From a virus, in the IMG/VR virus record IMGVR_UViG_3300043418_000119, positions 1 through 32,123 of that record: a stretch of 32,123 bases of DNA; one strand, given 5' to 3'. The notes beneath the pieces are model-generated. The model was not told where the DNA came from. It made no database searches and saw only the letters and a program-made list of their open reading frames with translations. The translations under genes and the position numbers were made by a program. This document shows positions 1-32,123 of the stretch, in pieces. Numbering within the stretch: the stretch's first letter is position 1; each line of letters opens with the position of its first letter.

Positions 1-127
1 GCTGTTTATATTTCGGGTGCTAACGGTACGAACATGATTGTTAGCCCTGCTTCTAACACTTCTGACGCTACTTCGGCTGAAACGATTGGTCTGTTGGAAA
101 CAGCGTTGGCTGTGAACGCTCAAGGGT
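1..127. repeat. Terminal direct repeat, left copy (circularisation overlap)
   Basis: These 127 bases are identical to the last 127 bases of the window. The reading frame of the tail-fibre gene continues through the junction without a stop, which fits one circular molecule whose ends are an assembly overlap. A length of 127 is a common assembler k-mer size. The repeat lies in a fibre gene rather than beside the terminase, so a packaged terminal repeat is less likely. Confidence 0.95.
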
Positions 128-1278
128 ATGTGATCACTGAGGGTTTGTTGTCGGGGTTGAATACGTCTTCTGCGACGGCGGGTGACCCAGTTTGGTTGGG
201 TGTAAATGGTGCGTTGTTGTACGGGTTGGCTAATAAACCTGTTGCGCCAACTCATTTGGTGTTTATGGGTGTTGTTACTCGTGCGCATGCTAATCAGGGT
301 GAAATCTTTGTTCACATTTCTAACGGTTGGGAACTTGACGAACTACATAATGTTCTAATCACTAACCCGACTAATAACCAGGTATTGACTTGGGAAGCTT
401 CAACTTCTTTGTGGAAGAACAAAGATGCGGCTTCTGGTGGGTTGACTTCGGTTGTGTTGTCTGCCCCGTTGACTGGTGGCACGATTACTTCGGCTGGCAC
501 GGTTGGTTTGAATCAGTCGGCTTTGAGTATTACTCGTAGTCAGGTTTCTGATTATGCGGCTGGTTCGGTTGCTTATGCGACTACTGCGGGTAGTGCGTCT
601 ACTGCTGGTGCGGCTTCTACGGCTGGTACAGCGATTTACGCGACTACGGCCGGTACTGCCACTTTTGCTACTACTAGCGGAACGGCCACATTTGCAACGT
701 CAGCTGGAACGGCTACGACTAGCGGAACAGCGAGTTACGCAACTACAAGCGGTACCGCGGTTTATGCGACTTCTACTGGATCAGTGGGAACAGCAACTTA
801 TGCAACCACTGCGGGTACTGCAACTTATGGCACTACTGCCGGTACTGCCGTTTATGCGACTACGGCGGGTACAGCGGTTTATGGGACTAGCGCAGGAACA
901 GCAACTACTGCTGGTACTGCTTCTTATGCGGTTACTAGCGGTACGGCTGTTTACGGCACGAACGCTGGTACTGCGGTTTACGCTACGAGTTCGGGTACAG
1001 CGGTTACGGCTGGTACGGCTTCGTATGCAACCACTTCAGGTACGGCCGTGTATGCGACTACTGCTGGTGGTGCGGTGCCTTCTGGGTCTGCTGGCGGCGA
1101 TTTGACGGGTACTTACCCTAACCCGACTTTGGGTACTGTGGCTGTTACGCCTGGTTCTTATACGTCTGCAAACATTACTGTTGATGCTAAGGGTCGTGTA
1201 ATTGCTGCGGCTAATGGTACTGGTGGCGGTGCTGCTGGTGATGCTTCTTTTTCTGATTTCCTAATGATGGGTGCGTAA
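1..1278 (+). CDS. Tail fibre protein, C-terminal portion (continues from 31721)
   Basis: This is the 3' part of a 517-aa fibre gene that starts at 31721 and crosses the circular junction; frame 1 is open from base 1. The first ATG here (34) is internal. The part before the repeats has the conserved phage-fibre stretch with YGLANKP and [11 protein letters not shown], found in many aquatic phage fibres. A long region of 8-residue repeats (GTAxYATT type) follows. The C-terminal motifs [12 protein letters not shown] and ITVDAKGRV are typical of phage tail-fibre proteins. Probably trimeric, surface-exposed and involved in adsorption. The next gene begins 4 bases after the stop. The fibre identity is secure; the receptor is unknown. 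Confidence 0.85.
562..1078 (+). repeat. Degenerate 24-bp coding repeats (GTAxYATT octapeptide array)
   Basis: About 170 residues of the fibre consist of variants of an eight-residue unit of the form GTA-aromatic-ATT-A/S. Glycine and threonine positions are kept and an aromatic residue (Y or F) recurs at a fixed place. The regular period suggests an extended beta-type or triple-stranded shaft. The DNA copies differ at synonymous sites, so the array is not a fresh expansion. Confidence 0.85.
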
Positions 1279-1282
1279 ATAA

Positions 1283-1609
1283 ATGGCTAATGCTTACAAG
1301 ATTCTGGGTCAGGCTGTTCCGGCTACTAGCGCGGATGTGATTACTGTTGGTGCAGCTAAGTCGCAGGTGGTTTCTACTCTTGTGGTGGCGAACACAACCA
1401 GTTCGGCGGCTACGGTGCGTGTGTATGCGCGTATTGCTGGTGCTGCGGCGGCTACCTCTAACGCCATTATTTACGATGTGACGGTGTTGGGTAACACTAC
1501 TCAGACTTACACGATGGGTATTACTTTGGCGGCCACTGATGTGTTGACGGTGGTTTCTGGCACTTCGGGTGCGTTGACTGTTACTGCGTTTGGATCTGAG
1601 GTCAGCTAG
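1283..1609 (+). CDS. Small beta-rich virion-associated protein (hypothetical)
   Basis: A 108-aa protein rich in Ala, Thr and Val. Alternating hydrophobic patterns suggest a beta-sandwich; no enzymatic motif, signal peptide or TM segment is visible. It sits directly between the long fibre and the first glycine-rich adhesin, and its stop overlaps the next start (TAGTG). Position suggests a virion part, perhaps a fibre connector or decoration protein. I do not recognise a named family. Confidence 0.7.
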   Translation: MANAYKILGQAVPATSADVITVGAAKSQVVSTLVVANTTSSAATVRVYARIAGAAAATSNAIIYDVTVLGNTTQTYTMGITLAATDVLTVVSGTSGALTVTAFGSEVS

Positions 1610-2475
1610 TGAGTGTTAGCACGATTGGTGCGAATACGAGTTTTCAGTCACCGTTTGGTTTGAAACTTAGGCAGACAATTACTTCTAGTGGTGCTGTTTC
1701 TGTGCCTGCTGGTGTTTCGTTTGTTTATGCGATTGTTGTCGGTGGTGGCGGATGCCCTGCCGCTGGTTCGGCTGGTGCGGGCGGTGGCGGTGGTGTCGCG
1801 TGGGGTTGGACACCTGCTGTCGGTGCTGCCGTTGTGGGTGCTGGTGGCATTGGAAATATTGGCGGCTACTCACGCTATGGCCTGATTATGGCAGGTGGCG
1901 GTGGGGCTTCAACAACTGCTGGCATTTTGGGCGGTGCGGGTGGTGGCGGTGCGGGTGCTGCTGGTGGTGCTGGAACAACAAACTACTGGGGTCAACCTGC
2001 TGGTTTGGGTGGTAGTTCTGCGGGTCGAATAGACGGCAGACCAGGTGTTTCTGCTGGCGGTGGCGGTTCTATCGCTATTGCGGGAACTGCTGGTAATGGC
2101 GGCAACGGCATTTCTGGTGGCGGTGGCGGGCAAGCTGCTGTGGCTTCAGGAACGATTGTTGCGGGCAATGGCGGTTCGGGTTTTATTGGTGGCGGTGGTG
2201 GAGTTGCTAACACATCCACTGGTTCACGCACGGGCGGTAATGGCGGTTCGGGTAAGTCTTTTATTGACGGCACAACTTATACAGGTGGAACAGGTTCTAC
2301 TGGAACAGGCACAGGTGGCGCGGGTGGCGGTGGTGCTGGATGCGCGGGCAATGGTTCTAATGCTTCGGGTAACGCTGCGGGTTCTGGTGGTTTGGGTGGT
2401 GGCGGTGGCGGTGCTGCGCCTACTGGTGGAACTTCTGCTGCTGGTGGTGCTGGAATCATTTACCTCTTCTACTAA
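1609..2475 (+). CDS. Glycine-rich adhesin-like protein 1
   Basis: 288 aa with a GTG start overlapping the previous stop. A short N-terminal beta domain containing LRQTITSSGAVSVP is followed by a very glycine-rich body with many GGGG runs, ending in GGAGIIYLFY. This architecture is seen in phage tail proteins carrying a glycine-rich domain. In T4-like gp38 adhesins, glycine-rich runs form polyglycine-II sandwiches that present receptor-binding loops. A host-recognition role is therefore likely by analogy. It is a paralogue of the next gene, with the same N-terminal motif and the same NIGGYS and IMAGGGG-type elements. Confidence 0.75.
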   Translation: MSVSTIGANTSFQSPFGLKLRQTITSSGAVSVPAGVSFVYAIVVGGGGCPAAGSAGAGGGGGVAWGWTPAVGAAVVGAGGIGNIGGYSRYGLIMAGGGGASTTAGILGGAGGGGAGAAGGAGTTNYWGQPAGLGGSSAGRIDGRPGVSAGGGGSIAIAGTAGNGGNGISGGGGGQAAVASGTIVAGNGGSGFIGGGGGVANTSTGSRTGGNGGSGKSFIDGTTYTGGTGSTGTGTGGAGGGGAGCAGNGSNASGNAAGSGGLGGGGGGAAPTGGTSAAGGAGIIYLFY

Positions 2476-2483
2476 AGGACACA

Positions 2484-3587
2484 ATGTCTACTTCAACAAC
2501 AACTAACCAGGTGATCCCTGAAACCCCTTACGGGTTGACGCTACGCCAGACTATTACTTCGTCTGGTGCGGTGAGTGTGCCTTCGGGTGTGAACCGTGTT
2601 TGGGCTGTTTGTATTGGTGGCGGCGGGTCAGGTGCAGCAATGTATGGGGCAACTCAAGCAACAGTAACCGCCGCTTCTGGAAACGGCACGACTGTGACTT
2701 ACACAGCCGCAAACACATTTATTGCAGGACAATATGTATCTATTACAGGTTTGACTATCGCTTCAGGTTCATCACTAAATCTTTCAACCGTTTTGATTGC
2801 TACTGCATCCAGCACACAGTTCACTGTAACCAACGCAACAGTTGGCGTATCAGCTGGCACAGGTTTAGCAACACCACATAATTACACAGGCGGTGGTGGT
2901 GGTGGCGGCATTAGCCAGGGTTGGACAAATGTCGTTTCAAATTGTGTTGTTGGTGCTGGTGGTGCAGGTGTCACAAACTCTGTTGGCAACATTGGTGGTT
3001 ATTCACAATTTGGTTCAATCATTGCTGGTGGTGGCGGTTCTGCTGCTGGCGGCGCACCATTGGTCAACCCGTTTGCGGCTGAATACGGTTCTGGTGGCGG
3101 CGGTGGCGGTATAGGTGCTGCTACTGCAAGTGGTGCTAGTTTTACTGGCGCACCATCGGCAACTGCTGCTGGAACTAATGGTGTTGGTGGTGGTGGTAAC
3201 TCGGCTGCTGGTGGTGCTTCGCCTGGTGGTTCAGGTGTTTCTGGCGGTGGCGGTGGCGGTATCACTGCGCTTACCAATACTGGAACTGCTGGTGCGGGCG
3301 GTTCAGGACTAATCGGCGGTGGTGGGGGAAGTTCTGCAACATTCGCTGGAACAGCAACAGGCGGTGCAGGTGGGTCAGGCGTAGGTGGTTCGGGCGGAAC
3401 AGGATCAACGGGAACTGGTTCATCATTTGGTGCTGGTGGCGGCGGTGCTGGTTTTATTGCTGCTGGTTCAAACGCATCAGGAATAAACGGTGGTGCTGGC
3501 GGTAATGGCGGTGGCGGCGGTGGTGCTGCTACTCAAGCAGGCACATCAGGCGCAGGCGGCAACGGCGTAATCTACCTCTACTACTAA
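2484..3587 (+). CDS. Glycine-rich adhesin-like protein 2, with inserted beta domain
   Basis: 367 aa, ATG preceded by AAAGGA. It is a tandem paralogue of the preceding gene: both share LRQTITSSGAVSVP near the N-terminus, NIGGYS in the middle and a C-terminal IIYLFY/VIYLYY end. Between residues about 56 and 127 it carries a Thr/Val/Ser-rich, non-glycine insert absent from its neighbour (motifs VTYTAANTF, GQYVSITGL, STQFTVTNA), resembling modular beta domains of phage fibres. Codons in the insert favour A-ending triplets (aca, gca) more than the flanks, which hints at recombination. Probable receptor-binding protein. Confidence 0.75.
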   Translation: MSTSTTTNQVIPETPYGLTLRQTITSSGAVSVPSGVNRVWAVCIGGGGSGAAMYGATQATVTAASGNGTTVTYTAANTFIAGQYVSITGLTIASGSSLNLSTVLIATASSTQFTVTNATVGVSAGTGLATPHNYTGGGGGGGISQGWTNVVSNCVVGAGGAGVTNSVGNIGGYSQFGSIIAGGGGSAAGGAPLVNPFAAEYGSGGGGGGIGAATASGASFTGAPSATAAGTNGVGGGGNSAAGGASPGGSGVSGGGGGGITALTNTGTAGAGGSGLIGGGGGSSATFAGTATGGAGGSGVGGSGGTGSTGTGSSFGAGGGGAGFIAAGSNASGINGGAGGNGGGGGGAATQAGTSGAGGNGVIYLYY

Positions 3588-3597
3588 GGAGAAACTT

Positions 3598-3780
3598 GTG
3601 GCAACTTTCGCTCAAATGTCAGGCAATACCGTCAGCAATGTGATTATGGCTGACAATAAAACAGCAACCGAACAAGCTTTGAACTGTGTGCTAATCGAAT
3701 ACACGGCTGACAACCCTGCCGGAATCGGTTGGGTTTACGATGAATCAACTGGCACATTTACACCACCACAGGGAGAGTAA
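3598..3780 (+). CDS. Small adhesin-associated protein (60 aa)
   Basis: GTG start behind a strong AAGGAGAAA site. The N-terminal pattern FAQMSGNTVSNVIMAD and the C-terminal YDESTGTFTPP match the small phage protein family typified by FAxLxxNxVxxVIVxD...TYDxxxxxFxPP, often found near tail-fibre genes. It directly follows a glycine-rich adhesin, as does its likely relative at 16813. Its stop overlaps the protease-fusion start (TAATG). Function unknown; a fibre accessory, tip or assembly role is inferred. Confidence 0.7.
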   Translation: MATFAQMSGNTVSNVIMADNKTATEQALNCVLIEYTADNPAGIGWVYDESTGTFTPPQGE

Positions 3781-5783
3781 TGCCGTATTACATTAGCGAT
3801 AAACAAGCCGATTGCCAGGGATGGGCAACAATAAAAGTCACCGACGGCAAACCAGAAACCATTACCTGCCACGGCGACAACAAGCAAGCTGCAACAGATC
3901 ACATGGTTGCTTTGTCAATGGCTGAAGGTATGAAACCTTTGGGTCAGTATTTTGGTGCTGGTGAACGCGATAACGGTGGTAACCGTGTATTGATTTGTGA
4001 CATTGATGACACACTCATTCATAACGGCATGTTGATTCAAGACACCGCCGATTTTGTCGCATCACAAGAAGTCGGCATCATGCTAGTCACTGGTCGCTTG
4101 GAAGCAACTAGGGCTTCAACTGTGGAACAACTTAGTAAACTAGGAATGGACTATGACCATTTGTTTATGAACGATTTAGGTTCACCAGCAAAAGCGGTTG
4201 AGTTCAAAAAGAAAACGGCTGAAGAACTTCTGAAACACTACGAAGTTGTTATGGCTATTGATAACGATGGTGGTGCGCGTGAAGCTTACGCTTCTTTGGG
4301 TATCCCTGTTGTTGACCCGACCCGACTACCTGCAAAGCGTGAAACGATGACCCCAGACCAAAACGCACCGGTTGTAGATGCGACCGTAAACCCGACGGAT
4401 GCGCCAGAGGCACCTTGCACGAAGCAGGACTTGGAACTGCGTTTGCGTGACCTACTCGGTGACGTTGTAACGTTCAAGTTCCTGGCACATGGTTTCCATT
4501 GGAATGTGCGCGGCATCAACTTCAGCCAGTTCCACGAGTTCTTTGGTGAGATTTACGAAGATGCCGACGGTTCTATTGATCCGATTGCAGAAAACATTCG
4601 CAAACTAAACTTTGACGCACCATTCAAGTTGCAGGATTTCATTGAATCAGCTGACGAACTTGAACCAACAGATTCCAGCGACCCACTGGAAATGAGCCGT
4701 AGCCTTTACATGGCTAACGAAGATGTGCGCGAAAGCATTATCCACGCCATCAGTCTTGCTGACGAACTGGGTGAGCAGGGAATTCTAAACTTCTTGGCTG
4801 AACGCCAAGACATGCACTCTAAATGGCAGTGGCAGTTGCGTGCCATCGTTGGGGATTCGTTCGCAAAGAACTATGAGATTGATGTTCAGGCTGTTTCTGA
4901 AGGTGTTCAGACCGGTGAGGGTAATGAGAAGCCACAGGAGATTGATACTGAAGGTCAGGGCAACCCAATGTCGGCTATCACCAACCCTAACGGCGCACCA
5001 ATGGTTGAGCAGAATAGTAACCAGACTAAGTGGACTAAGGCTGCGAACATGATTTTGCGTCGCCTTGAACCAGCACAGCAAGCACCGATGCCTGAAGCTC
5101 GTGACGCAAAGTTTGAAACTCGTGTGAATCATGTTGATTTTGAGTTGCGTGCGACTGCTGACGGCATGTCTTTTGAGGGTTACGCATCGGTTTTCAACAG
5201 CCCTTCTGAACCTATTGGTGGCCATTTCACTGAGTATGTTGCACCTGGTGCTTTCAAGCGTTCCCTTTCTAGCCGTAACGATGTGAAGTTGTTGTGGAAT
5301 CACGACACTGGGCAGGTGCTTGGATCAACTCGCGCCGGCACTTTGCAGCTCGTTGAAGATGCTCAGGGTTTGAAGGCTATTGCTACTTTGCCTGATACTC
5401 AGTTGGGTCGTGACACTGCAACCCTTATCAAGCGTGGTGACGTGGCTAACATGAGTTTTGGTTTTAGTGTGCCTGTTGGTGGCGATTCTTGGAACGCCGA
5501 GGGCAATGTTAGAACTTTGAACTCGGTTCGCCTTCACGAAGTGAGCATTGTTTCGTTCCCTGCATACCAGGCAACAACTGTTTCGGTTCGTTCAAACATT
5601 AGTGCTGACGCGCTCGCCGAATCATTGATGAAGTTGGAAAACGGCGAAGATTTGTCAGCTGACCAGGCAACGCTAATCAATGATGTTGTAACCCGTCTAA
5701 CCAAATCGGTGGAGGAAAACCCTGCTGAAGTTATTCTAGGATTGAAACAGAAGCAACTTGACCTAATGTTGAAAAGGATTTAG
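3780..5783 (+). CDS. HAD phosphatase / Dps-ferritin-like / HK97-type prohead protease fusion
   Basis: One uninterrupted 667-aa ORF with at least three domains. Residues 1-50 form a small cysteine-containing module (DCQGWA) seen at the front of some phage head proteins. Residues 68-185 look like a HAD hydrolase: DIDDT (D74, D76), VTGR (T104), a Lys-rich stretch and DNDGGA (D161, D163). Residues 213-365 resemble Dps: H240, H252, D267 and E271 have the spacing of the Dps ferroxidase ligands, and ERQDMHSKWQWQLR matches the last Dps helix. Residues 440-605 are a U35-type prohead protease with WNHD (H508), MSFGF (S559) and HEVSIVSFPAY. The protease should cleave the capsid delta domain inside the prohead, so the N-terminal domains may be carried in as cargo. 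Domain assignments are by motif; the combined function is unknown. Confidence 0.85.
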   Translation: MPYYISDKQADCQGWATIKVTDGKPETITCHGDNKQAATDHMVALSMAEGMKPLGQYFGAGERDNGGNRVLICDIDDTLIHNGMLIQDTADFVASQEVGIMLVTGRLEATRASTVEQLSKLGMDYDHLFMNDLGSPAKAVEFKKKTAEELLKHYEVVMAIDNDGGAREAYASLGIPVVDPTRLPAKRETMTPDQNAPVVDATVNPTDAPEAPCTKQDLELRLRDLLGDVVTFKFLAHGFHWNVRGINFSQFHEFFGEIYEDADGSIDPIAENIRKLNFDAPFKLQDFIESADELEPTDSSDPLEMSRSLYMANEDVRESIIHAISLADELGEQGILNFLAERQDMHSKWQWQLRAIVGDSFAKNYEIDVQAVSEGVQTGEGNEKPQEIDTEGQGNPMSAITNPNGAPMVEQNSNQTKWTKAANMILRRLEPAQQAPMPEARDAKFETRVNHVDFELRATADGMSFEGYASVFNSPSEPIGGHFTEYVAPGAFKRSLSSRNDVKLLWNHDTGQVLGSTRAGTLQLVEDAQGLKAIATLPDTQLGRDTATLIKRGDVANMSFGFSVPVGGDSWNAEGNVRTLNSVRLHEVSIVSFPAYQATTVSVRSNISADALAESLMKLENGEDLSADQATLINDVVTRLTKSVEENPAEVILGLKQKQLDLMLKRI

Positions 5784-5785
5784 TC

Positions 5786-5941
5786 ATGGCAAGCAAGGAA
5801 GAGATTCTGGCGGCAGCAAAGATTGTTGCCGATTTTGCGGGCAACCCTGATTCTGGTGTTGTTGCTGATTTGTTGCGTGATCTAAAGGCTTCCGTTCCGA
5901 CCAAAGAAGTTCGTGTAACGGATGTGAAGGAAACTCGCTAA
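5786..5941 (+). CDS. Small acidic helical protein (51 aa, hypothetical)
   Basis: Begins two bases after the protease stop and reads MASKEEILAAAKIVADF at its start. It is helical, with no cysteines or TM segment. A GAAAAGGA sequence lies upstream. It is the last gene before the terminator at 5962 and therefore belongs to the portal-adhesin-protease transcript. It could be a head-assembly helper, but no family is recognised. The codon use matches its neighbours. Confidence 0.65.
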   Translation: MASKEEILAAAKIVADFAGNPDSGVVADLLRDLKASVPTKEVRVTDVKETR

Positions 5942-5961
5942 CCCCTACTTGGCGTTTCCTG

Positions 5962-6006
5962 CCCCGACCGGCTTATTTCCTTTCTCCGGTCGGGGTTTTC
6001 CTTTTC
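5962..6006 (+). terminator. Rho-independent terminator after protease operon
   Basis: A perfect 10-bp stem (CCCCGACCGG at 5962-5971, CCGGTCGGGG at 5986-5995) with a 14-nt loop, followed by TTTTCCTTTT. It separates the protease operon from the capsid gene. Confidence 0.92.
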
Positions 6007-6118
6007 TAAAACCTACGGGTTGTAATAATAGAAACTTCCTATCATTAGGCATACGCTTACTATGGTTTATGCCCGTAACCTATTGCAAGGCGTGCATTAG
6101 ACTTTTATTAGTGATTCT

Positions 6119-6171
6119 GCGTCAACGCGGTCATAGTCTGTTCAGCGTCAACGCGGCAGATGTTCCATAAT
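6119..6171 (+). promoter_or_regulatory. Candidate activated promoter of the capsid gene with paired palindromic boxes
   Basis: Two identical 12-bp boxes, GCGTCAACGCGG, start at 6119 and 6145 (26 bp apart). Each contains the palindrome GCGT-CA-ACGC. A -10-like CATAAT lies at 6166-6171 with no good -35, and the second box overlaps where a -35 would be. This layout suggests an activator-dependent promoter for the capsid gene. A more ordinary alternative is TTGCAA at 6073 with TATTAG at 6096 (17-bp spacer). The rest of the 255-bp gap (5942-6196) holds the terminator and no ORF that I support. Confidence 0.5.
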
Positions 6172-6196
6172 CATTACCTAACCAAAAGGAGAACTC

Positions 6197-7378
6197 ATGT
6201 CTGAGTTTCTAAAGGCACAGGTTGAGGAACGCCAGAAGCTTTGGCACGAGGCAAAGTCGGTTCTTGAAACCGCCGAAGCTGAGAGCCGTTCGCTAACTGG
6301 TGAGGAAGAGCAGAAGTACCAGGCTCTTTCGACCGAACTTGACCGTCGTGCATCGTTCATTGAGGAAGCCCGCAAGGTTGCTGAGCGCGAAGAGCGTGCC
6401 GCTGCACTTGCAAGCGACTTCACCGTTCCTTCTGTTTCGGCTTCGACCGACGCAGAGCAGATCCGTGCAATGGCTCGTGGAGAGAAGCGCAGCTTCGACT
6501 TCAGCAACGAGCAGCGTGCGATTGCACCAGCAAGCACCGGTGCGCCAGTACCAACTTCGTTCTACAACCAGGTTATTGGTGTAGCAAAGTTTGTCGGCCC
6601 GATGCTAACCACTTCGACCATGCTTCGCACCGCTTCGGGTGAGCCACTGCAGATTCCTTCGCAGGCAACTTACTCGGCTGGTACCCAGACCGCTGCTGGT
6701 TCGGCACTCACCGAGAGCGACCCAACCTTCAACGCGTTCAAGACCCTTCAGAGCTGGAAGTTCGGTGGCCTAATCACCATCGCACGCGAGCTACTTGAGG
6801 ACACTGGTGTTGACCTGCTCGGCTTCCTTGCAGACCAGATCGGTGTTGGACTTGGTTCGAGCATCAACGCAGCCCTAACCACTGGAACCGGTACCACTAC
6901 CCCACAGGGTATTGCAACCGTTGCAGCTTCGGGTGTTACTGGTGGAACTGGTGTTACCGGTGCGTTCACCGCTGACAACCTGATTGACCTTGTGTACTCG
7001 GTTAACACCGCTGCACGTCGTCGCCCAGGTGCTGGTTTCCAGATGAACTCTGCCGCTATCGCAGCCGTTCGTAAGCTCAAGGACAACTACGGTCGCTACA
7101 TTTTCGACCCAGCCCTTTCTGCTGACAAGAACGACCTTCTACTGGGTTACCCAATTTTTGAGAACCCAGACTTGGCTTCGCCAGCAACCAGTGCCACTTC
7201 GGTGCTGTTCGGTGACCTAGCCAGCTACTACGTTCGTGAGGTTGGCGGAATCCGTCTAGACCGCTCGGATGACTATGCGTTCGCTAACGACCAGGTAACC
7301 TTCCGTTACACCTGGCGTGGAGATGGCAACCTAATCCAGACTTCTCACGTTAAGAAGTTTGTTGGTGCTGCTAGCTAG
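6197..7378 (+). CDS. Major capsid protein, HK97 fold
   Basis: 393 aa behind a strong AAGGAG site. The N-terminal 75 or so residues are highly charged and helical (coiled coil), as in the HK97 delta/scaffold domain removed by the prohead protease. A linker then leads into the capsid core, with elements such as FVGPMLTTSTMLRT, WKFGGLITIARELLEDTG, YGRYIF and VTFRYTWRGDGN. It has its own promoter region and is flanked by terminators on both sides, so it is transcribed as a single gene. Codons are visibly biased to C/G-ending forms (AAC, TTC, ATC, ACC, AAG) unlike neighbouring genes, in keeping with very high expression. Confidence 0.93.
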   Translation: MSEFLKAQVEERQKLWHEAKSVLETAEAESRSLTGEEEQKYQALSTELDRRASFIEEARKVAEREERAAALASDFTVPSVSASTDAEQIRAMARGEKRSFDFSNEQRAIAPASTGAPVPTSFYNQVIGVAKFVGPMLTTSTMLRTASGEPLQIPSQATYSAGTQTAAGSALTESDPTFNAFKTLQSWKFGGLITIARELLEDTGVDLLGFLADQIGVGLGSSINAALTTGTGTTTPQGIATVAASGVTGGTGVTGAFTADNLIDLVYSVNTAARRRPGAGFQMNSAAIAAVRKLKDNYGRYIFDPALSADKNDLLLGYPIFENPDLASPATSATSVLFGDLASYYVREVGGIRLDRSDDYAFANDQVTFRYTWRGDGNLIQTSHVKKFVGAAS

Positions 7379-7391
7379 TAGCTTCTAAGCG

Positions 7392-7436
7392 GAATCCCCT
7401 CACCGGTGCGTAGGCTGGTGGGGGGATTCTTCTTTT
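7392..7436 (+). terminator. Rho-independent terminator after the capsid gene
   Basis: A 13-bp stem (7392-7404 with 7417-7429, one G-T pair; GAATCCCC against GGGGGATTC) and a 12-nt loop, followed by TTCTTTT. It isolates the capsid transcript from the glycosyltransferase genes. Confidence 0.9.
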
Positions 7437-7467
7437 GCTATTGTGGAGTTACTACGAAAGGAAAACA

Positions 7468-8634
7468 ATGCCAAAGGGTTCTATTAGTTGGTTCAGCAAT
7501 TCCCCTGACGCACCTACTGGTTATGGTGTGCAAACTAAGCAGGTTGTGAAACGCCTTCTTGATGATGATTACAAGGTTGCTATTTTGAGCAACTATGGTC
7601 GTGAGGGTGTTGATGGTGAAGTGCGTGTGGGGAATCATGTTATCCCTGAGTTTGCGCGTGGCACTGACGCTTATTCCCAAGACGTTACCCCATTGAACTT
7701 TCAAATGTGGAAAGCACAGAACCCTGGTATGCCTTCTGCGTTGATTACTTTGTATGACACTTGGATTATGAAGGGTGCGTATAAGGATGTTCCTATTGGG
7801 TCTTGGACACCTGTGGATCATCATCCTGCCCCACCACCAGTATTGGAGTGGTTGGCTCGCCCGAACGTGACCCCGATTGCTATGAGCAAGTTTGGTCAGA
7901 AAGTTATTCAGGATGCGGGCATTGAGGCTGAGTATGTGCCTCATGCTGTTGAGCGTGTGTTTCAACCAACTTCGATGGTTGGGAAGCAAACTAACCGCGA
8001 GTATTTGGGGTTTACGGATTCTGATTTCATTGTGGGTATGAACGCAGCTAATAAGGCTAATGGTTTGGTTCACCGTAAAGCGTTTGCTGAAAACTTGTTG
8101 GCGTTTGCTATTTTCGCTAAGAAACGTACTGATGCGAAACTGTATTTGCACACTGACATGTTTGGGGCTTTTGGTGGTTGGGCTTTGACCCCGTTGCTGG
8201 AATCAGTTGGTATTAGCACTGACCAGGTTGTGTTTGTGGATCAGATTGCTTACCGTAAGGGTATTTCGCAAAACATTTTGGCGGGTATTTATTCAGCATT
8301 TGACGTGTATTTGGGTGCGTCTTATGGTGAGGGTTTTGGTGTGGGTACGATTGAGGCTCAAGCTTGTGGTGTGCCGGTGATTGTTTCGGACTTTGCTGCG
8401 TCTAGTGAACTTGTTGGTGAGGGTTGGTTGGTTCAGGGTCAACCGTTGTGGGATCACCATCAGCGTGCCTGGTTCAATGTTCCTAACGTGAATAGCATTG
8501 TGGATGCCCTTGAGCAAGCGTATAAGCGCGGTAGGGGCGTTTCTGCTAAGGCTTTGGAGTTCGCTAAGCAATACGATGCTGATGCCGTGTATGAGGCGCA
8601 TTGGAAACCTGTTTTGGCTAAGTTGCTGAAGTGA
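7468..8634 (+). CDS. Glycosyltransferase, GT4-like (GT-B fold)
   Basis: 388 aa. ATG at 7468 is chosen over the upstream in-frame TTG at 7435 because AAAGGA sits 5 bases before it and the TTG lies in the terminator tail. The C-terminal half has the retaining GT4 signature E-x7-E (E288, E296) in GEGFGVGTIEAQACGVPVI, which binds the nucleotide-sugar donor. An N-terminal SNSPDAPTGYG loop suits the acceptor domain. It is the first gene of a three-gene cluster with a GT2-like enzyme and a nucleotidyltransferase, wedged between the capsid and connector genes. The likely role is glycosylation of a virion protein or a host envelope polymer; the sugar is unknown. Confidence 0.85.
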   Translation: MPKGSISWFSNSPDAPTGYGVQTKQVVKRLLDDDYKVAILSNYGREGVDGEVRVGNHVIPEFARGTDAYSQDVTPLNFQMWKAQNPGMPSALITLYDTWIMKGAYKDVPIGSWTPVDHHPAPPPVLEWLARPNVTPIAMSKFGQKVIQDAGIEAEYVPHAVERVFQPTSMVGKQTNREYLGFTDSDFIVGMNAANKANGLVHRKAFAENLLAFAIFAKKRTDAKLYLHTDMFGAFGGWALTPLLESVGISTDQVVFVDQIAYRKGISQNILAGIYSAFDVYLGASYGEGFGVGTIEAQACGVPVIVSDFAASSELVGEGWLVQGQPLWDHHQRAWFNVPNVNSIVDALEQAYKRGRGVSAKALEFAKQYDADAVYEAHWKPVLAKLLK

Positions 8635-9275
8635 TTCCAGTTGTCGGGTTCGCAACCCTGAAACGATTTGACCTAGCCGACCGGTTGCTGGCTAGCATTG
8701 ATTTCCCTGTTGAAAACCTTGTCATCGTAGACAACAGCGGCAAAGCTGAATGGAACCCTGAAAAGCCTTTGTGGGTTCAAAACATGTGGGTTATTCGTGT
8801 GCCGTTCGGGTTGGGTTTGGTTGGGGCTTGGAACCTTATTGTGAAGTCAACGCCTTATGCCCCGTATTGGGTGTTAGTAAACGATGACGCTTGGTTCGCA
8901 TCTGGATCATTACGAATCATTAGTGAGGATGTGGACACCAATGCACTCAACTTTGTGGACATACAGCCCAAATGGTCTGCGCCGATTTTTGGCGAAGGCA
9001 TGGTGGATAAAGTGGGTTTGTATGACGAACGCTTTTATCCTTTGTATTTTGACGATAATGATCTTGAACGTCGTGTGGTGCATCATGGTGTCAGAATCAA
9101 AACGATTAAAGCAAAAGTTCATCACGATAATTCATCAACTTTGGTTGGGCATGAACAGGTGAATGCTATTTCGTATCAGAAGAACAGTGAGTTATTTCAG
9201 CGTAAGCAAGCTGAACAGGATTTCACGCAGGGTGAATGGTCGCTGAATACTAGAAGGGGCAACCGATGGGATTGA
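8631..9275 (+). CDS. Glycosyltransferase, GT2-like (GT-A fold)
   Basis: 214 aa with a GTG start overlapping the previous stop (GTGA), so it is probably translationally coupled. The N-terminus, VVGFATLKRF followed by VIVDNSG, is the Rossmann-like donor site of GT-A enzymes. VNDDAWF (D85, D86) takes the place of the metal-binding DxD. YFDDNDLERRVVHHG and a following KVHHDNSST match the C-terminal acidic/His motifs of rhamnosyl-type GT2 enzymes. It is somewhat short, about a catalytic domain only, with no TM segment. It probably adds a sugar in series with the GT4 enzyme. Confidence 0.82.
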   Translation: MIPVVGFATLKRFDLADRLLASIDFPVENLVIVDNSGKAEWNPEKPLWVQNMWVIRVPFGLGLVGAWNLIVKSTPYAPYWVLVNDDAWFASGSLRIISEDVDTNALNFVDIQPKWSAPIFGEGMVDKVGLYDERFYPLYFDDNDLERRVVHHGVRIKTIKAKVHHDNSSTLVGHEQVNAISYQKNSELFQRKQAEQDFTQGEWSLNTRRGNRWD

Positions 9276-9700
9276 CTATTTACACTGGTGGGACTTTTGA
9301 TTTGTTCCATAACGGCCATGCAGAGTTCCTACGCCGATGCGCCGAACTAGGCCGTGTAGTTGTTTCGTTGAACACTGACGAGTTCATAGCAACCTATAAA
9401 GGCAAACCACCGGTGATGACGTTTGATGAACGCGCTGATGTTTTGCTTGCTTGCCGTTACGTTGACCGTGTCATTCCTAACGTTGGCGGTGCGGATTCCA
9501 AACTTGCCATTGACATTATCCAACCTGACCTGGTTGTGATTGGTTCTGATTGGGCTGTGCGTGACTATTACAAACAAATGGGATTCGACCAGGCGTGGTT
9601 GGATGTGCGTGGTATTGGGCTTTGCTACATTCCTTACACTCAAGGGATTAGTACTACTCAAATTAAGGAACGTCTTAGGTTCGGTAAACTAGAAGCATAG
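9266..9700 (+). CDS. Cytidylyltransferase-like nucleotidyltransferase
   Basis: 144 aa, overlapping the previous gene by 10 bases. TGGTFDLFHNGHAEFL carries the HxGH nucleotide-binding motif (H15, H18), and GISTT (residues 127-131) is the second conserved motif of the glycerol-3-phosphate cytidylyltransferase and ADP-heptose synthase family. The length equals that of a single-domain enzyme of the TagD type. It would activate a sugar- or alcohol-phosphate with CTP or ATP, supplying a donor for the two adjacent transferases. The exact substrate cannot be read from sequence. Confidence 0.82.
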   Translation: MGLTIYTGGTFDLFHNGHAEFLRRCAELGRVVVSLNTDEFIATYKGKPPVMTFDERADVLLACRYVDRVIPNVGGADSKLAIDIIQPDLVVIGSDWAVRDYYKQMGFDQAWLDVRGIGLCYIPYTQGISTTQIKERLRFGKLEA

Positions 9701-9718
9701 ACTTCTGAAAGGCCACTA

Positions 9719-10348
9719 ATGGCAATTACCAATGGTTATGCAACGCTTGCACAGGTCAAGTCTGCGCTTCGTATTACTGACACAGTTGATGACGCATTGA
9801 TTGAGTTGGCTGTTGAAGCTGCTTCACGCGAGATTGATGCTTATTGTTCCAGAGTGTTTTACAACATGGGTTCTGGTAGCCGTTTCTTTTCAGCATCGGA
9901 TCCATACTTCTGCCCTATTGATGACCTTATTAGCATTACCGAGTTGGCGACCGCGCTCACCAGCAACGGTAACTATGACACTGTTTGGGCTAATCCTTCT
10001 AGTGGTCAGAACAACGGTGATTACCAGCTTGAACCTTTGAACGCGGCTTACCCAACTGACGGTATTGTTTCCCCAACCACGGGTATTCGTGCGTTGTGGC
10101 GTTACTTGTTCCCAACCATCGGCGGTAACGCTTTGGTTCGTGTAACCGGTACTTGGGGTTGGTCGGCTATTCCGACACCTATCAAACAGGCAACTGTTAT
10201 CCAGGCAACCCGTATTTTCAAACGAAACGATTCGCCTTTGGGTGTGGCTGGTTTCGGTGACATGGGTGTTATGCGTATCAGCTCACAACTTGACCCCGAC
10301 GTGCGCCAGTTGATTGAACCTTACAAGTTGGCTAGGAACTTCGCGTGA
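9719..10348 (+). CDS. Head-tail connector (adaptor, gp6/gp15-like)
   Basis: 209 aa with GAAAGG upstream. The N-terminal YATLAQVKSALRITDTVDDALIELAVEAASREIDAYCSR region is the helical start of head-tail adaptor proteins, which dock onto the portal ring from below. The middle is variable and beta-rich, and the C-terminal helix (IKQATVIQATRIFKR ... QLIEPY) is also typical. It is separated from the capsid gene by the glycosylation cluster, which is unusual, since these genes are normally adjacent. Confidence 0.8.
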   Translation: MAITNGYATLAQVKSALRITDTVDDALIELAVEAASREIDAYCSRVFYNMGSGSRFFSASDPYFCPIDDLISITELATALTSNGNYDTVWANPSSGQNNGDYQLEPLNAAYPTDGIVSPTTGIRALWRYLFPTIGGNALVRVTGTWGWSAIPTPIKQATVIQATRIFKRNDSPLGVAGFGDMGVMRISSQLDPDVRQLIEPYKLARNFA

Positions 10349-10746
10349 TAACGGCTCTACGCGACGGCATCGCTTCAAACCTTGCCACCATTCCAGGGCT
10401 TCGCACCAAAGGGTTTGTGCCAGATACTTTCAGCGCACCAATGGCGGTGGTCGAACCACTAACCATCAACTTCGACACCACTATGGGTCGTGGCCTTGAC
10501 GAGTTCAACTTCAAAGTGACTGTGTTGGTTGGGCGTTCCAGCGACCGTGCTTCACAGGCAAGCCTTGATGCTTACTGTTCTTCGTCAGGGGATTCAAGTG
10601 TTAAGTCTGCGATAGAATCAGATAGGACACTTGGCGGAAAGGCTAACGATCTCCGAGTGACCGGCATCACCACTTATGGTGGGCTAACCATCGGAGATAC
10701 CACTTATCTTGCAGCAGAGTTTGCTGTCAAGGTTTACGCAAATTAG
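10345..10746 (+). CDS. Putative tail terminator / minor tail protein
   Basis: 133 aa, GTG start overlapping the adaptor stop. The start is helical (ITALRDGIASNLATIPGL), followed by beta strands with FNFKVTVLVGRSSDRASQASLDAY. This pattern matches actinophage proteins encoded between the connector and the tail-tube gene, assigned as tail terminators that cap the tail tube. No separate head-tail stopper gene is evident, so this could serve either role. The assignment rests on order and general pattern. Confidence 0.65.
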   Translation: MITALRDGIASNLATIPGLRTKGFVPDTFSAPMAVVEPLTINFDTTMGRGLDEFNFKVTVLVGRSSDRASQASLDAYCSSSGDSSVKSAIESDRTLGGKANDLRVTGITTYGGLTIGDTTYLAAEFAVKVYAN

Positions 10747-10755
10747 GAGAAATAA

Positions 10756-11172
10756 ATGGCAAAGTTTGTAGCCACTCAGTTTCAGATTTCGTTGAACGGA
10801 ACTGACCTGACTAACAGCCTTCACGCAGCCGAGCTAGACATCAAGGCTAACGAAGTTGACACCACCACCTTTGGAACTTCCAGCACCGTTTACAAGTCGG
10901 TTGTTGGTGGCATCGTTTCGGGTTCTGTAAAGCTTGAGTTCTACCAGGACTTCGCTGCTGGTTCCGTTGACGCAACCATTTGGCCGCTAATCAACACTGT
11001 TGGAACTGTTGTTATCAAGCCTTTGGGTACCGCTGTCTCGGCAACCAATCCTTCTTACACTGCAAACGTACTAATCAACGCCTACCAGCCTATTGCTGGT
11101 TCTGTTGGTGACCTTGCATCGTTTAGCGTTACTTGGCCAACCACCGGTACCGTAACCCGCGCCACCGCTTAA
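10756..11172 (+). CDS. Major tail (tube) protein
   Basis: 138 aa behind AGGAGAAATA. Motifs FQISLNGTDLTNSLHAAELDIKAN and VDTTTFG are characteristic of small siphovirus tail-tube proteins, which polymerise as hexameric rings. It lies in the canonical place just before the tail assembly chaperones. Like the capsid gene it uses mainly C/G-ending codons (AAC, TTC, ACC, AAG), fitting an abundant virion protein. Confidence 0.85.
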   Translation: MAKFVATQFQISLNGTDLTNSLHAAELDIKANEVDTTTFGTSSTVYKSVVGGIVSGSVKLEFYQDFAAGSVDATIWPLINTVGTVVIKPLGTAVSATNPSYTANVLINAYQPIAGSVGDLASFSVTWPTTGTVTRATA

Positions 11173-11181
11173 GGATAAAAA

Positions 11182-11433
11182 TTGAAAATTGACCTACGCA
11201 TTGAGTACTTGTCTGGTGATGTTTCTGAGGTAACTGCTCAGGCTTCTGACCTGGTTGCTTTTGAAGATAAATACAACATTTCTGTATCTAAGTTGGAAAC
11301 CGAAATGAAGTTCAGCCACCTATTGTTTTTGGCTTGGCACGCATCGAAGCGCGCTAAGTTGACCGACAAAGTTTTTGAAGAGTGGATTGAACTTGTTTCT
11401 TCAGCTGGTGTTCCAGATCAAAACCCAAAATAA
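11182..11433 (+). CDS. Tail assembly chaperone, short form (gpG-like)
   Basis: 83 aa from a TTG start with AAGGA six bases upstream. This small acidic protein lies between the tail-tube and tape-measure genes, where siphoviruses encode the G protein. The zero frame ends at TAA 11431, directly after the heptamer CCCAAAA. It acts with the frameshifted GT form to load tape measure and tube subunits; it is not in the virion by analogy with lambda. Confidence 0.8.
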   Translation: MKIDLRIEYLSGDVSEVTAQASDLVAFEDKYNISVSKLETEMKFSHLLFLAWHASKRAKLTDKVFEEWIELVSSAGVPDQNPK

Positions 11434-11588
11434 AAGGGCTAGGTGAAACTAGCCAGCATTGGTTTATTGCAAGCCTGGCTTGTGAAACTGGTATAGCACC
11501 TAGCCTTTTGCTTTTGGAATCTGAACGAATGTTGTGGACTATGGGCAAGTATTTGCAGTACCGCAACAACGTGCAGAATGGTGGTTAA
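11182..11588 (+). CDS. Tail assembly chaperone, -1 frameshifted form (gpGT-like)
   Basis: If ribosomes slip -1 at CCCAAAA (11424-11430), the protein continues from 11430 for 52 codons to TAA 11586-11588, giving about 135 aa. The extension contains WFIASLACETGIAP and ERMLWTMGKYLQYRN, the aromatic helical T-domain type seen in other siphoviruses. Its stop overlaps the next start (TAATG), as with other gene pairs here, and the extension has no start codon or ribosome site of its own. This strongly supports programmed frameshifting. Confidence 0.82.
11424..11430 (+). promoter_or_regulatory. -1 ribosomal slippery heptamer CCCAAAA
   Basis: The zero frame reads C CCA AAA TAA and the -1 frame reads CCC AAA, a fully re-pairing X-XXY-YYZ heptamer directly before the stop. 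It lies at the G/T junction of the tail chaperone gene, the established place for such a site in siphoviruses. Confidence 0.85.
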
Positions 11589-12103
11589 TGATGCCTGATA
11601 AGTTTTATCTTGTCAATGAGGGCGTTATGCCTATCAACCAGTTGGTTAAGGGTTTGAAAGCCATTGATCCAGAGTTGCGTAAATCGTTTATTCGTAATCT
11701 AAAAACGATTGCTAAGCCTGTTGAGTTGGCTATTAAGCAGCAGTTGCCGCAGGTTTCACCTTTGACGGGTATGAACAATAAAGGTCGTTTAGGTTGGGGT
11801 GTTGGTAAAGCACCGGATTCAACAAGTATTTTGTTCAAATCTGGTGGTTCTAAAACTCAAGCTGTGACCCCGTTGTTGTCAGTGCGCGCTAACTCTGCTG
11901 CTATGTCGCTTGTGGACATGGCTGGTCGTAAGTCTGATGGCAATACTGCTTCGGGTCGTGCAATGATTCGTAAACTTAATTCCATGCGTAGTGCTTCTCG
12001 TTATGTTTACCCTGGTGGTGAATCAGCTCGTGACCAGGTGATTCAGCAGATTCAGGATTGCATTGAGGAAACTTCGAAAATCGTGATGAGAGAGTTCGCT
12101 TAA
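11588..12103 (+). CDS. Minor tail/connector-like protein before tape measure
   Basis: 171 aa. The start ATG 11588 overlaps the chaperone-extension stop; ATG 11591 is a close alternative, and the in-frame ATG at 11534 would overlap the frameshift product. An N-terminal helix (LVKGLKAIDPELRKSFIRNLKTIAKPV) is followed by a loop with SPLTG and a C-terminal region with RYVYPGGESARDQVIQQIQ. The overall plan recalls HK97 gp10-type proteins, although those normally lie before the tail-tube gene. Its stop overlaps the tape-measure start (TAATG). Function inferred from location only. Confidence 0.6.
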   Translation: MMPDKFYLVNEGVMPINQLVKGLKAIDPELRKSFIRNLKTIAKPVELAIKQQLPQVSPLTGMNNKGRLGWGVGKAPDSTSILFKSGGSKTQAVTPLLSVRANSAAMSLVDMAGRKSDGNTASGRAMIRKLNSMRSASRYVYPGGESARDQVIQQIQDCIEETSKIVMREFA

Positions 12104-14130
12104 TGGCTGGCATTATTTTCCCTATTGGGTACAAGATTGATGATTCTGATTTAGCTGCTGCTGAGGGATCGTTCAAAGGGTTTGCTGGCAAAATCGGTGG
12201 CATCCTTGCTGGTTTGGGTATTGCGGCTGGTATTGGTGCCGCGGTCAAAACTGGTTTTGGTGAACTCATGGATGCGTCGGCTGGTACGGCTCAACTCCAG
12301 TCCGGTATCAAATCAACTGGCAATGCGGCAAATGTTACTGTTGGCGGGTTAAATAACCTTGCTTCTTCTATTCAAGCGTATTCTGGGCAGACCGATGACA
12401 GCATTGTTTCGTCTGAAAAACTTTTGCTCACGTTTGGCAACATCAAAAATGGTGTGGGTGCTGGTAATGACATTTTCAACCAAGCAACTAAGGTCACTGC
12501 TGACATGGCCGCCAAAATGGGTGGCGATGCTTCTGGGTCGGCTATGCAGTTGGGTAAAGCCCTTCAAGACCCTGTAAATGGTATTTCTGCTTTGACGCGT
12601 GTTGGTGTTTCGTTCACTGATGGTCAAAAAGAGCAAATTAAGTCTATGGTCGCTAATGGTGACACCATGGGCGCGCAAAAAGTTATTTTGGCTGAGCTGA
12701 ATAAAGAATTTGGTGGAGCTGCTGAAGCTTACGGCAATAGCCTTCCAGGTATGATTGACCGTTCTAAGCGTGCATTTGAGGACATTGCACAGGTTTTGGC
12801 TGAAACTTTATTGCCGATTATTACCCCGTTGCTTGAAGGCTTCCTAAATCTATTCACTAAGGTTCAGCCTTACATTGAAAAGTTCGCTGACAAACTGGGT
12901 GGTTTGATTTCTACTCTTATGAGTGGATCTAGCGACATTGGCACGTTCTTCGGAAACATTTCTGGTGCTATTCAGGATTTTGTTTCTGGTGGTGGTCTTG
13001 AGCAAATGGTTCAGGGTTTTATTACTGGGCGTGAAAAGATTTTTACGGCTATTGCTGACATTGCCCCGCAACTGATTACTTCTTTATCAACAGCAATGAT
13101 TGATGCTATCCCTGCTTTGGTTCAGGCTTTGGTTGATGGTATTCCTGTTTTGATTGATACTGCTACTGGTTTGTTTACGTCTTTGTTAACGGCTATGGAT
13201 AAAGTTTTGCCTAAGTTGATCAAGGCTATTGCTGACGCTATTCCAAAGATTATTGATGCGATTATGACGGCTTTGCCGGACATGATTGATTCTGCTGTGG
13301 CTTTGTTTTCGGGTTTGATTGAGGGTTTGACTAAGGTTATTCCTGATGTGATTGTGGCTTTATTGGATGCGTTGCCTCAGTTGGTTGATTCGCTTTTAAC
13401 TATGTTGCCTCAGCTCATTGATGGTGCGGTCAAGTTGTTTACTGGTTTGGTTGATGCACTTATCAAAGTTTTGCCTACTTTGCTTTCCACTCTCACGGAT
13501 AAGGTTTTGCCGAAGTTGATTGATACTTTGGTTGCTTTGATTCCAGTATTGATTCCTGCTGGTGTGAAGTTGTTCCTGGCTTTGGTTGATGCTGTGACTA
13601 CTGCTTTGCCAAAAATTATTGAAGCCGTTATCAAGATTGTTCCTGAGATTACTAAGGCCTTGATTAAGGCTTTGCCTCAGCTTATTGATGCTGGCGCGCA
13701 GTTGCTTGGTGGTTTGTTGAAGGGTCTATGGGATAACGCACCGACTTTGATTGCAAACGTTGCTGCGAAACTTGGCAATGCATTGATTGATTCGGTGAAA
13801 GCCATTTTTGGTATCAAATCACCTTCGCGTGTGTTCCATGAAATCGGTGGGTTCATTACTCAAGGTTTGGCTAACGGTTTGACTGCTGGTGTTGGTTTGG
13901 TTGAAGATGCCATGTCTTTGATCACTGATGCTACTTCGATGGATGCTGGTGACGTGAACATTGGTGTTGCTGGTGGCGGTTATGCAGGTGGTTCGAGCCG
14001 TGGGGTTACTAACGTGAATGTGACGGTAAACGCTGGTATGGGTGCTGATGGTGGCGACATTGGGCGCAAGATTGTTACCGAAATTAAAAAGTATGAACGC
14101 ACTAACGGTGCTGTTTGGGCTATGGCATGA
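12103..14130 (+). CDS. Tape measure protein
   Basis: 675 aa, the longest gene product here. The N-terminal region is glycine/alanine-rich and hydrophobic (FKGFAGKIGGILAGLGIAAG). Residues of roughly 330-560 are a long series of degenerate repeats of LPxLIDxxVxL type (e.g. LPKLIKAIADAIPKIIDAI), common in tape measures of Gram-positive siphoviruses. The C-terminus has the conserved FGIKSPSRVFHEIG motif. At about 0.15 nm per residue the tail would be near 100 nm. It is in the expected place after the chaperones. Confidence 0.92.
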   Translation: MAGIIFPIGYKIDDSDLAAAEGSFKGFAGKIGGILAGLGIAAGIGAAVKTGFGELMDASAGTAQLQSGIKSTGNAANVTVGGLNNLASSIQAYSGQTDDSIVSSEKLLLTFGNIKNGVGAGNDIFNQATKVTADMAAKMGGDASGSAMQLGKALQDPVNGISALTRVGVSFTDGQKEQIKSMVANGDTMGAQKVILAELNKEFGGAAEAYGNSLPGMIDRSKRAFEDIAQVLAETLLPIITPLLEGFLNLFTKVQPYIEKFADKLGGLISTLMSGSSDIGTFFGNISGAIQDFVSGGGLEQMVQGFITGREKIFTAIADIAPQLITSLSTAMIDAIPALVQALVDGIPVLIDTATGLFTSLLTAMDKVLPKLIKAIADAIPKIIDAIMTALPDMIDSAVALFSGLIEGLTKVIPDVIVALLDALPQLVDSLLTMLPQLIDGAVKLFTGLVDALIKVLPTLLSTLTDKVLPKLIDTLVALIPVLIPAGVKLFLALVDAVTTALPKIIEAVIKIVPEITKALIKALPQLIDAGAQLLGGLLKGLWDNAPTLIANVAAKLGNALIDSVKAIFGIKSPSRVFHEIGGFITQGLANGLTAGVGLVEDAMSLITDATSMDAGDVNIGVAGGGYAGGSSRGVTNVNVTVNAGMGADGGDIGRKIVTEIKKYERTNGAVWAMA

Positions 14131-15350
14131 GTAAACCAGCAATAAAAGTTGAGCTTGGTTTTGGTGAAGCCGCACCAGGTGACTTTTTTACCCTTGATGA
14201 TGCTGTGCGTGGTGTTTTGGATAACACTATTTATGTGTTGAATAGTGGTGCCTGGTATGACGTGACTTCTTATGTCACTGATGTGGGTATTAGTCGTGGC
14301 CGTAACCGTGAACTAGATCGCTTCAATGCTGGTCACCTTGATGTGCGGTTCAATAACCGTGACCGTTCCTTTGACCCTACTTATACTTCTTCGCCGTTCT
14401 ATGGGTCTGTGGTGCCTCGTAAAGACATTCGTGTGAGTGTGAATGGTGCGTTGCAGTTTGTTGGGCAAACTGATGACTGGTCTTTGGAGTATTCACCGGA
14501 TGGGAATAGTACGGCGAGCGCGTCAGCTTATGACGGGTTTCTGAAACTTAGTCAGCAACAGTTGGCTGGTGGTACTGCTACGGCTCAGTTGTCGGGTGCG
14601 CGTGTGAACGCTGTGTTGTCTGATTCAAATGTTCAATGGTCGGCTACTCAACGAAACATCAATGTTGGTCAGCAAATGTTGCAAGCCGATGTGATTAAAC
14701 CTAATCAGGATGTGTCTGGTTACATTGGGTTGATTGAGCAGAGTGAACCTGGCATGTTCTTCATTGATAAGAATGGTTATGCCACTTGGTTGGATCGCGC
14801 ACATGTTCCTGCCACGGGTTCGATTACTGTTCTTGCTGATGATGGTACTGGTGTGCCTTATACGGCTGTGCATGTTGTGTATGGTTCGGAACTGCTTTAC
14901 AACCAGGTGACGGTTGGGCGTGTGAATGGTGGTACTGCAACCACTATGAATGGTGATTCGCAAACGGCTTATGGTGTGCGTGCTTTGTCGCAGACAAACT
15001 TGTTGATGGATAACGATGCTGATGTTGCTAATCTGGCGCAATGGTTGGTGAATCAGTATGACAACCCTGAGTTCCGTTTTGAATCGGTTGAAATCATGTT
15101 GAATGATTTGTCACCGGCGCAGCAAGCTTCAGTGTTGAGCCTTGAGATTGGTGATTCGTGCAACATTGTGTTCACACCAAACAAAATCGGTTCAGCTATT
15201 ACTAAAACTTGTTCGGTGTTGGGTGTTTCGCACGCTATCGGCATTGATTCGCACAAAATGGTTTTGAAGTTCAAGACGTTAGAGAACACCGTTTTCGTTC
15301 TGGATGATGCCGTTTACGGCTTGCTAGACTTGAATTCGTTGAGTTATTAG
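14127..15350 (+). CDS. Baseplate/tail-hub minor tail protein
   Basis: 407 aa; ATG 14127 is chosen because it forms an ATGA overlap with the tape-measure stop (an in-frame TTG lies four codons upstream). Beta-rich, with a conserved segment LDVRFNNRDRSFDP and PRKDIRVSVNG seen in actinophage minor tail proteins that follow the tape measure. It combines distal-tail and hub positions in one gene. The two ends carry related motifs, FTLDDAVRGVLDN near residue 20 and FVLDDAVYGLLDLN at the C-terminus. Confidence 0.72.
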   Translation: MSKPAIKVELGFGEAAPGDFFTLDDAVRGVLDNTIYVLNSGAWYDVTSYVTDVGISRGRNRELDRFNAGHLDVRFNNRDRSFDPTYTSSPFYGSVVPRKDIRVSVNGALQFVGQTDDWSLEYSPDGNSTASASAYDGFLKLSQQQLAGGTATAQLSGARVNAVLSDSNVQWSATQRNINVGQQMLQADVIKPNQDVSGYIGLIEQSEPGMFFIDKNGYATWLDRAHVPATGSITVLADDGTGVPYTAVHVVYGSELLYNQVTVGRVNGGTATTMNGDSQTAYGVRALSQTNLLMDNDADVANLAQWLVNQYDNPEFRFESVEIMLNDLSPAQQASVLSLEIGDSCNIVFTPNKIGSAITKTCSVLGVSHAIGIDSHKMVLKFKTLENTVFVLDDAVYGLLDLNSLSY

Positions 15351-15360
15351 GAGATAAGAC

Positions 15361-16002
15361 ATGGCCGGTTCGGGCTGGAGAACATTCACTGCTGGTGCTG
15401 TTTTGACCGCGGCGCAGATTCAAAACTATTTGCAGGATCAGGCTGTGCAGGTTTACGCTTCGGCTGCGGCTCGTACCGCGGCTTTGGGTACTGCTGTTGC
15501 GACTGGCATGGTGTCGTATCGTACTGATGGTACTGCTGTTGAGTATTACAACGGTTCGGCTTGGGTTGCGTTGGTTGATTTGACCCGTGAGCAGGTGTTG
15601 CAGAATAAGACTTTGCTAACCCCGTTGGAAACTATTACTGTTTTGGCTACTGCTGCGACGGGTACTGTGAACTTTGATGCAGCTACACAGGCGATTCTTT
15701 ATTACACCACTAACGCTTCTGCTAACTTTACTTTGAACATTCGCGGTTCGGGTTCGCAAACCCTTGATTCTTACATGCAGACTGGTGAGAGTGTGACTGT
15801 TGTGTTTATGAACACTAATGGTGCGACTGCTTATTACCCGACGGCATACCAGATTGATGGTGTGGCTAAAACCCCTAAGTGGGTTTCTGGTGTTGCACCT
15901 GCTGCTGGTAACGCATCGGCTATTGATGCTTACACTCTCACGATTATTAAGACGGGTTCGGCAGCTTTCACTTTGTTGGCTTCACAGATCAAGTACGCAT
16001 AA
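15361..16002 (+). CDS. Tail protein of the second adhesin set
   Basis: 213 aa with AGGAGA upstream. The N-terminus WRTFTAGAVLTAAQIQNYLQDQAVQVYAS is a common beginning for phage tail proteins, followed by a segment of the type AxGMVSYRTDGTAVEYYNGSAWV that occurs in many fibre proteins. The C-terminal half is beta-rich. The end overlaps the next gene by the TAATG arrangement. A virion tip or fibre-base role is likely. Confidence 0.7.
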   Translation: MAGSGWRTFTAGAVLTAAQIQNYLQDQAVQVYASAAARTAALGTAVATGMVSYRTDGTAVEYYNGSAWVALVDLTREQVLQNKTLLTPLETITVLATAATGTVNFDAATQAILYYTTNASANFTLNIRGSGSQTLDSYMQTGESVTVVFMNTNGATAYYPTAYQIDGVAKTPKWVSGVAPAAGNASAIDAYTLTIIKTGSAAFTLLASQIKYA

Positions 16003-16811
16003 TGCCTTTGTTGTCTACGTTTGCTGGTGCTTCTGTGAAGGGTTACAACCCTGGGCAGGGTAGGTCTACTGTTTCTGGTGGAACCCTGACTTCTGATGCG
16101 ACTTATTATTACCGCACGTTCACTGGTAATGGCACTTTGACTATCACTAACGCAGCACTTGCTGTTGATTACATTGTTGTTGCTGGTGGTGGTGGTGGTG
16201 TTTCCGTGCCTGGTGGTGGTGCTGGTGCTGGTGGTTTTCTTGCAGCATCCGCCGTTCTTCAACCAGCTGCCTTAAGCATTGTTATTGGTGCTGGTGGTGC
16301 AGGTGCTTCAGGATTTAGCGCAACCGGTTCTGTTGGTTCAACATCATCATTTAATGGCACTGCCCCAACTGGTGGCGGTGGCGGTGCAGGTGCTAACGTA
16401 GCTGTCGGTTCCAATGGTGGTTCTGGTGGTGGTATTAATGGTCAAAATGGAACAACAGTTGGTACGGGTATTGCCGGTCAAGGTTCCAATGGTGCCAAGG
16501 GTGCTACTGGTCAAAACATCGGTGGCGGTGGTGGTGGTGCAGGTAGCGTAGGCGCATCAGGTAGCGGATCTACCGGCGGTAATGGTGGCGCAGGTAATAC
16601 TTCTTATTCCGCTTGGGCTACTGCGACTTCCACTGGTGTGAGTGGTGCTTATGCTGGTGGTGGTGGCGGTGGCGGTTCACCATTTGGAAGTGCTACCGGC
16701 GGTGGTGGTTCTAATTCTGCTGGTACAGCTAACACTGGTGGTGGTGGTTCGGGAACCAATGCTGGTGGTTCGGGTATTGTGATTGTTCGTTACTTGAAGT
16801 CGGCGGTATAA
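16002..16811 (+). CDS. Glycine-rich adhesin-like protein 3
   Basis: 269 aa. The N-terminal region has GTLTSDATYYYRTFTGNGTL followed by VDYIVVAGGGG, then a glycine-rich body and the typical ending GGSGIVIVRY. It belongs to the same broad glycine-rich class as 1609 and 2484 but has a distinct N-terminus, so it probably docks to another tail part. Receptor recognition through a polyglycine-II-like sandwich is inferred from T4-like gp38. Confidence 0.75.
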   Translation: MPLLSTFAGASVKGYNPGQGRSTVSGGTLTSDATYYYRTFTGNGTLTITNAALAVDYIVVAGGGGGVSVPGGGAGAGGFLAASAVLQPAALSIVIGAGGAGASGFSATGSVGSTSSFNGTAPTGGGGGAGANVAVGSNGGSGGGINGQNGTTVGTGIAGQGSNGAKGATGQNIGGGGGGAGSVGASGSGSTGGNGGAGNTSYSAWATATSTGVSGAYAGGGGGGGSPFGSATGGGGSNSAGTANTGGGGSGTNAGGSGIVIVRYLKSAV

Positions 16812-16812
16812 C

Positions 16813-17028
16813 ATGGCGCATTGGGCAGAACTAGACAAAAACAACATTGTGTTGCGTGTGACCGTTGGTGATAACAATGACCCTGACGAGGGTTACCAAT
16901 GGTTGCTTGATAACCTTGGTGGGCGTTGGGTAAAGACTTCGTACAACGCAACTATTCGTGGCAAGTTTGCGGCTATCGGTGACACCTATGACGAAACCCT
17001 TGACGTGTTCGTTACACCGACCGAGTAA
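16813..17028 (+). CDS. Small adhesin-associated protein (71 aa)
   Basis: Reads MAHWAELDKNNIVLRV at its start and has GRWVKTSYNATIRGKFAAIGDTYDETLDVFV. It is clearly of a small protein family common in aquatic phages, normally ending in a Pro/Trp-rich tail that is missing here. It directly follows a glycine-rich adhesin, as does the 60-aa protein at 3598. Function unknown; probably a virion tip accessory. Confidence 0.78.
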   Translation: MAHWAELDKNNIVLRVTVGDNNDPDEGYQWLLDNLGGRWVKTSYNATIRGKFAAIGDTYDETLDVFVTPTE

Positions 17029-17077
17029 ACTTGATTTATCGCCTACGCAACGATTACTAACTTTTTAAGGTGTTGCG

Positions 17078-17329
17078 GTGTCTGACGAACTAACCCCTAA
17101 ATGGGGTGTTGAAATCCTTGTAGCGATTGAACGCTTATCTGCGCGTATCGAAGCGAACGATGAACGTCACACCGCGTCAGCTACATGGGCTGAACGCAAC
17201 ATCCTTGACCACGAAAAGCGTATGCGTTCTTTGGAACAGTTTAAGTGGAAGATTATGGGTGGGGCGGCCGTAATCGGTTTCCTCACATCGTTTGTTGGTT
17301 CGATTATTGCGAAAATGATTTCAGCATGA
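17078..17329 (+). CDS. Coiled-coil membrane protein, XhlA-like lysis accessory
   Basis: 83 aa, GTG start with AAGG eight bases upstream. Residues 10-55 are a charged helix (coiled coil), and residues of about 58-80 (IMGGAAVIGFLTSFVGSIIA) form one TM segment at the C-terminus. This plan matches XhlA-type or similar phage lysis accessory proteins. Its stop overlaps the endolysin start (ATGA), supporting a lysis role. Confidence 0.68.
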   Translation: MSDELTPKWGVEILVAIERLSARIEANDERHTASATWAERNILDHEKRMRSLEQFKWKIMGGAAVIGFLTSFVGSIIAKMISA

Positions 17330-17778
17330 CTTACATTGACCCGTTCCCTGGCACCCGCGGTGACGCACTCGGCAACCTTGCCCCATACCGGAACGGTCAC
17401 CCGCACCGTGGATCCGATTGGCATCCAGCAGAGTTATCTGTAATCCCTGCTATCACTTCGGGAAAGATTGCCAAAATCTTTTGGTCGGATGTTTTGGGCA
17501 ACTGTGTTGTTCAAGCAACTGATGATGGAATGTACATTTTGTACGCTCACCTGGCACAGAAACCAAAGTCTTTGAAAAAGGGTTCTGTGGTCGCAGCTCA
17601 TTCACCGATTGGTCGTGTGGGTGGTGGGGCTAAAACACCGTCAGGTTCAGCTTCGACCGGCGCACATTTGCATGTTGCAATGTGTCACCAGGCTGCTGGT
17701 GTTGACGTTCACCTAATCCCGTTCAGCCAACTTGTTGATCCGTTCAAGTGGATTGATAAAAAAGGAGCCACCAAATGA
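17326..17778 (+). CDS. Endolysin, M23-family zinc endopeptidase
   Basis: 150 aa from an ATG overlapping the previous stop. The M23 (LytM-type) metal ligands are visible: H27 and D31 in HRGSD and the HLH pair H114-x-H116 in GAHLHV, with the supporting YAHL (H75). It should cleave peptide cross-bridges in host peptidoglycan at the end of infection. It is a bare catalytic domain with no recognisable cell-wall-binding module and no signal peptide, so export depends on the neighbouring holin. Confidence 0.88.
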   Translation: MTYIDPFPGTRGDALGNLAPYRNGHPHRGSDWHPAELSVIPAITSGKIAKIFWSDVLGNCVVQATDDGMYILYAHLAQKPKSLKKGSVVAAHSPIGRVGGGAKTPSGSASTGAHLHVAMCHQAAGVDVHLIPFSQLVDPFKWIDKKGATK

Positions 17779-17945
17779 AGGCACAAACTCGCAAAAACAT
17801 TTACACCATCGCAGCAGCGGTTGTTCCAATGCTAGTTGCTATGGGTTACCTGACTGATGCTATGGGTCAAGCCATTATCGGCATTATTACTGCGGCAATG
17901 ACTGTTGGTGTTTCGCTTCTAGCTCGCCGTCATGTTGGGAAATAA
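17775..17945 (+). CDS. Holin, two transmembrane segments (56 aa)
   Basis: The start overlaps the endolysin stop (ATGA) and AAAGGAG lies upstream. After a basic MKAQTRKN start come two hydrophobic segments (about residues 10-25 and 33-50) and a basic end LARRHVGK. Size, topology and place after the endolysin match small actinophage holins. The last 59 bases overlap the convergent whiB gene. Confidence 0.8.
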   Translation: MKAQTRKNIYTIAAAVVPMLVAMGYLTDAMGQAIIGIITAAMTVGVSLLARRHVGK

Positions 17946-18225
17946 GACGCTTCAACTGCCGTCTTTCTTCTGGTGTTAGTCCACCATAGATTCCGTATGC
18001 TTCATCGGCTTTGATGCCATAGTTCGCGCACTCGGTGTTGAGTGGGCATCGGCGGCAAATCGTTTTCGCTAACTCTATTTCTTGCCTATCCATCAACATT
18101 TTGTTGTTTTCAGGAAAAAACACATCCGGTACTTGTTCGCACTCCACGCCACCATTTTCAATGATTGCTTTTACAAGTGTTTTGTAAGCTCGTGTGGCTT
18201 CTGAGGAATGTCGTAGGTGTGTCAT
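17887..18225 (-). CDS. WhiB-like iron-sulfur transcription regulator
   Basis: 112 aa on the minus strand, the only gene there. Four cysteines (C29, C57, C60, C66; C-x27-C-x2-C-x5-C) would bind a [4Fe-4S] cluster. GIYGG followed by LTPEERR is the family signature, with Tyr in place of the usual Trp. The basic end (RRQLKR) suits DNA contact. ATG 18225 is preferred; an upstream in-frame ATG (18273) lies inside the divergent gene. WhiB proteins act with the host primary sigma factor region 4. Phage copies (e.g. in mycobacteriophage TM4) alter host transcription and superinfection. It probably controls phage gene timing here. Confidence 0.9.
   Translation of the reverse strand: MTHLRHSSEATRAYKTLVKAIIENGGVECEQVPDVFFPENNKMLMDRQEIELAKTICRRCPLNTECANYGIKADEAYGIYGGLTPEERRQLKRLISQHDGELEAKHQQSLPQ
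17944..17971 (+). terminator. Possible weak terminator of the late operon
   Basis: AAGACG (17944-17949) pairs with CGTCTT (17960-17965) over a 10-nt loop, followed by TCTTCT. It starts within the holin stop codon and lies inside the convergent whiB coding end. The stem is short, so this is tentative. Confidence 0.35.
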
Positions 18226-18226
18226 A

Positions 18227-18241
18227 AAGTAAACCTTACTT
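18227..18241. promoter_or_regulatory. Candidate operator between whiB and the early operon
   Basis: A perfect inverted repeat AAGTAA-ACC-TTACTT fills half of the 30-bp gap between the divergent start codons of whiB (18225) and the exonuclease gene (18256). It could bind a dimeric regulator or WhiB itself. Its occurrence by chance cannot be excluded. Confidence 0.4.
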
Positions 18242-18255
18242 AGAAAGGTTGAAGT

Positions 18256-19131
18256 ATGGCAACTATTGGGCATGAAACACCAGCGTTTGAATCTGCGGTG
18301 TTGTTGGGTGATTTTGTGAATGGGTCACCGGAGTGGCATCAGGCGCGCCAGGGTTCGTTGGGTGGGTCGCAGGTTGGTGCGGCTTTGGGTTTGAATCCGT
18401 GGGAATCTGCGTTTACTTTGTGGTTGAAGTTGACGGGTCAGATTGAATCGAGCATTACTCCGTCTATGAGTATGCGTTTGGGTACGAAGTTGGAAACACC
18501 TATTTTGGAAGTGTTTGCTGAGGAACATCCTGAACTGCGTGTGTTTACTACTGGCACTTATGAACATTATGCGGATCCATGGAAGCACGCTAACTTAGAT
18601 GGTTTGTTCGAGGGTGAACATGGTTTGGGTGTTGTCGAAGTCAAATACTCAGCTGACTTTTGGACTGAAGTGCCTAAGCATTATGAGTACCAGGTGCGCT
18701 GGTATATGCACATTCTTGGTTTGAAACGTGGTGTGATTGTTGCGTTGTGTGGTTCGTCGTATAAAGAGTTTTGGTTGGAGTATGACGAGTTCATTGAGGC
18801 CGCCATGTTGGAACGGTTGACAGAGTTCTGGGGATGTGTTTTATCACATCAGCAACCTGAGTGGGATGGGTCGGAATCCACTTACCAAAGTGTGCGTCAA
18901 CTAAACAAAGACATTGTTGATAACGATGTTGAACTGGGTTCATTGGGTTCGGCGTTGCTGGAGATGAATACCGCGCTCGCTGATGCCAAATACGATTACA
19001 ACTTCTACGCCAGCCAGGTTTTGGATTTGATGGGTGATGCAAAGAATGGGTTGCTGAATGGTCAGCGAATCTGTTACCGTCAAAACAGTAGTACCGGTAC
19101 ACCGTTTCTAAAGATTGTGAAAGGAAAGTAA
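18256..19131 (+). CDS. YqaJ/lambda-type recombination exonuclease
   Basis: 291 aa with GAAAGG upstream. It has the YqaJ-type PD-(D/E)XK nuclease motifs: GSLGGSQVGAALGLNPW near residue 35, ANLDGLF (D115), VEVKY (E128, K130) and YEYQVRWYM (Q146). Such enzymes degrade one strand of double-stranded ends for recombination by single-strand annealing. It heads the early operon, with a putative annealing protein two genes downstream. Confidence 0.88.
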   Translation: MATIGHETPAFESAVLLGDFVNGSPEWHQARQGSLGGSQVGAALGLNPWESAFTLWLKLTGQIESSITPSMSMRLGTKLETPILEVFAEEHPELRVFTTGTYEHYADPWKHANLDGLFEGEHGLGVVEVKYSADFWTEVPKHYEYQVRWYMHILGLKRGVIVALCGSSYKEFWLEYDEFIEAAMLERLTEFWGCVLSHQQPEWDGSESTYQSVRQLNKDIVDNDVELGSLGSALLEMNTALADAKYDYNFYASQVLDLMGDAKNGLLNGQRICYRQNSSTGTPFLKIVKGK

Positions 19132-19326
19132 ATGTTGATTGTTATTGGTTTGTTGGGGGCTGGTCTAGCGTTTGCGCTGGTGCGGTTATTTTGGTTAGAT
19201 CGTCAGTTTCAAAAGTTGGCGGCGACCGTTATTGAGCAGGGTGCTTTGGTCAACAAGCTGACCGACCTTATGGTTCAGTCTGGCGAGATTTTGTTGACTG
19301 TTGTGAAGCGTGATAACAATGGCTAA
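19132..19326 (+). CDS. Small membrane-anchored protein (64 aa)
   Basis: Starts right after the exonuclease stop with AAAGGAAAG upstream. Residues 2-22 form one TM segment and the rest is a helical, coiled-coil-like cytoplasmic part. It overlaps the next gene by 8 bases. No family recognised; it could tether something to the membrane or act on host envelope processes. Confidence 0.65.
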   Translation: MLIVIGLLGAGLAFALVRLFWLDRQFQKLAATVIEQGALVNKLTDLMVQSGEILLTVVKRDNNG

Positions 19327-19870
19327 CTTCAACCTGGCTGATTACGAAACCGTTGAGGAACGCATCAAGCGTTTCTATGTTGACCACCCAAACGGCCGCA
19401 TCATCACCAAAAACTTGACTACGTTGCAAGACCGTCAAGTATTGACTTGGGTTGTTCGCGCCCAGGTATGGATTCCTAACCCGATTGAATCTGAGGGTTG
19501 GCATGAAGATTATGTTCTCAAAGCTTCCGGTCATGCTTTTGAGGTTGATGGATCTGGTGGGGCTAATAAGACTTCTGCTTTGGAGAACGCTGAAACTTCC
19601 GCTATTGGTCGTGCTTTGGCTAACGCAGGGTATTCCGGTAACAAGCGTGCCAGCCGTGAGGAAATGGCTAAGGTGGAACGCAACCAAACCCCAACCGCAC
19701 CACTAACCAACTTGTTTGGTCAGGCAGACGCTCTAGTGGTTGCGGGTGACCTTGACGGGTTGCGGGCGTTGTATACTAAGGCTGAACGCGGTGGGGCTTC
19801 CACGGCCATCCTGAAGGGTATTAAAGAACGTGCAGATGGACTTAAGCAGCCACAGGATCCTGCAAGCTAG
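19319..19870 (+). CDS. Putative single-strand annealing recombinase-like protein
   Basis: 183 aa from ATG 19319 (the GTG at 19310 is an alternative). The segment ENAETSAIGRALANAGYSG followed by ASREEM is a conserved block of phage proteins encoded beside recombination exonucleases. The alpha/beta part before it carries VLTWVVRAQVWI. Next to a YqaJ nuclease and before an SSB and a RusA resolvase, an annealing or recombination-mediator role is likely. The exact family was not determinable by eye. Confidence 0.62.
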   Translation: MANFNLADYETVEERIKRFYVDHPNGRIITKNLTTLQDRQVLTWVVRAQVWIPNPIESEGWHEDYVLKASGHAFEVDGSGGANKTSALENAETSAIGRALANAGYSGNKRASREEMAKVERNQTPTAPLTNLFGQADALVVAGDLDGLRALYTKAERGGASTAILKGIKERADGLKQPQDPAS

Positions 19871-20042
19871 TTGTTTGGAGTTGCAGGAAGCGTACTATCA
19901 GGCAATGGCTTCCAGGCAACGGGTTACAGCTAATGGTTTGGATGTGTTGTTGAAGGAACGTTTGGAAAGGTTGCACAATGGAAGATTTTACGCCAACCCA
20001 GGTGATTCAGGAATTGACCCGAATAAGGGAAGAAGCAGCTAA
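19830..20042 (+). CDS. Small helical ORF filling the gap after the annealing protein
   Basis: Up to 70 aa (ATG 19830 or 19836; TTG 19875 would avoid most overlap). It has an amphipathic helical stretch LELQEAYYQAMAS and LLKERLERLHNG with codon use like its neighbours. It bridges an otherwise empty 107-bp gap but overlaps the next gene by 65 bases, and no good ribosome site is seen. Real but uncertain. Confidence 0.4.
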   Translation: MQMDLSSHRILQASCLELQEAYYQAMASRQRVTANGLDVLLKERLERLHNGRFYANPGDSGIDPNKGRSS

Positions 20043-20316
20043 AGGTGCCGATGCTTTATTTCGGGCTGAGGAAAAACTTGCTCAGGCAGAGTATGCATAC
20101 GAGTTAGCGTTGCAGAAGGCTTTTCTTGCCGCGCAGGGAACAGTTGCCGACCGAACCGCAATAAGCCGTCTAGCGGCTTCTGAAGCCCGTTTAGCGGGTG
20201 ATTTGGCTAAGGCGGAGTTGAATCGGGTGAAGACTAAACTGAAACAACTTGAGTTGGCTCAAATGTCAACCCAAACTGTTGCTAAACAAGTCGAGTTAGG
20301 ATACAAGTTTGCCTGA
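19978..20316 (+). CDS. Coiled-coil phage protein (112 aa, hypothetical)
   Basis: Almost entirely helical and charged. YELALQKAFLAAQGTVADRTA followed by an Ala/Glu-rich helix is a pattern shared by small proteins in recombination modules of many actinophages. GGAAAGG lies upstream. It may be an accessory to the exonuclease/annealing system. Function unknown. Confidence 0.75.
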   Translation: MEDFTPTQVIQELTRIREEAAKGADALFRAEEKLAQAEYAYELALQKAFLAAQGTVADRTAISRLAASEARLAGDLAKAELNRVKTKLKQLELAQMSTQTVAKQVELGYKFA

Positions 20317-20515
20317 TGCAGTGAATAACCCGAAGCATTACACCCAGTTTCCTGTTGAGGTGATTGAGATCACTGAGTGTTTGAATTTTAATTTGGGGAA
20401 CGTGGTGAAGTATGTTTGCCGGTCGGACTTCAAGGGCTTCAGGTTGCAGGATTTGAAGAAAGCTCGCTGGTATTTGGAACGTGAGATTGCCAGGGTTGAA
20501 CGTGAATCAAACTGA
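20309..20515 (+). CDS. DUF3310 family protein
   Basis: 68 aa from TTG 20309 (GTG 20321 possible). PKHYTQFPVEVIEITECLNFNLGNVVKYVCR and DLKKARWYLEREI closely follow the DUF3310 pattern, a small protein common in phage early regions. It has been annotated as nucleotide-kinase-like, but its biochemical role is not settled. Overlaps the genes on both sides. Confidence 0.82.
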   Translation: MPDAVNNPKHYTQFPVEVIEITECLNFNLGNVVKYVCRSDFKGFRLQDLKKARWYLEREIARVERESN

Positions 20516-20837
20516 GTTCCGAAAGTATCTGCGTCGCGATAACGGCCGTTGCTGGCATTGCGGGTTAGACGATGACACTTTGGTTCCTCAACACCGTGTA
20601 AGCCGTGGCATGGGCGGTTCAAAGACCCGTGACCAACCAGCAAACATTATTGTGTTGTGTTCAGCGTTCAATGGGTTGATTGAATCGGATGCTGAAGCTG
20701 CACGCCTGGCACGTTCTAAGGGTTGGAAACTGGATTCTTGGTTGGATCCTGAGTTCGAACCGGTGTTTGATGCGTCAGTGCAGGATTGGTTTTTGTTGGA
20801 TGATAAGTTCGGTAAGGCTTTGTTGTATCCGTGGTAA
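20502..20837 (+). CDS. HNH-endonuclease-like zinc protein
   Basis: 111 aa, GTG 20502 chosen because it gives the typical N-terminus just before CWHCG; the alternative 20481 lies in a deeper overlap. CWHC and HRVSRGMGGS followed by NIIVLC..FN form an HNH-type zinc-supported nuclease core. The acidic and aromatic C-terminal part is unusual. The role in DNA metabolism or host DNA breakdown is unknown. Confidence 0.72.
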   Translation: MNQTEFRKYLRRDNGRCWHCGLDDDTLVPQHRVSRGMGGSKTRDQPANIIVLCSAFNGLIESDAEAARLARSKGWKLDSWLDPEFEPVFDASVQDWFLLDDKFGKALLYPW

Positions 20838-20845
20838 AATTAGAA

Positions 20846-20945
20846 GAGAGGCAAGCCCCGTATAGAACTTGCCCCTCAAACCGATAATCAACCTATCGGC
20901 ATTACTCATTTTAGGGTATCTGCCGAGGAATAGGCAGTAATGAGT
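20846..20945 (+). promoter_or_regulatory. Structured leader of the replication gene (three hairpins, start codon in a stem)
   Basis: The 102-bp gap before the 20940 gene folds into three successive hairpins. The first pairs 20846-20855 with 20868-20877 (one mismatch). The second pairs CCGATA (20881) with TATCGG (20894). The third pairs ACTCATT (20904) with AATGAGT (20939), which contains the ATG, and encloses CTGCC/GGCAG with GAGGA in its loop. This suggests translational control of the initiator, or an origin. Structure predicted by eye only. Confidence 0.5.
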
Positions 20946-21770
20946 GTAATAAACCTGGCACGCAAAGATGAACAACCTTTCGCCCAAATCCCTAACGCGG
21001 CCATCCGTGACCCAAACATAACCCCCAATGCGTTCCGTCTACTGGCATACCTTATGAGCCACAAAGACGGTTATGAGCTGAACTATGACCAGATCGAAGC
21101 GCAGACCGGATTGGGTCGCTACGCAATAAATGAGGCTTCTAAACTTTTGGTGGCTTTGAAGTGGTTGGAAGTGAATCGCCCGAAGGTTGATGGAAAATAC
21201 GCTTGTAAACAGTGGGTTGTTTTGAATCCTTATGCGAATGAATCCACCGTGGGCGATTCCACTATGGAACGTTCCCACATGGGGCAATCAACGGACAATA
21301 TAAGAACATCAATTACTAAAGAAGAACAATTATTAAGAACTAATGCTCAAAACGAGTTCGAGCCATTGTTTGAAGATTTTTGGTTGGCGTATCCGCGCAA
21401 GGTTGGAAAAGAAGCAGCTCGTAAAGCGTTCGAGAAAGCACCGGTGGATTCGTGGCGAATCATTGAAGGTGCGAAGCGTTTGTCAGCTGACCCGTATCTG
21501 CCAGCGAAACAGTTTGTTCCGTATCCTGCTACCTGGTTGAATCGGGCTGGTTGGGATGATGAACCTTACCCGCCGCGGGAGAAAACTAAGGAAGAGATTG
21601 CGGCTGAGATTGCTGACCGGAACGCCCGTCAACGTGAACTAAGCAAACAGGCTTCTGAGGAACGGCGCAGGGAGGAAGAAGAAGCCCGGAAACGTATGGC
21701 ACCGCCACCGACATGTCAACACGGTATAAGCATCATCAAGTGCCGTAAATGCCTTCTGGGGCTAAACTGA
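20940..21770 (+). CDS. Replication initiation protein, winged-helix and DnaD-like
   Basis: 276 aa. The N-terminal part FAQIPNAAIRDPNITPNAFRLLAYLMSH and ELNYDQIEAQTGLGRYAINEASKLL is a winged helix-turn-helix of the phage replication-initiator type. The middle, FEDFWLAYPRKVGKEAARKAFEKA to PYPATWLNRAGWDDE, is a common C-terminal block of such proteins. A charged helix follows and the end CQHGISIIKCRKC could bind zinc. With no polymerase or helicase gene in the phage, this is the likely recruiter of the host replisome. Confidence 0.78.
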   Translation: MSVINLARKDEQPFAQIPNAAIRDPNITPNAFRLLAYLMSHKDGYELNYDQIEAQTGLGRYAINEASKLLVALKWLEVNRPKVDGKYACKQWVVLNPYANESTVGDSTMERSHMGQSTDNIRTSITKEEQLLRTNAQNEFEPLFEDFWLAYPRKVGKEAARKAFEKAPVDSWRIIEGAKRLSADPYLPAKQFVPYPATWLNRAGWDDEPYPPREKTKEEIAAEIADRNARQRELSKQASEERRREEEEARKRMAPPPTCQHGISIIKCRKCLLGLN

Positions 21771-21774
21771 CCGT

Positions 21775-22029
21775 GTGGAACGTATGCTGTGCCAGCAATG
21801 CGGTAGCCGTCTTGAAGATAGCCGCCGTAAAACGTTTTGCGCTTCCTGCACTATGCGACCTGCTAAACAGATTCGCTATGGCAGTGAAGTTTGTATTCCG
21901 CATCGAGGCGATTTCGATGAGGATGAAAACCCTGTTGTGGATGGGTTACCGTTCATGCCAGGTGTCAGGTCGTGCCGTCACACTGATTGTGTGAATCCGT
22001 GGCATGTTCCTGGTTACGAAAGAGAATGA
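21775..22029 (+). CDS. Zinc-ribbon/HNH-like small protein
   Basis: 84 aa from GTG 21775. Two CxxC pairs (CQQC, CASC) form a zinc ribbon, then a C-terminal CRHTDCVNPWHVPGY matches the second half of some HNH nucleases (CxNPxHL type). It could be a reduced homing-type nuclease or a DNA-binding protein. The stop is 13 bases before the SSB start. Confidence 0.62.
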   Translation: MERMLCQQCGSRLEDSRRKTFCASCTMRPAKQIRYGSEVCIPHRGDFDEDENPVVDGLPFMPGVRSCRHTDCVNPWHVPGYERE

Positions 22030-22042
22030 GAAAGGAAAGCTA

Positions 22043-22327
22043 ATGGCTTTTATCAGCGTAAAAAACGCAACAGTAACAAACATCAACAGCAAGGGTTTCA
22101 CTGTTGTTGAATCGTACGAAACCCAGTCGGGCGAAACCATGTCGAAGTATTACAAGGTTTGGTCTGATGAGCAGGTGCGTGAAGGTCAGGTAATCAACGT
22201 TTCAGGTATTTTCAGTACCCGAATCAACGAGTACGAAGGTAAGACCAGCATCGAAGTTCACATCAACAAGCCACGCATTGAAGCACCAGGCGTACCGGTT
22301 GTGAAGCAGGATGACCTTCCTTTCTAG
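22043..22327 (+). CDS. Single-stranded DNA-binding protein-like (OB fold, DDLPF tail)
   Basis: 94 aa from ATG 22043, which has GAAAGGAAAG upstream; the in-frame ATG at 22004 lies inside the previous gene. The body is a beta-rich, OB-fold-sized domain (ISVKNATVTNINSKGFTVVES ... VINVSGIF), and the last residues DDLPF match the acidic SSB tail (DDIPF type) that recruits repair and replication partners. It lies between the initiator and RusA, as expected for replication and recombination. Confidence 0.75.
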   Translation: MAFISVKNATVTNINSKGFTVVESYETQSGETMSKYYKVWSDEQVREGQVINVSGIFSTRINEYEGKTSIEVHINKPRIEAPGVPVVKQDDLPF

Positions 22328-22730
22328 CTTTCAGTTGTTCGTTGAGGGTAAACCTGTTCCTCAAGGATCTAAGAAAGCGTTCAAACGGGGTAACCAGATT
22401 GTTTTGGTTGAAGCTAACCCTGCTTTGAAGCAATGGCGTGCTGATGTTTGTTTGGCGGCGAAACTGGAACTGATGGCTCAGAACTGTGTTGAACCGTTTA
22501 CAGACGCAGTGCATGTGTCTTATACGTTCATTATTCCTAGACCTGTTTCTGTGAAAAGGTTGTGGCCTAGTGTTGCACCTGATTTGGACAAACTGATTCG
22601 GGCGGTTAATGATTCGTTGACGGATGCGCGGGTGTGGTCGGATGATTCGCTTGTTGTGTCTTTGGATGCTGTGGAACGTTACGCAGAAAACGAACCACCT
22701 GGTGTTTATTTGACGGTTACCCCGAAATGA
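22311..22730 (+). CDS. Holliday junction resolvase, RusA family
   Basis: 139 aa, overlapping the SSB end by 17 bases. GKPVPQGSKKAF at the N-terminus and PDLDKLIRAVNDSLTDARVWSDDSLV contain the RusA core with its catalytic acidic residues (PDxDK, DDS). It resolves branched DNA before packaging. It ends the early operon just before a strong terminator. Confidence 0.9.
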   Translation: MTFLSSFQLFVEGKPVPQGSKKAFKRGNQIVLVEANPALKQWRADVCLAAKLELMAQNCVEPFTDAVHVSYTFIIPRPVSVKRLWPSVAPDLDKLIRAVNDSLTDARVWSDDSLVVSLDAVERYAENEPPGVYLTVTPK

Positions 22731-22732
22731 TG

Positions 22733-22766
22733 AAAAACCCTCACTTCGGTGGGGGTTTTTCTTTAC
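22733..22766 (+). terminator. Rho-independent terminator after the early operon
   Basis: 12-bp stem (AAAAACCCTCAC at 22733-22744 with 22749-22760, one G-T pair) capped by a TTCG tetraloop and followed by CTTT. The 84 bases after it, before the next gene, contain TTGACC (22804) and GAGGAAAGGA, but no convincing -10 was found. Confidence 0.9.
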
Positions 22767-22850
22767 CCATTTGTTATGAAAAGTTTTTTCGAATGAACTT
22801 GCATTGACCTTATGTTTTGTGCAACACTTTGATGGAGGAAAGGAAACTCA

Positions 22851-23024
22851 ATGGAAACCCCAATTTATGAAAGCATGCAAGCGGTTCGCCAGGCAGCGTT
22901 GCAAGTCGGTTACAAAGCCGGTCGCGCTGAAATGCAAAAAGAAATAGTCGCTTATCTCAAGTCGCTACCAAAACCAACCAAAACAATGACCGTCGCAATT
23001 CTTGAGATTGAGGCAATGCAGTGA
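22851..23024 (+). CDS. Small helical protein (57 aa, hypothetical)
   Basis: Strong GGAGGAAAGG site upstream. It reads METPIYESMQAVRQAAL at its start and is helical and mildly charged, with no cysteines or TM. It is first in the second early operon, right after the terminator, so it may be produced early. No family recognised. Confidence 0.65.
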   Translation: METPIYESMQAVRQAALQVGYKAGRAEMQKEIVAYLKSLPKPTKTMTVAILEIEAMQ

Positions 23025-23137
23025 TCAAGGCACTAATCATTTTGGGTGTTATTGCACTCGGCACCGTTATCGGGCTAGCTGCCTTTTTCTGGTTGGCTTT
23101 CATCATCATTGCTCACGAGGATAAAAATGGACATTAA
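23021..23137 (+). CDS. Single-TM micropeptide (38 aa)
   Basis: GTG start overlapping the previous stop (GTGA). Residues 2-31 are almost wholly hydrophobic (LIILGVIALGTVIGLAAFFW), ending in HEDKNGH. A likely inner-membrane micropeptide of unknown function; it overlaps the next gene by 11 bases. Confidence 0.55.
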   Translation: MIKALIILGVIALGTVIGLAAFFWLAFIIIAHEDKNGH

Positions 23138-23297
23138 TAAAATCGGTGAACCTGTACGAAACAATTACCGCAACCAGGGCGCAAAGATTATGCGCGAACA
23201 CCTTGTTGAAGCTTTGAACAAGGATGCCATTGTTAGTTTGTTTGTTCCTGCTTGGGTGTTGGAACACATTGTTCGGATTGTTGAGGAAACTAAGTGA
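23127..23297 (+). CDS. Small hypothetical protein (56 aa)
   Basis: ATG 23127 with GAGG upstream is preferred over 23109. It is helical with a basic first half (RNNYRNQGAKIMREH) and hydrophobic second half (IVSLFVPAWVLEHIVRIV). No known family; part of an overlapping string of small genes. Confidence 0.6.
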   Translation: MDINKIGEPVRNNYRNQGAKIMREHLVEALNKDAIVSLFVPAWVLEHIVRIVEETK

Positions 23298-23449
23298 AGT
23301 ATGTTGTTGGGTTGTTTGTTTTGATGTTTGTTGCGGCTGGTTTGGCGCAGTTGGCTTCGATGTTGGTTATTGATCCGTTGGTTGGGTTTGCGGGCATTGT
23401 TGTTGGTGCGTTTGTGTTGTTGCGTCGTGCAGCTAGAAAGCACCTCTGA
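23294..23449 (+). CDS. Two-TM small membrane protein (51 aa)
   Basis: GTG start with a GTGA overlap. Two hydrophobic segments (VVGLFVLMFVAAGLAQLA and LVGFAGIVVGAFVLL) are followed by a basic end RRAARKHL. Holin-like in size, but far from the lysis cassette and in an early operon, so a host-membrane or exclusion role is equally possible. Confidence 0.6.
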   Translation: MKYVVGLFVLMFVAAGLAQLASMLVIDPLVGFAGIVVGAFVLLRRAARKHL

Positions 23450-23706
23450 TGGGCAAGCCGTTGAGTTACCGTATGCAAGATGCTGTGAATGTTTTGCACG
23501 AAAAGCAGGAAGCGTTTTTGGATGCGTCTACTGACATTTTGGGTCAGTATTTTGATTTTGGTGTTGAGTGTGAGCGTGAACGCATTATCAAACTGCTAGA
23601 GGACTTATACCCTATCCGTTACCCCAGAAGCATTACTACTGGCGGTGGCGAAGGTGAACTGATTGGCGAACTTATCGCTCTTATCAAGGGAGAACAGAAT
23701 GACTAG
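23449..23706 (+). CDS. Hypothetical protein (85 aa)
   Basis: TGATG overlap with the previous gene. Mostly helical (AVNVLHEKQEAFLDASTD), with a glycine-rich turn TTGGGEG and an end LIALIKGEQND. No cysteines or TM. The last codons lie in a 20-bp sequence duplicated at the end of the next gene. Function unknown. Confidence 0.65.
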   Translation: MGKPLSYRMQDAVNVLHEKQEAFLDASTDILGQYFDFGVECERERIIKLLEDLYPIRYPRSITTGGGEGELIGELIALIKGEQND

Positions 23707-23917
23707 AACTTATGGCGGTTATGACCCACACGCACAACTCAACCTAATCTTGCCAGACGAACACGGTATGGCGTATTTAGATTTAGGTGGCAACCCGCAA
23801 TCCGTAAAGCAGGTTGAAGGCAAAGTGCTTTATGACTTAGACGAACAGGGCAAAGTGATTGGTGTTGAGTTTCTTTTTGCCCCAAAAAACTGGCTTATCA
23901 AGGGAGAACAGAAGTGA
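23699..23917 (+). CDS. DUF2283-like small protein (72 aa)
   Basis: ATG 23699 is preferred over 23663 because AAGGGAGAA precedes it. The pattern AYLDLGG ... GKVLYDLDEQGKVIGVEFL resembles DUF2283 proteins (xLYIxL ... VxxDxDxxGxVVGIExL), which are of unknown role. It ends in the duplicated WLIKGEQK segment. Confidence 0.6.
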   Translation: MTRTYGGYDPHAQLNLILPDEHGMAYLDLGGNPQSVKQVEGKVLYDLDEQGKVIGVEFLFAPKNWLIKGEQK

Positions 23918-24336
23918 GTGAACGGTTACATTCTGGTTTGAGTATGAACGGTTACAACGCTACCGATTTCACAGGTTCTACACTCCCAAAATCACAAAAC
24001 ATGCAGTCTGACGCAAAAAACATAACCGAAACTTTGCATTGCAACGCAAACGATTGCGTCAAACCCGTTAGTCGACGCGGACTTTGCTGGAAACATTACA
24101 GCCTGGACACTGGCCGCACCAAAGGAAGAATCCCCAAAGCACCATGCGCTTGCGGAAAACCCTTTTACGCCCGCAACAAATGCAAAACCTGTTACATGAC
24201 CTGGTTTCGGTCAGTAGACAAAATAGACACATTCGAACCATTTGCTTTACACCCAAAACACTTTGATGACTTGTGGGTGTTCATAACAAAAGAACTGGGA
24301 ATCACCGGTGCATCAACTAGAAAGGAAACTATCTGA
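23914..24336 (+). CDS. Cysteine-rich zinc-finger protein (140 aa)
   Basis: GTG start overlapping the previous stop, with AAGGGAGAAC upstream. Two candidate zinc sites: C-x4-C-x9-C-x2-H in HCNANDCVKP ... GLCWKHY, and C-x-C with C-x2-C in APCACGKP ... KCKTCY. The N-terminal 40 residues look disordered. Probably nucleic-acid binding; no family named. Confidence 0.65.
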   Translation: MSERLHSGLSMNGYNATDFTGSTLPKSQNMQSDAKNITETLHCNANDCVKPVSRRGLCWKHYSLDTGRTKGRIPKAPCACGKPFYARNKCKTCYMTWFRSVDKIDTFEPFALHPKHFDDLWVFITKELGITGASTRKETI

Positions 24337-24620
24337 TGCCTAAAGTAAGAACCACTGATCCAACCACTTCGCACGAAGCTGCTGAATCGGTAAAGAACAT
24401 GACCCCACTCAAAACCGCCATTTTGGATTGCTTGACCATTCCAATGAACGATGAACACCTGGTGTCTTTTGTTCAGTGGCGTTACGGTCACGATTTCGCT
24501 GCACCGTCGGGTATTCGTAGCCGTCGTAAGGAACTTTGCGTGGCAGGGCTTATCAAGGACACTGGTGACCGTGAAGTGTTGAAGTCGGGTCGCAAAGCGA
24601 TTGTTTGGGGTCGCTCATGA
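24336..24620 (+). CDS. Helix-turn-helix phage protein (94 aa)
   Basis: TGATG overlap. The pattern TTDPTTSHEAAESV ... LKTAILDCL ... APSGIRSRRKELCVAGLI is shared by small winged-helix-like proteins common in phages (SGIRSRRxELxxxGL block). Probably binds DNA; target unknown. It may regulate the operon in which it sits. Confidence 0.68.
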   Translation: MPKVRTTDPTTSHEAAESVKNMTPLKTAILDCLTIPMNDEHLVSFVQWRYGHDFAAPSGIRSRRKELCVAGLIKDTGDREVLKSGRKAIVWGRS

Positions 24621-24910
24621 AAAAACTCACACCGGAACGCAAAGGCCTGGCATTAGCTGCTATTGAATCGGCACGCCAGGCACAGCAAAGCATTGCTGTT
24701 ATGAAAGCCGAAAACAGTAACTTCACTCATCCTGAATGGCGTGGGCAGATGAACATTGTTTGGGCTGCCCAACATGTTTTGATGGATGATTTGGGTCTAT
24801 CAATGACCCGCGCATTGGATCTCATTGACGGCAAAACAACCCTGGCCGATTATTTCGACCCAACCGGAACACCTATCAAGGGTGTCGTAGCGAAAGTAGT
24901 AAAGCGATGA
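24617..24910 (+). CDS. Hypothetical protein (97 aa)
   Basis: ATG 24617 chosen for its ATGA overlap with the previous stop. Helical first half (GLALAAIESARQAQQSIAVM) and a conserved-looking middle HPEWRGQMNIVWAAQHVLMD. No metal motif or TM. Function unknown. Confidence 0.62.
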   Translation: MKKLTPERKGLALAAIESARQAQQSIAVMKAENSNFTHPEWRGQMNIVWAAQHVLMDDLGLSMTRALDLIDGKTTLADYFDPTGTPIKGVVAKVVKR

Positions 24911-25092
24911 ACCGACTAGCACCAGCTGACCACGCCGAAAAGCAAATGTATGAACTTGGCAAGATGGATGAACGAAACGAAGTAATCAAACTTTGCAAGT
25001 CAAGGATTTGCTTTGACTTCGACGAGGGCAAGTGCGACCACGGTAACTGTTGGGAACTGCACCGTCTGATTGAATCTTTGAGGCTCAAGTAA
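24907..25092 (+). CDS. Small cysteine-containing protein (61 aa)
   Basis: ATGA overlap with the gene before it and TAATG with the one after. Residues CKSRICFDFDEGKCDHGNCW give four cysteines and a histidine in a short span, able to bind zinc. The flanks are helical. Not recognised. Confidence 0.6.
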   Translation: MNRLAPADHAEKQMYELGKMDERNEVIKLCKSRICFDFDEGKCDHGNCWELHRLIESLRLK

Positions 25093-25997
25093 TGGAACAT
25101 GGTCAGGCTTCAATGTATGTGATGGAAAAATGCCGGTGCGATGTTTGTAAAAACGGTAATCGGGTTCGCGCTAAAGAACGTCGCAAGCTGCAGGCTTATG
25201 GTCGTTACCAGTCTGCGTTTGTTGATACTGCCCCAGTTCGTAAGCATGTCAAAGCGTTGATGAAGCAGGGTTGGGGTTACAAACAGGTTGCGATTCTTGC
25301 TGGTGTGACACCTAACCGCGTCAGTCAGCTAGTGAATGGCCGTACACCTGCGGAACGCAAATCGTATGCCACGCCACGCGGGAAAAAACTCACCAAGATG
25401 AGCCGAGTGAACGCTGAAAAACTTTTGGCTTTACAGTTCGATGTGTCTATCAGCTCACCTGGTACGCGAATCAACCCGTTAGGCGCACGCCGCCGAGCAG
25501 AAGCCCTAGTGTGTGCCGGTTACTCATTCCATTGGCAAGCCGAAGCACTAGGAATCCCTGTCGGCAACTACCAGATCAGCCTCACCCGCGCCACCATCGC
25601 AAAGAAATCCTTTGACCGCATCGCCAAACTGTATGACGAATACGCGTTCACGAAACGTCAAGGCGAAACGCGCCAACAAAAAACAGGCATCACCCGCGCT
25701 TTGAACATGGCCGCTCAACGCGGTTACGTTCCAGCAATGGCGTGGGATGACATTGATACCGACAAGGCACCAACTAATCCGGTCAGGTTTACCGATTCAA
25801 AGTATGTTGACTGGGCAAAGTTTGAACAACTTGAGGATGGTAAACGCCCACCAATGAACCAGGCAGAGGTGGAAGCGTTTCGTATGCGCCTCATTGATTG
25901 GGGTAAGTCTTATAACGACATTGACCGCATGCTGCATGGCCGTGTAACGGGTGCGACAGTGAACTGGGTTACTAGGTCTGGTTATGGCAAAGCATAG
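25092..25997 (+). CDS. Helix-turn-helix DNA-binding protein (301 aa)
   Basis: The N-terminus MEHGQASMYVMEKCRCDVCK is a common phage zinc-knuckle start followed by a basic helix. GWGYKQVAILAGVTPNRVSQLVNGRT is a clear HTH. A second similar segment, GYSFHWQAEALGI, follows near residue 143, and a third near the end (GKSYNDIDRMLHGRVTGATV). It may recognise several half-sites. Likely regulator of phage or host genes; related proteins occur in many actinophages. Confidence 0.75.
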   Translation: MEHGQASMYVMEKCRCDVCKNGNRVRAKERRKLQAYGRYQSAFVDTAPVRKHVKALMKQGWGYKQVAILAGVTPNRVSQLVNGRTPAERKSYATPRGKKLTKMSRVNAEKLLALQFDVSISSPGTRINPLGARRRAEALVCAGYSFHWQAEALGIPVGNYQISLTRATIAKKSFDRIAKLYDEYAFTKRQGETRQQKTGITRALNMAAQRGYVPAMAWDDIDTDKAPTNPVRFTDSKYVDWAKFEQLEDGKRPPMNQAEVEAFRMRLIDWGKSYNDIDRMLHGRVTGATVNWVTRSGYGKA

Positions 25998-26130
25998 GGC
26001 TACCCGCCAACCGGTGCCATGGCGTTGGCATTACCGTTGGTTTCGGAATCAATGGCATTACTTTTGGTTACCGATGGTCGTAAAAAAACTACAAACCATA
26101 GTTGATAGGGTGAAATCATGGGGCTTTTAG
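25984..26130 (+). CDS. Trp/Arg-rich 48-aa peptide ORF
   Basis: ATG 25984, overlapping the previous stop by 14 bases and the next start by 13. A central stretch PWRWHYRWFRNQWHYFW has nine aromatics in residues 12-28, with six Trp in the whole peptide, net basic charge and an amphipathic C-terminal helix (VVKKLQTIVDRVKSWGF). It is the only coding option in the 120-bp gap. TAGG precedes the start as a weak site. Composition is like membrane-active peptides, but expression is unproven. Confidence 0.5.
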   Translation: MAKHRATRQPVPWRWHYRWFRNQWHYFWLPMVVKKLQTIVDRVKSWGF

Positions 26131-26342
26131 ATAATCTGACACCAGTTGTGAAACGTTATTCCTGCAAGGTTAGAACAGTGGCGGGGGAACTTTCACCGGA
26201 GGATAGTAAAACGTTTATGGCTGCGGTCAATGATCGTGCCGTGTGGTCGTCTGGGGGGTTGAGTAACGCACTCGCTCAACGGGGCGTAACCATTGCCGAC
26301 ACCAGCATTAGTCGCCACCGCGACGGGTTGTGTTCGTGCTAG
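26118..26342 (+). CDS. Small HTH-like protein upstream of phosphoesterase (74 aa)
   Basis: Reads MGLLDNLTPVVKRYSCKV; the block DRAVWSSGGLSNALAQRGVTIADTSISRHRDGLCSC looks like an HTH (recognition helix near TSISRHR). Such a protein is very often found directly before a metallophosphoesterase gene in actinophages. Possibly a DNA-binding partner or packaging accessory. Confidence 0.65.
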   Translation: MGLLDNLTPVVKRYSCKVRTVAGELSPEDSKTFMAAVNDRAVWSSGGLSNALAQRGVTIADTSISRHRDGLCSC

Positions 26343-27505
26343 AAAATTTGACACCAGCTGCAAAGGTCACTGCCCCGAAGGATTGGCGGCCAGCAGTTGA
26401 GTTTCAAAACGGCATAGGGGAAGCAACAACACCAGGTTACGCATCCGATGAACAACCAGACTTCGAAAAGTTTTTAATCGAAGCAGGGTTTGACCCGAAC
26501 AAGTATCAAATCGTTGGGGAACCACGCACTTCACGTTGGCAAGTTGCACGCCCATTCCCGCTAGAACCACAATGGTTGACCGCTTACAGGTTCAAGTTTG
26601 TACAAAAAAACGTACAAGAAATAGACTTGCCTCTTACTTGGTCACTTGCAAAGAAAAACAAGAAACCTTTACAGGTGCAGGAAACAGGTAAAGCCCTTGT
26701 TGTTGCCGTAGCTGACTTGCAGATTGGCAAAACCGATTACCGCGGCAACACTCAGCAACTACTTGAGCGAATGTTTTTGGCGTACGATGCGTTGGAAAAG
26801 AAACTAAAACAAGGCAAATACGAACGCGTTGTACTCGTTGACGTTGGCGACATTGTGGAAGGCTTTGCCAACAAAGCGGACATGCAACAGCTCGCCACCA
26901 ACGATCTAAGCATTATGGGGCAGGTAGACACCGCAATAGCCCTTATCTGGGAGTTAGTAACGCGCACCGTCAAGCACTGCCCAAACGTCACCTACGCCAC
27001 CATAGCCAGCAACCACTGCCAGAACCGCGTCAACAAACAACAGGTTGGGCAACCAGGTGCAGACGATTGGGGTGTGATGATTGCAAAACAAATCCACCGG
27101 CTCGCCAAAGCAACAGACACACCACTAAAAGTGCTTATCCCTGAACCGCACGACGAATCACTTGCAGTAGATGTTTTCGACGACGGCTTTCACATTCTAG
27201 GTATTTGGCATGGACACCAAAGCAACAACCCAAACACTGTGCCTGACTGGTGGAGTAGACAAGCATTCGGCCACCAACCCATCACAGCAGCCACCATAGG
27301 CCTCACAGGACACTTCCACCACTTACGCGTACAAGAACTAGGTCAAGCCAGCAACGGCGGTTCACGCTACTGGATTCAAGCCAGCACAATGGACAACGGA
27401 TCCAACTGGTATCGGCTCAACGCTGGCAGTGATTCAACAGTAGGCATCACACACTTTGAACTCCACCGCAATACCCCATACACCGGAACGATAGGAAAGT
27501 TCTAA
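26336..27505 (+). CDS. Calcineurin-like metallophosphoesterase
   Basis: 389 aa; GTG 26336 overlaps the previous stop (GTG 26330 also possible). Metal-ligand blocks: VADLQIGKTD (the usual DxH read as DxQ), VDVGDIVE, ASNHCQNR (the GNH block) and LGIWHGH with LTGHFHH. This is the phage branch of the calcineurin-like superfamily. An N-terminal 110-residue extension precedes the catalytic domain. Placement before HNH and terminase genes hints at DNA processing, but the substrate is unknown. Confidence 0.8.
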   Translation: MLENLTPAAKVTAPKDWRPAVEFQNGIGEATTPGYASDEQPDFEKFLIEAGFDPNKYQIVGEPRTSRWQVARPFPLEPQWLTAYRFKFVQKNVQEIDLPLTWSLAKKNKKPLQVQETGKALVVAVADLQIGKTDYRGNTQQLLERMFLAYDALEKKLKQGKYERVVLVDVGDIVEGFANKADMQQLATNDLSIMGQVDTAIALIWELVTRTVKHCPNVTYATIASNHCQNRVNKQQVGQPGADDWGVMIAKQIHRLAKATDTPLKVLIPEPHDESLAVDVFDDGFHILGIWHGHQSNNPNTVPDWWSRQAFGHQPITAATIGLTGHFHHLRVQELGQASNGGSRYWIQASTMDNGSNWYRLNAGSDSTVGITHFELHRNTPYTGTIGKF

Positions 27506-27681
27506 TGCCCTCATACAGTTACTACTGCAAACCCTGCGACAACACTCAGCTAGTAATCCGCGAAATAACCCAGGCAGAACCAGACAAAATCCCCTGCGAA
27601 AAATGCGGAGAAAAACTGCAAAAACTTTTCCACTCAGCACCAGTAATTTTCCGTGGAAACGGATGGGCAACAAAGGAATGA
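27505..27681 (+). CDS. FmdB-like zinc-ribbon protein (58 aa)
   Basis: TAATG overlap. MPSYSYYCKPC ... IPCEKCGEKLQKLF gives two CxxC knuckles, and APVIFRGNGWATKE is the typical ending of FmdB-type zinc ribbons. Role unknown; the family has been linked to regulation. It overlaps the HNH gene start (ATGA). Confidence 0.75.
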   Translation: MPSYSYYCKPCDNTQLVIREITQAEPDKIPCEKCGEKLQKLFHSAPVIFRGNGWATKE

Positions 27682-27959
27682 AGTTCCGTAAACCCTGCAC
27701 CGTATGCGGACAGCTAGGGGAACCAGGTAACGCCCGCTGCAACACCCACCACATAACCAAACAACAGCTATACAACAAGCAGTACAAGAAGCACGCCGCA
27801 TACATCCGTGCAACAGCCACCACATGCCATCTATGCGGGCAAGGCTCAAGGCAAGACGACCCCTGGACAGCCGACCACATCAACGCCACCGACCCCAACA
27901 GCCCCTTAGCCGCCGCACACAGGTCATGCAACTCGCGTCGAGGCAACCGCGACCTCTAA
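27678..27959 (+). CDS. HNH endonuclease next to terminase
   Basis: 93 aa from ATG 27678 (ATGA overlap). CTVCG and CHLCG pairs with WTADHI and AAHRSCNSRRGN make a complete HNH motif. HNH proteins encoded beside terminases in HK97-like phages assist the terminase in specific cos cleavage, so a packaging role is likely. It is the last gene before the presumed cos region. Confidence 0.85.
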   Translation: MKFRKPCTVCGQLGEPGNARCNTHHITKQQLYNKQYKKHAAYIRATATTCHLCGQGSRQDDPWTADHINATDPNSPLAAAHRSCNSRRGNRDL

Positions 27960-28068
27960 AAAACGGGGGGTGGGTGCAAAGACAACAACTTTTTTTGTCC
28001 AGCCGAAACCCCGCACTTTCTAAAAAACATCCGCGTCTCAAACCTTTTGACTTTGTTAGGCTTTGATT
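27960..28068 (+). other. Intergenic region, candidate cos site
   Basis: A 109-bp gap between the HNH and small terminase genes with no ORF. It holds a G-run (cggggggtggg, 27964-27974), a matching CCCCG at 28009-28013 that could pair with it, and an inner GACAA/TTGTC hairpin (27981-27999). GC-rich overhangs beside terminase genes are usual for cos phages of actinobacteria. No cleavage position can be read. Confidence 0.4.
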
Positions 28069-28506
28069 ATGCCAACTCCACCAAAACCAGCTGAATTGAA
28101 AATCCTTCAGGGTAATCCTGGTAAGCGTTCTTTGCGTTTGAATGATGGTATTGCGCCTATGGAGTATGGCTACATTGAGCCGTTGCGCCCGTTGAGTCCA
28201 GTGGGCAAACAGTTCTGGGACACTATTTTTGGTGCTGGTGAATTGTGGATCAGCATTAAGACGGATACTCAACTTGTGCAGATGGTTTGTGAGTTACTTG
28301 ATCGGCGCGAAGTGTTGCGTGAAGCGTTTGTTGCTGACCCTACTAACCGACCTGTGAACATGTCTTTGTTGGAGACTGAAAAACAGATTGTGAACGCGTT
28401 TTCGTTGCTTGGGTTTACTCCGGCTGACCGTACCAGGTTGGGTTTGGTTTCGGCTAAGACTAAGTCGAAGTTGGAAGAGTTGTTGGCGCGTAAGGCTGCT
28501 CAGTGA
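28069..28506 (+). CDS. terS: Terminase small subunit, P27 family
   Basis: 145 aa from ATG 28069 (an in-frame TTG lies two codons upstream). MPTPPKPAELKILQGNPGKRSL is the hallmark start of P27-family small terminases, and the C-terminal helices (LLGFTPADRTRLGL) also match. It recognises the packaging site and stimulates the large subunit. Its stop overlaps the large subunit start (GTGA). Confidence 0.9.
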   Translation: MPTPPKPAELKILQGNPGKRSLRLNDGIAPMEYGYIEPLRPLSPVGKQFWDTIFGAGELWISIKTDTQLVQMVCELLDRREVLREAFVADPTNRPVNMSLLETEKQIVNAFSLLGFTPADRTRLGLVSAKTKSKLEELLARKAAQ

Positions 28507-30023
28507 GTTGGCCGCCACAATGGTTGACACCTGTTCCCGCTGAGGCTGTTGCCCAGGGTGATGGGTTGTTTGCGGCTGAGTTTGCGGAAACATTTGGGTC
28601 TATTGGTAAGGATGGGGTTACCGGTCGCACCGGTGATCCGTTGGTTATGAGGCCATGGCAGGTTTCGTTATTGCAAAACTTGTTTGCGCGTGACGAAGCT
28701 GGTGGTTTATTGGCGCGTACAGCGTTGATTGGTATGCCACGCAAAAATGGTAAATCGGCTTTGAGTTCGGCCGCTATTGGGCTTTATAGCCTGCTCGCTG
28801 AGGGTATCAATGGTGGTGAGGTGATTGCTATTGCTGCTGAAAAGGAACAGGCTCGCATTGTTTTTGGTGAAGCGAAACGAATGGTCGAATCAAGTGAGTT
28901 GTCTGAGCTAGTCCAGGTGTATAAGGATTCGATTTATGTGCCGTCAACTTCTAGTGTGTTCAAGGTCATGTCGGCGGAGGCTTACTCTAAAGAAGGTTTG
29001 AACCCTAGCCGTGTGATTATGGATGAGTTGCATGCCCATAAGAACCGTGATTTGTTCGATGTGTTTAGCCTGGCGATGGGTAACCGTGGCAAGATTGCTC
29101 AGTTGGTGGCGATTACAACAGCGGGTGTGAAGTCTGACATTACTGGTCAGGATTCCATTGCGTATTCGTTGTATCAGTATGGGCAGAAAGTTGCTCGCGG
29201 TGAGATTGTTGACCCGTCGTTTTTTATGGCTTGGTGGGAAGCTGACCCTGATGGTAATCATCGTGACCCTGAGCAGTGGCGTAAAGCAAACCCTGGGTTT
29301 GATGACATTATTTCTGAAGATGATTTCAAGTCGGCTGTTTTGCGTACACCTGAAGCGGAGTTTCGTACTAAGCGTTTGAATCAGTGGGTTTCTTCGCAGA
29401 TTAGTTGGTTGCCTAATGGGGTTTGGGAACCGTTGCGTGATGATGTGAACATTGATGATTATGAGATTATGTTGGGTTTTGATGGTTCGTTTAGTGGTGA
29501 CGCAACCGTTATTGTTGGTTGCACTATTCCTAAATCGCCTGATGATAATCCGCATTTGTTTATGGTGAAAGCTTGGGAAAAGGTTGACGGCGTTGATGAC
29601 GATAATTGGCGTGTGCCGATTCAGGATGTTGAAGAAGAAATTCTAAATTTTTGCGCAACTCATAAGGTGCGTGAAGTTGCTTGTGACCCATACCGGTGGC
29701 AACGTTCGATGGAAGTGTTGCAGGATAAAGGGATTCCTATTGTGGAGTATCCGTCTACTAATGCTAAACGCATGGTTACTGGGTGTGCAAAGTTTTTTGA
29801 TTATGTCACTGATGGGCGTATGAGCCATGACGGTAACCCGATGATTACCCGCCATTTGTCTAACGCTATTACTAAGACTGATTCGTTGGGTGTGCGTATT
29901 GTGAAAGAAAACCGTGCGAGTTCGCGTCGCATTGACGCAGCTGTGGCCGCGGTGATAGCCCTTGACCGTGCCACCGCAGGTAGACTAGATGTGCAGGTCA
30001 TTCCTGAATTCTTTTCTTTTTAG
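28503..30023 (+). CDS. terL: Terminase large subunit
   Basis: 506 aa with a GTG start. ATPase: Walker A-like GMPRKNGKS (77-85), Walker B VIMDEL (D174, E175). The RNase H-like nuclease has acidic residues D327 (GFDGSF), D395 (ACDPYRW) and D478 (RIDAAVA). HK97-type (Terminase_1) length and layout. It translocates DNA into the prohead through the portal encoded next. Confidence 0.95.
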   Translation: MSWPPQWLTPVPAEAVAQGDGLFAAEFAETFGSIGKDGVTGRTGDPLVMRPWQVSLLQNLFARDEAGGLLARTALIGMPRKNGKSALSSAAIGLYSLLAEGINGGEVIAIAAEKEQARIVFGEAKRMVESSELSELVQVYKDSIYVPSTSSVFKVMSAEAYSKEGLNPSRVIMDELHAHKNRDLFDVFSLAMGNRGKIAQLVAITTAGVKSDITGQDSIAYSLYQYGQKVARGEIVDPSFFMAWWEADPDGNHRDPEQWRKANPGFDDIISEDDFKSAVLRTPEAEFRTKRLNQWVSSQISWLPNGVWEPLRDDVNIDDYEIMLGFDGSFSGDATVIVGCTIPKSPDDNPHLFMVKAWEKVDGVDDDNWRVPIQDVEEEILNFCATHKVREVACDPYRWQRSMEVLQDKGIPIVEYPSTNAKRMVTGCAKFFDYVTDGRMSHDGNPMITRHLSNAITKTDSLGVRIVKENRASSRRIDAAVAAVIALDRATAGRLDVQVIPEFFSF

Positions 30024-30033
30024 GCGGTAGATT

Positions 30034-31392
30034 TTGGCAAACTGGTGGTCAAGGTTGACGGGCGCAGAGGAACGCGCCATTTCTTTTCAAAGCATTTGGG
30101 GTGCTGGTGATTCCCTTGCTTGGCAGTCCGATTCGGGTGCAAGCGTTACCCCTGATTCTTCGTTCAGCATTGTTCCGTTCTATTCCGCTGTAAACCTTAT
30201 TTCGGGTACCATTTCGACTTTGCCTGTTGATTCTTTTGTTCGTAAGAATGGGCAACGTGTTCCTTACCGACCTAAGCCTTTGTGGGTTACTAAGCCGGAC
30301 ATTGATTTGGTGGCTGGTCAAGCTCACTGGCAGCAGGTTCTAATCAGTTTGTTGGTGTGGGGTAACTCTTACACTCGTGTTTTCCGTGATCCAAAAACTC
30401 TTGAGATTGTGAACCTTGTAGTCCTTGACCCAACTTTGGTTGATGTGAAGCGAAACGCTGTTGGGCGCAAGATTTACACTTACCAGGGTGAGGTAGGCAA
30501 GTCGCTTACTTCTGATGAGATTTTGCACATCACTGACATTTTGTTGCCTGGTGCTGTGAAAGGTAAGGGTCGTGTTGAGGCTCTTAAGGAAAACTTGGGC
30601 TTGGACATTGCGTTGCAGTCTTTTGCAGCTCGCTTCTTTGGTGGTGGCACCCAGACTTCGGGAATTATCGAATACCCTGGTGCGTTGACCGCTCAGCAAG
30701 CTAAGGATTTGGCTAACGGGTTTGATAACCGTCACAAGGGTTACCGTAATGCTCACCGCACCGGTGTTCTTTCGGGTGGAGCTAAATACACTCAGACTTC
30801 TACCCCAAATGACGCTAACCAGTTCATTCAGTCGCGTGAGTTCGCGGTATTGGACATTGCTCGCGCGTTTCAGATTCCACCGTTTATGTTAGGTGTGCCT
30901 GGTACTACGTCTTATGCCAGCGTTGAACAGATGGCAATTGATTTTGTAACCCACACTTTGCGCCCGTATGTGGAACGCCTAGAAGCCGCTTACAGCACTT
31001 TGTTGCCTGATAATGCGTTCTTGAAGTGGAACCTTGATGGACTTATTCGTGCTGATTTTGCTACTCGTATGCAGGGTTACAGTATTGCTATTCAGGGTGG
31101 TTGGATGAGCATCAATGACATTCGTACCCTTGAGGACTTTAAGCCGACTGATGGTGGCGACGCTTACCGTGTACCACTAGCGAACGTGAACCTATCAGCT
31201 GCGGAGTTGTCGGCCGATGAAATCAAGGTGAAAATGGCCGCGGAACTTATTAGTCAAGGTTTTGCACCGGAAGAAGTTCTTTCCGCTATGGGTCTGCCAC
31301 AGATTACTCACACTGGTGTTCCTTCTGTGAAGTTGCAACCTGTTGCTTCTATTGATCCGAACGCACCTGAAACTGTTTACGGAGGTAACTAA
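30034..31392 (+). CDS. Portal protein, HK97 type
   Basis: 452 aa from TTG 30034. FYSAVNLISGTISTLPVD, LLVWGNSYTRVFRD and IPPFMLGVP are standard blocks of the HK97 portal family. It forms the dodecameric vertex ring for DNA entry and tail attachment. Its stop overlaps the next gene (TAATG). Unusually, six adhesin-type genes separate it from the protease. Confidence 0.93.
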   Translation: MANWWSRLTGAEERAISFQSIWGAGDSLAWQSDSGASVTPDSSFSIVPFYSAVNLISGTISTLPVDSFVRKNGQRVPYRPKPLWVTKPDIDLVAGQAHWQQVLISLLVWGNSYTRVFRDPKTLEIVNLVVLDPTLVDVKRNAVGRKIYTYQGEVGKSLTSDEILHITDILLPGAVKGKGRVEALKENLGLDIALQSFAARFFGGGTQTSGIIEYPGALTAQQAKDLANGFDNRHKGYRNAHRTGVLSGGAKYTQTSTPNDANQFIQSREFAVLDIARAFQIPPFMLGVPGTTSYASVEQMAIDFVTHTLRPYVERLEAAYSTLLPDNAFLKWNLDGLIRADFATRMQGYSIAIQGGWMSINDIRTLEDFKPTDGGDAYRVPLANVNLSAAELSADEIKVKMAAELISQGFAPEEVLSAMGLPQITHTGVPSVKLQPVASIDPNAPETVYGGN

Positions 31393-31724
31393 TGATTGAA
31401 CCTGGAACGTACAACATTTCGGTGACGCAGGGTGCAAACTATGACCGCACTTTTACTGTGTCGGGTTTGAACTTGACTGGTTACACCGCGGCAATGCAGG
31501 TGCGTGAATCGTTTGATTTCGATTCTGCTTTGATTTCGTTGACTAATGGTTCGGGTATCACTTTGGGTGGTACTGCTGGAACTATTGCGGTTGCGATTGG
31601 TAACGCGGTTACAGCTGGTGTTGCTGTTGGTCATTACGCTTATGACTTGTTTTTGACCAACGGTTCTGTGACTTACCCGATTTTGAAGGGTGATTTTGAG
31701 GTTACGGGGCGCGTAACCCGATGA
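31392..31724 (+). CDS. Small beta-sandwich baseplate/fibre-type protein (110 aa)
   Basis: MIEPGTYNISVTQGANYDRTF, LNLTGYTAAMQVRES and a DFEVTGRVTR ending resemble the immunoglobulin-like N-domains of phage upper-baseplate (BppU-type) proteins, which commonly precede fibre genes. It is translationally coupled to the fibre gene (ATGA). Probably attaches the fibre to the particle. Confidence 0.68.
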   Translation: MIEPGTYNISVTQGANYDRTFTVSGLNLTGYTAAMQVRESFDFDSALISLTNGSGITLGGTAGTIAVAIGNAVTAGVAVGHYAYDLFLTNGSVTYPILKGDFEVTGRVTR

Positions 31725-32123
31725 GTTATGTAGTTACTGTGAATGAGCCGGTAACAACTGTTGATGTTACTGAGAACACTATTCTGATTAATACGACTAC
31801 TCAGGCCGTTGAGGTTACTGTTTCTAATGCTGGTGTTCAGGGTGTACCTGGTGCTGGTGTTGCTACTGGTGGTACTGCCACACAGATTCTTGCTAAGAAC
31901 TCAAGCACGGATTATGACACTGGTTGGATTGATAACTTCACACCAACTGTGAAACACCTTGTTAAGAATGATGGCACAGCTTTGAGCAAGGGTGCTGCTG
32001 TTTATATTTCGGGTGCTAACGGTACGAACATGATTGTTAGCCCTGCTTCTAACACTTCTGACGCTACTTCGGCTGAAACGATTGGTCTGTTGGAAACAGC
32101 GTTGGCTGTGAACGCTCAAGGGT
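31721..32123 (+). CDS. Tail fibre protein, N-terminal portion (continues at 1)
   Basis: Starts at ATG 31721 (ATGA overlap) and is open to the end of the window, continuing in frame to 1278 on the circle for a total of 517 aa. The N-terminus has beta strands (VVTVNEPVTTVDVTENT), a collagen-like GVQGVPGAGV, then LAKNSSTDYDTGWID, a common junction of phage fibres, and the [21 protein letters not shown] block. The last 127 bases duplicate the window start. Confidence 0.9.
   Translation, partial: MSYVVTVNEPVTTVDVTENTILINTTTQAVEVTVSNAGVQGVPGAGVATGGTATQILAKNSSTDYDTGWIDNFTPTVKHLVKNDGTALSKGAAVYISGANGTNMIVSPASNTSDATSAETIGLLETALAVNAQG
31997..32123. repeat. Terminal direct repeat, right copy (circularisation overlap)
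   Basis: Exact copy of the first 127 bases of the window. Removing one copy gives a 31,996-bp circle in which every gene around the junction is intact. Confidence 0.95.

Follow-up and report, generated by a model that had tools for sequence, protein, structure and literature searches.

The protein encoded at positions 3780..5783 (+) of the window, by which the whole stretch of viral DNA analysed (32,123 nucleotides) is meant, combines four domains within one intact reading frame of 667 amino acids and is best read as a capsid-targeted 'polyvalent' protease. From the N to the C terminus, a small N-terminal domain, a HAD domain, a Dps domain and an S78 protease domain were assigned concordantly by Pfam, PHROGs and AlphaFold2/Foldseek. 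Polyvalent proteins are defined by the union of at least two disparate domains in a single phage product whose gene lies among those of the virion (PMC5512222), and this is the case here. An earlier note had described this frame as a fusion of HAD, Dps and prohead protease; its coordinates and length proved exact on recheck, and the fusion was borne out by all three lines of analysis. We favour, with moderate confidence, the view that the head protease serves as a carrier by which DNA-protection and end-healing cargo is loaded into the prohead.

Domain composition and conservation

The full-length protein was modelled with AlphaFold2 from 35 input sequences (pTM 0.33, so that the relative placement of the domains carries no meaning). 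The model contained a folded N-terminal domain, a Rossmann-like HAD block, a four-helix bundle (residues 215-357) and an S78 block, together with disordered linkers at residues 185-211, 371-414 and 431-444 (pLDDT about 30-45). Separate folded blocks were accordingly obtained for the HAD, ferritin-type and S78 parts, as the earlier note had anticipated for a structure prediction, and the linkers placed there at residues 186-212 and 366-440 lie near the disordered stretches. The best 50 PDB fold matches of the full-length model included no S78 or HAD chain; this absence is not evidential, as the list was filled by Dps structures. In BFVD, entries from uncultured phages labelled just 'Prohead protease' were retrieved, one of which (A0A6J7WPK9) aligned along the whole length; no paper on these fusion entries was found in the literature search.

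Residues 1-60 (3780..3959, +; pLDDT about 85) form an extra small domain that had been missed in the earlier note. It carries the conserved pattern 'C.GWA..K...CH.TK..A' and recurs in related head proteases, among them phage proteins without Dps.

The HAD domain (residues 68-186; 3981..4337, +) was recognised by Pfam as Acid_phosphat_B (residues 91-160, E 5e-9) and by PHROGs as phrog_415 polynucleotide kinase (residues 69-188, E 7e-13); PF25109 was slightly below the cut-off in L029, a related locus. Folded alone, the domain reached a pLDDT of 96, and its best structural match was the T4 Pnkp 3'-phosphatase (Z 17.2, 1.9 A, 117 residues), followed by bacterial Pnkp1 (Z 16.8), lipid-binding Nir2 (15.2) and AphA-type phosphatases (near 10.6). 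The generic acid phosphatase of the first Pfam match was dropped, because the domain folded alone fits Pnkp better. Residues D74, D76, T78, T104, R106, K143 and D161 were invariant in 26/26 sequences. Motif IV does not show the two acidic residues looked for, but reads D161-N162, with Asn in place of the second Asp in 25 of the 26; since this second acidic residue is missing, the domain is named just 'Pnkp-like'. The HAD phosphatase of the earlier note thus stands as to motifs and fold and is refined, on the basis of the model, to a predicted polynucleotide 3'-phosphatase type.

The Dps domain (residues 214-366; 4419..4877, +) was identified by profile, fold and ferroxidase ligands. Ferritin/Dps (PF00210) was found at residues 222-358 by Pfam (E 2e-15), and phrog_3636 Dps by PHROGs (E 2e-22); among fold matches, 8ff9 gave a target TM of 0.82, and Dps structures were recovered at Z about 18. 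The ferroxidase ligands H240, H252, D267 and E271 were kept in 36/36 complete Dps domains scored. In the Dps domain of L070, which was found after this scoring, two of the four were lost (FSWN, IAQN). The fifth ligand, an acidic residue four positions after the second His, is absent, with G256 here and Q or E in relatives; Q also occupies this position in the solved Borrelia NapA (2pyb), so the fifth ligand is not strictly defining. Judged from the sequences, the changed fifth ligand of Dps and the motif-IV Asn of HAD may alter activity. Dps proteins are dodecamers in which the ferroxidase ligands are contributed by two subunits, and the conservation of these ligands suggests that the domain still assembles. 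The net charge amounts to -16 for the Dps domain and to -4 for each linker, and there is no basic N- or C-terminal DNA-binding tail. DNA condensation, one of the uses put forward in the earlier note, is therefore disfavoured, and a DNA-condensing Dps was considered unlikely.

The S78 domain (residues 451-612; 5130..5615, +) was assigned from Pfam (Peptidase_S78, PF04586, residues 455-605, E 1e-49), from PHROGs (phrog_80 head maturation protease, E 2e-66) and from H508, S559 and E587, which were invariant in 28/28 sequences and which we take, from knowledge of the family, to be the catalytic set. It is apparently the enzyme with which this phage matures its own head. The C-terminal segment (residues 613-667; 5616..5780, +) was helical in the AlphaFold2 model, with a lysine-rich last helix (LKKKKLDLL type), and is possibly a capsid-binding tail.

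The segments between the domains differ in constraint. Linker 1 (residues 187-213; 4338..4418, +) is disordered (pLDDT about 35) and is the least constrained segment of the protein, whereas linker 2 (residues 367-450; 4878..5129, +) is mostly disordered with a conserved 'W..AA..I.R.LEP' helix inside. In close pairs, pN/pS was 0.34 for linker 1, 0.29 for the C-terminus, 0.20 for the N domain, 0.17 for linker 2 and 0.16 for HAD. With values of 0.11 and 0.10, respectively, the Dps domain is as strictly constrained as the S78 protease. No motif for cleavage sites was established when the linkers were inspected by eye.

Recurrence and genomic setting

A search of IMG/VR returned 57 related loci (labelled Lnnn). 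When the related ORFs were scanned with domain HMMs, 25 single ORFs with the order N-HAD-Dps-S78 were identified, the window itself accounting for two of them; further ORFs were cut by contig ends, two held Dps-S78 only, and one full ORF was added later. A Dps tree was built that included the 22 distinct Dps-S78 fusion sequences obtained from IMG/VR, the contigs of which come from over 20 metagenomes. The architecture, which according to the earlier note should be sought in metagenomic phages, thus recurs in all these metagenomes, with identities of 43-79%. Where a fusion contig extends far enough, the gene is in nearly every case preceded by an ORF of portal size (about 450 aa) and followed by one of MCP size (about 400 aa).

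Prokaryote genomes (84,980) were scanned with the close alignment as query, and one Dps-S78 fusion was found, on an independently assembled 4.7-kb contig of a GenBank betaproteobacterial MAG. This contig encodes a terminase, a portal, a RAR-Dps-S78 protein, which is 36% identical in its Dps-S78 part, and the beginning of an MCP-like gene (neighbours read by eye); its betaproteobacterial bin is an unsafe guide to the host. A prophage scan of sequenced genomes with the window fusion protein itself gave no match, no match to isolated phages spanned 80% of the query protein, and the first 25 kb of the window, compared with phages at the nucleotide level, gave no match. Relatives were found without Dps (phiPsal1, L028-L037) and without HAD (L020, L021, L159), so that neither domain is needed for maturation as such.

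The first 127 bases of the window are repeated at its end (1-127, 31997-32123), so that the map closes into a circle of about 31,996 bp. On this circle, the terminase large subunit (28503..30023, +) is followed by the portal protein (30034..31392, +), the fusion gene and the HK97-type MCP (6197..7378, +; phrog_10, E 3e-59), with tail-fibre-type genes between portal and fusion gene. With the portal upstream and the MCP downstream, the place of the fusion gene in the head module is supported. The MCP has an N-terminal delta/scaffold segment, which is expected to be the protease substrate. Directly upstream, a 60-aa ORF (3598..3780, +) ends in a stop codon that overlaps the fusion start codon, and the two genes are possibly translationally coupled. 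A WhiB-type regulator (17887..18273, -) points to an actinobacterial host. Elsewhere in the window, a tail-fibre-like ORF (34-1278) contains many repeats of a 12-residue motif. Two glycosyltransferase genes and a nucleotidyltransferase gene (7435-9700) lie between the MCP and the connector genes and are kept in several relatives; they perhaps serve in capsid glycosylation.

The association of Dps with head genes extends beyond S78. A fusion of Dps to XkdF (PF14550), another family of head proteases, was seen in L035 and L081, and the frame L070:3-2030 begins inside an XkdF-type domain (own HMM) and continues with Hva1-Tudor, Dps and a zeta-toxin-type kinase. In the Dps tree, the XkdF-fused Dps grouped with the S78-fused Dps and the standalone Dps of L032 (support 98/99). 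Since Dps stands before S78 and after XkdF, the Dps-protease joins look separate. A Dps gene lies directly after a phrog_776 portal in L038, L039, L040, L044, L045 and L046; in L056, Dps is flanked by a portal gene of phrog_145 and a scaffold gene of phrog_206. In a search with Dps only, for which the protease was not used, 29/38 loci lay in head modules by our own count, a share that should not be read as a survey of phage Dps at large because retrieval was seeded from the window Dps. In the larger phages L047-L054, Dps adjoins genes built from N, Tudor-like, RAR and HAD modules. L020:3530-4882 was paired with the standalone L032 in the Dps tree and with L015/L016 in the S78 tree, a disagreement by which Dps modules have seemingly been swapped between phages.

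Some further features were recorded at these loci. An HSP20 gene (L047:5534-5944) lies upstream of the standalone Dps and the module genes, with similar neighbourhoods in L048-L054. Directly after the portal and the Dps fusion, L044:5855-11026 forms a 1724-aa ORF with a DnaG-type zinc ribbon, a primase core and Toprim; it is likely another capsid-module polyvalent protein. In L032 and L035, the Dps gene is surrounded by rows of ORFs with a short tag in each ('QPRDSHGRFA'-like and 'KHDQSTHG'-like, respectively).

Proposed role and alternatives

In HK97-type phages, the prohead protease has to reach the interior of the prohead before packaging begins, and cargo fused to it should therefore enter too. 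Under the carrier hypothesis, the fusion protein would be brought into the prohead by its S78 domain and C-terminal tail, and the delta segment of the MCP would be cut there by S78; the Dps ferroxidase domain and the Pnkp-type 3'-phosphatase would ride along and enter before DNA packaging. Dps could shield packaged or newly injected DNA from iron and peroxide, and HAD could clean 3'-phosphate ends left by oxidative breaks. With flexible linkers, the cargo might be cut free or be active while tethered. By analogy with the protease family, we infer that the fusion enters the prohead, and we further infer virion retention, linker cleavage, iron loading and a DNA-protection role. Carriage of HAD and Dps into the prohead had been suggested in the earlier note; it is supported by the repeated linkage of Dps, through adjacency or fusion, to portal and protease genes in several phage lineages and by the detection of Dps in purified virions of the Proteus phage Privateer (PMC7881722). 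The cargo could also be lost, as propeptides cut by prohead proteases commonly exit the head during maturation (PMC10052503).

A more specific form of this proposal is put forward tentatively: Dps cages might form in the prohead, their subunits bearing protease and 3'-phosphatase arms, as an iron-storage and end-repair kit packed with the genome. Prohead proteases would, in that case, offer a general slot through which interchangeable cargo domains are delivered.

We regard it as unlikely that Dps is instead an assembly device, its 12-mer gathering the proteases into a scaffold-like core that is digested and expelled, with iron chemistry secondary or absent. Such a role would suit the established formation of dodecamers by Dps, the action of the protease at the scaffold stage, the position of Dps between portal and scaffold in L056, and the kept fold of L070 with two ferroxidase ligands gone. 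Pure scaffolding, however, needs none of the four ligands found in all 36 scored domains, close relatives build heads without Dps, and the conserved HAD active site would be left unexplained.

Quite improbable, in our judgement, is an action of HAD and Dps in the infected cell, as stress protection for which the fusion just gives late, high expression. For standalone Dps genes of phages, a contribution to the oxidative-stress tolerance of the host has been proposed (PMC8008677; PMC6669764), and the dps gene is shortened in P. salivibrio, the host of the closest isolated phage (PMC6106888). For co-expression, however, an operon would suffice, with no need to join a protease located inside the capsid; Dps is tied to head genes over two protease and several portal families, the fusions are under purifying selection, and phage Dps is known in virions, as in Privateer.

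Separate production of Dps and protease from internal translation starts, with the fusion as an economical gene arrangement, is very doubtful: in-frame start codons with weak upstream purine-rich stretches occur in some orthologues, but none with a ribosome-binding site is conserved in place across them, and this explanation was rejected. An assembly artefact joining separate genes, the outcome that the earlier note had named as fatal to the fusion, has a negligible chance and was ruled out by the independent homologues from more than 20 metagenomes and the separately assembled MAG contig.

Should cargo carried by the protease be retained in the virion, a natural enzyme-loading route would exist for small siphophages via an obligatory protease, and phages of aquatic bacteria would gain a built-in defence against oxidative DNA damage. 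Retention would also bear on ideas of virion-borne iron and provide a design for packing enzymes in capsids. The shuffling of N, RAR, Tudor-like, HAD, Dps and zeta-type kinase modules over two protease families suggests a wider capsid-cargo set, and further capsid cargo proteins could be found by inspecting head proteases.

Comparison with known systems

With HK97-type prohead proteases (Peptidase_S78), the window protein has in common the conserved His, Ser and acidic residue, and its phage shares the portal-protease-MCP order and the delta segment of the MCP. It differs in about 440 added N-terminal residues with two further enzymes; the S78 relatives from isolated phages found here were shorter and without Dps. 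The HAD domain shares the DxDxT, [TS]GR, K and D motifs with the 3'-phosphatase domain of T4 Pnkp, whereas the window protein is without a kinase domain, has D-N and not D-D in motif IV, and is fused to Dps and protease. Standalone phage Dps proteins (phrog_3636; Privateer; Gratiaviridae; Lactobacillus phages) are likewise phage-encoded and of Dps fold, but are separate, unfused genes, whereas the window Dps is joined to a protease.

The closest isolated phage, by fusion protein, is the Pontimonas phage phiPsal1 (MG835450). The N domain is common to both, and the head genes of phiPsal1 follow one another as in the window (TerL, portal, protease, MCP, glycosyltransferases). Its protease, in contrast, has 484 aa and carries, in place of HAD and Dps, a phrog_2859-type 'RAR' domain.

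The statement in the earlier note that no such system had been described was too strong. Polyvalent proteins of phages were predicted to be packaged by Iyer et al. in 2017, and an assemblin-like peptidase, if present, was always C-terminal in them (PMC5512222). The concept of packaged polyvalent proteins is therefore already published; Dps as cargo is not part of the main text of that paper, which mentions neither Dps nor ferritin, and no described Dps-protease fusion was found in the literature search. As in those proteins, unrelated enzymatic domains are combined here in one phage protein of the virion region, and the C-terminal S78 of the fusions parallels the C-terminal assemblin-like peptidase. 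In the XkdF-Dps fusions, by contrast, the protease is N-terminal, and the peptidase of the window protein differs from that of the published polyvalent proteins in being, apparently, the phage's own head maturation protease.

Follow-up and report, generated by a model that had tools for sequence, protein, structure and literature searches.

A Dps domain inside the capsid-maturing protease of an uncultured bacterial virus family suggests that Dps may be carried into the particle as cargo

Why would a bacterial virus build a Dps domain, a module for iron handling and DNA protection, into the enzyme that matures its capsid? The question is raised by an open reading frame of 667 aa (3780-5783, + strand, stop-free translation) in the window, by which we mean the whole analysed stretch of 32,123 nt (IMG/VR record IMGVR_UViG_3300043418_000119, positions 1 to 32,123). 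Its chain is composed of an N-terminal domain, a HAD phosphatase, a Dps domain and an S78 prohead protease, a layout common to 15 viral contig clusters. The existence of an uncultured virus family with Dps inside its capsid-maturing enzyme suggests that Dps would be carried into the particle as cargo.

All parts of the frame lie on the + strand. The N-terminal domain (residues 1-57, 3780..3950), for which we coin the label SDKQ domain, has no match in a Pfam scan and is 48% identical to the protease of the cultured Pontimonas phage phiPsal1. It is followed by the HAD-type phosphatase domain (residues 68-185, 3981..4334), in which the motifs DIDDT, VTGR, K and DND are intact. A linker of 28 residues with predicted disorder (residues 186-213, 4335..4418; pLDDT <50 at 184-211) leads to the Dps domain (residues 214-360, 4419..4859), and a second linker of 85 residues, mostly predicted disordered (residues 361-445, 4860..5114; pLDDT <50 at 368-447), leads to the Peptidase S78 prohead protease domain (residues 446-612, 5115..5615; PF04586, 169.2 bits) and its C-terminal helical segment (residues 613-667, 5616..5780). 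The full-length model is of low confidence (mean pLDDT 66.9), with most of both linkers below 50. We considered an internal start producing a free protease, given ATG codons at residues 397, 408, 424 and 437, and rejected it. No single ATG is conserved throughout the 14 aligned sequences; the ATG in the QMNS/EMNS stretch is present in many relatives and absent from the frame in the window, and in two relatives (L008 and L009) the stretch is devoid of ATG codons. Comparison by eye of the linkers with the capsid arm gave no usable common cleavage-site motif.

Directly downstream of the fusion lies an HK97-type major capsid protein (6197..7378, +; PF05065, 179.9 bits). Terminase large subunit (28503..30023, +; PF03354 and PF20441) and portal protein (30034..31392, +; PF04860, 265.5 bits) are encoded at the opposite end of the window, an arrangement that resembles a permuted circle; the record itself is classed as linear. 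The order portal, fusion, capsid is seen in relatives. Phage phiPsal1 shares the gene order terminase-portal-protease-capsid-glycosyltransferase, the same N-terminal domain and S78, whereas its protease is without HAD and without Dps; from this phage alone, Pontimonas or a related actinobacterium would be a tentative guess for the host. The group 1 glycosyltransferase gene of the window (7435-8634) lies directly 3' of the capsid gene, as in phiPsal1. Glycine-rich and putative tail-fibre frames occupy 34-3780, upstream of the protease; in the case of a permuted circle they would separate portal from protease.

The protease is conserved in the residues expected of an active enzyme. H508, S559 and E587, which we take to be the catalytic residues as in the S78 family, are invariant in 15 aligned proteins. 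The full set of protease motifs is found in 35 of 43 S78 fusions and in 39 of 40 fusions of a divergent type; at least one motif pattern is missed in 8 of the 43, some of which are cut reading frames. Protease domain, catalytic motifs and, in relatives, the position between portal and capsid genes are those of S78 prohead proteases of the HK97 gp4 type, from which the fusion differs by carrying HAD and Dps N-terminal of the protease. From HK97 and D3 we infer that the protease of this phage would be capsid-bound, as an earlier note made from the sequence alone had described it.

That note had also assigned 4416-4875 to a Dps domain; these coordinates span residues 213-365, and database comparison confirms the assignment. 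The domain matches PF00210 (Ferritin) at 57.5 bits against a cut-off of 24.5 and PHROG 3636 at 1.7e-22. A PDB sequence search returns Dps 8ff9 at E 9e-15 and Listeria innocua Dps (1qgh) at E 1.4e-7, and a profile search with the domain finds 8ff9 at 4.8e-27. In the AlphaFold2 model (pLDDT 91.2; helices 10-37, 43-70, 79-82, 97-125 and 128-152) the domain is predicted as a four-helix ferritin-like bundle whose BC loop contains a short helix. Alignment to Dps structures, which the earlier note had proposed as a check, gives Dps as the best matches, with Z 19.8 and 2.5 A over 146 residues for 8ff9 (P. aeruginosa PA0962) and Z 18.6 and 2.1 A over 146 residues for 1qgh. Bacterioferritins reach Z 18-19 too, so that the fold by itself is not decisive for Dps. 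A ferritin or bacterioferritin identity was rejected; fold scores are close, yet sequence and ligands favour Dps.

The four ferroxidase ligands are present at the Listeria spacing. Translation and a pattern search bear out the earlier reading of His240 (4497..4499, +; position 0), His252 (4533..4535, +; +12), Asp267 (4578..4580, +; +27) and Glu271 (4590..4592, +; +31), and also that position +16 is a glycine (Gly256, 4545..4547, +). In L. innocua Dps we assume +16 to be an acidic ligand and the full ligand list to include D47 and E62. In the alignment to 1qgh, residue 11 of the model falls on residue 7 of the chain, which places the phage ligands on chain residues 31, 43, 58 and 62 if the first two helices are gap-free. 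The titles of PDB 2bk6 and 2bjy mention H31 and H43, and PMC6712498 mentions D58 of Listeria Dps. The pattern H-x11-H-x14-D-x3-E has a single occurrence in the 667-aa protein. Shuffling the whole protein 20,000 times produces it in 33 cases, and shuffling the domain alone 20,000 times produces it in 24. With such low counts the pattern is unlikely by chance; homology decides.

Fold, four ferroxidase ligands and the HW motif are shared with the Dps family (PF00210; 1qgh, 8ff9). The domain differs from it in being embedded in a head protease, in lacking an acid at +16, in carrying Asn337 (4788..4790, +) where bacterial Dps have Asp, and in being far more acidic. Its net charge is -16, and that of the N-terminal linker -3; mean Dps charge is -16.2 for the S78 type versus -6.2 for bacterial Dps. 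This charge argues against DNA condensation or binding by basic tails, and a Dps without DNA binding is on record in the title of PDB 1o9r. By its sequence, its predicted fold and the four ligands, we conclude that the phage domain is a true member of the Dps family, in a molecular setting that is new.

If the domain is a Dps, the question becomes whether its iron site matters to the phage. Among 77 non-redundant phage Dps domains, the ligands H240, H252, D267 and E271 are kept in 76, 77, 77 and 76, respectively, and each of the four is kept in 76 of 76 near bacterial Dps. Position +16 is variable both in the phage domains (G 50, E 12, Q 9, A 3, S 2, C 1) and in the bacterial ones (M 51, E 19, Q 6), which indicates that the four ligands are constrained and +16 is not. 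On these counts an acidic +16 is not a defining feature of Dps. Standalone phage Dps also carry Gly at +16, so that the lack of an acid there is not specific to the fusion. The first scan covered 40 loci and is biased by its query peptide QFHEFFGE, which contains H252 and G256. A control set was therefore collected with the C-terminal half of the domain as the only query, although some of its clusters overlap the first scan; in its 38 non-redundant domains the ligands are kept in 37, 38, 38 and 37.

The Dps domain is under strong purifying selection. The dN/dS comparison across related phages that the earlier note had called for (Nei-Gojobori, Dps domain) was computable in 7 of 12 pairs, with values of 0, 0, 0.035, 0.033, 0.071, 0.096 and 0.062; the other five pairs, including all three with the window, are saturated at synonymous sites, so the figures describe relatives only. 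In most pairs the linkers change faster in amino-acid sequence than the domains. A relic or chance fusion without function is therefore hardly credible to us: the frame is open in many separate contigs, dN/dS is 0 to 0.096, and we found no supporting point for such a relic in this analysis.

Whether iron binding itself is what selection acts on, as the earlier note had argued from ligand retention, is answered in part. The near-invariance of the four ligands and the purifying selection speak for it, and across the phage Dps sequences compared the ferroxidase site, not merely the fold, is held. The argument nevertheless needs qualifying. W241, Y259 and W351 are as invariant as the ligands in the control set, so that conservation alone does not isolate iron binding, and a relative whose fusion partners are an S78_2 protease and a kinase-like domain (L020) has S, H, C, D and Q at the five positions. 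By its sequence this is one natural ligand loss in a fused protein. The same two observations would fit a purely architectural role, in which Dps is kept for a dimer or 12-mer that draws proteases and scaffold together in the core of the procapsid, with ligand-bound metal serving just to stabilise the interface of the dimer, since structural residues are then as constrained as ligands and the L020 domain could outlive its ligands. Such a role would also suit the divergent type, where Dps sits between the protease and a scaffold-like tail. We nevertheless regard it as unlikely. A merely structural role would not demand ligand retention in at least 76 of 77 domains, phage Dps are mostly separate small genes, and Dps was gained or lost at least six times while the protease stayed, which means that assembly does not need Dps.

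Residue 337, presumably the iron-entry position at the threefold pore, is N in 73 of 77 phage domains versus D in 73 of 76 bacterial Dps, and the exchange could weaken iron entry. This bears on the idea that capsid-borne Dps brings an iron core to the next host as a nutrient or lure. Intact ferroxidase ligands are what this idea would need, but the presumed pore Asp is replaced by Asn, and the notion of phage iron as a lure is one about tails. We consider it very improbable.

The fusion is not a single event. Queries with Dps, S78, divergent S78 and S78_2 gave loci in 101 viral contig clusters, of which 36 have Dps and a prohead protease in one reading frame, a proportion that rests on fused-protein and protease queries and is not a population frequency. 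Three protease types and both domain orders are represented. S78 accounts for 19 of the 36 clusters, namely the full layout of the window (15), HAD-Dps-S78 (1, on a cut contig) and Dps-S78 (3); the divergent S78 type, with Dps C-terminal to the protease, accounts for 14 and S78_2-Dps for 3. The remaining clusters have Dps without protease (22) or protease without Dps (43). All 10 proteins of the divergent type that were scanned have both domains above the Pfam cut-off, as do L019 and L322; in L020 the contig ends within the protease part, which stays below the cut-off. Among host genome contigs, 1 of 80 loci has Dps and S78 in one frame (L164). It is a 4.7 kb contig from a Betaproteobacteria MAG bin that carries terminase and portal, and we read it as a phage contig. 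Two further arrangements involve DUF5824: an 803-aa protein has Dps at its N terminus together with a DUF5824 domain (L026:5968-8376), and DUF5824 is N-terminal of S78 in L119, L124, L141 and L152.

A tree built from 96 Dps domains shows six changes between the fused and the separate state, one of them due to a cut reading frame; for the S78 fusions it shows five changes, at least three of them by supported branches. Dps presence changes three times, and at least twice, on the S78 tree. On the tree of the divergent type, with 16 members carrying Dps and 28 without, parsimony counts 10 gains or losses, and at least 6. The protease trees thus show Dps as a cassette, repeatedly acquired or dropped by a protease that is itself retained. 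Divergent-type proteins run from the protease through Dps into a tail rich in Ala and Glu, which closes with a conserved stretch and is probably scaffold-like. At the sole locus of this type checked for its neighbours (L062), the fusion is followed by a major-head-protein gene, with the portal gene on the opposite strand. Portals from contigs with divergent fusions carry, in 5 of 5 scanned, PF04860 and a HAD domain detected by our own HMM, Pfam HAD-type scores being at or below cut-off on these five; the same accessory domain is thus attached to another head protein. The HAD is C-terminal in these portals (L064:2154-4361(-), also L066, L070, L078 and L081).

Phage Dps genes as such are already known (PMC8008677), and the fusion is present in databases: in BFVD, Dps-fold entries named 'Prohead protease' appear at ranks 1, 5 and 10. 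It is undiscussed in the literature searched, as we found no paper describing a Dps-protease fusion in the open-access literature. Most phage Dps genes are separate. A profile scan for standalone Dps gave 79 new loci among the best 80 of 565 relatives, 78 of them standalone and 1 fused. Standalone phage Dps (PHROG 3636; Gratiaviridae, Lactobacillus phage Dps) have the same ligands, and most from IMG/VR belong to the same phage-side group of the tree, with L090 and L091 among bacterial rows. They differ from the fusion in being separate genes, which PMC8008677 discusses as antioxidants of the infected cell. The next gene encodes the N-terminal domain (20) or a HAD domain (7) in 27 of 68 clusters with standalone Dps. 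Parts that are fused in the window thus often lie side by side in other phages, and this supports a functional connection among them. At two loci the Dps gene adjoins an S78_2 protease gene (L327:4764-6950 and 7216-7866; L410:3881-4429 and 4469-5059), and the protease frame of L327 also has a Zeta_toxin-type kinase domain.

The standalone majority speaks for another explanation, in which Dps is an antioxidant auxiliary gene acting in the infected cell, the role that the authors of PMC8008677 propose for Dps of gut phages. Its link to the protease would then provide nothing but late and strong expression. Repeated fusion to three protease types in both orders is left unexplained by this view, as is the fusion of HAD to the portal in the same phages, and the same expression could be obtained by gene overlap or operon placement. 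We judge this explanation to be rather unlikely.

We give an even chance to the reading that this is a genuine Dps with an intact four-ligand site of the intersubunit type and that its fusion to the protease serves procapsid loading. Prohead proteases enter the procapsid. The S78 part would be the targeting device that carries the chain inside, and Dps its passenger. During maturation the protease would cut the two disordered linkers and free Dps, and with it the HAD phosphatase. Dps subunits could then dimerise or form a 12-mer within the head, in a cage too big for the shell pores; 60 chains are enough for five 12-mers. Freed Dps may stay in the head or enter the next cell with the DNA. By taking up ferrous iron and consuming peroxide it would shield DNA that is packaged or has just been injected against Fenton damage, a protection that would work without DNA binding, given the strongly acidic domain.

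Precedents for parts of this route are available. About 60 protease copies per procapsid are reported for HK97 and about 90 for D3 (PMC12749128). Internal proteins of T4 are imported by means of a short targeting peptide, which is then removed and presumably exits through pores, and they reach the host together with the DNA (PMC7411985). Listeria Dps can bear a fusion partner at its N terminus (PMC6712498). As proposed here for Dps, T4 internal proteins and Alt, and DarB of P1, reach the host by prohead loading, with trimming by proteolysis in T4. The T4 signal is a short targeting sequence, and DarB has been examined for one as well (PMC7411985, PMC9024508), whereas the carrier here would be the protease itself.

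The procapsid-loading reading is supported by recurrence with three protease types in both orders, by the at least six gains or losses of Dps, by the kept ligands and low dN/dS (0 to 0.096), by the HAD domain on portals, and by intact protease and HAD motifs and linkers with predicted disorder. Against it count the standalone majority, the fusion kept in L020 despite lost ligands, the possibly weakened iron entry at N337 and the 8 S78 fusions with a missed protease motif pattern. D3 Prohead 2 shows only cleaved capsid protein and no protease band (PMC12749128), so that Dps might or might not survive maturation. If loading does occur, a ferritin-family enzyme works within a virus head, which would explain why phages retain the ferroxidase ligands and would offer a genetically encoded cargo route into HK97-type capsids. 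It would also allow a direct test of whether phages shield packaged or arriving DNA from oxidative damage, and other enzymes fused to prohead proteases would become candidate virion cargo.

The motifs of the HAD partner are matched in 38 of 38 fusions. The domain scores 36.3 bits for Acid_phosphat_B (cut-off 27), with HAD_PNKP below cut-off, and matches phrog_415 (polynucleotide kinase) at 7e-13; the best PDB match of the HAD profile is Pnkp1 (4xrp, 5e-6). The substrate is not fixed by any of the Pfam or PDB matches. As a PNKP-like phosphatase it may clean damaged 3' ends. More tentatively, and as a possibility we would not rate highly, prohead proteases and portals of several phage groups may be loading hooks for a changing protective kit that is freed by maturation and delivered with the genome. 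Such a kit could comprise Dps, a PNKP-like 3' phosphatase, a zeta-like kinase and a 2H-phosphoesterase for nucleic-acid ends or signals, and the virion would carry oxidative-damage protection together with end repair or counter-defence into the next cell.

A cultured phage with the Dps fusion was not found in INPHARED. The 667-aa protein matched 708 records, none covering 80%, and no record covered 80% of the type proteins L058, L019 and L164. The Dps domain matched 15 records, of which the annotated ones are Dps-like, DNA-binding or hypothetical. Roseobacter phage CRP-811 appeared promising as a carrier, but was rejected, its locus being without a Dps match. Its gp45 (L415:4559-7006) is an 816-aa frame combining TUDOR, S78 protease and capsid, and is annotated as major capsid protein. 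In Arthrobacter phage Laroye gp18 (L416:1784-2902) and Microbacterium phage ValentiniPuff gp7 (L417:1748-2917), a 2'-5' RNA ligase/2H phosphoesterase domain (PF13563) is fused to an S78_2 protease. These two fusions place another enzyme on a prohead protease, in cultured phages that are a tractable test case.
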